Part shown: positions 1 to 64,000 of the stretch, in pieces
Position numbering within the stretch: position 1 is the stretch's first letter
Layout: every line of letters begins with the position of its first letter
Origin: Bifidobacterium catenulatum PV20-2
Lineage (GTDB): Bacteria; Actinomycetota; Actinomycetes; Actinomycetales; Bifidobacteriaceae
DNA: 64,000 nucleotides
Reading direction: 5' to 3'
NCBI RefSeq assembly: GCF_000800455.1
Contig: NZ_CP007456.1
Span: 2,232,001 to 2,296,000 of the forward strand
The notes under the pieces: generated by a model
What the model was told of the DNA's origin: nothing
Databases searched by the model: none
What the model saw: the letters and a program-made list of their open reading frames with translations, nothing else
Program-made: the position numbers and the translations under genes

Positions 1-291
1 ACAATCCGATTCCACGCAACCCGGGCATGCGAAAACCACCGGGAAACGTTGGAAACACAACGATCACTCGGCGTGTCGAAAACGGCCTCCGAACGGCCGC
101 ACGGCCAGTCTAGAACACGAAAACAACGACCACGTGAACCAAAAACAAACACCAAACGGCGTGTCACCAACCGACAAACGCAATGCAAATTGCATAACCA
201 ACTCCATCACCGCCCAAAAATCGTCAGAAAAAGCTGTCAAAGCCGTGTCGGTAATCAACATAGACGGAATGAACCGTGGTATGCCTAATAC
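1..291. other. Non-coding stretch upstream of cobB
   Basis: No credible gene is seen here; the open frames are short, lack ribosome sites and have skewed composition. The final bases before the sirtuin ATG (TATGCCTAATAC) resemble a -10 element and carry no Shine-Dalgarno sequence, so the stretch probably holds the cobB promoter. Confidence 0.5.
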
Positions 292-1047
292 ATGAGCAAA
301 AAGATCGCAGTATTGACAGGGGCGGGGATTTCCACGTCCGCAGGTATTCCCGACTTCCGCGGGCCGGACGGCGTCTGGACCAAGCACCCTGAACAAACGA
401 AAGTGTATGACATCGACGCATTCCTCGCCAATGAAGAAGACCGCAAGTATTCCTGGCGTTGGCAGAAGGAATCACCCGTATGGAACACGCAGCCGGGCAC
501 CGCGCATAAGGCGCTCGTCAAACTGGAACAGGCTGGACTGCTAACACTGCTCGCCACACAGAATTTCGACGCGCTGCACGAAAAAGCAGGCAATAGCAGC
601 GACGTCATCGTCAATCTGCATGGCACCATCGGTACCTCGCACTGCATGAAATGCCATGCAAAATACGACACCGCCGACATCATGGCGAATCTCGACAACG
701 AACCAGACCCGCACTGCCATCGCAGACTACCGTACAGCGGCAACATGCCATGCAACGGACTCATCAAAACCGACGTGGTCTATTTCGGCGAAGCACTGCC
801 GGACGGCGCGCTCGAAAAATCGTATCGCCTTGCGACGCAAGCCGACGAACTGTGGGTCATAGGATCCACACTGGAAGTCATGCCCGCGGCAAGCATCGTG
901 CCTATTGCCGCGCAGGCAGGAGTGCCGATCACCATCATGAACATGGGACGCACGCAATATGACCGCTTGGCGGACCGGCTGATCCACGACGATATCGCCG
1001 TCGCCCTGCCCCAACTCGTCGACGAAACCATCGCCGCCGCACAATAA
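292..1047 (+). CDS. cobB: Sir2-family NAD-dependent protein deacylase
   Basis: 251 residues, the usual length of a bacterial class sirtuin. It removes acyl groups from lysines in cytosolic proteins, using NAD+ and releasing nicotinamide and O-acyl-ADP-ribose. Visible motifs: GAGIS at residues 10-14, GIPDFRG at 18-24, TQNFDALHE at 89-97, the catalytic histidine at 110, and zinc cysteines at 118 and 121 with a second pair near 142/154 (the usual CGG is CNG here). No ribosome-binding sequence precedes the ATG; the next ATG is far inside the conserved Rossmann fold, so this start is kept and the mRNA may be leaderless. It stands alone, convergent with the ATPase gene downstream. Confidence 0.93.
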   Translation: MSKKIAVLTGAGISTSAGIPDFRGPDGVWTKHPEQTKVYDIDAFLANEEDRKYSWRWQKESPVWNTQPGTAHKALVKLEQAGLLTLLATQNFDALHEKAGNSSDVIVNLHGTIGTSHCMKCHAKYDTADIMANLDNEPDPHCHRRLPYSGNMPCNGLIKTDVVYFGEALPDGALEKSYRLATQADELWVIGSTLEVMPAASIVPIAAQAGVPITIMNMGRTQYDRLADRLIHDDIAVALPQLVDETIAAAQ

Positions 1048-1057
1048 ATATGAAAAA

Positions 1058-1101
1058 TGGGATTATGGATTCTGCAAATAGTAGCGAAATCCAGAATCCC
1101 A
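1058..1101 (-). terminator. Rho-independent terminator of the ATPase gene
   Basis: Two 14-base arms, TGGGATTATGGATT and AATCCAGAATCCCA, pair with one mismatch around a 16-base loop. On the minus strand the hairpin is followed by TTTTT. A second small perfect hairpin (TGAATGTAGAA/TTCTACATTCA, 1163-1187) lies between it and the stop codon of the minus-strand ATPase gene. Confidence 0.65.
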
Positions 1102-1192
1102 CAATTTGCGCATCTTCAGTTCTTTGATATTTCGCAGGGCTGCCGAAAATCTCCATAATTTCTGAATGTAGAAATCTTCTACATTCAAAGAT

Positions 1193-2563
1193 TCATGCAC
1201 CCAACGCAGTAATGGGAATCACGTAGATGCCATCTTCGCGTTGGTAGGCGAAATCTCCCACGCCAACAAGCACCGACAAAAATTCCGGAGCACGCACTCG
1301 AGACTGCGGATTCTTCAGCAACTTCTCACGCAAACGAAGCAGATTCTTCGCAGCATCGTCAACCTTGCTTTGACTGGACTTGATTTCAATGCCAGCCCAA
1401 CGACCATCAGTCAACTCAATAATGGCATCGCATTCCAAACCGGAATCATCGTGATAATACCGGACCGGCTCATCACCAATATCAGGCAGCGCACGGGCAT
1501 ACACCAGCAGGTCACGCACGCACAAGTTTTCAAAAAGGAAACCGAACGTCTGCCAATCCTCAAGCAAAGCACGCGGATTCACGCCAAGCACGGCGGCCGC
1601 GATGGAAGGATCGGCGAAATAACGGCGAGGCTTAGTCTGCAAACGCTTCGGAGAACGTGACGGAGGCACCCAACCGGGCACGCCATCAATCACAAACATG
1701 CGCTCGAACATGGCCACATATTCGCTAATCGTTCTTGGAGAAATGAAATCTTCAAGGTCTTTATGAAGGTCTTTCTTCTGGGAATCATTCTGTTTGTCCG
1801 CGACATCGGAATCCAAATCCAACTCGGCACCATACATATCCAAACCAAGCGTTTTGAACGTGACGGACTGACTCACATTGCGAGACAAAGAACGCAAAAG
1901 ACGGCGAGCAACTTCAGGATCGCGCCCCTGCCTAGACACCCCTTCGTTCAGCGTCAGGTGCGCATATTCACGAATGAGGATCTGCGCATCGGAAACCGGC
2001 AGATTCTGCGCTTCCGGCCATCCCCCTCTGCACACAAAATCGAACAGACGCTCCGTTGGCGTCTCCACTTTCGCAGGGTTGAAATCGCCTTCAAACAAGG
2101 ATGACAAACTCACTTCGCCCGTGGAATCGCCACTTTCGAAAAGCGACATCGGACTCATGCGAACATGCCCGATACGCCCAGCGCCCGTATGCTTCGGGCG
2201 CTTGTCATGCATGGGCGTGGAAGAACCGGTCAGCAGCCATTGCCCCTTCTCCCCCGGCTCGTCGTCAACCTTGTGGCGCACCTCATCCCAAATGGGCGGA
2301 ACCAGCTGCCACTCGTCAATAACATGCGGACGTTCACCCAACAGCATTAGCGACGGATCGGATTGCGCGGCCATAAGATTGTTACCGCGGTCAACATAAG
2401 TAATACTTGCCGCATGCTGACGTGCGGACCACGTTTTGCCGCACCATTTCGTTCCTGCGATTTCGACGGCACCGAAAATGCGCATGTAGCGTTCGATCTG
2501 CTGATCGACAATACGCGGGCGATAACCTTGCGGCTTGACCTGCTGATTGCTATTTTCCGTCAT
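1193..2563 (-). CDS. AAA-family ATPase with DUF4143-type C-terminal domain
   Basis: About 456 residues from the ATG at 2563; an in-frame ATG at 2590 gives nine more residues but has no better ribosome site. The N-terminal half is an AAA fold: P-loop GTKWCGKTW near residue 37 and a Walker B-like HVIDEW near 90. The C-terminal third resembles DUF4143, with a nuclease-like strand pattern (ECDAIIEL, then GIEIKSS). Proteins of this family are widespread and common in bifidobacteria, but their role is not established; links to DNA or defence are guesses. It is monocistronic, and its upstream region carries a striking array of five 23-bp repeats. Confidence 0.85.
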   Translation of the reverse strand: MTENSNQQVKPQGYRPRIVDQQIERYMRIFGAVEIAGTKWCGKTWSARQHAASITYVDRGNNLMAAQSDPSLMLLGERPHVIDEWQLVPPIWDEVRHKVDDEPGEKGQWLLTGSSTPMHDKRPKHTGAGRIGHVRMSPMSLFESGDSTGEVSLSSLFEGDFNPAKVETPTERLFDFVCRGGWPEAQNLPVSDAQILIREYAHLTLNEGVSRQGRDPEVARRLLRSLSRNVSQSVTFKTLGLDMYGAELDLDSDVADKQNDSQKKDLHKDLEDFISPRTISEYVAMFERMFVIDGVPGWVPPSRSPKRLQTKPRRYFADPSIAAAVLGVNPRALLEDWQTFGFLFENLCVRDLLVYARALPDIGDEPVRYYHDDSGLECDAIIELTDGRWAGIEIKSSQSKVDDAAKNLLRLREKLLKNPQSRVRAPEFLSVLVGVGDFAYQREDGIYVIPITALGA

Positions 2564-2650
2564 ATCACATCTCGCTTCCATTCTCCGCACACTTCACAAC
2601 ACTGGCTCAGTTTCGTTGGCATTGCGTCGGTTTTGCCTGGGTGTTACCAA

Positions 2651-2765
2651 AATCCGAATTTTTGGATGACAAAAATCCGAATACTTCAACAACAATAATC
2701 CGAATTTTCCAACTACCAAAATCCGAATGTTCGGACAACGGAAATCCGAATGACGGAACAGCTGG
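2651..2765. repeat. Five-unit 23-bp direct repeat array (constant AATCCGAAT)
   Basis: AATCCGAAT occurs at 2651, 2674, 2697, 2720 and 2743, exactly 23 bp apart each time. The other 14 bases of each unit vary, though units 2 to 4 share CAAC/CCAA/GGAC-type sequence. The array lies 88 to 202 bp upstream of the ATPase start. The arrangement resembles iterons or tandem regulator sites. The constant box with a variable tail distinguishes it from a recently duplicated satellite. Confidence 0.85.
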
Positions 2766-2785
2766 CCGCGCAACAAAGCAACAAA

Positions 2786-2844
2786 AAGGGTCTTGGAGGG
2801 CTTCGCGACAATCAACAATCATCGCAAGGCTTTCCAAGACCCTT
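2786..2844 (-). terminator. Terminator downstream of ilvA
   Basis: Long hairpin with outer arms AAGGGTCTTGGA and TCCAAGACCCTT and an inner CTTCGCGA/TCGCAAG pairing. On the minus strand it ends in TTTTTGTT, placing it just after the threonine dehydratase gene. Confidence 0.8.
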
Positions 2845-2887
2845 ATTTGTTAAAGCTGGTACTGAAATCAGCAGAAATCAGTAGAAA

Positions 2888-4153
2888 TCAGTAGATGCGC
2901 TTGGGCTGGAAACCGGCCGCGCGCATCGCGTCAAGGATGCGGTCGATGTGCTCGGGACCGTTGGTCTCGACGGTAACGCCCAAGGAAACCGAATCGGTGT
3001 AATGGCTGGAGGCCTTGAACTGGTCATGGTCAAGCGCGATGACGTTGGCGCGCTGCTCGGCCAGAATCGTAGCCACCTTGACAAGCTGGCCCGGGGTGTC
3101 CGGAAGCTCGACCTCGAAATTCATGATGCGACCGCGGGCGATCATGCCCTTCTGAATCACCGCACTGATGGAAACGGTGTCCTCATTGCCGCCAGAAAGA
3201 ATCGGCACCACCACATGCGGACCCTTCGCCTCGGCGAACTTGCGTGAGCGCAGGTTGAGATGCTCAAGCGCAGCCAGAGACACGGCGCCAGCAGCCTCGA
3301 CAACCAGCTTGTGCTTTTCGAGCATGAGCAGGATCATCTCGTTGATGTCACGCTCGGTCACGGTGACGATGTCATCAAGGAATTCGTTGAGCAGCGCGAA
3401 CGTAAGATCGCCCGGACGCTTCACGGCAACGCCTTCGGCGGACGTACGCACCTGGTCGGCGGCGACCACATGACCAGCGGCCAGCGAGTTCTTCCACGCG
3501 GGGCTGCCTTCCGGAATCGCACCAATCACGCGCACTTCTGGCTTGAACGTCTTGATGGCAAGTGCCACGCCGGCACCGAGGCCGCCACCACCCAGCGGCA
3601 CGACCACATCGGTAACGTTCGGCACGTCTTCGAGGATCTCGAGACCAATAGTGCCTTGACCGCACAGCACCTCGTAATCGTCGAATGGCGGCACGTAAAT
3701 CATGCCTTCCTTGTCGCTCAATTCCTGGGCGCGGGCTGCTGATTCGTCAAATACTTCGCCGTACAGCACCACGTCTGCGCCGTACGCCTTGGTGGCGTCG
3801 ACCTTCAGCGGCGGAGTGATCTGCGGCATGCAGATCGTTGCCTTCGCGCCACGTTCGCGAGCCGCATATGCCACACCCTGCGCATGGTTGCCTGCGGAAG
3901 CGGTGACAATGCCGCGAGCAAGCTGCTCGTCGCTCAGGGATGCGATCTTGTTGTACGCGCCGCGAATCTTGAACGATCCGGTAACTTGGAGATTCTCAGG
4001 CTTGAGCAGAATCTCATGTCCGGTCATGTCGGACAGCACCTTGGACGGAATGACTTCCGTATGGCGTGCAGTGCCCTTCAATCGTTCGGCGGCTAGTTTC
4101 AGTTCAGCTGCGTGATTGCGCTGCAATGCTTTGAGAACCTCGTTTTGTTCCAT
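2888..4153 (-). CDS. ilvA: Threonine ammonia-lyase (dehydratase) with C-terminal ACT domain
   Basis: 421 residues. PLP enzyme turning L-threonine into 2-oxobutanoate and ammonia, the first step toward isoleucine. The PLP lysine is K62 in TGSFKIRGAYN, the SAGNHAQGVA loop follows near 106, and the glycine-rich phosphate loop GGGGLGAG is near 198. Residues from about 335 form an ACT-like regulatory domain (ELPDTPGQL to LGVTVET). Length and layout match the shorter, single-ACT form found in actinobacteria rather than the two-ACT E. coli IlvA. It has its own terminator. Upstream, a 12-bp perfect palindrome ATTTGCGCAAAT (4224-4235) lies about 70 bp before the start. Confidence 0.94.
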   Translation of the reverse strand: MEQNEVLKALQRNHAAELKLAAERLKGTARHTEVIPSKVLSDMTGHEILLKPENLQVTGSFKIRGAYNKIASLSDEQLARGIVTASAGNHAQGVAYAARERGAKATICMPQITPPLKVDATKAYGADVVLYGEVFDESAARAQELSDKEGMIYVPPFDDYEVLCGQGTIGLEILEDVPNVTDVVVPLGGGGLGAGVALAIKTFKPEVRVIGAIPEGSPAWKNSLAAGHVVAADQVRTSAEGVAVKRPGDLTFALLNEFLDDIVTVTERDINEMILLMLEKHKLVVEAAGAVSLAALEHLNLRSRKFAEAKGPHVVVPILSGGNEDTVSISAVIQKGMIARGRIMNFEVELPDTPGQLVKVATILAEQRANVIALDHDQFKASSHYTDSVSLGVTVETNGPEHIDRILDAMRAAGFQPKRIY

Positions 4154-4310
4154 GAGCGTTATTGTAAGCGCACGTCTGCCAAAACTGCCTGATCATGCGG
4201 ATTTTGCCATCAAAAGTGAGATTATTTGCGCAAATACTTACGAAATTGAGATTGCTCACAAACGCAATCGGAGGTAATCAGGGATAATCGCAGTACAACA
4301 ATCGCATTAA

Positions 4311-4352
4311 AAAGCGTTCGTACGATTCCGTGATGAATCGTACGAACGCTTT
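4311..4352 (-). terminator. Terminator of the GH13 gene
   Basis: Perfect 18-bp inverted repeat, AAAGCGTTCGTACGATTC and its complement, around a 6-base loop. It lies immediately after the GH13 stop codon and is rich in A/T at both ends, so it could stop transcription in either direction. Confidence 0.85.
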
Positions 4353-4377
4353 GCAGAGAGTTTATAGGAAAGATCGA

Positions 4378-6198
4378 TCAGAGCTGGATCACGACCCCCT
4401 CCCAGCGAGCGAGCTCGCCGCGAGCGATCGACTTCACGCCATGCACGGCATCATAGGTGCTGAGCAGTACCTGCGACTCGCCCACGCCATCCTCAAGCAG
4501 TTGCGCGACCTCAGCAGGCACCTGCGCCGTCCTATCGGAGAGATTGACCATGACGAGAATCGTATCGTCGCCGCTGGTACGCGTGAAGGAATACACCTGC
4601 TCGCTGTCCGCCGCAACCAGATCCCATTCGCCCGTCGCGACGGTCGCGTTATTGTGGCGCATGGCGATGAGCTTCTTGTAGAACGTGTACACGGAATCAG
4701 GATCGTCGAATTCCTCGGCTGCGTTGATCTCGACATGATTCGGATTCACGCCGATCCACGGTTCCACCGCCGCGTCCGGCGCGGTGAAGCCGGCGTACCT
4801 GGAGGCGTCCCACTGCATCGGAGTGCGCGAATTGTCGCGTCCGATGAGCGCGAGGGCCGCCATCATCGATTCCGGAGACTGGCATTTGGCCTCCTCCACG
4901 CGCTGGCGGTAGGCGTTGATGGCCTCCAGATCGCGGTACTGGCCAAGCTCGGTGAAATGGGCGTTGGTCATGCCCAGCTCCTCGCCCTCGTAGATGTACG
5001 GGGTGCCGCGGTGCATGTGCAGCAGCATGCCGAACGCCTTGGCGCTCAGCTCGCGCGACTCGCGGTCCGTGTCATCGCCCCAACGGGACACGACGCGCGG
5101 CTGGTCGTGGTTGCAGAAGAACAGGCTGGCCCAGCCGGCGTGCTTCACGGCCTCCTGCTGGTCGGCGAGACGGGCGCGCAGGTTCCTGACTTCGAACGGC
5201 ACGGTGTTCCACTTGGAATCTTCCTGGTCGATGCCCACGTGGTCGAAGAGGAACAGCATATCAAGCTCCCTGTGGGCCGGATCGGTGATGAACTCGTTGC
5301 GGGCCGGAGTGATGCCCGGCGCTTCGCCGACGTTCATGTAGCCTTCGCGGCCTTCGAACACTTCGCGGCGCATTTCGGCAAGGAACTCGTCGATGCGCGG
5401 ACCGTCGGAGCACCATGGGAACGGGCTGGAATAGCCTTCCTCACCAACCGGATAATCCTCAATCTCGCAGCCGTCTTCTCCCGGCAGCTTGCCGTTCTTA
5501 TCAGCAGTCTTCGAAACCTGCGTGATCACATCCATACGGAAGCCGTCAATGCCGCGGTCCATCCACCAATTCATCATCCTGTAGACGGCCTTGCGCACCT
5601 CCGGATTCTCCCAATTCAAATCCGGCTGCTTCCTGGAATACTGGTGGAGATAGTATTCGCCGCGCTTCGGATCGTACTGCCAAGCGGAACCGCCGAAATA
5701 CGAACCCCACCGGTTCGGCTCGGCACCCGGAGCGCCCGGCTCATGGCCCGGCCTGGCCGGACGCCACCAATACCAGTCGGCATGCGGATCGTCCTTGTCG
5801 CGGGAGGCCTGGAACCAGGCATGCTCGTCGGACGTGTGGTTGACCACCAAATCCATCACGATCTTCAGACCGCGCCTGTGCGCCTCGGCAAGCAGCTCGT
5901 CCATGTCCTCCAACGTGCCGAACAGCGGGTCGATGTCCTGATAGTCGGAGATGTCGTAGCCGTTGTCGTCCTGCGGCGACCTGTAGACCGGGGACAGCCA
6001 CAGCACGTCCACGCCGAGGTCGGCCAAATAATCGAGACGGCTGGTGATGCCCTTCAGGTCGCCGACGCCGTCGCCGTTCGTGTCCTGGAAGGAACGCGGA
6101 TAGATCTGGTAGACCACCGCGTTGGCCCACCAAGGGTTCGGGGTAGCGCCGTTGGAACGCACGGCGTCGGGAAGGACGGAACGATTGAAATCAGTCAT
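4378..6198 (-). CDS. GH13 alpha-glucosidase / oligo-1,6-glucosidase
   Basis: 606 residues with no signal peptide, so cytosolic. It hydrolyses terminal alpha-glucosyl units of imported oligosaccharides. GH13 landmarks: QIYPRSFQDTNGDG at 31-44, DLVVNHTS at 116-123, nucleophile D223 in GFRMDVI, acid/base E292 in NVGEAPG, and transition-state D365 in FFCNHDQ. The QIYP and MDLVVNHT sequences are typical of the bifidobacterial Agl enzymes. It lies in tandem with an ABC importer and near a GH36 alpha-galactosidase, which suggests it serves raffinose-family sugars or isomaltooligosaccharides. The start is preceded by AAAGGAG. An inverted repeat CTTTGC...GCAAAG (6236-6262) upstream may be an operator. 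Confidence 0.93.
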   Translation of the reverse strand: MTDFNRSVLPDAVRSNGATPNPWWANAVVYQIYPRSFQDTNGDGVGDLKGITSRLDYLADLGVDVLWLSPVYRSPQDDNGYDISDYQDIDPLFGTLEDMDELLAEAHRRGLKIVMDLVVNHTSDEHAWFQASRDKDDPHADWYWWRPARPGHEPGAPGAEPNRWGSYFGGSAWQYDPKRGEYYLHQYSRKQPDLNWENPEVRKAVYRMMNWWMDRGIDGFRMDVITQVSKTADKNGKLPGEDGCEIEDYPVGEEGYSSPFPWCSDGPRIDEFLAEMRREVFEGREGYMNVGEAPGITPARNEFITDPAHRELDMLFLFDHVGIDQEDSKWNTVPFEVRNLRARLADQQEAVKHAGWASLFFCNHDQPRVVSRWGDDTDRESRELSAKAFGMLLHMHRGTPYIYEGEELGMTNAHFTELGQYRDLEAINAYRQRVEEAKCQSPESMMAALALIGRDNSRTPMQWDASRYAGFTAPDAAVEPWIGVNPNHVEINAAEEFDDPDSVYTFYKKLIAMRHNNATVATGEWDLVAADSEQVYSFTRTSGDDTILVMVNLSDRTAQVPAEVAQLLEDGVGESQVLLSTYDAVHGVKSIARGELARWEGVVIQL

Positions 6199-6235
6199 TT
6201 CGATGAGGCTCCTTTGCTTAAGTGAAATGGGTGAA

Positions 6236-6262
6236 CTTTGCTATGTCCAATGGTATGCAAAG
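6236..6262. promoter_or_regulatory. Candidate operator upstream of the GH13 gene
   Basis: CTTTGC and GCAAAG face each other across 15 bases, about 40 bp upstream of the GH13 start and beside the remains of a LacI-type gene. The placement fits a repressor site, but the protein that would bind is not clear because the adjacent regulator is broken. Confidence 0.35.
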
Positions 6263-6329
6263 CGTTTTTTCTTTCTTGCCCGCGGCGCGTTTCGACAAGC
6301 GGGAAATGAATGCTGGCGACGAACGAGAC

Positions 6330-6729
6330 AATCGCTATTCCTCGAAAACCACAACCTCCCCATAGGAGACGCGTTCCGAAATAGATTCCCCAGCTTGCAG
6401 CAATCGGACGTCGCCACGATTCTTTCGCTGCCGGAGCGGCCGACCGCGCTATGCGTATGGTCCGACCATTACGCGCTGCCCGTCATCCACGAACTACGCA
6501 GCAACGGCGTGCGCGTGCCGGAAGACATGTCCTGGCCGGGCACGACGGATCGGATGTGGCCGCCAGCATCAAGCTGACTACCATGGCGCAGCCCGCGCGC
6601 GAAATCGGACGAATCGCGGCACGTAAAACATTGGATCTCGCCGCAAAGAAAACACTGGACGAGCCGCGCACAATCATCCAGACCGTGCTGACGCCCGGCG
6701 ATACGACGCGGCCCATCACTCACGAATAG
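6330..6729 (+). pseudogene. LacI-family regulator remnant (effector domain only)
   Basis: The plus strand encodes the C-terminal part of a LacI-type sugar repressor: LPERPTALCVWSDHYALPVI and RVPEDMS in one frame, then DGSDVAASIKLTTMAQ and the tail IIQTVLTPGDTTRPI in the next. A one-base loss near 6533-6536 explains the switch. The N-terminal helix-turn-helix is absent. Divergent placement beside the GH13 gene suggests it once regulated that gene. Confidence 0.75.
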
Positions 6730-7010
6730 CGATTGGATGGACGGTGAACGGGAAGGGACGTCGGACGGGACTCCAGCCGATCGAGTAAATAAGCGAATAA
6801 TTCGGTTTCGTATCGAAAAAATCGAGTTTTTCGGGTTTGGGGGTACACTTTCGATGCAATTCAGCGGAAATTGCGCCCCCATATATGCAGCGGAATTCAT
6901 TCGATGATGGAAAACCGGCTTTTTCGAGTACGGGGGCAGAGCGATAGAAGCCAAAGGTATAAAAGGTCAGGCACGCAGAATCGACGCACAGCCGCTGATA
7001 TATACGAAAA
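6730..7010. other. Gap with no recognisable gene
   Basis: Between the LacI relic and the terminator. AT-richer than its surroundings, with no frame that has a ribosome site and known motifs. I see no repeat or RNA gene in it. Confidence 0.4.
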
Positions 7011-7050
7011 AGCGGGAATCCTCGGAAAAGGGGAAACGAGGATTCCCGCT
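7011..7050 (-). terminator. Terminator downstream of the ABC importer
   Basis: Perfect 14-bp arms AGCGGGAATCCTCG/CGAGGATTCCCGCT with a 12-base loop; on the minus strand the hairpin is followed by TTTTTCG. The 220 bases between it and the permease stop codon contain smaller GC-rich dyads but no gene. Confidence 0.75.
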
Positions 7051-7272
7051 CGGCGCTGTGAAGTGTTACTTCCTGAACGGACGGCCTACGGCCGCGTTAT
7101 CCCTGCCTTCACTCGCCTATCGGCTCGCTCAGGGGGAGCCTATGAACAGACCACTGGGCTGTTCACTTAACAGCGTCCTGCAATTAAGGACCGCGCCAGT
7201 CGCGGACAGCATATCTACCTCGCGGGGCCCTGCCCGCTCGGCGCGGTCAACGGAAAGCCACCAGGCTTTCCT

Positions 7273-8157
7273 TTACTTGACCGCGCCCCTCATCACACCA
7301 CCGACAACCCACTTTTGGGCGAAGATGTAGACGATGAGAACCGGAGCCATGGCCATCAGGTAGGACGCGAAGGCCATCGGATAGTTCGACGTGAACTGGC
7401 TTTGGAACACGTACTGTGCGAGCGGAATCGTCTGATTGCTCTGATCAGTCAGCGTGATCAACGGCAGCAGGAAGTCGTTCCAAGCCCACAGTGCGGTCAA
7501 AATCGCAATCGTGGCATTAATCGGACCCATCAGCGGGAAAATAATCGTCCAGAAAATGCGCCAAGTGGAAGCACCGTCGATGCGAGCCGCCTCTTCCAAC
7601 GAAATCGGAATCGAACGAATAAAACCAATCGCAATAAACAGGTTGGTGCCGATGCCAAGAATCGTGTACAGAATAATCAACCCAAGCTGATTATCAAGAT
7701 GCAGCGAACCCATTTCCTTCGCGACCGGCAGCATGATCACCGTGAACGGCACGAACATCATCGCAAGGAAGAAGTAATACAGGAAGCGGAAGAATCGCTT
7801 ATCCATATTTCTTGCCACAGCATACGCGACGAACGTGTTCGTCAGCAGCGTCAACACCACCGCGCACACGGTGATGATCGCGGAGTTAAGTGCGGCCTTC
7901 GGATAGTTCACCTTATTCCATGCGTCGGCGAAATTATGCCATTCCCACGTGGTCGGCAGGCTGAACGTGCCAGCCTCGCCCGGCGTCTTCAACGCGGTGA
8001 CCACAGCGAAATACAACGGCACGAGCACGGTGAGGCTCAACACCGTCACAACCGCGGTCAGCCACCAGTTGACCTTGTGGTCCCGGCGGATTTTCTCCGG
8101 CTTTGCTTGCGCTTGAACGCCAGTCTTTGCAGTCTTTGCAACAGTTGCGCTAGTCAT
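7273..8157 (-). CDS. ABC sugar importer permease (MalG/RafD type)
   Basis: 294 residues with six predicted membrane spans. The EAA loop EEAARIDGASTWRIFWTIIF, near residues 198-217, is the contact site for the shared ATPase subunit. No ATPase gene is present locally, as is usual for bifidobacterial oligosaccharide importers, which borrow a common MsmK-like ATPase. The start is supported by AGAGGAAATATC before the ATG. It follows the partner permease by 38 bp and forms one operon with it and the binding protein. Context with an alpha-galactosidase suggests raffinose, melibiose or stachyose as substrate. Confidence 0.92.
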   Translation of the reverse strand: MTSATVAKTAKTGVQAQAKPEKIRRDHKVNWWLTAVVTVLSLTVLVPLYFAVVTALKTPGEAGTFSLPTTWEWHNFADAWNKVNYPKAALNSAIITVCAVVLTLLTNTFVAYAVARNMDKRFFRFLYYFFLAMMFVPFTVIMLPVAKEMGSLHLDNQLGLIILYTILGIGTNLFIAIGFIRSIPISLEEAARIDGASTWRIFWTIIFPLMGPINATIAILTALWAWNDFLLPLITLTDQSNQTIPLAQYVFQSQFTSNYPMAFASYLMAMAPVLIVYIFAQKWVVGGVMRGAVK

Positions 8158-8195
8158 GATATTTCCTCTTTACCTTCAGACTTTCAGACCCTTGC

Positions 8196-9131
8196 TCAGA
8201 CCTTTTCCTTGCCGCTGAAGAACTTCAGCTGCACGAAGGCCAGGATTGCCAGCACGATGAAGAACGTGACTGCGTTCGCCATCTGGTAGGAGTATTCGCC
8301 ATTACCAAGGCCGTTCTGGAAGATCAGGTACGAGACGGTTTCGGTCTTGGAATCCGGGCCGCCCTTGGTCAATGCCATGATCTGGTCGAACGCGCCGAGC
8401 GAATTCTTGAGGCTCAGCACCATGTTGATGGTGAAGAACGGGCCAATCAGCGGGAAGGTGATCTGCCAGAAGTTCTGCCAAGCGTTCACGCCGTCAATTG
8501 CGGCTGCCTCGTAAATCTCGTTGTCGATGGTCTGTAGGCCAGCCAAGTACAACAGCGTGGAGTAGGCCACGCCCTGCCAGATCGACAGGAACACAATCGG
8601 GAACCATGCCAAATCCGGATTGGAAATCATCGACGTCGACAGCCAATCAATATGCAGCGCCTGGCCGATCGCCGGCAGCGGCGTCATGAAAATGTACTTG
8701 AACACGTAGCCGATCACCAGCACCGACAAGGTGTACGGAATGAAGAAGATCGCACGGAACCCGTTTTTGAACGCGATTTTCGAATTCAGCAGCACCGCAA
8801 GGAACATGCCAAGAAAATTCGTGCCGATCGTAATCAAAATTGCGATGAAAATAGTAAACAGGTACGCGTGACCAACGCGAGAATCCTGGAACATCGCAAT
8901 GTAATTCTTCAATCCGATGAATTTGAAATCACCGTAACCCTGCGAATTGGTGAACGAGTATGCCGCGCCCTGCAGGAACGGCCAATACAGGAAGATGAGC
9001 ACCAGAATCGCAGCCGGAACGGTCATCCAATAAAATGCCGGATCGACCTTGCGCTTGGAATATTTCGAAACCTTATTCTTGGAAGTTTTTGCCGAGTTCT
9101 TCGCAGTATTTGCAGTATGTGCGGTAGTCAT
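8196..9131 (-). CDS. ABC sugar importer permease (MalF/RafC type)
   Basis: About 311 residues from the ATG at 9131, chosen because GAGGAGGAACGGAC precedes it; an ATG 18 bases upstream has no such site. The N-terminus is a basic Lys/Ser/Thr-rich tail followed by six membrane spans. The EAA loop (YEAAAIDGVNAWQNFWQIT) lies about two thirds along. It pairs with the downstream permease to form the channel, and the gene starts 14 bp after the binding-protein stop codon, so the three are co-transcribed. Confidence 0.92.
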   Translation of the reverse strand: MTTAHTANTAKNSAKTSKNKVSKYSKRKVDPAFYWMTVPAAILVLIFLYWPFLQGAAYSFTNSQGYGDFKFIGLKNYIAMFQDSRVGHAYLFTIFIAILITIGTNFLGMFLAVLLNSKIAFKNGFRAIFFIPYTLSVLVIGYVFKYIFMTPLPAIGQALHIDWLSTSMISNPDLAWFPIVFLSIWQGVAYSTLLYLAGLQTIDNEIYEAAAIDGVNAWQNFWQITFPLIGPFFTINMVLSLKNSLGAFDQIMALTKGGPDSKTETVSYLIFQNGLGNGEYSYQMANAVTFFIVLAILAFVQLKFFSGKEKV

Positions 9132-9145
9132 GTCCGTTCCTCCTC

Positions 9146-10438
9146 TCACCTGAAGTTTCTAGCTTCGATCTTGTCGTATTCGGATTGCATGCTGTTCAGG
9201 AATTTTTCGGTGTTGCCCGACTGAACCAGCGTCTGCAGGAAGCCTGCGAGGTTGATGCTGGCTGGCACGTAATGGTCGCAGAAGTCGGCCAGTTTGCCCG
9301 CCTGGTAGAAGTCAAGCACACCGTTCAGCGCTTCATCGCCCACATACGTGTCTTTGTAGGGGGTAAATGCGGACTGCTGCTTGGAGTAGTCCTTGATGTT
9401 TTCGTCGTTCATCAGGAAGTCGATGAATTCGCGCGCTTCCTTCTCATGCTTGGTATGCGCACCCATGGTCAGGATCACGTCATCGCCTGCGGTGAGCTGC
9501 TGTTCTTTGGCATCATCAGTTGCCGGCATTTGCGCGAAACGCAGGTTGGCGTCGCTGTTGATGAGTCGGATCTGCGGAATCGCGTAGGTGCCGAGTGGCA
9601 GAATCGCGGCTTTGCCTGCGGCCAGATCCTGCGTGGCCTGCTGGTAAGTGACGGCCGGATTCTTCTGCGTGTAGTTCTGGTAGATCTCGACCAGCTGATC
9701 GCTGACAGTGCCCCACAGGTCGGAGAATTTCTTCGATCCGTCTTTGAGGGAAAGATATTCGGATTCCGGTACCAGCGTGGAGTTGAGTGACGCCAGCGGC
9801 GCCTGGAGTGTCCACGGATCGGCGGTGCTCGCTTCGATCGGTACAATGCCCTTGCTCTTAAAGCGTTGCAGCAGGTCGATGAATTCGCTCCATGTCTGCG
9901 GCGGGTTGTCGGGATCCTCGCCCGCTTCCTCCCACACGTCGGCGTTGATGATGTAGCCGGACGCGTTGCCCGCATACGGCAGGCCGTACAGGCGCTTCTT
10001 GGATTCGTCGTTGGTTTGCACAAGGCTCTTGGCGATGTTCACCATGCCTGGATTGAGTTCGTCGACGATGTCATCGTCGGTGAAATCGTGGAAAACACCC
10101 GCTTCGGCGAGCATGCCGAAATTAATGTCGCCATTGATGGTGATGACGTCGGGTTCACGATTTTTCACGAGTCGCGTACGCAAATCAGTGGTTGCGTCGG
10201 ACGAATTATTGACGTTGACTCTGATGTTGGGATGGGTTTTCTCAAATTCCTTTGCTTTTGCGGTGAACCAGTCCGCCGCTTCGGCTTTGAATTGGAAGAA
10301 ATCCAAAGTGACGGTTCCAGCGGTGCTGTTGCCGCAACCTGCAAGGCCGGCCGTCAACGCGATTGCGCATGTGGCCGTGAGAGCGCGGTATACAATCCTC
10401 CTGAATTTACCTACACTAGTGGTGGAATCAGGTTTCAT
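9146..10438 (-). CDS. ABC importer sugar-binding lipoprotein (RafB-like)
   Basis: 430 residues. The N-terminus is a lipoprotein signal: basic start, hydrophobic ALTATCAIALTAGLAGC, with the lipidated cysteine near residue 35. The mature part is a family 1 extracellular solute-binding protein that captures sugars at the outer face of the membrane. First gene of the importer operon; AAAGGAG precedes the ATG. The order GH13, permease, permease, binding protein, ROK regulator, GH36 resembles raffinose (raf) loci of bifidobacteria, so alpha-galactosides are the likely ligands. A dyad ACGGTGG...CCACCGT (10468-10499) lies in the promoter region. Confidence 0.92.
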   Translation of the reverse strand: MKPDSTTSVGKFRRIVYRALTATCAIALTAGLAGCGNSTAGTVTLDFFQFKAEAADWFTAKAKEFEKTHPNIRVNVNNSSDATTDLRTRLVKNREPDVITINGDINFGMLAEAGVFHDFTDDDIVDELNPGMVNIAKSLVQTNDESKKRLYGLPYAGNASGYIINADVWEEAGEDPDNPPQTWSEFIDLLQRFKSKGIVPIEASTADPWTLQAPLASLNSTLVPESEYLSLKDGSKKFSDLWGTVSDQLVEIYQNYTQKNPAVTYQQATQDLAAGKAAILPLGTYAIPQIRLINSDANLRFAQMPATDDAKEQQLTAGDDVILTMGAHTKHEKEAREFIDFLMNDENIKDYSKQQSAFTPYKDTYVGDEALNGVLDFYQAGKLADFCDHYVPASINLAGFLQTLVQSGNTEKFLNSMQSEYDKIEARNFR

Positions 10439-10467
10439 TCTCGACTCCTTTGTATCTTTTCTCTATT

Positions 10468-10600
10468 ACGGTGGAGCGGCTTCCTTACCACACCACCGTT
10501 ACTGAGAATTATAGAAGGGGGCGGTTTTCATTCCCAGCTCAGCGCGCCTGTGCGGGGCGGAAAACAAAAACGACGAGATTTTGTTACTCTGAGAAAGTAA
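10468..10600. promoter_or_regulatory. Divergent promoter region with two dyads
   Basis: Between the binding-protein gene and the ROK regulator are ACGGTGG/CCACCGT (10468-10499) and TTACT...AGTAA (10584-10600). The second lies close to the ROK gene and could be its own operator. Neither has a known consensus that I can match, so their roles are inferred from position only. Confidence 0.4.
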
Positions 10601-10645
10601 TTTGACGCACGATGTGCGCGAACGAGAGCACGAAGGATGGTGCAG

Positions 10646-11848
10646 ATGGCAGTTTCACCTCTGCCACAGTGGTTTGAAGGCTCGGAATATACCCATAAAG
10701 TCGCGGCTTGCGTCATGAAATACGGTCCGATTTCACGCATTACTTTGGCGCAGATTTTAGGACTTTCGCAGGGGGCGGTTTCCCGTATTACCAGCGATCT
10801 GATTTATGCAGGTGTGATCGAGGAGACTCCGATGCCGTCCGGCAAGGTCGGCAAACTGCCGAAGGGTTTCGTTCAGAAAGAAAATACGGAACGTCGCGGC
10901 CGTCCGCAAACGGGATTGCGAATAATCGAGAACGCGCGCTCTTTCGTTGGCATGAAAATCAACGCGTCGCATATTTCAGCGGTTGCGGTCAACGCAATCG
11001 GGCAAATTATCACCGGATGCCACGATTTGGAAATCGAAGACTCGTCGCCGCAAACTGTGGTCGCGCTGATCAAACAACTGACAGTCGACTGTTCCGACGA
11101 GGCAGAGATGGCGGGATGGCCGAAACCGTGCGCCGTGGGAATCTCGCTGGGCGGACATGTCGTCGACGATGCCATAGTGACATTCGCACCGTTCATGCAC
11201 TGGTCGCAGCCCGTGGAGCTTTCCGCTATGGTTCACGAGGCTACTGGATTGCCGACGGGCATTTACAATGACATCGATTCGTTGGTCGTTGATGCCTGCC
11301 TGTTTGGGTCCGGTGTTGGATTGGATAGCTTCGCGGTGCTGACGTTCGGCGCGGGCGTCGGCTATTCGTTGACGTTCAACGGCGAGCTGGTAAGCTGTCC
11401 GGATAAAAGTTACGGTTTGGTCGGGCATATTCTGGTCGATCCGGATGGGCCGCGCTGCGTTTCCGGACACAAAGGATGCGCGCAATGCCTGTCCGACAAC
11501 TCGATAGCGGCGGAATACTCGCAAATCATCGGACATCCCGCATCATTCGACGATTTCGCACGTGACGCACGCGCGAACAAACCGCAGGCGACGAATCTGG
11601 TGAACCGCACCTGCTTCCGTCTCGGCACCCTGGTGGCGACCATCGCCAATCTTGCCATGCCAGACAAAATCATGATCGCCGGAGAATCGTCGTTCATCGC
11701 AAAATTCGGCATTGACGACTTGCGCAACGGCATCAACATGTATCGGCATAGCCAGGCCGCACCAGTGGATTTTGAAATTCCCGACCACGATTGGGCTTTG
11801 TGGGCCAAAGCTGCCGCAGCGCAGGCGATTCGGCAATATGTTGGCTGA
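10646..11848 (+). CDS. ROK-family transcriptional regulator
   Basis: About 400 residues. An N-terminal winged helix (TLAQILGLSQGAVSRITSDLI, residues ~35-55) is followed by a ROK sugar-kinase-like fold with the family cysteine cluster GHKGCAQC near 275. The ATG at 10646 is preferred over 10637 because GAAGG is correctly spaced only from it. Such proteins repress sugar genes until a sugar ligand binds. Divergent from the importer operon and convergent with the alpha-galactosidase, it is the likely local regulator of the raffinose module. Confidence 0.88.
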   Translation: MAVSPLPQWFEGSEYTHKVAACVMKYGPISRITLAQILGLSQGAVSRITSDLIYAGVIEETPMPSGKVGKLPKGFVQKENTERRGRPQTGLRIIENARSFVGMKINASHISAVAVNAIGQIITGCHDLEIEDSSPQTVVALIKQLTVDCSDEAEMAGWPKPCAVGISLGGHVVDDAIVTFAPFMHWSQPVELSAMVHEATGLPTGIYNDIDSLVVDACLFGSGVGLDSFAVLTFGAGVGYSLTFNGELVSCPDKSYGLVGHILVDPDGPRCVSGHKGCAQCLSDNSIAAEYSQIIGHPASFDDFARDARANKPQATNLVNRTCFRLGTLVATIANLAMPDKIMIAGESSFIAKFGIDDLRNGINMYRHSQAAPVDFEIPDHDWALWAKAAAAQAIRQYVG

Positions 11849-11871
11849 TTGATTACTTGATTGTTTAATGC

Positions 11872-11904
11872 AAAAATCCTCCCTTTTGTTCAGGGAGGAT
11901 TTTT
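11872..11904. terminator. Bidirectional terminator between ROK regulator and alpha-galactosidase
   Basis: AAAAATCCTCCCT and AGGGAGGATTTTT pair around a short loop, with A and T runs on both sides. It serves the two convergent genes. Confidence 0.9.
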
Positions 11905-11920
11905 GTTATGCGATTACGGC

Positions 11921-14233
11921 CTATTCAGCGCTCTCGACGGGCGCAAGCACGGCCTTGAAAAGGACTGCTTGTGCCGGGTGCAGTGCCGGCGGGCGGATGC
12001 CGTACGTGGCGAGCGCGCGGCCGGTCATCTTCACACCTTCGACCTTCCACCAGCCGAGCGGGCTCTGTCCGTTGGCGATGTCTTGCTTGGCGAGGTCGAG
12101 GCTCACGTCGAGCGGAGACACCTCATACACCTTGTCTGGGTCGAGGCCGGGCAGGCGTACCGGCGCGGCCGGGTAGGTCTGCGAGGTGGTGAGCTGGGTG
12201 AAACGGTAGATGGCGGCTGCCTTGTTGGGCATGACCACACCGTCCAGGCGCACTGCCGGATCGGCGGCGTCGGAATGCACGACTGTGTCGACTGCGAACC
12301 ATTCGCGATGCTTTTTGAATTCGGCGACCCATTCGGCGAGTGTGTCGATGTCTTCCTGCGATTCCTTGAGCAGGTTCCATTCGATGCCCATGTGTCCGAA
12401 GAAGGCCATGGCCATGCGCAGTTCCTGTGTGGTTGCGCGGTGCGTGGAGTGTGCCGGTGATGCGCCCACGTGTTCGCCGATCATTTCCGGTGGTACGAGC
12501 AGCGAGGTGTAGCGCTGGATGTCGGCGCGTTCCACTGGATCAACGCAGTCGGATCCCCAAATGCGGTCGGCTACTTCGAGAATGCCGAGGTCCACGCGGC
12601 CGCCGCCGGAAGAGCAGCTTTCGATTTCAAGTCCCGGATGTGCGGCCTTCAGATTGGTGAAAATGCGATATACGGCGAGCGTCTGCTGGTGCACTGCCGG
12701 ACGTCCGGTGCGCGGGGAGACGGCTTCGGTGACGAGCTTGTTGTGATCCCACTTGATGTAGTCGATGCCGAGTTCACCAACGAGCTTGTCCATTGCGCCG
12801 TAAATGTAGTCGCAGGCATCCGGATTGGTCAGATCCACGACCTGCTGGGTACGTCCTTGCATGGGCAGACGGCCTTCGGTGGGCTTCAGCACCCAGTCGG
12901 GATGCGCGCGGAACAGGTCGGAATCTGGGTTGACCATTTCCGGTTCGAACCACAGGCCGAATTCGAGTCCCTTGCCATGCACATAGTCGGCGAGCGCCTT
13001 GAGTGACTTTTCGCCGTCGGGCCATACGTCTTGCGAGATCTGCCAGTCGCCGAGGCCGGAGGTGTCGTCGCGGCGGGAGCCGAACCAGCCGTCGTCTACC
13101 ACGAAACGTTCCACGCCACTTTCCACGGCCTTGTCGGCGAGTGCGGTGAGGGTATCGTAATCATGGTTGAAGTAGACGGCTTCCCACGTGTTGAGAATGA
13201 CTGGGCGCGGCTTGGGTGCGATGTTATGTTCAGCGAGCCAGTCGCGGTGCACATGGCGAATGTAGCTGTGGAAGCGGGCTGCGACTTCGTTGAGGCCTTC
13301 GCCGTAGGAGCCGATGAGCCATGGGGTGGTGTAGGACTCTGAATTGGCGAGGTTGATTTCGCCGCCGAACAGCACTTCGCCGCCGCCGATCACGCCACTG
13401 GTGTAGGGCAGACGTTCCGCGGAAAGCACGCTGTTACCGCTCCATGCCACGTGTGCGGAGTAGACGTTGCCGTGCGTGAAGCCGAAGCCTTTTTCGCCGA
13501 CGCTGAGCAGTAGGGTGGCATCGAAGTCTGGACGTCCGGCCATGGATGCTTTGGCGAAGCGGCCGAGGGTGAAGTCCTGGCGCTGCGGGGAGCGTTCGCG
13601 CAGATGATGGCCGGTGGTGGTGAGGATTTCGTTGGCGTCGGCCGGCACGGTGAATGCGAGTTCGATCTTGCCGACTTCGAGCTGGCCTTCGCCGGCGTTC
13701 ACGACTTCGGCGTTCTGGCGAATAAGCCCGGTTTCGTCGAGTTCGCAGGTCCAGATGAGTTTCACATGCTGTTCCGCATCTTCGGCGGTGACGGTGACGG
13801 TCGGGGTCTGCTTGGGTTCGTCGGCCACGCTCCAACTCGGGTATCCGTCTTTTTCGCCCATGACGTAGGTTTTGCCAGCTGCCACGGTTTCGGCGGTGAT
13901 ATTGGTGACTGTGAACTTGCAGAACAGTTCCACGCCGTCGCGACGCACATCAAAGCGGGTTGCGCCGATCCAGGATTCGGATTGCGTGGGCAGCACGCTC
14001 GGCCATGAGGTGTAGTCGAGCGCGCCGGAAACGCGCTGTGGCATTTGCGCGTCGAACATGTCGATCACGGTTGCCGGGGCTACGAGCGGGCGGCCCCAAT
14101 GCACGAGTCGTGGCAGATCATTGCCGGGGAATACGAGTGCGAACGCCACGTTTGCGGCTGGCTGTTCGGCGTAGACCGCAGTGAGTTCGGTACCGTTGGT
14201 AGCGTTGCCATGGAAGGTTTGAATGAGCGTCAT
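11921..14233 (-). CDS. aga: GH36 alpha-galactosidase
   Basis: 770 residues without a signal peptide, so cytosolic. It releases alpha-1,6-linked galactose from raffinose, stachyose and melibiose. The N-terminal beta-sandwich is followed by the catalytic barrel: nucleophile D496 in KWDHNK, acid/base D562 in IWGSDCVDPVER, with VVDDGWFG (378-385) and GLWFEPEMVNPDSDL marking the GH36 active site. AAAGGATGCTGCA precedes the ATG. Its promoter region carries TGTCAT...ATGACA inside CTTGT...ACAAG, a possible operator. It belongs functionally with the importer, ROK regulator and GH13 enzyme on its left. Confidence 0.95.
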   Translation of the reverse strand: MTLIQTFHGNATNGTELTAVYAEQPAANVAFALVFPGNDLPRLVHWGRPLVAPATVIDMFDAQMPQRVSGALDYTSWPSVLPTQSESWIGATRFDVRRDGVELFCKFTVTNITAETVAAGKTYVMGEKDGYPSWSVADEPKQTPTVTVTAEDAEQHVKLIWTCELDETGLIRQNAEVVNAGEGQLEVGKIELAFTVPADANEILTTTGHHLRERSPQRQDFTLGRFAKASMAGRPDFDATLLLSVGEKGFGFTHGNVYSAHVAWSGNSVLSAERLPYTSGVIGGGEVLFGGEINLANSESYTTPWLIGSYGEGLNEVAARFHSYIRHVHRDWLAEHNIAPKPRPVILNTWEAVYFNHDYDTLTALADKAVESGVERFVVDDGWFGSRRDDTSGLGDWQISQDVWPDGEKSLKALADYVHGKGLEFGLWFEPEMVNPDSDLFRAHPDWVLKPTEGRLPMQGRTQQVVDLTNPDACDYIYGAMDKLVGELGIDYIKWDHNKLVTEAVSPRTGRPAVHQQTLAVYRIFTNLKAAHPGLEIESCSSGGGRVDLGILEVADRIWGSDCVDPVERADIQRYTSLLVPPEMIGEHVGASPAHSTHRATTQELRMAMAFFGHMGIEWNLLKESQEDIDTLAEWVAEFKKHREWFAVDTVVHSDAADPAVRLDGVVMPNKAAAIYRFTQLTTSQTYPAAPVRLPGLDPDKVYEVSPLDVSLDLAKQDIANGQSPLGWWKVEGVKMTGRALATYGIRPPALHPAQAVLFKAVLAPVESAE

Positions 14234-14336
14234 TGCAGCATCCTTTACATATTGCGATTGTCTTGTACTGTCATCTTAGATGGTATGACAAGCTTCATTT
14301 GTTGACGTCGCCGAGCGTGTTTCTTTCTTTCGGAAA

Positions 14337-14370
14337 GTATTTCTTGCGTCCACGGAATCGCAAGAAATAC
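14337..14370. repeat. Inverted repeat between tadA and aga
   Basis: Perfect 12-bp arms GTATTTCTTGCG/CGCAAGAAATAC with a 10-base loop, but no T run follows. It could act as a weak terminator of tadA or as part of the aga promoter. The surrounding 230 bases are AT-rich and hold no gene. Confidence 0.5.
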
Positions 14371-14468
14371 CATTACGTAAACATTACTGTTGAAATCACA
14401 ATCATCTTTACCGAGATTTACTTGGTATTTCAATATTTCTTACGCTTTTTGCGACTGTAAAACCGCAA

Positions 14469-14927
14469 TTATCGTTTTCCAGCGAAAAAATCAGTCATCA
14501 ATCGCGCGCATTCCATTTCGCGCACACCACCAACGACTTCCGGAACATGACCGACGTGAGGGTCACGCGGAATGTCCCAAATCGAACCGCATGCACCTAA
14601 TTTGGCATCCCACGCGCCGAACACGATTCGTCCGACATGCGTTTGCAGGCACGCGCCGGCACACATCGGGCACGGCTCCAAGGTAACAATCAACGTGCAG
14701 TCGGCAAGATTCCACGTACCAAGCGACCGAGCGGCCTGAGTCATGGCCTTGACCTCGGCGTGCGCCAACGGATCGACATGCGCCTCGCGCAGATTGCGCC
14801 CCCGACCAATCACCGCTCCCCCAGCGTCAAGCACGACGGCGCCGACCGGCACCTCACCCTCCGCGGCGGCCTCGCGAGCCAACTCGATCGCGAGTCCCAT
14901 GTCGTCACTCCACTGCATATCCGCCAC
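14469..14927 (-). CDS. tadA: tRNA-specific adenosine deaminase
   Basis: 152 residues, the normal size. It converts adenosine to inosine at wobble position 34 of tRNA-Arg(ACG). The zinc/catalytic signature is complete: HAE with H56 and E58, and PCPMC with C86 and C89. A C-terminal helix (ECARLMTDFFAGKR) matches TadA rather than free-base deaminases. Divergent from the antiporter gene. An alternative start two codons downstream at MQWSD cannot be excluded. Confidence 0.9.
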   Translation of the reverse strand: MADMQWSDDMGLAIELAREAAAEGEVPVGAVVLDAGGAVIGRGRNLREAHVDPLAHAEVKAMTQAARSLGTWNLADCTLIVTLEPCPMCAGACLQTHVGRIVFGAWDAKLGACGSIWDIPRDPHVGHVPEVVGGVREMECARLMTDFFAGKR

Positions 14928-15025
14928 TATACGATTCCACTCGCGTAAGGCAAAAGACGAAACACGCCCATAAATACCTCTTGGTAGGCTGGAAGAGTTA
15001 GGAAAATGCGCGCAAAGGAGGCACG

Positions 15026-17098
15026 TTGGCGGTATTCGAATTGATTTTATGTATTATCGCCGCGGTTGTGCTGTCTTCCTTTATCAGCCGTTTCATTCCC
15101 AAGGTTTCCACGCCTCTTGTACAGATCGCGTTGGGTGCGTTGGCATCGCAATTGCCGTTTTTCCCGAACGTCACGCTCGACCCGGAACTGTTCATGGTGC
15201 TGTTCATTGCGCCACTGCTGTATTTGGAAGCGCATGAGATCGACAAAAGCGAGCTGTTGAAATCCGTTAAACTGTCACTTTCATTGGCGATTGGACTAGC
15301 GATCGCTACGATGGTTGCCGTTGGTTTCGCACTGCATGCAGCATGGCCCGCAATTCCCCTTGCCGCGGCTTTGGCGCTCGGTGCCGCGCTCGGACCGACC
15401 GACGCGGTCGCCGTATCTTCGCTCGGCAAGGAAGCCGCTCTTACGCAACGGCAAACCAGCGTGCTCAAGGGCGAATCCCTGTTCAACGACGCGTCCGGCA
15501 TTGTCGGCTTCCAGTTTGCGATCGCGGCGGCTATCAGCGGCGTATTCGAAGTGGGCGATTCGGCCGCACAGTTCGTGTTCTCGTTCTTCGGCGGCGCTAT
15601 TTTCGGCCTCGTGGTAGGCATGGTTGCCGACATGCTATTCGAAACGCTCCGATCCTTCGGCTGGGAGACAACCACAAGCCGTATTTTGATGGAATTGTTC
15701 CTGCCGTTCATTCTGTATTTGGGCGCGGAAGCGGCGCATGTTTCCGGCATTCTTTCGGTAGTGACGGCCGGTTTGATCATCCGTTTCGACCGCACTGGCA
15801 TCGGCCCGAATGTTGCGCGCACCAACATTGTTTCATCAAGCGTATGGGGGGTATTCTCGTTCACGCTCAACGGCACGGTGTTCATTCTGCTTGGCATGCT
15901 GCTACCGAATGCGATGAGTACAAGCTGGGATGATCCTCAGGTCAGCAATTGGCTGCTGCTGGCTGCGATTCTTGCGGTTTCCGCAGTGGTGATCGTCATG
16001 CGATTCCTGTGGATTTCATTGATGCTACGTCTCGCGCGAGATACCGTCACCGGCAAGCGACGTAAGATGACGAAGCAACGTTGGCGTTCGGCCGCGGTCA
16101 TGACGTTCGGCGGGCCGAAAGGCACCATCACTCTGTCGTTGATGTTCACGATCCCGTACACCATTACGGGAGGCGCGTGGTTCCCCATGCGTGACGAACT
16201 GATCTTCATCGCAGGTGGCGTGATCGTCGTAACCTTGCTGCTCGCCAACTTCCTGCTGCCACTGCTGGCGCCGAATCGCAATAAAGACACTTCCGTGGAA
16301 ATGACCGAAATCACCATCGAAGTGTTGCGACGGACCGTGGAGGAACTGACGGGACGAGTCACCCCCGACAATCGTCGTGCGGTGCTGATGATCATCGACT
16401 CGTATACGAAACGTATCACAAGACTGAAGCAGCGCATCGGAGAAATCGATCCGCAAGGGTATATGCAACTGCAGATCGACGCGCTCAACTGGGAGAAGGA
16501 ATACGTCAAGGCGCGACTGGCGAAAGTCAAAGCGACGCCGAACGACGACAAGGCAGCGCACGATCTGGAAATCGAAGCATGCGAGCGCCTGCTTGACCAG
16601 ATCATGAGCTCGCTGCGTCATATTGAAACGGAACATAATTCCGGACGCACCATCTGGCGAGTCAAAGGCCGCTTCAGGGCGCTGCAGAGGCGTACGGGCA
16701 CCATGTTGAAGCGTGTAAACAGCCGCATTCGCCGCACTACCCCGCTGTTCAGCGACGACGAGCTGTTCGCGCACACCCGCGTGGTGCAGGTGGATGCCAT
16801 CGAACATGTGATCGACCGCCTTTATGAGGAGATGGGCCGCGACACGTACAATACGGAACATTGTTCGGCACTGCTGTTGGATTACCGACGAGGCGAAGCT
16901 ACGCTGAAGTCGCGCCCGAATATGGGCACGAGCGCGGAGGCGCAGGCGCAGGCGGAAGATGTGAAGCGTGAAAGCTACGGTATCGAGCTGGGTGTGATCC
17001 AAGACATGTACGAGGCGGGCGACATTACGCGTGCACAATCTAAGCAGCTGCGACGCAACGTGTATGTGATGAGCGTGGACGCCGACGCGCAGATCTAG
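15026..17098 (+). CDS. CPA1-family Na+/H+ antiporter (NhaP type)
   Basis: 690 residues. Starts at TTG, chosen because AAGGAGGCACG lies directly before it and no ATG fits the first membrane span. Residues 1-410 form about twelve spans with GPTDAVAV and the ND pair in GESLFNDASGIV, typical of electroneutral CPA1 exchangers. The last ~280 residues are a charged cytosolic tail, probably regulatory. It exchanges Na+ or K+ for protons across the cell membrane, supporting pH and salt balance. A short dyad GCTGATC/GATCAGC (17104-17123) follows the stop codon. Confidence 0.9.
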   Translation: MAVFELILCIIAAVVLSSFISRFIPKVSTPLVQIALGALASQLPFFPNVTLDPELFMVLFIAPLLYLEAHEIDKSELLKSVKLSLSLAIGLAIATMVAVGFALHAAWPAIPLAAALALGAALGPTDAVAVSSLGKEAALTQRQTSVLKGESLFNDASGIVGFQFAIAAAISGVFEVGDSAAQFVFSFFGGAIFGLVVGMVADMLFETLRSFGWETTTSRILMELFLPFILYLGAEAAHVSGILSVVTAGLIIRFDRTGIGPNVARTNIVSSSVWGVFSFTLNGTVFILLGMLLPNAMSTSWDDPQVSNWLLLAAILAVSAVVIVMRFLWISLMLRLARDTVTGKRRKMTKQRWRSAAVMTFGGPKGTITLSLMFTIPYTITGGAWFPMRDELIFIAGGVIVVTLLLANFLLPLLAPNRNKDTSVEMTEITIEVLRRTVEELTGRVTPDNRRAVLMIIDSYTKRITRLKQRIGEIDPQGYMQLQIDALNWEKEYVKARLAKVKATPNDDKAAHDLEIEACERLLDQIMSSLRHIETEHNSGRTIWRVKGRFRALQRRTGTMLKRVNSRIRRTTPLFSDDELFAHTRVVQVDAIEHVIDRLYEEMGRDTYNTEHCSALLLDYRRGEATLKSRPNMGTSAEAQAQAEDVKRESYGIELGVIQDMYEAGDITRAQSKQLRRNVYVMSVDADAQI

Positions 17099-17466
17099 CA
17101 TCCGCTGATCTGATGGGATCAGCAAGCTGACGTGAGCCGGTGATTCGCCATGAGTTTGTTTGCGGACGAACTTGGAAGCGTGGAGGACGAGATAACTGCG
17201 GGAACGGAACACGGCGTGGAAGGCGGCAAACTGGAGGCCGTTCCACAATCTAAAACACGGGGGGAATTGAAATTCTCAGAAATTTCCCAGAAAACACCAG
17301 ACATGTACTCAGCATCGTCTGCTTATATAGGAGATGTCAGCAAAAGAGCCGACCAGGAACCCCAGCAGTTCCCGACAATTGAACCCTTTCTTCTTCTCTC
17401 TCCTTTCTCTCCCCGGTGGTCTTCTCTCCACCGGGGTTTCTTTTTGCCTTCAACGGGTGGATTCCT
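17099..17466. other. Gene-free spacer after the antiporter
   Basis: An open frame from 17150 runs through this stretch and into the repeats beyond, but its sequence is low in conserved features and changes character in the repeats. I do not call a gene. A strong terminator sits at 17411-17445, which implies a transcript from upstream, possibly an unrecognised small RNA. Confidence 0.4.
17411..17445 (+). terminator. Strong Rho-independent terminator
   Basis: CCCCGGTGG/CCACCGGGG with an 8-base loop, followed by TTTCTTTTT on the plus strand. It lies 310 bp after the antiporter stop codon, far for that gene, so it may end an independent short transcript. Confidence 0.85.
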
Positions 17467-17731
17467 CCAGTCAGTGGGAGCATCTGCCCGCCAGCAAGCC
17501 GCCCAACGTCCCAAAACCTCCACCCACTGGCACAATCATCCCGCTTACAAGCCATCCAGAGTCCAGATTCCTCCAGTCAGTAAGAGAATCCGCCCGCTGG
17601 CAGCGCACTCAAAGTCCAGAAACCGCAACTCACTGGAACAATCACCCCGCTTACAAGCCACTCAGCGTCCCAATCCTTCCAGTGACTGGGAGGATCGCCC
17701 CGCTGGAACGGGTATATTGGAGGCATGAGTG
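17467..17731. repeat. Five-unit 53-bp tandem repeat
   Basis: Units begin at 17467, 17520, 17573, 17626 and 17679, exactly 53 bp apart. Each opens with a variant of CCAGTNACTGG (palindromic in the last copy), then an ATCNNCCCGCT block, and in four units an AAGCC/GTCCCA-like tail. The last unit runs through the ribosome site into the start codon of the serine esterase gene, so the array forms part of that promoter region. Confidence 0.85.
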
Positions 17732-18528
17732 AAATACGCGAGCACGAGACCAGCGATTCCCACGACTCCAGCAACCCAAACACCCCGACCGGTCTGATCG
17801 GACGCGAATCGCAGGCGGTTCCGGGGCGGTTCGGCGAGCCGCTGCAGGTCACGCACGTGCAGTATTCGCGTGGGGACGGCAATGCGGCTCCACGACGACC
17901 GCTGTTCCTCTGTCTGCACGGCTGGGGCTCCAATGAGGCCGATCTGGCCGACATGATGCGTTATGTGGCCCCTTACAACGATTTCGCGTCGTTACGCGCG
18001 CCGCTCGCGCTGCAGGAGGCTGGCTCCGGTGAATTCGGTTTCGGTCAGGGCGCGTATTCGTGGTTCCATGATTGCGTACCGTCCGGCGAAGATCTGGATC
18101 GCGACGCTTATGCTGCCGCTCAAGCCATTGACGATTGGGTTGCGCACTATGTTCCCGAAGATCGCGCTGTGGTGCCGATCGGTTTTTCGCAGGGTGGTTT
18201 GCTGGCGATTCATCTGCTGCGTGTTCATCCAGAACGGTACGCCGCGTCAATCTCGCTTTCCGGCTTCCTTGCGCCGGGAATCGTCGCCGGTAGCACGCCG
18301 GCCGACAGTCATGTCGCGGAATTGAATATTCCTGTGTTCTACGGTTATGGCAAGAACGATACCGTGATTCCGATGCCGGAGCTTTTCGCAACCGCCGCCT
18401 GGTTGGACGAACATACGTTCCTCACGTCGAAAAGCTACCGTGGACTCGATCATGCGGTCAGTCTCAACGAGTTCAGCGATTTGCGCGACTGGCTTGCAAC
18501 ACACGATATCGCACCGGGAATCCTGTAA
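17725..18528 (+). CDS. Serine alpha/beta-hydrolase (carboxylesterase/phospholipase family)
   Basis: 267 residues. Cytosolic alpha/beta-hydrolase of the carboxylesterase type: oxyanion stretch LHGWGSN (64-70), nucleophile S155 in GFSQGG, acid in GKNDTVIP and histidine in LDHAVS near the end. Substrate unknown; relatives cleave short acyl esters. The first ~35 residues are polar and poorly conserved in character. TTGGAGGC precedes the ATG. Its promoter region is the end of a 53-bp tandem array, with TATATT only a few bases upstream of the ribosome site. Confidence 0.87.
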   Translation: MSEIREHETSDSHDSSNPNTPTGLIGRESQAVPGRFGEPLQVTHVQYSRGDGNAAPRRPLFLCLHGWGSNEADLADMMRYVAPYNDFASLRAPLALQEAGSGEFGFGQGAYSWFHDCVPSGEDLDRDAYAAAQAIDDWVAHYVPEDRAVVPIGFSQGGLLAIHLLRVHPERYAASISLSGFLAPGIVAGSTPADSHVAELNIPVFYGYGKNDTVIPMPELFATAAWLDEHTFLTSKSYRGLDHAVSLNEFSDLRDWLATHDIAPGIL

Positions 18529-18565
18529 GAAACCCTGCGGAAGAATCCCATAGAAAAACCTGCAG

Positions 18566-18587
18566 AAAATCCGATGCAACGGATTTT
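18566..18587 (+). terminator. Small terminator after the esterase
   Basis: AAAATCCG and CGGATTTT pair around six bases and run into a T tract. The stem is short, so termination may be weak. Confidence 0.55.
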
Positions 18588-18774
18588 TGCGCACCAAGCA
18601 CACGGCAATCGTTACAGCCCGATATAAGCCACGATATAGCGATACCGCGTTAGACTAGAGCCAGCTAATAATCATTTCGCAATTGCCAGCATTCGCACGC
18701 TCAACCATGCGAACGTTCGAATGTTGGCGAGCGCCATACCGGCACATTCGCGTGCCTGGCAATAAGGAGTTTCG

Positions 18775-19356
18775 ATGCTGCTGTCCGATCGCGACATTCT
18801 CGCCGCGCAGGCCGAAGGTCATATTTCACTCGATCCGTGGACCCCGGAAATGGTGCAGCCCGCTTCCATTGACGTGCGTTTGGACCGTTTCTTCCGCCTG
18901 TTCAACAATCATGCGTACACGTATGTCGATCCGGCTGAGAATCAGGGCGAGCTGACTGAGCAGTTCGAGGTGGCTCCAGGCGAACCATGGATTCTGCATC
19001 CGGGTGAGTTCGCATTGGGTTCCACGTGGGAGTATGTGAAGCTTGATCCGACGATTGCCGCCCGTCTGGAGGGCAAGAGCTCGCTGGGTCGTTTGGGTAT
19101 TCTCACGCATTCCACCGCAGGCTTCATCGACCCTGGTTTCGAGGGACATATCACGTTGGAATTGTCGAATGTGTCGACATTGCCGGTGAAGTTGTGGCCT
19201 GGCATGAAGATCGGCCAGATGTGCTTTTTCCAGCTCAGCTCTCCCGCCGAACATCCGTACGGTTCGCAAGGCACCGGATCGCATTATCAGGGCCAACGCG
19301 GTCCGACGCCAAGCCGTTCCTACGTGAACTTCTACAAAGCCGACATCACCGACTAA
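18775..19356 (+). CDS. dcd: dCTP deaminase (probably bifunctional dCTP deaminase/dUTPase)
   Basis: 193 residues. Converts dCTP to dUTP; actinobacterial members usually also hydrolyse dUTP to dUMP, supplying thymidylate synthesis. Visible: PASIDVRLD (29-37), the catalytic stretch [14 protein letters not shown], then [18 protein letters not shown] and the C-terminal nucleotide-closing tail [16 protein letters not shown] precedes the ATG. The 245-bp gap upstream probably holds its promoter (TAGACT near 18651). It stands alone and ends in an exceptional terminator. Confidence 0.95.
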
Positions 19357-19416
19357 TCATCAAATATTCTTGGATTATCGCAATATATTGCCGATATATG
19401 GCGATTGATATTCCCC

Positions 19417-19477
19417 AAGATTGCAAAAAAGATTGGCTATCACATATCGCATGATAGCCAATCTTTTTTGCAATCTT
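19417..19477. terminator. Long perfect terminator after dcd
   Basis: 26-bp arms pair without mismatch around a 9-base loop. The arms contain A6/T6 tracts and GATTGGCTATCA/TGATAGCCAATC. Active-looking in both directions, it may insulate the restriction-modification genes from dcd. Confidence 0.9.
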
Positions 19478-19566
19478 CTATTGAGATTTCCCGTTGCAAT
19501 ATCAGCAATATCGAATGATATTCAGGTAAGGGTCCGCAGACATTAATCCGACTTATTACTGCGAAT

Positions 19567-20265
19567 CTATTTTGGGATACTTTCAGAATAAATTCGTTCA
19601 GCAAGATCATTACTTACGCTGATTCCACCATCAAGAATATCATCCATGATAAGCGGGAAAACTTCGTATAGGTCATGAAGCGCATTATCACGTTGAAAAA
19701 CTATGTCATATGCCGTAGCACCATCACAGCAACGAATATTTTCTTTCTCAGGCCTGCCCGACACCTTCCAAGGTCGGTCATATCGCTCAGAAGTCTTGGG
19801 GACAATCTGGAAAATATAGGCTATAGCTCCATGGGTCTTCGCTGCAAGATCCAAGGTATCCCATACTTCCTTCTCATCAGAAGCCTTAATTGTGTTAAAG
19901 CGATTCTTTACTTCTGCGACTAAAGGCTTTCCGAAGCGCGAATCAGTGAATCCTGGTTCCATTTTGAGGTCAATGCCGCCGCCATTAGAGCCAAGATCCA
20001 CCCAGCCGGGCGCAAGACTCAATATATGTTGGTGCCATAAACCAACACTGTTGGAAAGCGTCTTGTTGATTTTCCTTTCGACTTCAAAATGAAGAACATT
20101 TTCAAGAGTGCTCTCAGAAATAATTGATTGTGCCACCAAAGTAAAGGGGTCCGGAGGATTACTTTTCTTCTCTTTCTTTTTATTAATCGCTGATTCAAAG
20201 ACATGCTTCGTCTTCTCATATAGCGCATCTTGGTCAATCCAGTCTAAGCCGTAATCGTGTCCCAT
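19567..20265 (-). CDS. Type II restriction endonuclease, Eco47II-like
   Basis: About 232 residues, close to the size of Eco47II. The frame is open to 20394, but the extra 43 codons would run through a perfect palindrome; the ATG at 20265 has GGAG six bases upstream and is preferred. Conserved GWVDLGSNGGGIDLK and PLVAEVKNRFNT supply the metal-binding residues of a PD-(D/E)XK nuclease. Family members cut GGNCC, so that is the expected target. Divergent from its methyltransferase. The region is AT-richer than its neighbours, a sign of acquisition. Confidence 0.8.
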   Translation of the reverse strand: MGHDYGLDWIDQDALYEKTKHVFESAINKKKEKKSNPPDPFTLVAQSIISESTLENVLHFEVERKINKTLSNSVGLWHQHILSLAPGWVDLGSNGGGIDLKMEPGFTDSRFGKPLVAEVKNRFNTIKASDEKEVWDTLDLAAKTHGAIAYIFQIVPKTSERYDRPWKVSGRPEKENIRCCDGATAYDIVFQRDNALHDLYEVFPLIMDDILDGGISVSNDLAERIYSESIPK

Positions 20266-20360
20266 TGCCACTCCAATCTTTCCTCCGTTTGAAAGACTAA
20301 TCGACAGTTTAGCAATACAGTACTTACGAAACTTCTGTGAAACAAAATTTTTTTCTTTCA

Positions 20361-20396
20361 ATATGGTAACCCTTACATAAGTAAGGGTTACCATAT
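20361..20396. promoter_or_regulatory. Perfect 36-bp palindrome between the restriction and modification genes
   Basis: ATATGGTAACCCTTAC and GTAAGGGTTACCATAT flank four bases (ATAA). It ends 11 bp before the methyltransferase ATG and lies about 95 bp upstream of the nuclease start. The position fits an operator controlling both divergent genes, most simply bound by the MerR-like domain of the methyltransferase itself. Confidence 0.8.
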
Positions 20397-20407
20397 ATCA
20401 TGAAAGA

Positions 20408-21691
20408 ATGGAGCAAGTAACAGTAACAAAGGCAAGCCATCTTTTAGACGTGTCCGCTGACACCATTCGGCGATGGTCAAAACTTGGGCTTTTACGATGC
20501 ACTCGAGACAAGAACAACAACCGCTTGTTCGATCTTGAAGAAATTCGCCGTGTGCAACGTAAACACGAAAATACTACGTCCAAAGCCGAGAAACCTCGAT
20601 TCAAAGTGCTTAAATCCTCACCGACGAATTACGTAAGCCTAGAACTATTCGCCGGTGCCGGCGGAACTGCGCTCGGAATGCATAATGCCGGTTTCCAACA
20701 CATCATGCTTAACGAATTTGATAAAAATGCGTGTGCCACCTTGCGGCTTAATATGCCTTCCTGGAATGTTGTTGAAGGTGACATTCATGAAGTTGATTTC
20801 GCAGAATACGCAGGGAAAGTAGACTTACTTCAAGGCGGCGTGCCTTGCCAAGCCTTTTCCTACGCAGGTCTATCTCGAGGCTTTGAAGACACTCGAGGAA
20901 CCTTGTTCTTTGAGTTTGCACGCGCCGTGAAGCAAGTGCAGCCCAAAGTACTCATGATGGAAAATGTTCGAGGTTTACTCACCCATGATCACGGCAGAAC
21001 AATAATGACAATGCTGCGTGCTCTTGATGGCATCGGTTATAAGGTTGCCATTAAAATTCTGCATGCCCAGTTTCTTGATGTCGCTCAAAAACGAGAAAGA
21101 CTCGTGCTTATAGGCGTGCGTAAGGATCTTGATATACCGATTCTTTATCCGAAAGAAACCAGCGACATTCTCACCCTTTGGGATGCGATTGGCGATTGTC
21201 CAAAATCGGAGGGAATGGAATATTCTCCCGCAAAAAAGAAAGTGCTCAGTCTAGTACCGCCTGGCGGTTACTGGAGAGACCTTCCTGAGGATATACAGAA
21301 ATCATATCTGAAGGGATCTTACAATCTTCCCGGAGGGAAAACAGGTATGGCAAGACGTCTCGCTTGGAACGAACCTTCCTTGACTCTGACATGCGCACCC
21401 GCGCAAAAGCAAACGGAACGCTGTCATCCTGAAGAGACACGACCTCTAACTGTCCGAGAGTATGCTCGAATCCAGAGCTTCCCTGATGAATGGAAATTCG
21501 TAGGTTCCATTGCCTCTCAATATCGCCAAATCGGCAATGCAGTTCCATGCAATCTTTCATTCCATGCTGGGAAAGCTATCATTGCCATGCTTAGCAATAA
21601 TGATAGAGAATCATTCACAGAGGTTGCTCCCATCGACGTTGACAACATGACAACAGAAACACTCAAACATGACTCACTAGCTGCTTTTTAA
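20408..21691 (+). CDS. DNA (cytosine-5) methyltransferase with N-terminal MerR-like domain
   Basis: 427 residues. Residues 1-50 form a MerR-like winged helix (VTKASHLLDVSADTIRRWSK). The methyltransferase follows: motif I ELFAGAGGTALGM (79-91), catalytic C147 in GGVPCQ, ENV at 185-187, QKRERL (motif VIII), and the target-domain end with RIQSFPDEW and QIGNAVP. It protects the sites cut by the neighbouring Eco47II-like nuclease, presumably GGNCC. The fused DNA-binding domain makes it a plausible autoregulator of the pair. No strong ribosome site lies before the ATG. Confidence 0.9.
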   Translation: MEQVTVTKASHLLDVSADTIRRWSKLGLLRCTRDKNNNRLFDLEEIRRVQRKHENTTSKAEKPRFKVLKSSPTNYVSLELFAGAGGTALGMHNAGFQHIMLNEFDKNACATLRLNMPSWNVVEGDIHEVDFAEYAGKVDLLQGGVPCQAFSYAGLSRGFEDTRGTLFFEFARAVKQVQPKVLMMENVRGLLTHDHGRTIMTMLRALDGIGYKVAIKILHAQFLDVAQKRERLVLIGVRKDLDIPILYPKETSDILTLWDAIGDCPKSEGMEYSPAKKKVLSLVPPGGYWRDLPEDIQKSYLKGSYNLPGGKTGMARRLAWNEPSLTLTCAPAQKQTERCHPEETRPLTVREYARIQSFPDEWKFVGSIASQYRQIGNAVPCNLSFHAGKAIIAMLSNNDRESFTEVAPIDVDNMTTETLKHDSLAAF

Positions 21692-21793
21692 ACAGGACTG
21701 TGCATAGTATCTATGCCCGATTTATACTTGATGAGGCATAATACAATATAAACTATGCGCGGGTATTTGGATATTATTAATTAGAGTGCAGCC

Positions 21794-21917
21794 TTAGGGA
21801 TGAATATACTCCAGCATTTCTATGCGTCTCTCATGTATTATGCGAAATTGTTCTGCACGTGGCAACATGCTAATGTTTTCTTGAATTTGTTGAGACTCAG
21901 AGAGCCCTAGAAAACGT
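21794..21917 (-). pseudogene. Unidentified 3' gene fragment
   Basis: About 40 codons ending in TAA read as LSESQQIQENISMLPRAE and FRIIHERRIEMLEYIHP. The composition looks like real protein, but a TGA lies immediately upstream, where the IS-end-like sequence begins. I cannot name the family. Confidence 0.4.
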
Positions 21918-22370
21918 CATCACCTCGACCGGGTTACAACAACTTGACGATATGCATGCTCGACGCGATGCCGGGCATGCATATCGTCGATTTAAGTGAA
22001 TACTTCGGGCGCAGGCGGTCGATAAACAGTGTCTTCTCCCCGTTCGATAGGCGCCTCAAATCAGCGCTAAGTCTTTACTAATTCATGCGACTCACTTGGA
22101 CGGTGTCCGGATTCGATACGATCCTGGTTCTTTCTTCATGGCTCGCATGTCGGCGAATCGAAGCCTTTCCGTCTCTGTACGCGCGATACACGTTGAAGAT
22201 TTCAAGCATGGAATTCGAGGAGAGGCTGAATACCACGTGCCTGCACATCCTGTAGATCAGCATGTGTGGAAAGCCGATTGTCGGAAAACGGAGCGTGTAT
22301 TTCGAAGTTCGGAACGGGAATAACTCCTCGCTGCTTTATCCCATATCGGCGGCTGGAGATTCCAGGATCA

Positions 22371-22409
22371 CCACATTGCTCGGCATCCTTTTCATGCCGA
22401 GCAATGTGG
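22371..22409. repeat. Perfect 16-bp inverted repeat
   Basis: CCACATTGCTCGGCAT and its exact complement are separated by seven bases. There is no T tract on either side, so it is not a typical terminator. Confidence 0.7.
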
Positions 22410-22804
22410 TTACCGGACGCCCAACGATGGCGCCGGTAAACGCGTTGGGTTCGAAATACGGAATCGATCCCTCCCCTGCGGGCACGCCTCCGCGCCTTTC
22501 CTGACGTCCAGCATCACATGATTGGAATCCCGTCGTTCCGCAGACTTTCCCCGAACGAAAGCCCATGCCTCCCGGCAACGCTTAGGGAATACGTCCGTGC
22601 GCGAAACACGGGAAAAGCCATGCATGGATGCTAGAAACGGTGGCATGTCCACGAATGGCCATCCGCAGACATACAATTCAGCCACCATAGGCAGGGTTAA
22701 CATCCGGCCAATGTCAGAGTGCTCAATAGTGTTCAAGGACGGACGGGATGCACAGGTCGCCGTCCTCGACCATGCACACCAATTGCAGAAGGAGAGTCCA
22801 CAGT

Positions 22805-23806
22805 CTACAGCCTTTCATTCAGCCAGTCGAGCACAAGTCCGATGGCTTTGTCTCCACGGAATCCGTAGGCGGCATGGCTCGCGTTATCGAGCTTATAGAA
22901 GGTGACGTCCTTATTGAGCGCTTTCATCGTGGCATACAGACGGCAACTCTGATTGAACGGCACAAGCAAATCTCGTCCACCATGCATGATCAGCGTCGGC
23001 GGTGTCGGATGGTCGGTAGACAGGTAGGTCAGAGGCGAGGCCTCACGGCTCCTGTCCGGATTATCCAGGACTCTCACGCCTCCTATCTCCATGCCTTCTG
23101 GGCACTGTGCGGGGTTATGATCCTGCGAGCTTGGGTAGTAGTTCATCTTCACAAAATCGGTAGGACCGTACCAGTCCACGATGCAGGAGACCTTCGAGCT
23201 GGTTTCAGCGTAATCTGCCGTATCCGGATCCTCGTCGCCAGTGAATCCGGACATCAGCACAGTGTGGCCGCCTGCCGAATCTCCGAACAGCGCAATACGC
23301 TCCGGGTCGAATCCAAGACGTTCCGCATTCTGACGAACATAACGGATTGCAGTCTTACAGTCCTGCGTCTGCGCCGGGAACGGGGCAACCGTACTTGGAC
23401 GATATTCGGGCACAACTACGGCGTATCCCTTTTCAGCGAGTCTGATGTACAAACTGTTGAAACTGCTGGGGGTCGGTTTGAAAAAGCCCGCTCCACGCAT
23501 GAAGACGATTACCGGCCACCCGTTCTCGTGATTGGCGTCTGGCATGTTCGGGTCGTCATGGAACGGCGTATAGATGTCAAGATTCAAATCAAGCGGCCCA
23601 CCCTTGGTCTCCCGCGTCACATACTTTTCCTTGGTGACATAGGTGGAGAAGAAGAACGTGTCTTCGAAACCATCCACGACGACGCATCCATCCGGTACTT
23701 CGTCGGAATGAGGGAATTCGGCAACCTTATCGACAGGTGTCGGAATCGGCTTGAGTGGTTCGGACGAAGCCGGTGCGACCATGTCTTCAATATCGATGTT
23801 GCTCAT
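22805..23806 (-). CDS. Alpha/beta-hydrolase esterase
   Basis: 333 residues, no signal peptide. Hormone-sensitive-lipase-like esterase fold: serine in GDSAGG, aspartate in GGRDLLVP and histidine in NASHAAYG. The oxyanion loop reads MRGAGF instead of the usual HGGG. Likely removes acyl groups (acetyl, feruloyl or similar) from an imported compound. GAGGAGCAACC precedes the ATG. It begins 19 bp after the MFS stop codon and is probably co-transcribed with it, so the transporter may import the ester that this enzyme cleaves. Confidence 0.87.
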   Translation of the reverse strand: MSNIDIEDMVAPASSEPLKPIPTPVDKVAEFPHSDEVPDGCVVVDGFEDTFFFSTYVTKEKYVTRETKGGPLDLNLDIYTPFHDDPNMPDANHENGWPVIVFMRGAGFFKPTPSSFNSLYIRLAEKGYAVVVPEYRPSTVAPFPAQTQDCKTAIRYVRQNAERLGFDPERIALFGDSAGGHTVLMSGFTGDEDPDTADYAETSSKVSCIVDWYGPTDFVKMNYYPSSQDHNPAQCPEGMEIGGVRVLDNPDRSREASPLTYLSTDHPTPPTLIMHGGRDLLVPFNQSCRLYATMKALNKDVTFYKLDNASHAAYGFRGDKAIGLVLDWLNERL

Positions 23807-23825
23807 TGGTTGCTCCTCGCTTCTC

Positions 23826-25088
23826 TCAGGCCGTGACGGACTTGGCGGCGGTCTTCTTCTTGTCGTTGACCATGAAAATGACTATCAGGACGATAACCAC
23901 GGCCATGAATCCTGCACCCATGTTCAGCGACTTCCAAGGGCTGGTGATACCAGTGACGGCACCAAGCAACGCGAATGCGTACGGAGGAATAAACGATCCG
24001 ACGGAGTTGCCGAAGAAGGCATAGGAAGTGGTCTGGGCGGAAATCGACGGGTCGGTGTGCTCATTGACGAGGATGTTGACATACGGCATGAACCAGCAGA
24101 ATCCGACGCCGAGCAGTACGCCGGCGATGTTCCATGCTGCCAGCGAGGTGGTGTTGCCCCAAATCAGCAGCGCTGCACCCTGCATCGCGACTGCGATTAC
24201 ACCGATCCGCATGCCCACGAAGCTCTTGACCAAGCCGAAGACGAGGCCGCCGAGCAGAGAAGAGATGGAAATGATGGTAATAACGGTGGCTGCCTGAACC
24301 GCAGTGATAGTGCCGGTCTCCTCCGCCGCAAGAGAAAGGTTGATTGTGTAGAAGCCATAGCCGGTAGCGAAGATAATCTGCAGCAGCATTCCGAAGTACG
24401 CGGAGATGGGCGTCTTCCTGCGCTTCAGCTTGTCTTCGGAGGTCGTTGCATCTTCGCGGCCGAGATCATTCACTGCGTTCGGGATGAAGAGCAGAACTAT
24501 CACAGTGACGAGCAGAGCGAAGAAATACACGTAGTAGAAATAATGCCAGTCGAAAGACATGATGCCTGCGATGGTGGAAGAGATGATGGTTGCACCCAAG
24601 CCAACGGCAGATGACTGGAAGCCCATTAGCGTATCTGCTTCCTTGCCCTTGAAGCAGTCAACGATCAGGGATGCGGACAACGGCTGAATCAGGCCTAAAC
24701 CAAACCCGGCGAGCACGCGCAGCGCAGTCTGCCCGTCAAGAAGCGGGATGAACATCGGGAAGAAGCCGCCGACAAAGCAGAGCAGCGTGCCGATGACGCA
24801 TAGGTTCTTCTTGCCGATTCTGGTGGCGAATCGTCCGCCTATAAGCGTGGCAACGATATTACCCAGCACGGGCACTGTCACGAAGCACTGCAGCTCCATG
24901 GCCGAAGCGTTCGGGAAATCCTGCTTGAGGCTTGAGACCACGGCTGCTGTCACGGAAATGCTTTGCAACAGCAGCGCGAGAGAAAGGATAGCGCCTTTCA
25001 ACATCACTTTCTTTGACCCGGATTGAGGCAGTCCTGACAGCGGATCACGGTCGACCCTCTGCACATTCGATGTGGTTGTTTCAGTCAT
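23826..25088 (-). CDS. MFS transporter
   Basis: 420 residues, twelve predicted membrane spans, with the family loop GGRFATRIGKKNL between spans 2 and 3. Substrate not evident from sequence. AAAGGAGCATGAC precedes the ATG. First gene of a two-gene unit with an esterase, behind an AraC-type regulator on the same strand; the set looks like a small catabolic cassette for an ester-linked plant or dietary compound. Confidence 0.88.
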   Translation of the reverse strand: MTETTTSNVQRVDRDPLSGLPQSGSKKVMLKGAILSLALLLQSISVTAAVVSSLKQDFPNASAMELQCFVTVPVLGNIVATLIGGRFATRIGKKNLCVIGTLLCFVGGFFPMFIPLLDGQTALRVLAGFGLGLIQPLSASLIVDCFKGKEADTLMGFQSSAVGLGATIISSTIAGIMSFDWHYFYYVYFFALLVTVIVLLFIPNAVNDLGREDATTSEDKLKRRKTPISAYFGMLLQIIFATGYGFYTINLSLAAEETGTITAVQAATVITIISISSLLGGLVFGLVKSFVGMRIGVIAVAMQGAALLIWGNTTSLAAWNIAGVLLGVGFCWFMPYVNILVNEHTDPSISAQTTSYAFFGNSVGSFIPPYAFALLGAVTGITSPWKSLNMGAGFMAVVIVLIVIFMVNDKKKTAAKSVTA

Positions 25089-25241
25089 GTCATGCTCCTT
25101 TGCTTGTCGTCTTCACGAAACCGGATTTCAGCTCCATGCTGAAGGTTTGCCAGCGAAGACAGCTCCAAGCATATGTAAGCACTAAATGACCTATTGGGGC
25201 GTTTATTGACGCAGAAAAGTCATTTTGTGACCAGGATCTTC

Positions 25242-26168
25242 CTATTCGACTTGTCCTGGACGATGCCTTCTACGGAATGCTGCTGGAGTGGCAGAGAAAC
25301 GGTCGCTGAACGCCTTGGTGAAAGATTTCACGTTGGCAAAGCCGTTACGATCTGCGATGTCCGCAATGGTATCTGAACCGTTCATCAGATCGTCAAGCGC
25401 CGATTGCAAGCGGATTTCCGTCAGATAACGATCAGGCGTCACTCCGGTGCCGCTTTTGAACATACGCGAGAAGTACTCGCGACAGTATCCGAAATGCGTG
25501 GAGATGTCGCCAATTGACATTTTCTCGGTGTAATGATGTTCCATATATTCAGTGATGTTACGCACTCCCGATATATCCTTTGGCAAAGGATTATCTGCTG
25601 AATGGCTATCGGCTTTGCAGTGGGTGCAGATATGCATCAATAGACTGTATAGCAGCGCGTTCAGTTCGATGATTTGAAGATCCGCGTCGTCATCGCTCAC
25701 ACATAGGGCAATTCGCTCGCACAACCCTAACATCTCTCCATCAGCCAGACCGTTAAAGCCGTAGACAACGCCTTGATTGAGGCGAATTCCAGACAGGCTT
25801 GGGCACATACGCGACAGATACTCTCCATCGAATGATATAGACAGAACATTCTGCCCTTCACTGCCCAGATGCGGATGAATCGAATGCAGAGATTTCGGAC
25901 TAATCAGCCCTATCGACCCGTCATGCAACGTCGTTTCGATGCCATCTATGAACAGGGTCACTTCGCCATGGCGCACGTAGACTACTTCTATGCCGAGATG
26001 CCAATGAAGTGGAACATCTTGAGCCGGCATTTCGGTGTGCATACGAACGATTGCGGGATATAGCCGACTGCCTCCCCATGATTCGTGATGATCTGCCCCG
26101 ATGGCCATATCGTAATTGATGTGCCTGTCGATATAGAACATGCGCGCTGATGCCGCTGAAGTGAACAT
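25242..26168 (-). CDS. AraC-family transcriptional regulator
   Basis: 308 residues. An N-terminal cupin-like sensing domain (VPLHWHLGIEVVYVRHGEVTL at ~53-73) and two C-terminal helix-turn-helices (MSIGDISTHFGYCREYFSRMF; DTIADIADRNGFANVKSFTKAF). Such proteins usually activate nearby sugar genes. The ATG at 26168 has no ribosome site, and the one at 26141 has none either; an IS3 relic begins ~25 bp upstream, so the original 5' end or promoter may be altered. Likely controls the MFS-esterase pair downstream. Confidence 0.87.
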   Translation of the reverse strand: MFTSAASARMFYIDRHINYDMAIGADHHESWGGSRLYPAIVRMHTEMPAQDVPLHWHLGIEVVYVRHGEVTLFIDGIETTLHDGSIGLISPKSLHSIHPHLGSEGQNVLSISFDGEYLSRMCPSLSGIRLNQGVVYGFNGLADGEMLGLCERIALCVSDDDADLQIIELNALLYSLLMHICTHCKADSHSADNPLPKDISGVRNITEYMEHHYTEKMSIGDISTHFGYCREYFSRMFKSGTGVTPDRYLTEIRLQSALDDLMNGSDTIADIADRNGFANVKSFTKAFSDRFSATPAAFRRRHRPGQVE

Positions 26169-26189
26169 GCAGCCATTGTAATGGCATCC

Positions 26190-26660
26190 GGCGTGACGGA
26201 TCCCGCGCCGGCTTTTCCTCCCCTGCCGTCAGGCGCTTCCTTCTAGGTGCCTGTATCACGGACGGCTTCTTGGATCCGGCGAGCATCTGCCGTTCCCAGT
26301 TTCTCACGACCGATGGGTCGACCCTCAGCTCGGCGGCCGCCTCGCGTGATTTCAACCGTCCGGACGCGACCGCGACCACTGCCTCGCGTCTCAGTTCCTC
26401 GGGCACGGAGCCGCGTCTCGGTTTGCGTTTGCCCGGGGCGAGCTCGTCGATCCACGCGGTGAGCAGCTCGCGGCTTTTCGGATAGCCGAGCGCTCGCATG
26501 GTACGTTTCAGACGCCTGCCATGTTCGAGATGATGTTCCACGGCGGCGCAGCGCTCGTATTTGACGTACAGATCCATGGCTCTGCCTCGCTGCTCCATGC
26601 TGCACTTTCGCCATAATGGGTTCTCCTCCTGATCAAGGAGTCCAAGAAAACGTCACCACC
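26190..26660 (-). mobile_element. IS3-family element remnant (OrfA fragment and left end)
   Basis: Minus-strand reading gives an OrfA-like protein: MDLYVKYERCAAV, ALGYPKSRELLTAWIDELA, then the helix-turn-helix KSREAAAELRVDPSVVRNWE. A ribosome site (GGAGGAG) and ATGGCGAAAGTGCAG lie upstream but in a different frame, so the coding is broken. The presumed end, TGGTGACGTTTTCTTGGACTC, is at about 26637-26658. OrfB is missing. Confidence 0.7.
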
Positions 26661-26677
26661 TTGTACTGTGAACGTCA

Positions 26678-26938
26678 GCTTGCAGAAACACAAGCATCTC
26701 CCCACGCGCATACGACTATGTGGTGAATGGCAAGACTGCAATCGGCTGGCTGATCGGTCATCATCAGACCACAACGGACAAGAAGATCGACATCGTCAAC
26801 AATCCGAACGAATACTCGCCCGACCCGCGCTACATCGTCGACCTGGTGGAGAAGGTCATCCACGTGAGCGTGAAAACCGTCGACATCGTGAACGGCCTAC
26901 CGCAACTCAATGAGAAGAAGACCCAGCCCATCTACTGA
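26678..26938 (+). pseudogene. 3' fragment of a restriction-type DEAD/DEAH helicase
   Basis: About 86 codons end the frame. SPRAYDYVVNGKTAIGWL, then DPRYIVDLVEKVIHVSVKTV and GLPQLNEK match the C-terminal end of large helicases from type I/III-like restriction systems. A TGA closes the frame just upstream, at the IS3 end, so the rest of the gene was lost there. Confidence 0.7.
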
Positions 26939-27289
26939 CCCACCGAAATGGTAACAAATAGCACAAAAAACTGTAGGAATCGGCAGATGTTGGATTGTCT
27001 GATATCCATTATCGCGGAGATTAAGCCCACCGTCACCATCCTAGAAGTGTACAATCGCTGTATCTTTGGTCTGTCCCGTCAAACCTTTGTCGGACGATAC
27101 TTTTTGCCTCCGGCAAGTACTGAACCAGTAAGTACGTTTTGTGCTTATAGGTCGAAACAAGGATGATCCCAGCTGATGGCCCAGCTTTAAAAGCTGGACG
27201 TGTGAGATCACCAGCAATCTACCTGCCTATCTCTCACGAGAGCAGCCACCAGCGACACGGTGACGGTCTTCTCGCACCTCCTGAACGAA
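26939..27289. other. Gene-free gap before the sensor kinase
   Basis: Short frames only. A tight dyad CCAGCTTT/AAAGCTGG (27181-27197) may be the terminator of the minus-strand kinase gene, though no T tract follows. I looked here for an AgrD-like peptide gene and saw none. Confidence 0.4.
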
Positions 27290-28735
27290 TTAGGATACCT
27301 TAGGCTTGTCCGTTCTTTCCCTGACAACGTCGGTAAACAAGGAAATCTGCAACGTGAATATCGGCGGCTTCGCCATGACGAGGAGGTCTCCCCCATACCT
27401 GTGTGCAATGTTTCTGATGCTTTTCAGTCCCAGGCCATGAGAGAAGACGTCCGGCTTTGTAGTCTTTGGTAGTCCGTCCGCCATATCCAGAGTTCCCTCG
27501 AAATAGTTGTCTATCGACAGTACAATCAGATTCCCCTTCTGGCGGGCGCTCACTGAGATCACCCGCTTGTCCGGATTGTCGAATCGCATCACGTAGTCAC
27601 AGGCGTTGTCGAGCGCGTTACCGAGGACTGTGTACAGATCCACCACGTCGATAGCGTCCCAGTCGCATCCCGCCAGCGAGCATGTCATGCGGATGCCGTT
27701 GCGACTGCAGAAGAAGTTCCGTTCCGTGATCAGAGTATCCAGCGCGTCGTTGCCGGTGTTCGCCGTCGAGTCGTACAGATTCAACGCGTTCCGTACCTCC
27801 CGGACCAACGCGCCGCGGCGGGAGCCCTCCGCGTATTCCAGCGCGTCTATCTGGTGTTTGAGATCATGCGACTTGCGGTTGATATAGTCGATATTCGCGG
27901 AAATCGTATCGAATTGGCGGCTTTTCTGTTCGGAGAGCACTTGTAACAGAGTGCTTTCATGCCGGAGCTCCGTGGTGTGGTAGATCGCGTATTGGAACAG
28001 GAAGATCAGAAATGCGACCAGGCCAGCCATGCCCGTGCTGAAGTACAGGATATAGTCGAGCAACGTTCTACCTTCGGCATCGCCCCCGATAAGCTTCCGG
28101 AGCAAATCAACATACTGCTCGCTGATTCCCATGGAAGCGTTGGTGACCAGATACAGCGCGACGACACCCAATATGTACAGCATGCACAGAGTTCGGCTTT
28201 CCTCGCCTCCATCGTTCTTCAAAGAAGTCAAATCGCGCGCAAACAACGGGGCAAGCCAATGCGCCGACACCATAAGGAACAGTCCGTAGATGAATAGGCT
28301 GATGGCGATGTATGACAGCGGATGCTCCGTCTTGAAATCCTTGACGATAATCAGGAACAGCCAGTTATGGATGAACGAGGTGATGAACCTTTCAATGCAC
28401 AGTCCCATCGCCCATCTGGATAATGCGTTGGTCCACGACGTTCGCCTGAGGAACTTGATCGAAAGCAAGGCAAGCAGGAATGTCACGGCAATCCAGACAC
28501 GCACGAAATTTGAAACGCTCAGCCAAGGGAGCGGATTATCCGTTCCAACATACAGAGGATTCGAGACCGCAAGAATGATGCCCGCCGCGACGACCAATGC
28601 GACACGTAGACTGTATCGTCCTCTTTTGGGAGCGGATCCCCGGGTGAAGATCCATGTCGCGATGAGTACAGTGAAAACGAATCTGAAAGAATTGAACCAG
28701 TTACACACTTCAGGCCAGTCATTGCCATCCATCAT
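27290..28735 (-). CDS. AgrC-like sensor histidine kinase (GHKL ATPase)
   Basis: 481 residues. The first ~255 form six to seven membrane spans with no large extracytoplasmic domain. The cytosolic kinase has the phospho-acceptor histidine at about 290 (KSHDLKHQID), an N box GNALDNACDYV and a G box HGLGLKSI. This layout is that of HPK10 kinases such as AgrC, many of which sense peptides. No AgrB/AgrD genes are nearby. The ATG overlaps the response-regulator stop codon by four bases, so the two are translationally coupled. Confidence 0.88.
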   Translation of the reverse strand: MMDGNDWPEVCNWFNSFRFVFTVLIATWIFTRGSAPKRGRYSLRVALVVAAGIILAVSNPLYVGTDNPLPWLSVSNFVRVWIAVTFLLALLSIKFLRRTSWTNALSRWAMGLCIERFITSFIHNWLFLIIVKDFKTEHPLSYIAISLFIYGLFLMVSAHWLAPLFARDLTSLKNDGGEESRTLCMLYILGVVALYLVTNASMGISEQYVDLLRKLIGGDAEGRTLLDYILYFSTGMAGLVAFLIFLFQYAIYHTTELRHESTLLQVLSEQKSRQFDTISANIDYINRKSHDLKHQIDALEYAEGSRRGALVREVRNALNLYDSTANTGNDALDTLITERNFFCSRNGIRMTCSLAGCDWDAIDVVDLYTVLGNALDNACDYVMRFDNPDKRVISVSARQKGNLIVLSIDNYFEGTLDMADGLPKTTKPDVFSHGLGLKSIRNIAHRYGGDLLVMAKPPIFTLQISLFTDVVRERTDKPKVS

Positions 28736-29439
28736 TCCACACTTCCCAGGAAACGTAGGTACTCCTGCATGAACGTCGTCTTATACGCGCGTCCGATGGG
28801 CAACGTCTCTCCGTCGCAATCCAGCCTGGATGCGCCGAGTAGCTCAATGCTCCTTAGATTGACTAGATAGCTTTTGTGAATACGGGAGAACCCATAAGAC
28901 CGCATCTTTTTCGTTTGATCGTTGATGCTGCCGCGCGCTTTGTAAACGCCGTTGACTGTATGAAACAGCAAGTAATGGTCGAGGACCTCTACATAATGGA
29001 CATCACCGATGGCGAACGAGCGTATCCCGTCCACGGTATTTATAGACAATACTGTCTCAGCATGCCCTTTGATCAGACGAAGCGCTTTGGTGAATTTCAC
29101 CTCGAAATCGAAGTAGGTCAATGGTTTGACGATGTAGTCCGAAGCGGCGACCTCGTATCCGTTGATCGCATACTGGGCCATGTTCGTCACGAATACGATC
29201 GTCACACGTCCATCGATGGATCGTATGCGCCGCGCGGTCTCCAGTCCATCCGTGCCGGGCATCTCGATATCAAGGAACACCATGTCGACCCGACCTCTGA
29301 TGTACGAGGCGAGCAGTTCATCTCCGGTGGCATGACATTCGATATCGAAGTCCATCCCGTAAGCGCGGGCATATTTTTGACAGTAGCCGCACAGGGTATC
29401 GTGCATCTCCTCCTCGTCGTCGACAATGACGATTCTCAA
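28732..29439 (-). CDS. LytTR-family response regulator
   Basis: About 235 residues from a TTG at 29439, chosen because TGGAGG lies six bases upstream and the receiver domain starts at once (RIVIVDD). The open frame to an ATG at 29571 would add 44 unlikely residues. Receiver residues: acidic pair at 7-8, phospho-acceptor D57 in FLDIEMPG, lysine in IVKPL. The C-terminal LytTR domain (~135-230) contains YVEVLDHYLLFHT and FSRIHKSYLVNL. Partner of the downstream kinase; the likely target is the divergent GH3 gene, with paired repeats between them. Confidence 0.88.
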   Translation of the reverse strand: MRIVIVDDEEEMHDTLCGYCQKYARAYGMDFDIECHATGDELLASYIRGRVDMVFLDIEMPGTDGLETARRIRSIDGRVTIVFVTNMAQYAINGYEVAASDYIVKPLTYFDFEVKFTKALRLIKGHAETVLSINTVDGIRSFAIGDVHYVEVLDHYLLFHTVNGVYKARGSINDQTKKMRSYGFSRIHKSYLVNLRSIELLGASRLDCDGETLPIGRAYKTTFMQEYLRFLGSVE

Positions 29440-29490
29440 ATCCGTACCTCCATCAGCCGGTTCCTGTTTTGATTCTAGACAACACGGCCT

Positions 29491-29524
29491 GTCGTTCACG
29501 ACAGCCGGAGAGTCGTTTGCGACA
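29491..29524. promoter_or_regulatory. Paired 13-bp direct repeats, candidate LytTR operator
   Basis: GTCGTTCACGACA (29491-29503) and GTCGTTTGCGACA (29512-29524) are spaced 21 bp start to start. LytTR regulators bind 9-bp boxes with a GTT core, 21-22 bp apart. Each repeat is also partly palindromic. They lie ~95-125 bp before the GH3 gene and ~50-85 bp before the regulator. Confidence 0.65.
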
Positions 29525-29616
29525 ATCTCCGAAGCGAAGGCATCGGCGGTTTTATCGTGAAAATACCGCATGGTTCCAATGGTGGAACTCCATACAGCGA
29601 AGTAAGGAGAAATATC

Positions 29617-32523
29617 ATGTCACGCAAGGGCAAGGCGCGCAAACCACTGCCGTATATCGCATCAGCAGCGATCATACTGATTGCCATAGTCGTCAGCGTC
29701 GCAACGATTATCGGTAATGTGTATGCCTCGAAATACTCGGATTTGATTTCCGTGTATTTCAATCAGAAGACATCCAAGGTAGTGTCCGCCGATAATGAGA
29801 CCACCGAGCATTTCAAGTCCGGTTACGCATCCGATGAGGAACGTCAGAAGGCGTTAGGCAAGATGGGTACCGACATCCTGCGCGAGGGTGTGACGCTACT
29901 CAAGAACAACGATTCAGCATTGCCACTGTCTAAGAACGCGAAGATCTCCGTGTTCGGTCAGGACAGCGTTGACCCGGTCTATGGCGGCGGCGGCGCCGGT
30001 TCCATCGACACGTCCAAGGCCAAATCATTGCTGAGCGCGTTCAAGGACGCCGGATTCGACGTGAATCCGACTCTGACCGATTTCTACACCAAGGGCGCCG
30101 GCAAGGACTACCGTAAGACATCCACCGACGCGTACGGCAAGGGCGAATTCGCGGTCAATGAGGTTCCCGTATCCAAATACACCGACGATGTAAAGAAATC
30201 ATTCTCCGAATACGATGACGCGGCCGTCGTCATCATAGGCCGTTCAGGCTCCGAAAGCCAAGATCTGCCGACCGGCAAACTGGCATCCGGCTACACGTAT
30301 CTGCAGCTCGACGACAATGAACGTGCAATGCTGAAGATGGCCTCAGGCAACTTCGATAAGGTCGTGGTCCTACTCAACACGCAGAATCCGATGGAACTCA
30401 AGGATCTCGAGGAGGACTCCGTCGACGCGGTTCTGTGGATCGGCTCGCTTGGTCAGACCGGAGCCACCGGCGTCGCGGAGGCTCTCAACGGAACCGTGAA
30501 CCCATCTGGCCACCTGACCGACACGTACGCTTACGATCTAAAATCGGCCCCGTCCTCCGCTAACTTCGGATCCTACACGATTGTGAACAGCTCTCAGCCG
30601 TTCTCCACCTCGTACATGGCATACTCTGAAGGCATCTACGTCGGATACCGTTATTACGAGACCCGTTACGAGGACGTCGTGCTCGGCAACGAAGACAAGG
30701 CAAACTACAATTACGCCGAGCAGGTCGAATATCCGTTCGGCTACGGCCTGTCCTACACCGATTTCGAATGGTCCAACTATGCGATGAAGAAGACCGCCGA
30801 CGGTTACGACATGTCCGTGAAGGTCACCAACACCGGCAAGACCGACGGCAAGGACGTAGTCCAGCTGTACATGCAGTCCCCGTACACCGACTACGACAGG
30901 AGGAACGGCATCGAGAAGGTCTCCAACGAACTGGTCGGCTTCGCCAAGACCAAACTCCTCAAGGCAGGCGAGTCCGAGACCGTGACCATCCATGTCGACA
31001 AAGAGTCCCTCAAGACCTATGACGCCAAGGGCGAAGGCACCTATATCGTGGACGCGGGCGACTACTATTTCGCCGTCGGAACCGACGCGCACGACGCATT
31101 GAACAACATCCTCGCAGTCAAAGGCAAAACCACGTCGGACGGCATGACCAGCAGGGGAAACGCATCGCTCGCCTCCAAGGACACCATCCGCACACAGGAT
31201 GACAAGACATACGCCAAGAGCGCGGAGACCGGCAAGAAGATCAGCAACCAGTTCCAGGATGTCGACCTCGCTACCTATGACGGCTCGTTCAAGTACCTGT
31301 CTCGCTCCGACTGGAACGGCACATGGCCAGCCACCTACAAGGATGGCAAGTGGACCGCTACCCAGGAGTTCGTCGACGCGCTGGCCGTAGACACCAAGCA
31401 GACTGAACCGGAACAGGCCCCCACCACCGGCAAGGAGGATTCCTCCTTCGGCAAGCTCAACGCGTCCATGCTCATGGATACCGACTATGACAACGAGACC
31501 TGGGCCGCGCTGATTCAGCAGATGAGCGTCAAGGAGCTCGACGAGCTGGTCCGTATCGGCGGCTACGCCACAAAGTCCGTGAACTCCACACAGCTTCCGG
31601 CCACCACCGACAAGGATGGTCCGGCAGGCATCAGCTCCACTCTGGTCGGCGGCGAAAGCGGCATGGGTTATCCGGGTGAGCTTGTGATCGCCTCCACTTG
31701 GAACACCAATCTTGCTGAGGCATTCGGCAAGGCGATCGGCGAGGACAGCATCGCGTTGAAGGTGGCGGTCTGGTACGGACCGGCCTGCAACATCCACCGC
31801 AATCCGTACGGCGGCCGTGCATTCGAATACTTCTCTGAGGATTCCTTCCTTTCGGGCGCGATGTGCGCGAAGGTCGTCTCCGGAGCCAGATCGAAGGGCG
31901 TAGTCCCCACGGTGAAGCACTTCGCATTAAACGACCAGGAGACCAACCGTATGGGCGGCGCGATTCTCGCCAACGAGCAGACCGTCCGGCAGCTGTACCT
32001 CAAACCGTTCGAAATGAGCGTACGCGATGGTGGAGCAACCGCCATGATGGCCTCGATGAATCGGATCGGCACCCGTTGGACCGGCGGACATAAGGGCCTG
32101 ATGACCAACACGCTGCGCGGAGAATGGGGATTCAACGGATTCGTCGTGACCGACCAGGCATCCTACTCTGTGTTCGCTTATGAGGATATGCGCGAAGGCC
32201 TCGAGGCTGGAACCGACTTGTGGCTCAACACCGACGCGTCGCTATGGAAGCTGGACAAGGCCGACATGACCGACGGCGTGATCTCCAACATGCAGCGTGC
32301 GGCCCACAACAGCAGCTATGCGATCTCCCATTCGAACGCAATGAACGGCCTGTCCGCAAACTCTAAGATCGTCAAGGTGACGCCATTGTGGCGCTGGGGC
32401 GTATACGCGCTTGACGCTCTGGTCGCCATCAGCTCGGTCGCCACGATTGTCTTCTCGGTAATGCAGATCATTCGCCGTCGCCAGATGGCAACCGCAACAG
32501 TAACCGTGGCATCATCCCAATGA
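29617..32523 (+). CDS. Membrane-anchored, domain-permuted GH3 glycosidase
   Basis: About 968 residues from the ATG at 29617 (AAGGAGAAATATC upstream). A membrane span at 12-36 is followed by the GH3 alpha/beta domain (LLKNNDSALPL ... VFGQDSVDPVYGGGGAGS), a fibronectin-III-like domain, a linker, and only then the TIM barrel (DGPAGISS, GPACNIHRNPYGGR, VKHFALNDQE). The nucleophile is D846 in FVVTDQAS. A second span near the C-terminus ends in RRRQ. In most GH3 enzymes the barrel comes first; reversed order is known in some bacterial beta-glucosidases. Likely a cell-surface beta-glycosidase controlled by the adjacent two-component system. Confidence 0.88.
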   Translation: MSRKGKARKPLPYIASAAIILIAIVVSVATIIGNVYASKYSDLISVYFNQKTSKVVSADNETTEHFKSGYASDEERQKALGKMGTDILREGVTLLKNNDSALPLSKNAKISVFGQDSVDPVYGGGGAGSIDTSKAKSLLSAFKDAGFDVNPTLTDFYTKGAGKDYRKTSTDAYGKGEFAVNEVPVSKYTDDVKKSFSEYDDAAVVIIGRSGSESQDLPTGKLASGYTYLQLDDNERAMLKMASGNFDKVVVLLNTQNPMELKDLEEDSVDAVLWIGSLGQTGATGVAEALNGTVNPSGHLTDTYAYDLKSAPSSANFGSYTIVNSSQPFSTSYMAYSEGIYVGYRYYETRYEDVVLGNEDKANYNYAEQVEYPFGYGLSYTDFEWSNYAMKKTADGYDMSVKVTNTGKTDGKDVVQLYMQSPYTDYDRRNGIEKVSNELVGFAKTKLLKAGESETVTIHVDKESLKTYDAKGEGTYIVDAGDYYFAVGTDAHDALNNILAVKGKTTSDGMTSRGNASLASKDTIRTQDDKTYAKSAETGKKISNQFQDVDLATYDGSFKYLSRSDWNGTWPATYKDGKWTATQEFVDALAVDTKQTEPEQAPTTGKEDSSFGKLNASMLMDTDYDNETWAALIQQMSVKELDELVRIGGYATKSVNSTQLPATTDKDGPAGISSTLVGGESGMGYPGELVIASTWNTNLAEAFGKAIGEDSIALKVAVWYGPACNIHRNPYGGRAFEYFSEDSFLSGAMCAKVVSGARSKGVVPTVKHFALNDQETNRMGGAILANEQTVRQLYLKPFEMSVRDGGATAMMASMNRIGTRWTGGHKGLMTNTLRGEWGFNGFVVTDQASYSVFAYEDMREGLEAGTDLWLNTDASLWKLDKADMTDGVISNMQRAAHNSSYAISHSNAMNGLSANSKIVKVTPLWRWGVYALDALVAISSVATIVFSVMQIIRRRQMATATVTVASSQ

Positions 32524-32566
32524 TTGCCAATAAAAGATAGGAAGAACTCCCGATCATAACCAAAAC

Positions 32567-32611
32567 AAGAAGCGTGGATGGCTCTGCCCCTAACGGCCAT
32601 CCACGCTTCTT
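32567..32611 (+). terminator. Terminator of the GH3 gene
   Basis: Perfect 16-bp arms AAGAAGCGTGGATGGC/GCCATCCACGCTTCTT with a 13-base loop, followed by TTTATA. Confidence 0.88.
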
Positions 32612-32700
32612 TTATACTCACATATCTCGCCACTCGTACAGCCCGACTCAGTCATACGCTTGCGTTTCACCCGAGCAATGCCAAAGGCAATGAAAAGGAC

Positions 32701-32940
32701 TCATCTTTCCAGACACCGGTAGATGGTGGATCGTCCCACGTGCATCATCGCGGCGATCTGGTCCACCGTCACCGTCCTGGATTCGTACAGACGACGCACT
32801 TCTTTGACCTGCTTCTCATCGAGCTTGGCAGGACGCCCACCCTTCCGTCCGCGCGCACGTGCGGCATCGAGCCCGGCGCGCGTGCATTCGCGGAGCAGGT
32901 CGCGCTCGAACTAGGCGAGACTGCCGAAGATATGTCTTTC
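32701..32940 (-). pseudogene. Serine recombinase (resolvase/invertase) remnant
   Basis: Minus-strand reading gives the C-terminal part of a Tn3-type resolvase: FERDLLRECTRAGLDAARAR, GRKGGRPAKLDEKQVKEV, then the helix-turn-helix TVDQIAAMMHVGRSTIYRCL and stop. An in-frame TAG stands where a glutamate is expected just before FERD, and the catalytic N-terminal domain is missing. An IS-end-like sequence lies 30 bp beyond the break. Confidence 0.8.
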
Positions 32941-33166
32941 GTCAAATAAATCTGCATGTCGGGGGCTGGTGACGTTTTGTTGGACTCGTCATTGATTCCA
33001 TCGACTGGTTTTCTAGACAATCTCCAATCTAGTGGGTTGCACTTTCATTTAGGCAACGGCACGAAGTAGAAAACTTTGGGAACCAGATAGGCTGATTGAA
33101 AATCTGAAAAGGCTAGGACTCCGGCCGGGAGGCCGGCACGACAACAACAGACAAGACAAAAACAAA

Positions 33167-33203
33167 GGGGGTTCCCGGAGCGTTACGCTCGACGGGAACC
33201 CCC
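33167..33203 (-). terminator. rRNA operon terminator
   Basis: GGGGGTTCCCG/CGGGAACCCCC with an inner GAGCG/CGCTC pairing; the minus strand continues TTTGTTTTTG. It lies right after the 5S gene. The 225 bases beyond it, up to the recombinase relic, hold no gene. Confidence 0.9.
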
Positions 33204-33210
33204 AACAAGT

Positions 33211-33331
33211 GAATGCGGCGGCGTGCTACTCTCCCACACCCTCTCGAGTGCAGTACCATCGCCGCGACCAGGCCTTAGCTTCCGGGTTCGGAAAGGGACC
33301 GGGCGTCTCACCTGGGCCATGACCACCGCAA
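33211..33331 (-). rRNA. rrf: 5S ribosomal RNA
   Basis: The minus strand carries a full 5S sequence, from GCGGTGGTCATGGCCCAGGT to the pairing 3' end GCCGCCGCATTC, with the internal CCCGGTCCCTTTCCGAACCC block. The ends are approximate to a few bases. Last gene of the rRNA operon. Confidence 0.93.
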
Positions 33332-33531
33332 AACCAAACACAACGGCCAACCACAAGGATCGGCCGGCAAACGGAACCAACCACGATTCCGATCGTGGCG
33401 GTCCGGGAACCGGACAACGGACGCGAACAAAACGCCTTACCAACATCATCATTGTGACCACAAGAAACAGCGTTCCCTGCCATCCAACGAGAAAAACCAC
33501 CACAGGACGAGACCCAACCCACAAGGGTTGG

Positions 33532-38589
<5,058 letters not shown>

Positions 38590-39096
38590 AAACCTTTGCA
38601 GAAAGCCAACATGTGACTCTCAAAAATAAGAAACCGACATCCGTTTATCAGGAAAACGGACTGTCCGCAAAAACCCCGTCCCGTTTGACCGGCCTCCCGG
38701 CACCCACACGCCAAACGCGCGCGGGCCGTAAGACGGACTGGCAATCATTGACTATAAAGAAGTAGTACAAATACGCTCTTGAGTTCTCAAACCACCACCA
38801 CTCACCCACCTCGAAGCACCCCAGCCGGGGAACCAATCGCCGAGCGGCAGCAAAAGACAAACTTACAGCACATCGCCAATCCACGCAAATCGGCTTCCCG
38901 GAAACACGGTCAAAACCCTTGCGACACAACACATTCATCGGCGTGTCTCAATTCCGTCCACCTGAATCGTCTTTCTCCTTTTCCACAGAAACACTTAAAT
39001 TTCATCAGACGCCGTACTTCAACAAACGAATGCATCCCACGCACCTCCCATCTCACCAAAAGGATTAGGCAAGAAGAAGCCCATCAATTATTGACT
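38590..39096 (-). promoter_or_regulatory. rRNA leader and promoter region
   Basis: No gene. On the minus strand a candidate promoter is TTGCGT, 17 bases, TAAGTT (38860-38888), followed by the leader with a boxA-like TTTGAGAACT at 38782-38791. The identical boxA in the 16S-23S spacer supports an antitermination role. The promoter assignment is by eye; other start sites farther upstream are possible. Confidence 0.6.
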
Positions 39097-42000
39097 TCAC
39101 AAACCTTTCCCTTCCGGAAAGCTGGATAAGGGGCTGCGGAATCTGGCGCGGAGGACGCATTTACGCAGTTCGGAAGCGATGAGCACGATCATGGCAAGGC
39201 CCAAGCATTCGACCCATGCGCCGGCGCTGAGCGGTACCGTACCAAAAGCGGTGTTGAGGAACGGAATGTAGATCACCGCCAGCTGCAGCACCGTGCTCAG
39301 TGCGAGCGCGCCCCATAGCCACTTGTTGGAGAACAGGCCGACGAACGCCGACTGCAAGTGCGAGCGCGAGGCAAGCGCGTTCAGCATTTGGGTGAACACG
39401 AGAATCGTGAAGCCCATGGTGCGCGCTTCAGTCATTTGCGCGTCGTGACCGATCGCATCGACGGAGCGGTCAGTGAACAGGCCTCCAGCCAAATGCATGT
39501 CCATGCCAATCAGGGTGACGGCCGCCATAATCACACCGATGAAAATGATGTCGCCCCACATTTCGGCGTCGATCACACGATCGGTGAGTTTGCGCGGTTT
39601 GCGTGCCATCACGTCATCGGTAGACGGGTCGACGCCCATAGCAAGCGCGGGCGCGGCATCGGTGAGCAGGTTGATCCACAGCAGCTGCGTAGCGAGCAGA
39701 GGCACAATCACACCTTGGCTGTTGGGCTGGGTGATGCCGAGGAATCCGGCGAGCATCACGCCGCCGAACACGGTGAACACTTCGCCCACATTGGAGCTCA
39801 GCAGATAGCGCAGGAACTTGCGGATGTTGTCGAAAATACCTCGTCCTTCGCGCACGGCTGCGACGATGGTGCTGAAGTTGTCGTCGGCGAGAATCATTTT
39901 CGCGCTTTGCTTGGTTACTTCAGTGCCAGTAATGCCCATGGCGACGCCGATATCGGCGGTTTTAACGGCGGGAGCGTCGTTCACACCGTCGCCGGTCATG
40001 GCCACGATATTACCTTGCCGCTGCAACGATTCGACGATTTTCAGCTTGTGTTCCGGCGCGACTCGCGCATAGACGGACACTTCACTGGTCACCTTGTCGA
40101 AGGCCGCTTCGTCGGGCAGTTCGTCAAGCTGGCTGCCGGTCATGGCCTTGCCGCCCTTGTCGATAATACCCAAATCGGTGGCGATGCGAGCTGCGGTCAG
40201 CGGGTGGTCGCCGGTAATCATTACCGTGCGGATGCCGGCGCGATGCGCTTCTGCCACGGAATCACGCACTTCCGTACGCGGCGGATCGATGATGCCGACC
40301 ATGCCGACCCAAATCAAATCATTCTCAAGCACATCGCTTTGTTCCGCAATATCGGCAACATGACCCGCGGAATTCAGCCTGACTCCTGGCACTTGCGCAA
40401 GCGAAGCGGTACCGAGCGGACGGTAGGCCTGACCCAACGTGCGGTACGCGTCGGAAGAAAGCTGTTCGACAGTCGCAAGAATCTGCTGACGATCGCCTTC
40501 CGTAAGGGGGCGAACGGCACCGCCGACCGCAATCCTGCTGCAATATCCAAGAAGTACATCGGGGGCACCCTTGGAGAAGACGGTCAGACGTCCGGCGTCA
40601 GCGTTGTCTTGTGCCACGATGGACATGCGCTTACGTTCGGAAGTGAAGGGGATTTCGCCGACACGCTCATAGTTGGCATACTTGCGATTCGCCTTCACTT
40701 TTTGTGCTGCGACAATGAGTGAGACTTCGGTCGGGTCTCCGACTGCCTCCCACGTTACGTTTTCCGCATTTCCGGCAGAAGCAGCAGATTCGCGCAGTTC
40801 GCCGTCGTTCGCCAGCGCACCCACGGCAAGGGTTGCGACGGCCTCCGATTCGATGATCTCGCGTATTTGCGCATGTTCCATGATCTGCGGATCGACCACC
40901 ATGCGGCCTTCCGGCGCATAGCCAGTGCCAGTGAGCTGCACTTCGCCGCTCGGCGTGACCACACGTTCCACGGTCATCTCATTGCGGGTGAGCGTACCGG
41001 TTTTGTCGGAGCAGATCACCGACGCGGAACCGAGCGTTTCCACCGAATGCAGCTTCTTGACGATCGCATTATGCATGGCCATGCGCTGCACACCGAGTGC
41101 AAGCACTACCATAAGAATCGCAGCCAAACCTTCCGGCACGGCCGCGACCGCCAACGAAACGGCCAACAGCAGCGAATCGATCACATCGTGAACGTCGTGG
41201 AAGCCTTCGGTAAGCGCGAGCGCGACCAGCACCACGACCGCAATGATGCATACCGCGGTGCCGAGGATTTTGGAAACGTAGTTCATTTCCTTTTGCAGCG
41301 GGGTTTCGTCGTCTTCCGTGGCTTGCAGCAGATCCGCGATTTTGCCGACCTGCGTACCCATGCCGGTGCTAGTTACGATGGCTCGGCCGGTGCCTTGCGT
41401 TACGGACGTGCCGTTGAACACCATGTTGGCGCGGTCGCCAAGGGCTTTCGCCTGTGCGAGGGTGTCGGTCTTTTTGCCGACGGGCACGCTTTCGCCGGTA
41501 AGGCTGGCTTCCGCGACGCGCAGGCTGGCAGCCGCGAAGAGGCGTCCGTCCGCGGAGACGGAGTCGCCTTCACCGAGCACGATAATGTCGCCAGGCACCA
41601 CGTCAACCGTGTTGATGCGGGCGATTTGACCGCCACGCAGCACGTTGGTCTGCGGCGCGGTCATGCTGGAGAGCGCTTCGACGGCCGCTTCCGCCTTCGA
41701 TTCCTGAATGTAGCCGAGCACCGCGTTGACGATGAGAATCAGCACGATGACGATGGCGTCGAACGGCAATGCTTCGCCGCCTTCCGCACCCGGCACGGCG
41801 TTGGCCCGTTCGATGAACCATGCAACGAGCGAAATGCCGGTTGCAGCCAACAGCAGGTAGACAAGGGGGTCTTTGAATTGTTCGAGGAATTTCTTCCATT
41901 TCGGCACCGGCGGTGCGGACGCGAGTTCGTTCGGCCCGTACTTGTCGAGTCGCCGCTTGGCTTCCGCCTGGCTCAGGCCGGTATTCAAATCGACGCCAAG

Positions 42001-42135
42001 TGATTGCGCGACGGTTTGCGCATCGGCGAGCGATGGATCGACTTGCGTTTGCGCCGCGATATTTTTCGCTTGTTCGAAATTTCCCGAACTGGTATCGCGG
42101 AATTGGGTGGATTGATCTTCCTTGCGATCAACCAT
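39097..42135 (-). CDS. P-type cation-transporting ATPase (Ca2+-ATPase-like, type II)
   Basis: 1,012 residues. N-terminal cation-ATPase domain (~35-95), ten predicted membrane spans, actuator loop LTGES at 212-216, ion-site span with VPEGL at 333-337, phosphorylated D377 in CSDKTGTLT, and hinge MTGDGVNDAP. The pattern fits PacL/SERCA-type pumps that export Ca2+ or related cations at the cost of ATP; PEGL rather than PAPLG-type residues argues against heavy-metal pumps. The ATG is followed by VDRKEDQS; AAGGAGATC precedes it. Monocistronic, upstream of the rRNA operon on the same strand. Confidence 0.93.
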   Translation of the reverse strand: MVDRKEDQSTQFRDTSSGNFEQAKNIAAQTQVDPSLADAQTVAQSLGVDLNTGLSQAEAKRRLDKYGPNELASAPPVPKWKKFLEQFKDPLVYLLLAATGISLVAWFIERANAVPGAEGGEALPFDAIVIVLILIVNAVLGYIQESKAEAAVEALSSMTAPQTNVLRGGQIARINTVDVVPGDIIVLGEGDSVSADGRLFAAASLRVAEASLTGESVPVGKKTDTLAQAKALGDRANMVFNGTSVTQGTGRAIVTSTGMGTQVGKIADLLQATEDDETPLQKEMNYVSKILGTAVCIIAVVVLVALALTEGFHDVHDVIDSLLLAVSLAVAAVPEGLAAILMVVLALGVQRMAMHNAIVKKLHSVETLGSASVICSDKTGTLTRNEMTVERVVTPSGEVQLTGTGYAPEGRMVVDPQIMEHAQIREIIESEAVATLAVGALANDGELRESAASAGNAENVTWEAVGDPTEVSLIVAAQKVKANRKYANYERVGEIPFTSERKRMSIVAQDNADAGRLTVFSKGAPDVLLGYCSRIAVGGAVRPLTEGDRQQILATVEQLSSDAYRTLGQAYRPLGTASLAQVPGVRLNSAGHVADIAEQSDVLENDLIWVGMVGIIDPPRTEVRDSVAEAHRAGIRTVMITGDHPLTAARIATDLGIIDKGGKAMTGSQLDELPDEAAFDKVTSEVSVYARVAPEHKLKIVESLQRQGNIVAMTGDGVNDAPAVKTADIGVAMGITGTEVTKQSAKMILADDNFSTIVAAVREGRGIFDNIRKFLRYLLSSNVGEVFTVFGGVMLAGFLGITQPNSQGVIVPLLATQLLWINLLTDAAPALAMGVDPSTDDVMARKPRKLTDRVIDAEMWGDIIFIGVIMAAVTLIGMDMHLAGGLFTDRSVDAIGHDAQMTEARTMGFTILVFTQMLNALASRSHLQSAFVGLFSNKWLWGALALSTVLQLAVIYIPFLNTAFGTVPLSAGAWVECLGLAMIVLIASELRKCVLRARFRSPLSSFPEGKGL

Positions 42136-42423
42136 GATGATCTCCTTGGGAGCGCCGCGGAGTAGTCAGCTCTCCCCTGCCGTTGTGATAGTACGAAAAC
42201 CGCGGAAAATTGCGATTTTCGCAACCACTCGCCGAACTGGGCAATGCTGCGCGGTTGCGGGCACCGGGCGTGCGCCATCGGTGCATACCTGCCATTATTG
42301 CACACCGTGCCCATTTTGTAATACTGCCACACACCGTCTTTTGTCAAAATTTCGCAAATTCGTGAAACATGTCGTGAAACATGAGCCGCATATCTGCAAT
42401 CTCAATAACATCACAAAAAGAAA
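42136..42423. other. Upstream region of the cation ATPase
   Basis: No gene is seen. It should hold the ATPase promoter; an AT-rich stretch near 42310-42325 is a possible site, but I cannot fix the elements. No repeat of note. Confidence 0.35.
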
Positions 42424-42448
42424 AGCCTGCGGCCGCGAGCCGCAGGCT
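42424..42448 (-). terminator. Terminator of the esterase-transporter operon
   Basis: AGCCTGCGGC/GCCGCAGGCT with a 5-base loop; the minus strand continues CTTTTCTTTTTG. It follows the SGNH-hydrolase gene. Confidence 0.88.
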
Positions 42449-42489
42449 ATCAACACAGCATTTGGCAGTAGCTAGGGATTGGAAAACTA

Positions 42490-43749
42490 CTAATGCAGTG
42501 AAGCTCGTGGAACCAAGCCATTATCAGCAAAAACTTGGCAAGAGAAACGACGGGCTATCTCCGCATACAGCTGAGCATCCGGATGCAGGCCGTCTGGCAA
42601 ACAGAAATTCTCTACATCAGACGGACCAAACAACGTCAGCCCATCAAGATACTGAATATTTTCCCCATACGTATCGTGACGAACCTGCGTCACATGCTGC
42701 AGCTCCTCGCGAGACTGCTCCAATGTCAATGCGCCAACCGCAATTTCCTTACGGTCACCATACGAATAGCAGGTCACAGAACCATCATCATGGAAGCGCA
42801 CATCAGAAGGACCAGGAACATCGTCACTGTCCGGCCAGTAAATAGATGAGACTAGCACAATTGGAGTATCTGGGTGCCGCTCACGGATGACGTCAAGGAA
42901 ACCGTGCAGGGCAGGTGTAAATGTCCGCTGATTCATGGCACGCGCACCGGTAATGTTCACACCGACCGACAGCGTAATGACATCTGCATCGCTCGCCGCA
43001 ATAGCCTTCGCCACGTACGGATCAAGCATGCACTGACCGGCAAAACCAAGATTGGTGACTTCCAAATCATTCAAACCAGCCGCCAGCACTGGCCACACCT
43101 GCAACGGACTGGACGGTGTATGGCAGTGGCTAATTGAGCTGCCGTAATGAAGCCAGCGCGGTGTCGAGGATTCCTCCGCAGCCTCGACCGGCTCACCATG
43201 GACGCCACTAACGCCCAGCAAATCGACAATTACCGTTTGCGGAAGCCAAATGACCACAGTCTTTTCACCAATGGCACCAAGACCTGTGAACTCTACAACT
43301 GAACACTCATCAAGCTCTGTACGCACACAAGTACGCCCATCGCGCGACACCTGCTCAATGGCATCCGGCTGAGACGTCACCTCGCATACCGTGTGCCCAT
43401 CAACTGTGGCGGCAAATGCATTGAACTCACTATTCAGCTCACCATAATCCACGCGCGCAGCACGTACCGCAAGCCGTATGGCATCAGCCGCCGTGCGAAC
43501 ACGCAGATGCACACCAGAACATCCAGATACCACCGTGCGCACCGTCTCATATTCGTACAGGGAACGTTGCACCAAGCCAGACAATGGAAGACGAATAGGG
43601 CGTAACCCAGTACGTTCACCAATGGTCACGCGCTGCACATCCATGGCACCGCACAAACGCACCGATCCACCTTCTGGCAGATTAAGCACACGACTCGCGT
43701 TGGACGCGTCAGAAGAGGCGATTACGGAAACATCATTGCACATCTTCAC
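42490..43749 (-). CDS. SGNH/GDSL-type hydrolase with N-terminal beta domain
   Basis: 419 residues, no signal peptide. The N-terminal ~210 residues look like a beta-sandwich; the SGNH fold begins at RWLHYGSSISHC (block I, serine in GSS), continues with GFAGQC, then VGVNITG (block III asparagine) and ends with DGLHPD (block V). Such two-domain enzymes are often carbohydrate deacetylases of the CE2/CE3 kind. Last gene of an operon with another esterase and an MFS importer, starting 15 bp after the preceding stop codon. It probably strips acyl groups from an imported glycoside. Confidence 0.85.
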   Translation of the reverse strand: MKMCNDVSVIASSDASNASRVLNLPEGGSVRLCGAMDVQRVTIGERTGLRPIRLPLSGLVQRSLYEYETVRTVVSGCSGVHLRVRTAADAIRLAVRAARVDYGELNSEFNAFAATVDGHTVCEVTSQPDAIEQVSRDGRTCVRTELDECSVVEFTGLGAIGEKTVVIWLPQTVIVDLLGVSGVHGEPVEAAEESSTPRWLHYGSSISHCHTPSSPLQVWPVLAAGLNDLEVTNLGFAGQCMLDPYVAKAIAASDADVITLSVGVNITGARAMNQRTFTPALHGFLDVIRERHPDTPIVLVSSIYWPDSDDVPGPSDVRFHDDGSVTCYSYGDRKEIAVGALTLEQSREELQHVTQVRHDTYGENIQYLDGLTLFGPSDVENFCLPDGLHPDAQLYAEIARRFSCQVFADNGLVPRASLH

Positions 43750-43764
43750 TCCTTCGAATCGTTC

Positions 43765-44574
43765 TCAGAAAATCTCTACACCCTGATAACTGACACCAGC
43801 GTGCTCAGCGATGAACTGCGCGGTCTTGCTCATGACGAACTCACGATCAGGCACCGAACAAAAACCATGGTCTCCGTTTTCTTTCACTATCAGCGTGGCT
43901 CGATCACCGAAGACATCTTTGTAGCGTTGCGCATACTCCACCGGCACAAAGTCCGCAGTACCGTGTATCAGCAACACATCACTGGTGCACCCAGTAACTT
44001 TGGCGTACAAATCAAGCCCTTTGACATCTTCGACGATGGCTGGCCCCATTTTTGCACCCATGAAATCGAAATAGGCCTGAGTCCGCAACCCTTCCAGTGA
44101 TTTACCTTGAATTTTCCCCGACGTTATTTCGTCAACGCAAGATGCAGCGCTCGACACCATGACCATACTGCGTGGCTTAGCTGCGGTCTCGGACGCAACG
44201 ATTGATTCAACAACCGCACCCAAACTAATACCACCAAAGTGCAGATTGTTTTCGTCAACATAGTCCAGTGAGCAAACCTGTTGCAGCACCTGCTTGGCAT
44301 GACGGACTTCACGACTAATGCTCACGTCGAAGAATGTTCCGTCGCTTTCACCATGGCCGGCACGATCATAGGTAATCGCGACAATGCCCTGCTGACTTAG
44401 CGACCTGGCCATCTGCACCATGAACCCTGAAAAGTCGATTCTATTGCCACCGAAACCATGGAACAGAAGTGCCGTCGGATAACGCTTTTCTTGTTCAAAA
44501 CCGCCTTTCGGCTCATATACCGAACCGCGTAACGTCAATCCTTCGACGTCGAATGAGATGGGTTTGAGGTTCAT
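43765..44574 (-). CDS. Alpha/beta-hydrolase, feruloyl/cinnamoyl-esterase-like
   Basis: 269 residues, cytosolic. Oxyanion LLFHGFGGN, the family stretch YDRAGHGESDGTF, nucleophile serine in FGGISLGAVV, aspartate in IHGTADFVP and histidine in NGDHGFCS. The GHGESDG stretch is typical of lactobacillar and bifidobacterial cinnamoyl esterases, which free ferulic, caffeic or p-coumaric acid. AAGGAG precedes the ATG. The start overlaps the MFS stop codon (ATGA), so import and hydrolysis are coupled. Confidence 0.85.
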   Translation of the reverse strand: MNLKPISFDVEGLTLRGSVYEPKGGFEQEKRYPTALLFHGFGGNRIDFSGFMVQMARSLSQQGIVAITYDRAGHGESDGTFFDVSISREVRHAKQVLQQVCSLDYVDENNLHFGGISLGAVVESIVASETAAKPRSMVMVSSAASCVDEITSGKIQGKSLEGLRTQAYFDFMGAKMGPAIVEDVKGLDLYAKVTGCTSDVLLIHGTADFVPVEYAQRYKDVFGDRATLIVKENGDHGFCSVPDREFVMSKTAQFIAEHAGVSYQGVEIF

Positions 44575-45869
44575 TGCAACGCTCCTTCCGACTCAATCTG
44601 AGCCTCAGTCTGGAATGTATTGCCCGTGCTCTTATGGAAGCCAAGCCAGCCAACGAAGAAACCAACAGCCGACAGCAGCGCAATGCCCACATACAGCATC
44701 TTGGGGTTAAAGACAAGCAACGCCGGGGTTACCGCGCTCATGATTGCGGTCAGTATACGAGAAATACCGTAGATGAAACCCTGGGCGGTGCCACGAAGCA
44801 TAGTCGGGAAGGACTCCTGAGTCCATACCTTCATGATGGTCTCGTAGCAGAACGCACCGGCGAAAGTCACAATATAGGTGAAGACGCACAGCGTCACCAG
44901 GTTGAAACCAAAGATCACCGGAATCAGACCACTCACCGCGACCAAAACCGAGCCGATGACATAATAGGTCATACGCCACTTGGAATCGGCAACAGCCATG
45001 AACCACGCTGCACCAAGAATGGCCAGAGGCATACAGGCAAGCGACGCGGTGGAGTAGGTAGACACCGAGATATTGGCGACGTTGTAAGCGATGTACGTGC
45101 CGAATCCAGAAGAAACAGACACAGAGATGGCAACAAGCGAGTAATAGCACACGAGAGTCACGAACGGCTTGCGCCACGGGGTCTTCATCAAATCCTTAAC
45201 GCTGGAGTTGTCAGCGCGCAGAGTGTGCACACCCTCCTTGCGTTCCTCGTTGGCCTTCAACCATGTTTCGGTTTCTGGAATCGTCAGACGCATCAGTAAC
45301 ACAATAACTGCCACCCCGCCGAACGCACCGAAGATAACATGACCGCCGAACACGCCTGAATTGCCAAAGAAAATACCCAACAGCACTGACATCAAAATGC
45401 CGAAACCACCCAAAAGGTTGGAGAATACAAGAATTTTTGCTCGGTTCTTATCAGTCGCCGTTTCGGAAATAGTGGCCATGGCCACTGGCAAATCCGCGCC
45501 AATACCCAAACCCAGCAGCAAAACGCCCGGCAGCATGAATGCAAAATCCGTGCTGATGAACGGAATAAACGCACCCAAAATGATTATCAGCATAGTACCG
45601 ACGAACACATGACGACGTCCGAAACGGTCTCCAAGACGTCCTCCAAGGAATGAGCCCAAGGCCACGCCAATAGTGACGGATGAAGTCAGCATACCAATCT
45701 GGTTACCGGTAAGTCTTCCTCCGGATTGATAAAGCACGAATGCCGTGGAAACACCCATGGTCGCCGCATTGTCCACAAAAGTGGCCATGCCGCACACGAA
45801 GCCAACCCACCATGGATTTGGATGCTTCAACGCCTTGATAATGCCAGCAGACTTCGTTGTTGATGACAT
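44571..45869 (-). CDS. MFS transporter of the sugar/aromatic-acid porter type
   Basis: About 432 residues from the ATG at 45869, preceded by GAGGAGAAAACA; an earlier in-frame ATG lacks a ribosome site. Twelve membrane spans with the MFS loop GGRLGDRFGRRHVF and a second motif PETETW after span 6. The pattern is that of sugar porters or aromatic-acid symporters. First gene of an operon with two hydrolases, so the substrate is likely an acylated sugar or phenolic ester. A small palindrome AAACGTCGTTT (45898-45908) just upstream may be a repressor site. Confidence 0.87.
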   Translation of the reverse strand: MSSTTKSAGIIKALKHPNPWWVGFVCGMATFVDNAATMGVSTAFVLYQSGGRLTGNQIGMLTSSVTIGVALGSFLGGRLGDRFGRRHVFVGTMLIIILGAFIPFISTDFAFMLPGVLLLGLGIGADLPVAMATISETATDKNRAKILVFSNLLGGFGILMSVLLGIFFGNSGVFGGHVIFGAFGGVAVIVLLMRLTIPETETWLKANEERKEGVHTLRADNSSVKDLMKTPWRKPFVTLVCYYSLVAISVSVSSGFGTYIAYNVANISVSTYSTASLACMPLAILGAAWFMAVADSKWRMTYYVIGSVLVAVSGLIPVIFGFNLVTLCVFTYIVTFAGAFCYETIMKVWTQESFPTMLRGTAQGFIYGISRILTAIMSAVTPALLVFNPKMLYVGIALLSAVGFFVGWLGFHKSTGNTFQTEAQIESEGALQ

Positions 45870-46006
45870 TGTTTTCTCCTCAATTGTTATCTTAATAAAA
45901 CGTCGTTTAATCAGCACTGCCGTACATCTCTGTACGTTGCTGACATCTCGTCATAAGCGAGTTATTTATTCAACCATCATTGCTCACCCCACAGGTTTGA
46001 TTGGGT

Positions 46007-46022
46007 AAGCATAGTTATGCTT
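46007..46022. repeat. Small palindrome AAGCATA/TATGCTT
   Basis: Seven-base arms with two central bases, located after the esterase stop codon and ~140 bp upstream of the MFS start. Could be a weak terminator or an operator. Confidence 0.35.
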
Positions 46023-46029
46023 GATACGG

Positions 46030-47094
46030 TCAGTCGATAAAACTTTCATCTCTCCTTTCCCTCGCCTGTTTTTGTATCTGCTCTTCTATAAACGCAGCAA
46101 GGAACCGAATCGCAGCCAACGTCTGCGGTAGCCGTTCAGACGGATACCAGTTCAAGAAGCCATGCAGCACGCCAGCCGCCATACGTAATTGCACCGGCGT
46201 GCCCGCTTGACGAAGCTGCTCGGCAAACACCATGCTGGAAGGAGCCAAATCGTCGAATTCACAGCAAATCAGCGCGGAAGGCGGGAATCCATGCAATTGC
46301 CACGCATCGCATTCCCCAGGCACACTGTATGCTGGAAAATCGGTGGCACGACCGACATAACGCGCATACATGTCTTTGCAGACCTGTGGAGTAAAACGCA
46401 ACGGCGTTGGCAATATGCCCGTATTAGCATCCCAGCCTTTTACCAATTCACGCTGCATATCGTGAAAAACACCGTATGCACCAAGAAAAGCATGTGGCAC
46501 CGGCAGCAACACGCCGCCTTCACGAGAAGAGTCAACCAACTTGCGGCATAACGCAGCGGCAAGGTTACCGCCAGCACTAGCTCCGCCTATCATCAGCGTT
46601 GTCTGCTGAGCATTGCGTTGCGTCTGCTCCACTATCCACGCCCACACATCGAACAGATCATCCAATGCGGCTGGATAAAGATTCCGTCCATCATGAGTCA
46701 GTCGATAATCTACCGAAATGCAAGTCGTGCCTGTACGTGCAGTTAGTTCGGCACAAGTCGCATGAGCTTCCGCAGTATCGATGCTTCCTTCGGTGAAGCC
46801 TCCGCCATGCGCCCACAGCAGCCAAGCGTTGTTCTTTCCCCCGCAGGATTTGTCACGATATATACGAACCGACACGGCATTCTGTGCGCCACCGATAGTG
46901 CGTTCCTCCACAGTTACGTTCCAAGGCAGGCGCCAGACGCCGGCAGGCTCCATAAAATCATCTGGGAGTCGAGCAGGTGGCGTCGCATTGGGACGTAGAG
47001 ACAATCGGTTACGAAAGAAAACGTCAAGCCTGTAGTAAGGATCATCTCCTCTTAGGGACGCGTTAATGAGCTGCCCTACTTCGATCGAACCCAT
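46030..47094 (-). CDS. Alpha/beta-hydrolase esterase, hormone-sensitive-lipase family
   Basis: About 354 residues. The ATG at 47094 has GAGG seven bases upstream; a GTG at 47136 is possible but less supported. HGGG oxyanion motif (LLWAHGGGFTEGS), nucleophile serine in GGASAGGN, aspartate near FDDLAPSS and histidine in GVLHGF. Acts on short acyl esters. It lies between the LacI regulator and the MFS-hydrolase operon, all on the minus strand, with twin operator-like repeats at its promoter. Confidence 0.87.
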   Translation of the reverse strand: MGSIEVGQLINASLRGDDPYYRLDVFFRNRLSLRPNATPPARLPDDFMEPAGVWRLPWNVTVEERTIGGAQNAVSVRIYRDKSCGGKNNAWLLWAHGGGFTEGSIDTAEAHATCAELTARTGTTCISVDYRLTHDGRNLYPAALDDLFDVWAWIVEQTQRNAQQTTLMIGGASAGGNLAAALCRKLVDSSREGGVLLPVPHAFLGAYGVFHDMQRELVKGWDANTGILPTPLRFTPQVCKDMYARYVGRATDFPAYSVPGECDAWQLHGFPPSALICCEFDDLAPSSMVFAEQLRQAGTPVQLRMAAGVLHGFLNWYPSERLPQTLAAIRFLAAFIEEQIQKQARERRDESFID

Positions 47095-47141
47095 ATGTGT
47101 CACCTCGTTGTCATTGATAGCCACTTTGCTTGTCACTCTAC

Positions 47142-47179
47142 GCTAAATCGGTATAGCTTGCTTGCTAAATCAGTATAGC
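47142..47179. promoter_or_regulatory. Twin 16-bp operator-like repeats
   Basis: GCTAAATCGGTATAGC (47142-47157) and GCTAAATCAGTATAGC (47164-47179) are 22 bp apart, two helical turns. Each has GCTA/TAGC ends. They lie 48-85 bp before the esterase start and 130 bp after the LacI stop codon, so the LacI protein is the probable binder. Confidence 0.7.
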
Positions 47180-47309
47180 ATAGAGGAAAAAGAATTTTAT
47201 TGGCGTGTTGAAGTTAATCGGCATCGATAGGAGTCTCTGGAGCCGTTCTTTGTTTCACGTGAAACATCACGTAGCGACGATCGTGCCGCAGCCGAACGTC
47301 GATCGCATC

Positions 47310-48467
47310 TTACTTGCGAGGGGAACTGACCGTCGCCCCTTGAATCAATGGCATTGATATGCGTACTCGCTGCGCCGTCTCCTTCTGCTCCAACAGCATT
47401 CTTGCGGCAGCGCTTCCCATCTCTAACTGTGGTAAGCGCAATGTTGTGATCGGAGGCAACATAGCAGCAGCCCAATCACTGCCATCGAAGCTAATCAGCG
47501 ATACGTCTTCCGGAATACGCACACCCTCACTCAACAACACCTGCATCATGCCGAACGCAACAGCATCATTGACACAGATAATTGCTGTCGGAAGCTCATC
47601 ACGCCGCGAACAGGAAGCCAATACTTGATGTGCGATCGTCCTGCCTGAATCGATTTCCCATTCCGTAGCCTCAAAATGCGCAAACAGTTCGTAACCCGCC
47701 AGCCTCAATGTATCGTCAATACCCTGCAGACGCTGGGGCAACGCCCATGAACCCCAAGACCCCCATCGAACACCACCAGCAACGCCTTCTGGAAAGCAGC
47801 CTGCAAAAACAATACGATCAGTATGCCCCGCTTCCAACAGCAAACGGGACGCATCGCATCCAGCCTGATATTCATCAGGAACCACGCTGGAGAACGCACT
47901 ATCTGCCCTACCATCGTCAGTTTCATCAAGGCAATTCAGCAATACTGTCGGTACAGTACGCAACACGGCTGGCACTTTCGCCTCACGTGTAAACATGGCT
48001 GCATAAATGACGCCATCAACCTGGCGATCCAACAATGCTTTAATCGATTTGCTCTCCACGTCTGCGTCACCCTGGGTATCCACAGTGAACAACAACTTCC
48101 CCTTGTCTCTCAGCACATCCAGCGCCCCCATCACCATGGAGTTGGCATGCGACGTTGTGCCAATAAAATCCGAGACAAGGCCGACCGTGCCAGACTTGCC
48201 AGTACGAAGTGTCTTAGCAGTGAGATTAGGTCGATAGCTTAAATCCGCAGCCGCCTTACGCACCTTTTTTATAGTGGCCTCTGAAATACGCTGATCAGTG
48301 CGACCCGTCATAACGAACGAGGCGGCAGATCGCGACACTCCAGCGGCATCAGCCACCTGTTGTAGAGTCACTCGCTTGCTGCGGGATTTCTTCGACACTG
48401 ACTGCTTCGATCGTTGCGATTCTTGAAAAACATCCTTTTGTTGCAGATTATTCATCGAACCGATCAT
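47310..48467 (-). CDS. LacI-family transcriptional regulator
   Basis: 385 residues. A basic tail of ~30 residues precedes the LacI helix-turn-helix (VTLQQVADAAGVSRSAASFVM, ~33-53), followed by the hinge and a periplasmic-binding-protein-like effector domain (CVNDAVAFGMMQVLL; VSLISFDGSDWAA). GATGAGGTAAC precedes the ATG. Likely represses the esterase and the MFS-hydrolase operon through the twin repeats downstream, and possibly the GH1 gene from which an IS3 element now separates it. Confidence 0.9.
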   Translation of the reverse strand: MIGSMNNLQQKDVFQESQRSKQSVSKKSRSKRVTLQQVADAAGVSRSAASFVMTGRTDQRISEATIKKVRKAAADLSYRPNLTAKTLRTGKSGTVGLVSDFIGTTSHANSMVMGALDVLRDKGKLLFTVDTQGDADVESKSIKALLDRQVDGVIYAAMFTREAKVPAVLRTVPTVLLNCLDETDDGRADSAFSSVVPDEYQAGCDASRLLLEAGHTDRIVFAGCFPEGVAGGVRWGSWGSWALPQRLQGIDDTLRLAGYELFAHFEATEWEIDSGRTIAHQVLASCSRRDELPTAIICVNDAVAFGMMQVLLSEGVRIPEDVSLISFDGSDWAAAMLPPITTLRLPQLEMGSAAARMLLEQKETAQRVRISMPLIQGATVSSPRK

Positions 48468-48566
48468 GTTACCTCATCTCACTTCCGGCGCTACACCGAT
48501 TCCGTCGCACCACACACGTTAAGCGTACCGAGAGTAGCATGATATGGCCTGATTTTTGTTCCGCCC

Positions 48567-49504
48567 TTATAGTGGGGCGGTTTGCGCCGCTTGGTTTGCA
48601 TAATACTCGGTTTCGGTCTGTTCTGGTGTCCTGTAGCCCAAGGACTAGTGCAGACGCTTCGGGTCCCCGCCACGAGACCCACCGGAACGTCGCCAATTCC
48701 AGGTCCCTCAAAATCCTGGAAGGGCTTGCGCCGCCAGACGAGCTCGGTCCTGTACGCGCCGTCGGCGCTCTCGGCCATGGCGTTGCCGTACGAGGCGCCG
48801 ACCGTGCCGGTCGAGGGAAGCATGCCGAATTCCCCGACCCTGGTGGCGTACACGAGGCCGATGTACTGCGCGCCATGGTCGGAATGGTGCACGAGACCGT
48901 CCGTGCCGCCATGCGAGGCGGCCCATGATATCGCCTGTTCCAGCGCCTGTAGCGGCAGCTCCCTGGTGTCCATGGTGGTGGCGCGCGCCCAGCCGACGAT
49001 CCTGCGAGCGAACACGTCGGCGGCGAACGCCGTGTAGCCGAACGAGCCGTTGTCCATGCGCACGTAGGTGATGTCGGCCACATGCGGCCGGTTCGGCGCC
49101 TCCGCCTCGAACCCGCGTTCCACGAGGTCGGGCCTGCCGCCCGTGCCCTTCGCCGGTTTGGCGGTGACGGGCGTCCTGCCGCGGCGCACGCCGCGGATTC
49201 CCGATTCCCGCATGACGCTCATCACCCGGCCGCGGCCGATCTCGGCCGGATCCCAGCCCCGCGCCGACGACCAGGCGTGCGTCTTGCAGTACCCGTACAC
49301 GGCCATGAAGAAATCCGAGTGGACCAGAAGGATGTCGCGGGCCGGCGCCTCGTGCCTAGCGGCCATGCGGCTGACGGGCCCGGATCTGAACATGCGGTAG
49401 CCGCGCGGCGTGACGAACCCGCAGTCCAGCGAAGCGGCCAGCGCCCTGCAGATCGGCCCGACCCTGAAACGGTCCTTGAATTCGTCGATGTAAGCGACCA
49501 TCAA
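48567..49504 (-). pseudogene. IS3 transposase OrfB, frameshifted near the C-terminus
   Basis: DDE integrase with HVADITYVRMDNGSF, VHHSDHGAQY and the last acidic region NAMAESADGAYRTELV. After FQDF the frame shifts: the true continuation DLELATFRWVSW is in another frame, and KRLH, a TAG, then SLGYRTPEQTETEYYA in the third. The nominal open frame runs past the IS end to 48491, with an aberrant tail. Probably inactive. Confidence 0.8.
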
Positions 49505-49725
49505 CGCCGTGTCGGGTCGGGCCTAGCCGCGAAAAAAGCCGACGCCGTCGTCAATGTCTCGTTCGCCCGCCTCAATTGCGCGACCTCGGCCCGCAGACTC
49601 TTCAACTCCGCCATCGCGTCCTCGGCTGACTGCTTGGTCTCCGACGAATACGAGCTGCGCGACTCGGTCAACAGCCTGACGGCCTTCGCCTTGAACTCCA
49701 GCGTGTATCTCGTGCCTTTCGCCAT
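49501..49725 (-). CDS. IS3 transposase OrfA
   Basis: About 74 residues from MAKGTRYTLEFKAKAVRLL; an in-frame ATG at 49767 adds residues without a ribosome site. The first half is an OrfA helix-turn-helix; the second (AMAELKSLRAEVAQLRRANETL) is the leucine-zipper stretch used for dimerisation. It overlaps OrfB by four bases, allowing coupling in place of the usual frameshift. Confidence 0.8.
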   Translation of the reverse strand: MAKGTRYTLEFKAKAVRLLTESRSSYSSETKQSAEDAMAELKSLRAEVAQLRRANETLTTASAFFAARPDPTRR

Positions 49726-49797
49726 GGTTCCATCATCTCCCATCGAGTTAGGGGAAATGCGGAACAAAAATCAGTTCATACCACAGTAACAGTAGGC

Positions 49798-51285
49798 TTA
49801 AATGACGTTGGTATGAGCGATATCGCGATAACGCAATCCTGAATCCTTCCAGATGCGTTCCTGCGTGCCATAGTCGACACGTACGATGCCGAAGCGTTTG
49901 GTATAGCCAAGTGCCCATTCGAAGTTGTCAAGCAATGACCAGGCATAGTAGCCCGTCACTTTGGCTCCAGCATCAATGGCACGGGCCACAGCGAGTATAT
50001 GGGCGTCAAGATACGCCACACGCTTCGGATCATGCACAATCCTCCCCGGTACCACAGACCAGGATGCGGCATCATCCGCCACCATCGGACCTAGAACTCC
50101 GGCAACTGAATCATCCTTCGAAACCTCATCATCCCAGGCAGAACCATTCTCGGTGACCATAAGTTCCAGTCCAGGGTATCGTCGCGTAAGTTCCAAGAGG
50201 ATATCCGTAAGTCCCTGAGGATCTTGATTCCAACCCATGGCTGTCAACTCGCCCTCAGGCGGCAACGTCTCCACGTGTTCCTGCGCTGGAATGGGATTGT
50301 GATGGACATCAAGACCAGCTGGGGTCGTTGCCACGGGTGCGGTTTCATCGGATGCAATACTGGTGGCATCGGCACGGTACCGCACAGTATTGGTGGAATA
50401 ATAATTCACGCCAAGCACGTCAATCGGCTGCCGGATGGACTCAAGGTCACCGTCATGCACAAAATTCCAATCGGTGACCCGCGCCGTCGCCGTAAGAAGT
50501 TCAGAATCATATCTGCCTTCAAGCATGGGACCGAGAAACACTTCATTATTGAATAGGTCAGCACGTTTCTTGGCCATAACGTCCTCCTTGGAATCCGTCG
50601 CGGCGCGGGTGACCGACAGGTTCAATGTCACTGAACAGCGCGCTTTATCACCTAGTTCCGCGCGGATCGCCCGCACGCCCAGCCCATGCGCCAGATTGAG
50701 GTGATGCACCGCGGCCAATGCCTGTGCATGATCCTTGATTCCCGGGGCATGATCGCCACAACCATAGCCAAGATATGCCGCGCACCATGGTTCGTTCAAC
50801 GTGGTCCATGTATCCACTCGGTCTCCGAAAGCCTTGGCGAGACTGGCCGCGTATTCCGCGAACCGCAGCGCTGTATCGCGCCGAGGCCACCCCCCACAGT
50901 CCTGCAGGTACTGCGGCAGATCCCAATGGTATAGCGTGACAACGGGCCTGATACCGTTATCCCGCAGCATATCCAGCACGCGACGATAATGATCCAGGCC
51001 CTCGGCGTTGACGGTTCCGTCTGGAGTGGGTTGAATACGCGGCCACGCGATCGACATGCGGTACGCGCCAATGCCTAGTTCTTTCATCAAACTGATGTCT
51101 TGTGGATAGCGATGGTACTGATCACATGCGTTTTCACCGGAAGACCCATCGAATATGGTGTCAGGCCGGGCGCAAAACGTATCCCAGATGGACGGCGTGC
51201 GGCCTCCTTCATGAATGGCCCCTTCCACCTGATATGAAGCGGTTGCCGTACCCCAAGTGAATCCTTCAGGAAACCGGTAGTTCAT
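49798..51285 (-). CDS. GH1 beta-glucosidase
   Basis: About 495 residues from the ATG at 51285 (GAAGGAGCATCG upstream). Cytosolic retaining enzyme: FPEGFTWGTATASYQVEGA (5-23), acid/base E165 in TLNEP, NYYST near 295, nucleophile E379 in VTENGS, and YYAWSLLDNFEWALGY near the end. The aglycone-site residues are of the beta-glucosidase rather than the 6-phospho type, as no phosphate-binding Ser-Lys-Tyr motif is evident. Likely hydrolyses cellobiose-like or aryl beta-glucosides brought in by a neighbouring transporter. Confidence 0.92.
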   Translation of the reverse strand: MNYRFPEGFTWGTATASYQVEGAIHEGGRTPSIWDTFCARPDTIFDGSSGENACDQYHRYPQDISLMKELGIGAYRMSIAWPRIQPTPDGTVNAEGLDHYRRVLDMLRDNGIRPVVTLYHWDLPQYLQDCGGWPRRDTALRFAEYAASLAKAFGDRVDTWTTLNEPWCAAYLGYGCGDHAPGIKDHAQALAAVHHLNLAHGLGVRAIRAELGDKARCSVTLNLSVTRAATDSKEDVMAKKRADLFNNEVFLGPMLEGRYDSELLTATARVTDWNFVHDGDLESIRQPIDVLGVNYYSTNTVRYRADATSIASDETAPVATTPAGLDVHHNPIPAQEHVETLPPEGELTAMGWNQDPQGLTDILLELTRRYPGLELMVTENGSAWDDEVSKDDSVAGVLGPMVADDAASWSVVPGRIVHDPKRVAYLDAHILAVARAIDAGAKVTGYYAWSLLDNFEWALGYTKRFGIVRVDYGTQERIWKDSGLRYRDIAHTNVI

Positions 51286-51334
51286 CGATGCTCCTTCGCA
51301 ATAAGTTTTAGCTTCATGTTGCCGCAGCATTAAA

Positions 51335-51378
51335 GCGGTGAGGTTAATTCGAGTTTATAGCCGAGCCAACCTCACCGC
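51335..51378. terminator. Terminator between GH31 and GH1 genes
   Basis: GCGGTGAGGTT/AACCTCACCGC with a 22-base loop; TTTTTATT follows on the plus strand and TTTAA on the minus. It separates the GH31 operon from the GH1 gene. Confidence 0.75.
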
Positions 51379-51462
51379 AGTTTTTATTACGCACGAGTGC
51401 TGCAATATATTGACCCATGTGTAGGGTTCACGCTGAATTCTGAATTCTTGCTGAATCGATTG

Positions 51463-53877
51463 TCACAGCACCACCTTGCCATTCTGCGCAGCAACTGTTT
51501 TACCGAACCCAAGTCGTGCAGTAAACGCACGCCCGTCGGAACTGACGATTTCTGTCCCAATAGGTGTTCTGCACGCAGTAAATGTCACGGAAGAACCATC
51601 CGTTTCTGTTACTACGGCCTCCGCCCGATCTTCATGATCGAGAAATACTGAGATCAACGCGTCCTTGCCGTACTCGTAATCCGGAGTCTCGGCATCCGGC
51701 TTGGTGACCAATACGCTGCCGTCACGCACCCACAGCGGAATGGTATCGAAACCGTGGCGCTCGTTGCGCCATATACCGTGTTCGGTTGTTACCTTCTCGC
51801 CGGTGAACCAATTAGTCCAAGTGCCGGACGGTAGATAGTAATCTACATCTCCGGAATAGGTGAATACCGGAGCCACCAGCAAATTTGGGCCAAACATGTA
51901 TTGGCGGTCGAGTGTTCGGCAGGTGAGATCGTCAGGAAATTCGACAAACATTGAACGCATTACCGGAGTACCGTACAGATGCGGTTGCAGACCTACCTGA
52001 TACAGGTACGGCATCAGACTCAATTTAAGCTTGGTGAAGGTACGCGCCACATCCACAGCGGTCTGGCCCGGTGCGTTGACCACGCCGTTCTTTTCGTCCG
52101 CTTCATCGAACAACCATGGCACACGATACACAGAGGACCCGTGCATACGGGAATGCGAACCAAGTAAGCCGAAAGCGACCCAACGCTTGTACACGGCCGG
52201 ATCAGGATATGCGCCCTCAAAACCACCGATATCATGGCTCCAGAATCCAAAGCCCGAACTGGTGATGGATAGACCTGCACGCAAGGTCTGCGCCATGCCA
52301 TTGAATGTGGATTCGCAATCACCACCCCAATGCACCGGCTCCTGCTGGCCACCGACCGTGGCGGAACGTGCGAACAGGCACGCCTTGCCTTTGCCGTAAG
52401 TCTCCTCGATAGCCTCGAACACCGCCTGGTTGTACAGCTGGGTGTACCAGTTGTGCATGGAAAGCTTCGGTGAGCCGTCGTACCAGACCACATCGCGTGG
52501 AATACGCTCGCCGAAATCGGTTTTGATGGCGTCCACACCTTGGTTCAGCAGATGCTTGACCTTATCCTTGAACCATTCGCGGGCATCCGGATTGGTAAAG
52601 TCCACCAACGCCATTCCAGCCTGCCAGAAATCGGTCTGCCAAATCTCGCCATTGCCTTTTTTGACCAAATACCCCTTTTCTTTGCCTTCCTTGAACATGG
52701 AACCGCGCTGACCGATGTACGGGTTGATCCAGGCACAGATATGCAAGCCCTTGTCCTTATGCAGGCGTTTGAGTGTAGATTCGATGTCGCCGAAGAAGCG
52801 CTTATCCCATTCGAAGTCAGTCCAATGGAATTCGCGCATCCAATAACAGTCGTAGTGGAAGGCGCTTAGCGGAATGCCGCGTTCGGCCATACCGTCGATG
52901 AAGGAGTTGATAGTCTTCTCGTCATACTTAGTGGTGAACGAAGTGGTGAGCCATAAGCCGTAGCTCCACGCCGGCACGTTGGCCGGGCGGCCGACCAGCT
53001 TAGTATAGCGGTCAAGAATCTGCTTCGGAGTCGGCCCATAGATCACGCAGAAGTCGATACTCTCCCCGGGCACGGAGAACTGCACAGCCTCAGTGTTTTC
53101 GGAACCGACTTCGAACGACACGTGCCCACGATTGTTGACCAGCACGCCGTAACCGTTGGAAGTCATGTAGAACGGGATGTCCTTGTATCCCTGCTCGGAG
53201 GAGGTACCCCCATCCTCGTTCCAGATATCGATGGTCTGACCGTTCTTGACGTACGAGCCAAAACGCTCACCGAAACCGTATACGTTCTCCCCCACTCCCA
53301 GATGCAGCTGGATACCGGTGAATACGTCGGATTCGTCGTATGCGGAACCGTCCATACTCACACCGAATTCGCCTACGGGCTGCGCGTTGACGGCCGCACG
53401 CGGCTCAAGCTTGAATCGGGCGAGGGACTTTCCGACAGACTGTGTCAGCACTTTGCCGCCCTCGCCGGTGAATGTCATATTCCAAGGCGAGCCTTTGACT
53501 ACTTTTATGCTCAGCCCACCGGATGTCAACGTTGCCGAGGCGCCAATCTGACCGATCTCGCCGTCACCGTTGCCATCCTGAACTGCGGCGATGTAGTCGC
53601 GGTCGCCAGGCTCGTCAGCGTTCAGCAGGAATCCCGGGTATTCTGTCGCGCCCTGCCAGTGGTCGGCAGTCACACGAATCACGCCTTCAGCAGGACTGGT
53701 GATGTTGACCTCGAATGCCGGCAGATTCAGCGTGTTCGCACGTTCACGAACCGGTGCCACCGGTGCGAGCACGTTCAGGCTTTCGCCGTCCTTTCCAATG
53801 CCAACCTCATAGGCGTCACGCGCGTACAGGGCTTCCACGCCCGGCCGGGTAAGCCAGTAACCATTAGTGAACTTCAT
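51463..53877 (-). CDS. xylS: GH31 alpha-xylosidase (YicI-like)
   Basis: About 804 residues from the ATG at 53877, preceded by CCAGGAGCAACA; the open frame extends upstream without a ribosome site. Nucleophile D454 in AIKTDFGERIP and acid/base D520 in VHWGGDCEST; the 66-residue spacing equals that of E. coli YicI (D416, D482). LFARSATVGGQQEPVHWG, GFGFWSHDIGGFEG and HSRMHGSSVYRVPW are close to YicI. Removes alpha-xylosyl units (isoprimeverose, xyloglucan fragments). Fourth gene of a binding protein-permease-permease-GH31 cluster. Confidence 0.93.
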   Translation of the reverse strand: MKFTNGYWLTRPGVEALYARDAYEVGIGKDGESLNVLAPVAPVRERANTLNLPAFEVNITSPAEGVIRVTADHWQGATEYPGFLLNADEPGDRDYIAAVQDGNGDGEIGQIGASATLTSGGLSIKVVKGSPWNMTFTGEGGKVLTQSVGKSLARFKLEPRAAVNAQPVGEFGVSMDGSAYDESDVFTGIQLHLGVGENVYGFGERFGSYVKNGQTIDIWNEDGGTSSEQGYKDIPFYMTSNGYGVLVNNRGHVSFEVGSENTEAVQFSVPGESIDFCVIYGPTPKQILDRYTKLVGRPANVPAWSYGLWLTTSFTTKYDEKTINSFIDGMAERGIPLSAFHYDCYWMREFHWTDFEWDKRFFGDIESTLKRLHKDKGLHICAWINPYIGQRGSMFKEGKEKGYLVKKGNGEIWQTDFWQAGMALVDFTNPDAREWFKDKVKHLLNQGVDAIKTDFGERIPRDVVWYDGSPKLSMHNWYTQLYNQAVFEAIEETYGKGKACLFARSATVGGQQEPVHWGGDCESTFNGMAQTLRAGLSITSSGFGFWSHDIGGFEGAYPDPAVYKRWVAFGLLGSHSRMHGSSVYRVPWLFDEADEKNGVVNAPGQTAVDVARTFTKLKLSLMPYLYQVGLQPHLYGTPVMRSMFVEFPDDLTCRTLDRQYMFGPNLLVAPVFTYSGDVDYYLPSGTWTNWFTGEKVTTEHGIWRNERHGFDTIPLWVRDGSVLVTKPDAETPDYEYGKDALISVFLDHEDRAEAVVTETDGSSVTFTACRTPIGTEIVSSDGRAFTARLGFGKTVAAQNGKVVL

Positions 53878-53947
53878 TGTTGCTCCTGGATTATTGTGAT
53901 GATTTGTCTGAAAAACGACTTGCATACAGATGTGTACAGATACAAAT

Positions 53948-53989
53948 GGCTGTTTTCTCCGTATGAAGGAGATTACAGCGGAGACAGCC
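53948..53989 (-). terminator. Weak hairpin between permease and GH31 gene
   Basis: GGCTGTTTTCTCCG and CGGAGACAGCC pair with a three-base bulge. No long T run follows, so it may only reduce or process transcript between the importer and the GH31 gene. Confidence 0.4.
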
Positions 53990-54045
53990 ACAGATTTAAT
54001 GCCACGGCCGGGGAAGGGAACCGGCCGCAACTGTATGGCAATCCG

Positions 54046-54915
54046 CTACTTGACCGCGCCTGTGGTGATACCACGGGATAGCGTACGTTGGAAGATCAGG
54101 TAGAAGATGAGGGTTGGAACGATGCTGACCAGCGAGGCCGCGGCGGTTGTGGTCACGTCCATCAGGCGGTCTCCGGACAGAGAGCTGACCGCGATTGGGA
54201 TGGTCTGCGTAGAGTTGTCAACTAGGAAGGCCATCGGAATCATGTATTCGTTCCAAGTCCAGATGAAGAAGAATACGAGCATGACGCTCAGTGTCGGCTT
54301 GGAAATCGGGAACACGATCTTGCGGAAGATGGTCCAACGGTTTGCACCATCAATGGTCGCCGCTTCCAGAATCGCCTTTGGGAAGGTGCCATATACCGAG
54401 GAAAGCAGGTAGGTGCCGAAAGCGCTCTGAATCACGGTGAAGATGATGACGATCGCCCATTGGGAGTTGTATAGACCTATGTTCTTGAACATGATGTACA
54501 GCGGGTACAGCAAGGCTTCTTGAGGCATCATGTTGGCAAGCATGATGAGCAGAATAATCCATCGGCGCCCTTTGACGCGGCCGATGCCGAGTGCGAATGC
54601 GTTGAACATCGACAGAATCACCGCGAGGATGGCGACCAGTCCCGATGTCCAAATGCTGTTCCACAGCTTTTCCGGGTAGTTGACACGGTTCCAGAACTTC
54701 ATCAGACCGTCAAGACTGAACTCCTTTGGCCACGACAATGGGCCTGCCGCATTGTAATCGGCGGTTGTTTTGAATGCGTTGAGCAGCAGGACGATGAACG
54801 GGAAGAGCATCACCAGCCCGCCCACGATCAGCAGAGCAAGGATGAACCAGTCACCGGCGGTGCGGTTCTTCTTGGCTTTCGGGGCACGTACTTTTGCCAT
54901 TGTTACGCTTGTCAT
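54046..54915 (-). CDS. ABC sugar importer permease (MalG type)
   Basis: 289 residues, six spans, with the EAA loop ILEAATIDGANRWTIFRKIV near 190-210 for contact with the ATPase. GAGGAGTGATCTG precedes the ATG. Its start lies six bases after the partner permease stop codon. No ATPase gene is nearby, so it probably uses a shared MsmK-like subunit. Expected to carry alpha-xylosyl oligosaccharides to the GH31 enzyme encoded next. Confidence 0.92.
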   Translation of the reverse strand: MTSVTMAKVRAPKAKKNRTAGDWFILALLIVGGLVMLFPFIVLLLNAFKTTADYNAAGPLSWPKEFSLDGLMKFWNRVNYPEKLWNSIWTSGLVAILAVILSMFNAFALGIGRVKGRRWIILLIMLANMMPQEALLYPLYIMFKNIGLYNSQWAIVIIFTVIQSAFGTYLLSSVYGTFPKAILEAATIDGANRWTIFRKIVFPISKPTLSVMLVFFFIWTWNEYMIPMAFLVDNSTQTIPIAVSSLSGDRLMDVTTTAAASLVSIVPTLIFYLIFQRTLSRGITTGAVK

Positions 54916-54921
54916 TTCAGA

Positions 54922-55890
54922 TCACTCCTCGTCTTCTTTCGCGACCTTCTCCTGCACGTTGGTGAAGATAATCGACACCACGACGACCACCACGGTCAAT
55001 GCCGTGGAGATGGCGGCACCGTAGCCGACCTGTTGGGATTGGAAGAACTGCGTGTACGAATAGTACGACGGTACTATGGTGCTGGTTCCCGGACCGCCCT
55101 TGGTCAGCATGTAGACCGGACCGAACACCTTGAGGGCCGCGATGGTGCAGGTGAGCGCCACCACGAATATCTCGGGCTTGATGGACGGCAGGGTGATGGC
55201 GCGAAACCGTTGCCACCAGTTGGCACCGTCGAGGCTGGCTGCCTCGTACAACTCCGGATCGACGCGCTGCAGACCGGACATGAAGATGACCAGAGGGTAG
55301 CCGACCTGAATCCAGATCATGATAAGCATCAGGAAGATCAGCGAGGTGTCTGGTTTGCCGAGCCAATCATGCTGCAGCGAGCCTAGACCGACCGCCTTGA
55401 GCAGCGCGTTCAACGCGCCGTTTTCCGGTCGGAATATCCAGCCCATGACCAGAGCTGCGACGGAAATTGGCAGCAACTGCGGGAAGTAGTAGATGGCTCG
55501 CATGGTTGAGGCGGTTTTTGCACCAAACTTCTTCTGTACTACGTCAAACACGAGAGAGGAAAGAATCAGACCAAGCAGGATGGGGATGACCACCATAGCA
55601 ATGATCATCCAGATCGAGTTGCGGAACGAGATCCAGAATGTGGTGTCATGTATGAGCTTGGTCCAATTTGACAATCCGCACCAAACCGGCGGTTTGATAC
55701 CACGGTAGTTGGTGAAACTCAGGTACACATTCCACACGGCAGGGATGATGATGATCCACAGCAACATCAGAAAGCCTGGGATCAAATATAGCCAGAACCT
55801 GTTGGACGGGCTGCCGGGGATTCGAGACATCCCCTTTTCACGGGCATCCATCGGAGCGACCGAGTGGTTCTTGTTCTTTGTCGTAGTCAT
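54922..55890 (-). CDS. ABC sugar importer permease (MalF type)
   Basis: 322 residues; a polar N-terminal tail, then six spans with the EAA loop LYEAASLDGANWWQRFRAIT. Only a weak GGAAAGTG sequence precedes the ATG. It is separated from the binding-protein gene by a strong hairpin, so it may be expressed at a lower level than that gene. Confidence 0.91.
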   Translation of the reverse strand: MTTTKNKNHSVAPMDAREKGMSRIPGSPSNRFWLYLIPGFLMLLWIIIIPAVWNVYLSFTNYRGIKPPVWCGLSNWTKLIHDTTFWISFRNSIWMIIAMVVIPILLGLILSSLVFDVVQKKFGAKTASTMRAIYYFPQLLPISVAALVMGWIFRPENGALNALLKAVGLGSLQHDWLGKPDTSLIFLMLIMIWIQVGYPLVIFMSGLQRVDPELYEAASLDGANWWQRFRAITLPSIKPEIFVVALTCTIAALKVFGPVYMLTKGGPGTSTIVPSYYSYTQFFQSQQVGYGAAISTALTVVVVVVSIIFTNVQEKVAKEDEE

Positions 55891-56011
55891 AGCAGGTCAC
55901 TTTCCAAGTTCAACGTACATATGGCATCCGGTCGGCAATAATCTTCGATTGCGGATGCATGGGGCCTGGCAGCGTTGCCATGCCCCGGAAAAGTCTGACA
56001 GGAGAGGAAAA

Positions 56012-56039
56012 AGGTGTGCGGGGAGAACCCCGCACACCT
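56012..56039 (-). terminator. Internal operon hairpin (attenuator) after the binding-protein gene
   Basis: Perfect 12-bp arms AGGTGTGCGGGG/CCCCGCACACCT with a four-base loop; the minus strand continues TTTTTCC. It stands between the binding-protein and permease genes. Partial termination here would give the excess of binding protein usual in such importers. Confidence 0.85.
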
Positions 56040-56072
56040 GGGTTCAATTACTTTCAGTTATGGTTCAGGCGT

Positions 56073-57389
56073 TCAGTTCTTGACGCCGGCGGCTTCGACG
56101 CCCTTGTCGTAGTTGTCCTTCATCTGATTGAGTACCGTCTTGGTGTCGGAGGTGCCGTTGACGAGCTCCTGCAGCGATGAGTTGAGCTCGTCATAGAAAG
56201 TGGAGGTCGGCCAATCCGGGTAGAAGCCGAGGCCATCTTCCTTCACCACCTTGCTGAAGGATTCGACGAGCTCCTTGTTGGACGGATCAGTGATCTTGTC
56301 GGCGTTCGCCGCGATCGGCAGACCGCCGTTGTTGCCCATCAGGTCCTGCACTTCCTCGCTCAGCGTGATGTTGATGAACTTGGCGGCGAGATCCTTCTTC
56401 TTGGAGTTCTCCGGAATCACCCAGATGTTGCCAGAGGAACCGGGAATCTTCTTGGATTCTGGGAAGGTACCGATGGTCCAGTTGAAGTTCTTGGCGATAT
56501 CGCTCTGGAAGCGGCCGTACCACCATGTTCCGGAGAAGAACATCGGGTAGGTACCCTTGATGAAGTTCTGTCCGGCGTCTTCGGCCTTGGTGCCGGTGCA
56601 GTCCTTGGAGATGTAGCCCTCATCAACCCACTTCTTGATGGTGTTGGTTGCGTAGGTGGTGGCCTTGCCCTGCCAATCGACGTCACCGTCGTACATCTCG
56701 TAGGCCTTCAGGAACTTGCTGTCGGCTTTTTGCAGAACCAGCTGCCACCACAGGTGCTGCAGTGGGTATTCGGCCACGCCTTCGGAGAGCGGAGTGATGC
56801 CATTGTCCTTGAACTTCTGCATCGCAGTCTCAAGCTCATCCATAGTGGTCGGAATCTCAATACCGTACTTGTCGAACATGTCCTTGTTGTAGTACATCAC
56901 GACGTCTTCACCGTAGTTCGTGATGCCGTACCAGTCACCGGAGCCCATCACGCCCTTGTCATTGTATTTGCCGGTGTCGGCCAAAGAACCAGAAATCTTC
57001 TTGTCCCACTTGTACTGCTTGACATAATCGTTGAGGTTACTCAGCAGTCCCTGACTGGCCAGCAGACCTGCGGTGGCGTTGCCCTTGTTGTATTCCATGA
57101 CGTCCGGAGCGTCATCAGAATTGAGCACTTGGCTGGCGGTTTGGCGGATCTGCTCGAAGGATTTCTTCTCAAATTCGACTTTGACACCAGTCTCTTTCTC
57201 GAAGATATCCATGGCCTTCTTCCAGGCCTTGCCCATAGCACCATTGTCTTCCTCGTAGTGCCAGATCTTGATGGATTTAGGATTTTCCTCCTGAGCATTG
57301 TTGCTGCTTCCGCAACCAGAGAGGGATGTCATACCCATCAAGCTTGCTACAGACAGAACGGCTGCCATGATCTTACGGGACCACTTCAT
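56073..57389 (-). CDS. ABC importer sugar-binding lipoprotein
   Basis: About 438 residues from the ATG at 57389 (AAGGAGAAAACG upstream). Lipoprotein signal: KWSRKIMAAVLSVASLMGM then LSGC with the lipidated cysteine. The mature protein is a family 1 solute-binding protein (EKETGVKVEFEKKSFEQIRQ; MFFSGTWWYGRF). First gene of the importer-GH31 operon, regulated probably by the LacI gene upstream through the ATCGAAATTTCGAT site. Confidence 0.92.
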   Translation of the reverse strand: MKWSRKIMAAVLSVASLMGMTSLSGCGSSNNAQEENPKSIKIWHYEEDNGAMGKAWKKAMDIFEKETGVKVEFEKKSFEQIRQTASQVLNSDDAPDVMEYNKGNATAGLLASQGLLSNLNDYVKQYKWDKKISGSLADTGKYNDKGVMGSGDWYGITNYGEDVVMYYNKDMFDKYGIEIPTTMDELETAMQKFKDNGITPLSEGVAEYPLQHLWWQLVLQKADSKFLKAYEMYDGDVDWQGKATTYATNTIKKWVDEGYISKDCTGTKAEDAGQNFIKGTYPMFFSGTWWYGRFQSDIAKNFNWTIGTFPESKKIPGSSGNIWVIPENSKKKDLAAKFINITLSEEVQDLMGNNGGLPIAANADKITDPSNKELVESFSKVVKEDGLGFYPDWPTSTFYDELNSSLQELVNGTSDTKTVLNQMKDNYDKGVEAAGVKN

Positions 57390-57495
57390 CGTTTTCTCCT
57401 TTTTCAGCGCCATTACTAAAGAAGATTTCCAGGATAGACCCCGGAACCTTCCAGCCTCCATCGGCTTCATTATTGAAGTTAAACGAATGAACTAA

Positions 57496-57535
57496 TTTCG
57501 ACAAAAATGTTCGATGCAACTATCGAAATTTCGAT
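57496..57535. promoter_or_regulatory. LacI-type operators upstream of the importer operon
   Basis: A perfect 14-bp palindrome ATCGAAATTTCGAT (57522-57535) and a related dyad TTTCGACAAAAATGTTCGAT (57496-57515) lie 107-146 bp before the binding-protein start, the first touching the LacI stop codon. Shared TCGA half-sites suggest one repressor binds both. Confidence 0.65.
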
Positions 57536-58656
57536 TAGCGAAACGCAGCTACGTTCCCGCACACACTGGAAGCCACCGTCCCTCTCGCCTGGTATTCATA
57601 AGGCAACAACTCGACATAACCGGAACCGTTGCGCTCACCTTCGATTACTTCCAGCATAAGGTCAATCGCCCTCAAACAGACGCTTGCCGGCGACAACGGA
57701 ATCTCGTCAACTGGTTGCGGCAACTGCATCACGCCACCACACGTTCCGGCAGCAAGCATCGAAATATCAGCTGGAATGCTCTTGCCCATGTGACGAAGCA
57801 CTGTCTGCATATTACCTATCTGCGCCGCACTGGTCTGACCAACAATGAATGAAATCTTAGGATCCTCCGCGAAGGAGTCATCAAGTATACATCCCGCCTC
57901 ATGAAGGTCGCCGATGGCGGCGCACTTGAACACGACTGACATTCCCAACACCTTCGCACGCTCCAACAATGCATCGCGGAATCGGACGAGGAAGTTCGAG
58001 CCGGCACGGTACGCAGATGCGTTAGCGCCCACAAACAGCAGATGACGATGACCAAGTTCATAGGCGCGTTCGACTACCTCACGAGCCATACGAGCAAAAT
58101 CAAGATCAACGCAGTAGACGCTGCCGCAATTTTCAGGGTAACCAACTGAGACAACCGGCAGGTCGATAGATTTGGCAACTTCGGCGCGCGAGTCGTCCAT
58201 CAGTACATCCAACAACAGAATGCCATCGGCCATATTGTTATTGGCTACGCGGCGCATTTCGGCACCACCAGACTCATGCATAAGCAACATCAGATCATAT
58301 CCATGCTGCCTGGCGCTGGTAGCCAATCCAAAGAAGAACTGCGCATAATTCGAATAATCGGTGTACGAATGAACAGGAGAGCTTACCGCCAACACTTTGG
58401 TTCGTGGACGAGTTCGCCACCCGGTTCTGCTTACATCAGCTGCAGTACCAGTTGACCTATCTCCCACCACTGTATCATTGAGACGCCTGTCGTCAGCGCC
58501 CCGAGTCTTCTGCGACTTGGACCGATACCCCAAGTCCGCAGCGGCCTGCATAACCTTATCGCGAGTCTCCTTGCTGATGGTTCGCTTACCGCTCATCACG
58601 TACGACACTGTACTAATGGACACGCCAGCCCTCGCGGCAACATCTTTGATACCCAT
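57535..58656 (-). CDS. LacI-family transcriptional regulator
   Basis: About 373 residues from the ATG at 58656 (AAAGGAGCATATGG upstream). Helix-turn-helix IKDVAARAGVSISTVSYVMS at 3-22, then hinge and effector domain (VVSVGYPENCGSVYCVDLD; HLLFVGANASAYRAGSN). An Arg/Thr-rich insert (~52-80) between hinge and core is longer than usual. Probably represses the adjacent importer-GH31 operon in the absence of its sugar. Confidence 0.9.
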   Translation of the reverse strand: MGIKDVAARAGVSISTVSYVMSGKRTISKETRDKVMQAAADLGYRSKSQKTRGADDRRLNDTVVGDRSTGTAADVSRTGWRTRPRTKVLAVSSPVHSYTDYSNYAQFFFGLATSARQHGYDLMLLMHESGGAEMRRVANNNMADGILLLDVLMDDSRAEVAKSIDLPVVSVGYPENCGSVYCVDLDFARMAREVVERAYELGHRHLLFVGANASAYRAGSNFLVRFRDALLERAKVLGMSVVFKCAAIGDLHEAGCILDDSFAEDPKISFIVGQTSAAQIGNMQTVLRHMGKSIPADISMLAAGTCGGVMQLPQPVDEIPLSPASVCLRAIDLMLEVIEGERNGSGYVELLPYEYQARGTVASSVCGNVAAFR

Positions 58657-59506
58657 CCATATGCTCCTTTGCGATTTGCTATGTAAGAGCAATAGCCGTA
58701 TTCGCTCACAACCACCCTACAATGGCCTTTTGTCTATTTAGATTCAACGCCCACCATTAGCACTCGGTGGGCGTTGAATCTACCATGCGGGCTAGCTTCT
58801 GCAACGTTTATGCTGCGCGATTCAACCGACGAAGAGGTGGCTGATCCCTGTACAAGTAGCAGGAATCACATATTACTCAGTTCGGACGGCACCTTCGTTC
58901 CCAGTCCAAGCGTCCGGTTCCAATCCATCGGCACGAGTACGACGGCATCGATGCTTTTGCTCTACGAATCCGCCACGACTGACTCCGAAGCACTCCTCGC
59001 CAAGCTGCGTCCCTACGTCAACGACATCGAAGACTGACACGTTCACCGTCCAGACACCTTCCAGTTGCTTATAGGACATTCAATCGTCCAAACGAGCGCA
59101 CTAGTATGGGTGACGATTCGGTGTGCCCGTAATTCCCCATTTTCAGGAGTTGCGCCTCAACGGAAGCGACAATGCGATACGTACATTCCGCTGTTCACGC
59201 CTCTGCACCTTCATATGTCAAGCACCCTCAACTGCCGTTCGCTACAGGTACGTATCAGCCGCTGATCGCCAACAACAAAACGTTCTCCCCTGCCGACTTC
59301 AAAGCACGTCATCGCGCAGCACTGTATACGCACAAAGCTTCGCCTTGCGCAACTCCCGTCCGCAAAAGCATCTACACACCGACCGTTTCGGTTTCGTCTC
59401 CGCAAGTTTCCGAAGATGCTTCTGCAATCAAGCAACTGCAAAATAACCAGCCCCCCCCATAGCAGAAAAGCAATTCAAGAAGTAAGACAAATCACCGCAG
59501 CAACCA
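58657..59506. other. Gap with no recognised gene
   Basis: Contains a 17-bp inverted repeat (58739-58782) and short plus-strand frames (for example 58774-59037, ending LLAKLRPYVNDIED) that look like broken coding sequence but that I cannot identify. The right side reaches the IS5 element. Probably decayed DNA. Confidence 0.45.
58739..58782. repeat. 17-bp perfect inverted repeat
   Basis: TAGATTCAACGCCCACC and its complement around ten bases. It resembles a terminator stem but has no T tract on either strand. Confidence 0.6.
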
Positions 59507-60348
59507 GGATGTGCTTACACTATTTAAGTTTTGCGTGATAATTGCATGTGTACGCCGAGGCATGACATCACGCTTGACCAGTTCATGAGGATCGCACATC
59601 TGTTGCCGCGCCAGCGCGGCAACGTGGCGGTCGACAACCACACGTTCGTCAACGCCCTGCCGCGGATGTGCCGCACGGGAGCCCCGTGGAGGGACCTGCC
59701 GGAGTGCTACGGCAAGTGGATCACCGTCTTACCGGCGGTTCAACCGCTGGTCCAGGAACGGCGCGATAGAGCGCCTGTTCACGGCATTGCAGGAGGAGCG
59801 GATCATCGGGGTGGAGATCCGGGTGTCCGCCATGGACTCCACGAGCGTGAAGGTCCACCAGCACGCGGCCGGGGCGCCGGAAAAGGAGGCTCCCGGTCAG
59901 TCAGCGTCTCCCGGGGAGGGCGGAACACCAAAGTTCACGTGGCATCCGACAGCGAGAGCACGGTCGTCGAGATCCATCTGAGCCCGGGCAACGAGCACGA
60001 CGCGGCCCACGGGCGCCGCTCGATGGCCGCGCTCGGCGCGTTCATGGGCACGCACCTGCTCATGGACCGCGCGTACGAGGGGGATTCCACCCGGCTGCTG
60101 GCCGAGTCGTTCGGCCTGACGCCGGTCGTGCCGCCCAAGAGGAACCGTACGGCCCCATGGGATTGCGCCAGGGAGACGTACAAGGGGCGGAACATGGTCG
60201 AACGCGTCTTCAACCGCATGAAGCACTACCGCAAGGCCGCCACCCGCTACGACAGGCTCGACGAGACCTTCCTCACCAACCTCCAGCTCATCCGCATCGC
60301 CATCTACCTGAAAAACACAGCCAAAAACCAACTAGTGTAAACACACCC
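59507..60348 (+). mobile_element. IS5-family insertion sequence, degenerate
   Basis: 842 bp. Imperfect 18-bp terminal repeats: left GGATGTGCTTACACTATT, right the complement of GGGTGTGTTTACACTAGT. It encodes a single transposase that needs two frame changes to be complete. Target duplication is not clear. Confidence 0.8.
59546..60340 (+). pseudogene. IS5-family transposase with two frameshifts
   Basis: N-terminal DUF4096-like part (LDQFMRIAHLLPRQRGN; GAPWRDLPECYGKW), then a shift: YRRFNRWSRNGAIERL and the first catalytic aspartate in AMDSTSVKVHQH lie in another frame; a second shift restores the frame at GGRNTKVH. The rest holds LLMDRAYEGDS and RNMVERVFNRMKHYR. An extra T near 59735 explains the first shift. 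Some IS5 relatives use programmed frameshifting, but two shifts suggest decay. Confidence 0.75.
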
Positions 60349-60355
60349 TAGTTGC

Positions 60356-60426
60356 CGCACGATTGGGCTGAATGTCGCATGATTCCGACAAATCGTCGCA
60401 CAATTTGATATTTTCGTCGCATGATT
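60356..60426. promoter_or_regulatory. Four phased CGCAYRATT repeats
   Basis: CGCACGATT (60356), CGCATGATT (60376), CGCACAATT (60397) and CGCATGATT (60418) are 20, 21 and 21 bp apart, on one face of the helix. They lie ~120-190 bp before a TAGAAT box at 60544 and ~220-290 bp before the HdeD-like gene. A related CGCATGACATT occurs at 61735 before the microprotein gene. Confidence 0.65.
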
Positions 60427-60543
60427 CGACAAATTTAACTTCACGATTCATTTTTTCTTGATGAAAATGAAATCGTGAGGTACACCCCTGCAAAATGGAC
60501 GATGAGGGGGATTTTGTTGATGGCTTAAATTAGACAGATTGCC

Positions 60544-60549
60544 TAGAAT
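60544..60549 (+). promoter_or_regulatory. Candidate -10 box of the HdeD-like gene
   Basis: TTGCCTAGAATAAGG resembles TTGGCTTAGAATGAAGG at 61757-61773, before the microprotein. No clear -35 is seen at the right distance; the shared sequence hints at common control. Confidence 0.4.
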
Positions 60550-60643
60550 AAGGGGTAGGGCTTCCGAAACGTTTGAGCGCAGGCGAACACATTCATGCTC
60601 GTCCGAACGTCACGAAGCAAGCTCTTCAAGGAAAGGGGCCGTC

Positions 60644-61564
60644 ATGAGCGACGCAATGAACAACCCGTATGCGAACGATCCAAACACAAACAATCCGAAT
60701 CAGAACGGCAGCAACGGACAGCAGCCGCAAGGCCAGCCGGAATATGGAGCATACGCGCCAAATCAGCAATCGCAAGGCCAGCAGCAGAGCGGCAATCCCA
60801 ACAATTCGGGCAATTCAGGCAATCCATATCAGAACGAACCGCAGACCCCACGCTACTTCGGCGGTCCATACGCCAACCAAAACCCGAACCAGAATGGCTT
60901 CTTCTACGCGAGCTACAGCACCGGTCAACCGTACGGACAGCAATACGGACAGCAGAACCGCCAGCCAGGAACCGGCAATTGGCAGCCGATCAGCCCGTTC
61001 AAACTTGCGGAAGAATGGCTGCCGAAGAAGGCGAAGAACGCGATCCGCGGCACCTACGCAATACTCGGCATCGCCGCCATCATCCTCGGACTGGCACTGC
61101 TGATCTGGCCGGGAGCCACGCTGAAAGTTGCCGCGATCGCACTCGGCGCATACTTCGTGGTTTCAGGCGTGGTCCGCATTGTGACCGCAATCGTGGAACT
61201 CGGGCTTCCGGGCGGATGGCGCGTGCTTGACATTCTGATCGGCCTGATGCTGTCTGTCGGCGGTGTGGTCATGTTGAAGAACGCGGCGCTTTCCGGAGCC
61301 ACGCTTGCCGTGCTCGTCACCATGGTGGTCGGCCTTGGCTGGATGTTGGAAGGCGTGATGGCGCTCGTGGAATCGTGGCGCATGCCAAGCTCCGCATGGG
61401 CTGTGATTTACGCGCTGCTGTCGATTGTCGCCGGCTTCATCGTGCTGTTCTCCCCCATCAGCTCCACGACCTGGCTGATTCTGTTCGGCGGATGCGCGCT
61501 TGTGGTAATCGGCATCGTCGCGATCGTGCGCGCATTCACGTTCGGCAAGCCCAATCGCAAGTAA
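60644..61564 (+). CDS. HdeD-family (DUF308) membrane protein with Asn/Gln-rich N-terminus
   Basis: About 306 residues from the ATG at 60644 (GGAAAGGGGCCGTC upstream); the open frame begins earlier without a ribosome site. Residues 1-110 are rich in Asn, Gln, Pro, Gly and Tyr and probably unstructured. Then six membrane spans form the DUF308 fold, with GLALLIWPGATLKVAAIALG typical of HdeD. HdeD proteins are linked to acid tolerance in enterobacteria; function here is not known. Four phased repeats lie upstream. Confidence 0.85.
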   Translation: MSDAMNNPYANDPNTNNPNQNGSNGQQPQGQPEYGAYAPNQQSQGQQQSGNPNNSGNSGNPYQNEPQTPRYFGGPYANQNPNQNGFFYASYSTGQPYGQQYGQQNRQPGTGNWQPISPFKLAEEWLPKKAKNAIRGTYAILGIAAIILGLALLIWPGATLKVAAIALGAYFVVSGVVRIVTAIVELGLPGGWRVLDILIGLMLSVGGVVMLKNAALSGATLAVLVTMVVGLGWMLEGVMALVESWRMPSSAWAVIYALLSIVAGFIVLFSPISSTTWLILFGGCALVVIGIVAIVRAFTFGKPNRK

Positions 61565-61609
61565 TTTTTCGCGGCGCAGGCCGTAAAGTCTGATTATCTC
61601 TGTTTTCCC

Positions 61610-61639
61610 AAGGGCACCAAGCAACAGCTCGGTGCCCTT
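61610..61639 (+). terminator. Terminator of the HdeD-like gene
   Basis: AAGGGCACC/GGTGCCCTT with a 12-base loop, then TCCTTTCTTCTT. Confidence 0.8.
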
Positions 61640-61734
61640 TCCTTTCTTCTTCGCGTCTGCTGTCGTTTGCTTTCACAGGTTATTACTTTTTCTTCAAGAT
61701 TAGCCGATGATTTTACAAAAGAAGTGACGATCGT

Positions 61735-61767
61735 CGCATGACATTAATGGTTTGCTTGGCTTAGAAT
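61735..61767 (+). promoter_or_regulatory. Promoter of the microprotein gene
   Basis: TGACAT (61739-61744), 17 bases, TAGAAT (61762-61767). The -35 region overlaps a CGCATGACATT copy of the repeat found before the HdeD-like gene. The leader from here to the ATG would be ~110 bases and A-rich. Confidence 0.6.
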
Positions 61768-61882
61768 GAAGGCACAACAGAAGAACGAAGAAAAAAGACA
61801 AACACAATACAGACTTACGGCAGCGGCCAGAGGAATGACAAGAAGAAAAGACGTGCCGCCAAGCCAAGTGAAAGGAAACATC

Positions 61883-62005
61883 ATGAAGAACAACACTTTC
61901 GATCAGATCATCAACGCCAACCTCGCCTCCATCGATCCGGGTTTCGGCCAGTTCGCTCTCGCCAAGGCTTCCGCTGACCTCTTCAAGAAGGTCCTCAACA
62001 AGTAA
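61883..62005 (+). CDS. 40-residue microprotein with highly optimised codons
   Basis: Starts at ATGAAGAACAAC after GAAAGGAAACATC, a good ribosome site; the longer open frame from 61766 overlaps the promoter. The sequence has an acidic/polar middle (SIDPGFGQF) between two helix-like parts, with a basic end FKKVLNK. All five Lys codons are AAG, all five Asn AAC and all four Leu CTC, the pattern of very highly expressed genes. No family is recognised; no signal peptide or membrane span. It has its own promoter and terminator. Confidence 0.75.
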   Translation: MKNNTFDQIINANLASIDPGFGQFALAKASADLFKKVLNK

Positions 62006-62083
62006 GACCGTTTCCTAGACGGGAGACAAGGCGCAGGCGCCACAGCACCTCGCCCCTCTTCTTTCCAATCCTTAAATCACATA

Positions 62084-62123
62084 GCGGGAGGCCGCGGTTT
62101 CAAACGGAATCGCGGCCTCCCGC
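62084..62123. terminator. Bidirectional terminator between microprotein and MFS genes
   Basis: GCGGGAGGCCGCG/CGCGGCCTCCCGC with a 14-base loop; TTTTC follows on the plus strand. It separates the two convergent genes. Confidence 0.85.
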
Positions 62124-62139
62124 TTTTCACGTACGCCGG

Positions 62140-63456
62140 CTACCCCTCCTCAACAGCGAGATTACGGGCTGCGGCACGTTCGCGGGGACCGCGCGTCACA
62201 TAGAAACCAATCGCCACAATCACGAACATCACCGTGCAACAGGTCCACAGCATGTGGCTGCCGAACGCGTTCAGAATCCAACCTCCGACAAGAGGCGAGA
62301 ACGCATTAGACAGCGACCACACCAGGTTGTACAGGCCCTGATACGTGCCGCGCACATCCTTCGGCGCGATGTTCGCCACCGTCGTGGCGGCAATCGGGAA
62401 CGTGCCAAGCTCGCCGAGCGTCCACAACACGGTTGCAATCGCAAATGTCACCCACGAATCGGCGCAGATTTGGAACGCGTAACCAACCGCCGTGATGGAC
62501 ATGCCAAGCACCAGCACACGGGTATTGCTCATCCGCTGAAACAACGCGATCGCGGGAATCTGCAGCAAGCACAGAATGCCACCGTTGATGGTCAGCAGGC
62601 TGGAATATTCGTCTGTGCCGAGCCCAATCTGCGTCATGGAGATCGGCAGGCCGCTGACGATCTGGAAATACGCCAGCGTGTACAGGAACATCAGCACCAC
62701 CATCGACATAAGTGCTTTGTCGGCGCACGCGCGACGATAGCTACGCCAGATGGAGAATTGTTGCGATTGGGTAGTTTGCGAAGTTTCAGAACGTTCCACA
62801 GGTTGTTTCACGGATGGTTCTGACGGTTGTTCCACAGGTTGTTTCACGACACGTTTCACAAACCGTCCGGCAACGCGCACACCCAATCCGGCTTCCTTGA
62901 AGAACACCATCATCAGCAACGTGGCGAACACCAGCACCGCCGCTTCCACATAGAACATCAGCGAATAGGAAATCTTGACAAGCTGGTTGGCGATGATCGG
63001 CCCGATCGCAAAACCAAAATTCGCAGCCCACGTCTGCAACGAATACGCGCGCTTCTGCTTGCGGAACGGAACAACGTCGGAAACGTACGCCGCGACCGCG
63101 GGCGTCGGCATGGAGGAAATCACACCGTATATCAGCAACGCAATCGCCATAATCCAAGGATCGCCGATAAAAGCCAGCAAAACCAGCATCGCGGCGGAAC
63201 CCAAGTTGCCGATGACAATCATCGCGGGCCGCCCGAATCGGTCAGACAACGCGCCACCGTACAGGCAGCCGAAAATGCCACCGAAACCGTACATGGAAAC
63301 GATGGTGCCGGCCACGCCCGCGCTCACATGCATGTCGGAAACAAGATACATGGAAAGGAACGATGTGACGAAACGGCCCATCCACAGGATGAGCAACGTG
63401 ACCCACAAACCCCAGAACATGACGGGCAAACCAAAAATCTCTCTTCTTTTCTCCAT
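62140..63456 (-). CDS. MFS transporter (drug/efflux-like)
   Basis: About 438 residues. The ATG at 63456 (MEKRREIFGLP) is taken because the divergent methyltransferase gene begins at 63524; ATGs at 63465-63468 are also possible, and no start has a clear ribosome site. Twelve spans, with GGALSDRFGRPAMI between spans 2 and 3. The central cytosolic loop contains a duplicated KQPVE-containing stretch encoded by two copies of a 19-bp repeat. Substrate unknown; the pattern suggests export. Confidence 0.85.
   Translation of the reverse strand: MEKRREIFGLPVMFWGLWVTLLILWMGRFVTSFLSMYLVSDMHVSAGVAGTIVSMYGFGGIFGCLYGGALSDRFGRPAMIVIGNLGSAAMLVLLAFIGDPWIMAIALLIYGVISSMPTPAVAAYVSDVVPFRKQKRAYSLQTWAANFGFAIGPIIANQLVKISYSLMFYVEAAVLVFATLLMMVFFKEAGLGVRVAGRFVKRVVKQPVEQPSEPSVKQPVERSETSQTTQSQQFSIWRSYRRACADKALMSMVVLMFLYTLAYFQIVSGLPISMTQIGLGTDEYSSLLTINGGILCLLQIPAIALFQRMSNTRVLVLGMSITAVGYAFQICADSWVTFAIATVLWTLGELGTFPIAATTVANIAPKDVRGTYQGLYNLVWSLSNAFSPLVGGWILNAFGSHMLWTCCTVMFVIVAIGFYVTRGPRERAAARNLAVEEG
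62794..62848. repeat. Duplicated 19-bp sequence inside the MFS gene
   Basis: TTCCACAGGTTGTTTCACG occurs at 62794-62812 and 62830-62848, 36 bp apart, so the duplication is in frame (12 codons). It lies in the loop between spans 6 and 7. Confidence 0.8.
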
Positions 63457-63523
63457 TCCATCCATCATATCGGCTAGGAGCGAAGCAGCCGATTTTCCCG
63501 GGGTGCTGGGAGAATGGACAACT

Positions 63524-64000
63524 ATGGCAATGAAAAAAGGACCGACCAAGGGGTCGGGTGGAAAGCATCGTAACTCGCTGAGAGGCAAGGGACCGACTCC
63601 CAAGGCCGAAGACCGCGTGTATCACAAGGCTTACAAGGAAAAGCAGGCCACTAATCGCCGTAAGATGGCGGATCCGCGGCTGGCAGCACGCCGTCGCGTG
63701 GCAAAGTTCAGCTCGGAATCCGATGATCTCGTCATCGGCCGCAATGCCGTGCTCGAGGCGCTGCGTTGCGGTGTGCCCGCAAGCACGCTGTATGTGGCCG
63801 CGCGCATCGAACATGATGACCGCACGCGCGAAATCATTCGTCTCGCCGGCATTCATGGACTGAACCTCATGGAAGCCGACCGTTTGGAAATGGATCGTAT
63901 CGCACGCTCCTCCAACCATCAAGGCGTGGTGATGAAGGCGCAGCCGTTCCAGTATTCCTCGCTCGCCGAGCTGGTGGAACGCGCTGACAAGAAGTCCCGC
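63524..64000 (+). CDS. rlmB: 23S rRNA 2'-O-methyltransferase, TrmH/SpoU family (5' part)
   Basis: The first 159 codons are present; the gene runs off the window. A basic tail (MAMKKGPTKGSGGKHRNSLR) is followed by the SpoU substrate-binding domain: LVIGRNAVLEALRCGVPAS, then IHGLNLMEADRLEMDRIA and SNHQGVVMKAQPF. The RlmB family methylates G2251 of 23S rRNA; the catalytic SPOUT knot lies beyond the window, so TrmH paralogs cannot be excluded. The in-frame ATG at 63530 is an alternative start. Confidence 0.88.
   Translation, partial: MAMKKGPTKGSGGKHRNSLRGKGPTPKAEDRVYHKAYKEKQATNRRKMADPRLAARRRVAKFSSESDDLVIGRNAVLEALRCGVPASTLYVAARIEHDDRTREIIRLAGIHGLNLMEADRLEMDRIARSSNHQGVVMKAQPFQYSSLAELVERADKKSR

Follow-up and report, generated by a model that had tools for sequence, protein, structure and literature searches.

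Introduction

The closest published arrangement to the one described here is that of the ANR proteins of Gram-negative bacteria, Aar and Rnr among them: helical proteins of very small size whose expression an AraC-type regulator activates. Members of this group are 39–80 residues long and have three conserved helices and a conserved cysteine (PMC4038620), and Aar, which in E. coli binds and shuts off its own activator AggR, attaches to the linker of AraC-like proteins (PMC5570504; see also PMC10148876). The AggR regulon comprises at least 44 genes.

SgrT is about the size of the microproteins considered below and is made under a dedicated regulator. It inhibits the glucose PTS transporter, to which it binds (PMC3901232). 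Leaderless bacteriocins and phenol-soluble modulins are likewise short, lack a leader and occur in several copies.

Here we compare with these systems a locus of Bifidobacterium catenulatum PV20-2, lying in a stretch of 64,000 nucleotides (NZ_CP007456.1, positions 2,232,001 to 2,296,000) that we refer to as the window. As with the ANR proteins, a very small, predicted helical protein appears to be activated by an AraC-type regulator, to judge from sequence comparison; in contrast to them, it has about 40 residues with two predicted helices and is devoid of cysteine, and the putative regulon holds at least two unrelated microprotein families with no other target found. A search of the open-licence literature returned no publication on the 40-residue protein, and none of the hypothetical proteins listed in the accessible part of a B. 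kashiwanohense secretome study could be linked to the microprotein genes (PMC5219805).

Results

A codon-adapted frame forms its own transcription unit

The frame at 61883–62005 translates into MKNNTFDQIINANLASIDPGFGQFALAKASADLFKKVLNK and is virtually certain to be a real gene. It and its immediate surroundings comprise:

61883 to 62005, + strand: family A microprotein gene, 40 aa, one of three copies in its own genome (translation, paralogues, profile, pN/pS, CAI)
61870 to 61877, + strand: ribosome-binding site GAAAGGAA (sequence, copy alignment)
62083 to 62124, + strand: strong terminator stem-loop behind the microprotein gene (folding)
about 61610 to 61639, + strand: terminator ending the upstream gene, so that the microprotein transcript is isolated (folding)

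A chance open reading frame was ruled out by conservation, codon bias and the existence of paralogues. A longer version starting at the in-frame ATG at 61766 (79 aa) was also rejected, as this codon sits in the −10 region and conservation of the protein begins at 61883. Synonymous substitution, which had been proposed as a check, gave a pairwise pN/pS of 0.35 (153 pairs among 18 close copies).

All lysine (AAG, 5/5), asparagine (AAC, 5/5) and leucine (CTC, 4/4) codons of the frame end in G or C, as the initial annotation had stated; its description of them as the optimal codons does not fully hold for leucine, since CTG outnumbers CTC in the ribosomal reference region (140 versus 89), which makes CTC a preferred codon and not the single best one. 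The codon adaptation index (CAI) is 0.888 against the ribosomal-protein region of the same genome, a reference of mechanically called frames in which at least 3 of 25 resemble shadow frames. This value exceeds those of all 82 background frames of at least 150 codons, likewise called mechanically (mean 0.44); of 2155 background windows 39 codons long a single one reached it, as did 23 of 257 windows from the ribosomal region. The two other family A copies of the genome have a CAI of 0.879 and 0.793, and its family B gene (see below) one of 0.764. Codon bias thus agrees with the very high translation proposed at the outset: the gene is apparently highly translated and would yield large amounts of product. 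The suggested role in structure, nucleoid or stress gained no support here.

A simple terminator scan passed over both the stem-loop at 62083–62124 (−39.7 kcal/mol, z −8.4) and the one that ends the upstream gene (z −6.1). Since the gene is flanked by these two strong terminators, it constitutes a transcription unit of its own, and the claim of a separate promoter and terminator is supported. Searches of Pfam, NCBIfam, PHROGs and PADLOC returned no family over threshold for the microprotein, in keeping with the earlier view that no known family fits; in Pfam and NCBIfam there was no match at E ≤ 10, and divergent members gave two weak Pfam matches below cutoff. That such a gene is easily missed proved correct only in part, because NCBI and other sources already carry several relatives as 'hypothetical protein'. 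The paralogues, the common promoter element, the regulator and the second family do not figure in the initial annotation.

Family A recurs in the genus Bifidobacterium

The own genome (G000 in our set) carries three family A copies, at 2293.9 (the window copy), 2332.0 and 2363.0 kb; one of the other two is 98% and the other 65% identical to the window copy. In a search of 112 genomes of the genus, the single sequence matched 19 at E ≤ 0.01 and a 10-row profile matched 29 at E ≤ 0.1. Three of these 29 (G074, G086 and G098) were counted as chance matches, being weak and occurring where neither the regulator nor a promoter match is present. A family A protein together with the promoter element is therefore found in 26 of the 112 genomes, one of which (G053, E 0.0016) was kept on the strength of its promoter, and in a 27th (G050) the element stands ahead of a divergent 39-residue frame. 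Conservation among relatives, whose absence the initial annotation had named as part of what would refute its proposal, is thus evident. Among 189 genomes of the family searched, the 77 outside the genus gave weak matches only, in four (E 0.04–0.09). Named relatives, from 13 loci, are B. catenulatum subsp. kashiwanohense, B. sp. N4G05, B. moukalabense, B. ruminantium, B. pongonis, B. merycicum, B. erythrocebi, B. pullorum, B. pullorum subsp. gallinarum, B. ramosum, B. goeldii and B. phasiani.

All three copies of the own genome are on the + strand and no more than 80 kb from dnaA. The rRNA operon (window 33213–38589) points the other way, so that, if dnaA marks the origin, the copies are transcribed head-on to the replication fork. 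An origin-proximal location is not general: it holds for G000, where dnaA starts at base 78, and in G031 dnaA is at 1772 kb. Spread by plasmids or phages was considered and rejected, as no plasmid match was found and the one phage match looks like a Bifidobacterium chromosome. This record (MT837054.1, L238), filed as a phage, holds the family A 5′ untranslated region (UTR), a cut microprotein frame and a trxB-like sequence downstream, as at an own-genome copy, and is for this reason probably chromosomal.

The product is predicted to be a small cytosolic two-helix protein

AlphaFold2, run with 32 sequences, predicted helices at residues 2–16 and 19–38 with moderate confidence (mean pLDDT 74, pTM 0.37). 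A PDB sequence search with family A returned two designed proteins at E ~0.8. The model and the sequence suggest a cytosolic, slightly basic protein, in which no export signal or membrane span was seen; a type I toxin was rejected in the absence, by eye, of a hydrophobic membrane span.

Shortness, lack of a leader, a net charge of +1 to +4 in the nine members counted and the presence of several copies or families per genome would also suit secreted peptides that act, bacteriocin- or modulin-like, on outside membranes. In two divergent members the amphipathicity of the helices exceeds that of most shuffles (p 0.018 and 0.005), and ABC-ATPase-like frames were noticed by eye at up to 6 of 27 loci. 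However, these frames lie 3.3–6.1 kb from the gene and form a cluster that mixes dissimilar proteins (25–35% identity), the window protein does not exceed shuffles in helix amphipathicity (p 0.07–0.35), no bacteriocin family profile matched, and the window protein, unlike a typical leaderless bacteriocin or modulin, is neither Trp-rich nor strongly cationic: it has no tryptophan at all. In the accessible part of the relevant report, two synthesised leaderless bacteriocins of Actinomycetota have 52 residues with 3–4 tryptophans, and the sole case from Bifidobacterium comes with an ABC transport system (PMC11580447). We regard a secreted peptide as improbable.

A conserved element precedes every family A gene of the own genome

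Comparison of the copies and folding delineated the following features upstream of the gene:

61693 to 61703, + strand: conserved upstream box TTCAAGATTAG (copy comparison)
61704 to 61740, + strand: regulator-type element CCGATGA...GCATG, with half-sites GATGATTT at 61706 and GACGATCG at 61726, 20 bp apart; proposed AraC-family site (copy comparison)
61762 to 61767, + strand: −10 element TAGAAT, 21 nt past the conserved GCATG (promoter scan, locus comparison)
61770 to 61782, + strand: predicted transcript start, inferred from the conserved AGGCACAACAGAA (copy comparison)
61819 to 61865, + strand: 5′-UTR stem with a long purine-rich loop, just 5′ of the ribosome-binding site, in the close family A clade only (folding)

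A simple promoter scan gave one site, TAGAAT at 61762–61767, which is no evidence by itself, as 0.8 would be expected by chance; comparison of the loci revealed a much longer conserved element upstream of it. With up to three mismatches, the pattern CCGATGANNNTACAAAAGAANNNACGAT occurs exactly three times in the genome, once ahead of each family A copy. Across 23 family A loci, some of which encode proteins merely 35–43% identical to that of the window, the spacing between the element and the −10 hexamer is nearly fixed at about 20–21 nt, and there is no well-conserved −35. Compared with itself at offsets of 5–25, the weight matrix of the element agrees best when shifted by 20 bp (0.53), which gives half-sites GATGAATA and GACGAnnG. 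Tandem half-sites spaced by about 20 bp beside a −10 are typical of AraC-family activators.

The conserved 5′ end of the transcript and the stem raise the question of whether a regulatory RNA, which would also carry the frame, is the main product. In 20 of 21 close family A copies the stem surrounds the long loop with changed sequence and kept pairing (by eye). The protein, however, is conserved over a much wider divergence than the hairpin, which is absent from the five distant loci folded and has z-scores of +0.4 to −3.0 in close copies, and both the pN/pS of 0.35 and the CAI speak for translation. An RNA as the main product is accordingly very improbable, and we treat the hairpin as a clade-specific feature of a protein-coding transcript.

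An AraC-type regulator co-occurs with the microproteins

In eight genomes (G009, G031, G035, G041, G056, G063, G064 and G111) an AraC-type gene is divergent from the microprotein gene at a distance of about 160–212 bp (match to match). Its product (from G035) has a C-terminal double helix-turn-helix (HTH_18/HTH_AraC) scoring over cutoff with PF12833 (77 bits) and PF00165 (76.4 bits). The nearest NCBIfam model is TIGR04094, the YSIRK-adjacent AraC-type regulator, which matches residues 22–238 at 131.3 bits but falls short of its cutoff of 200; moreover, TIGR04094 targets YSIRK surface antigens, whereas the targets proposed here are microproteins. No solved relative at E ≤ 0.001 in a PDB sequence search spans the N-terminal domain.

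Orthologues of the regulator (71–100% identity) are present in 27 of the 112 genomes, the next two matches being partial at 36% and 27%, and these are the same 27 that have microprotein and element (the 26 with family A, plus G050). Among 396 sampled genomes of the order, all five regulator matches at E ≤ 1e-30 are from Bifidobacterium. The co-occurrence of regulator and microprotein has a Fisher p of 1.6e-26 on the assumption of independent genomes, which they are not. We placed the shared trait on a dnaA tree of 30 hand-picked genomes (15 of the 27 with it and 15 of the 85 without), where it requires seven changes, six of them forced by supported branches; a single clade is rejected, and six independent pairs on supported branches give a sign test p of 0.03. 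As both traits are identically labelled in 30/30 rows, this test counts independent changes and could not show disagreement.

In the own genome the regulator (G000 859781–860527) lies far from the window and precedes histidine-phosphatase-like and permease genes. The phosphatase-like gene also adjoins the regulator in G031, G035, G063 and G111, which argues that the microprotein genes, and not the regulator, probably moved.

The element also marks a second, dissimilar microprotein family

A sequence-only model of the element (R1), trained on the 23 family A promoters alone and run on the 112 genomes with strict filters that lose weak matches, matched 56 genomes at E ≤ 1, namely all 27 that carry the regulator and 29 that do not. 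The best match in each regulator-bearing genome had E ≤ 0.0063; in the 29 others the best matches (E 0.0135–0.67) were mostly partial and were read as noise. R1 also scored loci ahead of a second family (B) of 38–44-residue proteins, in nine genomes (five at E 6e-8 to 2e-4, four at 0.001–0.07), with no detectable homology to family A (hhalign probability 4%), and it found the element before divergent microproteins in G050 and G009. The own-genome family B protein is MNKNQIFSAIKRGFEISGINALSMAAGSPSVNKALQEMIDEQR, encoded at about 1276.99–1277.12 kb; its site has the weakest R1 score (E 0.066), within the noise range.

A second model (R2), built from 31 promoters including those of family B, was run on the 27 regulator-bearing genomes only and gave 63 sites at E ≤ 1. 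Fifty-two of them, in 26 genomes, reach E ≤ 1.6e-5 and are followed by a gap to 0.003; 51 of the 52 stand before a microprotein frame by comparison of positions. The independent evidence is that from R1, since R2 is bound to match the 31 loci on which it was trained, and the absence of the element outside the 27 genomes was judged from R1 and the protein profile. The own genome has four R2 sites at E ≤ 1 (149 of 362 first-look candidates scored), all at microprotein genes, three of family A and one of family B.

A strong element without a following microprotein frame (G064:C2:400078–400176, L103), a site counted among the 51 that has no ATG at the aligned start (G045:C4:445, L027) and a promoter remnant beside the regulator gene (G053:C1:419460, L149) are decayed copies. 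In G063 and G064 the element next to the regulator has degenerated badly (E 0.019 and 0.044); these two loci and the G053 remnant belong to the 11 R2 sites weaker than E 0.002, along with five that looked like noise on reading and three others.

Family B relatives without the element lie at transporter loci

A family B profile identified relatives in seven genomes without the regulator (8 loci) and three extra copies in two genomes with it. These 11 loci, which we call B-prime (L227–L237; in G004, G017, G030, G058, G059, G068, G097, G098 and G102), encode proteins of 40–43 residues, and the element is absent from all of them (best 15–18 of 37 positions). Family B is thus not tied to the AraC-type regulator, given that it has relatives in seven genomes that lack the regulator, at loci without the element.

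Nine of the 11 loci have, within about 2.5 kb, a pentitol-type (RbtT/DalT/CsbX-like) MFS transporter and a zinc-type dehydrogenase. Two of the transporters were compared with the RbtT/DalT/CsbX cutoff and both exceeded it. Identity to the query was 69–100% at five loci and 52–54% at four for the transporter, and 83–100% at five and 27% at four for the dehydrogenase. One regulator each of the cupin-AraC and ROK types, both confirmed with Pfam, was also noticed near B-prime loci.

This linkage hints at a transport or metabolic control function of the microproteins. Akin to SgrT, an abundant microprotein might bind an uptake protein or enzyme for a sugar or polyol, and a related MFS-type gene about 1 kb from the family A loci G001c, G006 and G030 would fit as well. 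Yet at E ≤ 1e-15 an RbtT-type transporter was present neither in the window nor at 29 other loci (8–20 kb each), and the MFS gene that neighbours the window copy is of a different type and convergently oriented. The likeness to SgrT consists in size, a dedicated regulator and the position of family B relatives at transporter loci and would be that of a functional analogue only; no PTS gene was seen at the microprotein loci. Such a modulator is rather unlikely.

The microproteins are the proposed output of a dedicated activator

The reading that we prefer, with a probability of roughly 0.68, is that a dedicated AraC-type activator drives the bulk synthesis of two-helix microproteins, which constitute the output of its regulon. 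Control of the microproteins by direct binding of the regulator is very probable, inasmuch as binding can be predicted from element, linkage and co-occurrence. In the own genome the activator (G000 859781–860527) would control four output genes, three of family A and one of family B. A dimer would bind the two half-sites 20 bp apart, directly 5′ of the promoter, and, as this promoter has a −10 and no conserved −35, would recruit RNA polymerase; the resulting strong transcript would end at its own terminator and be translated from near-optimal codons. The most likely mode of action of the microprotein would then be stoichiometric binding to a partner protein, which might be a transporter or an enzyme, although we hold a partner-binding function in the cell as a tentative proposal, somewhat short of even odds.

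The ANR proteins suggest a different purpose, namely feedback, in which the microproteins bind and shut off their own AraC-type activator. Small helical proteins, a common element and an AraC-type gene that adjoins it in eight genomes are what such a circuit would look like, and the members of both groups overlap in size. But the detectable sites of the own genome (149 of 362 candidates scored) precede microprotein genes only, so that pure feedback would leave the regulator without any output; the several copies and the extreme codon adaptation fit an effector better; and there is no NCBIfam or Pfam match. The B-prime relatives, which lack the element, are found in seven genomes without the regulator and mostly lie near a transporter, and they likewise argue against a function limited to feedback on the regulator. 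Feedback as the purpose of the microproteins is therefore unlikely, and we consider it reasonably probable that they are regulon output and not merely a brake, because they are the regulator's only detectable targets, are present in multiple copies and are codon-optimised.

It is fairly likely that this is a self-contained regulon within Bifidobacterium, whose AraC-type activator is gained and lost together with its targets, the sole detectable ones being highly translated proteins of about 40 residues from at least two unrelated families. If the regulon reading is true, one promoter, and not one protein family, defines the system: whereas microproteins are mostly found singly, the element finds them even where sequence similarity is not detectable, and throughout a genus of gut symbionts a single regulator comes and goes together with them. 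The function of the microproteins would become testable, since all of them should fall silent once a single AraC gene is deleted. Such a regulon further suggests that well-sequenced commensals, for instance the relatives of B. catenulatum and B. adolescentis, harbour abundant proteins left unstudied as 'hypothetical'.

Other frames in the neighbourhood

Among 311 frames counted no more than 7.5 kb from 27 loci, the commonest neighbour cluster besides the AraC gene is LacI-type (10/27 loci, by eye), which we take to be ordinary for these genomes. By eye, the window also holds a frame resembling an IS5-like transposase (59531–60340, + strand, 269 aa), the third copy is followed by two small genes resembling a RelE-type toxin and an XRE-type antitoxin (L032:1855–2458), and a type I restriction HsdR-like frame directly precedes the own-genome regulator (L147:1–1467, G000 ~858.3–859.8 kb). 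Second, tandem family A frames without a promoter match of their own, which are possibly co-transcribed, are found at G031:C1:166013 and G041:C1:2669488. Finally, a frame of about 60–90 residues (NLNQ.V..MGPNEL..YA..), one representative of which gave no Pfam match, lies downstream of family B in eight of the nine loci read (L096–L099, L101, L102, L106 and L107; not L100).
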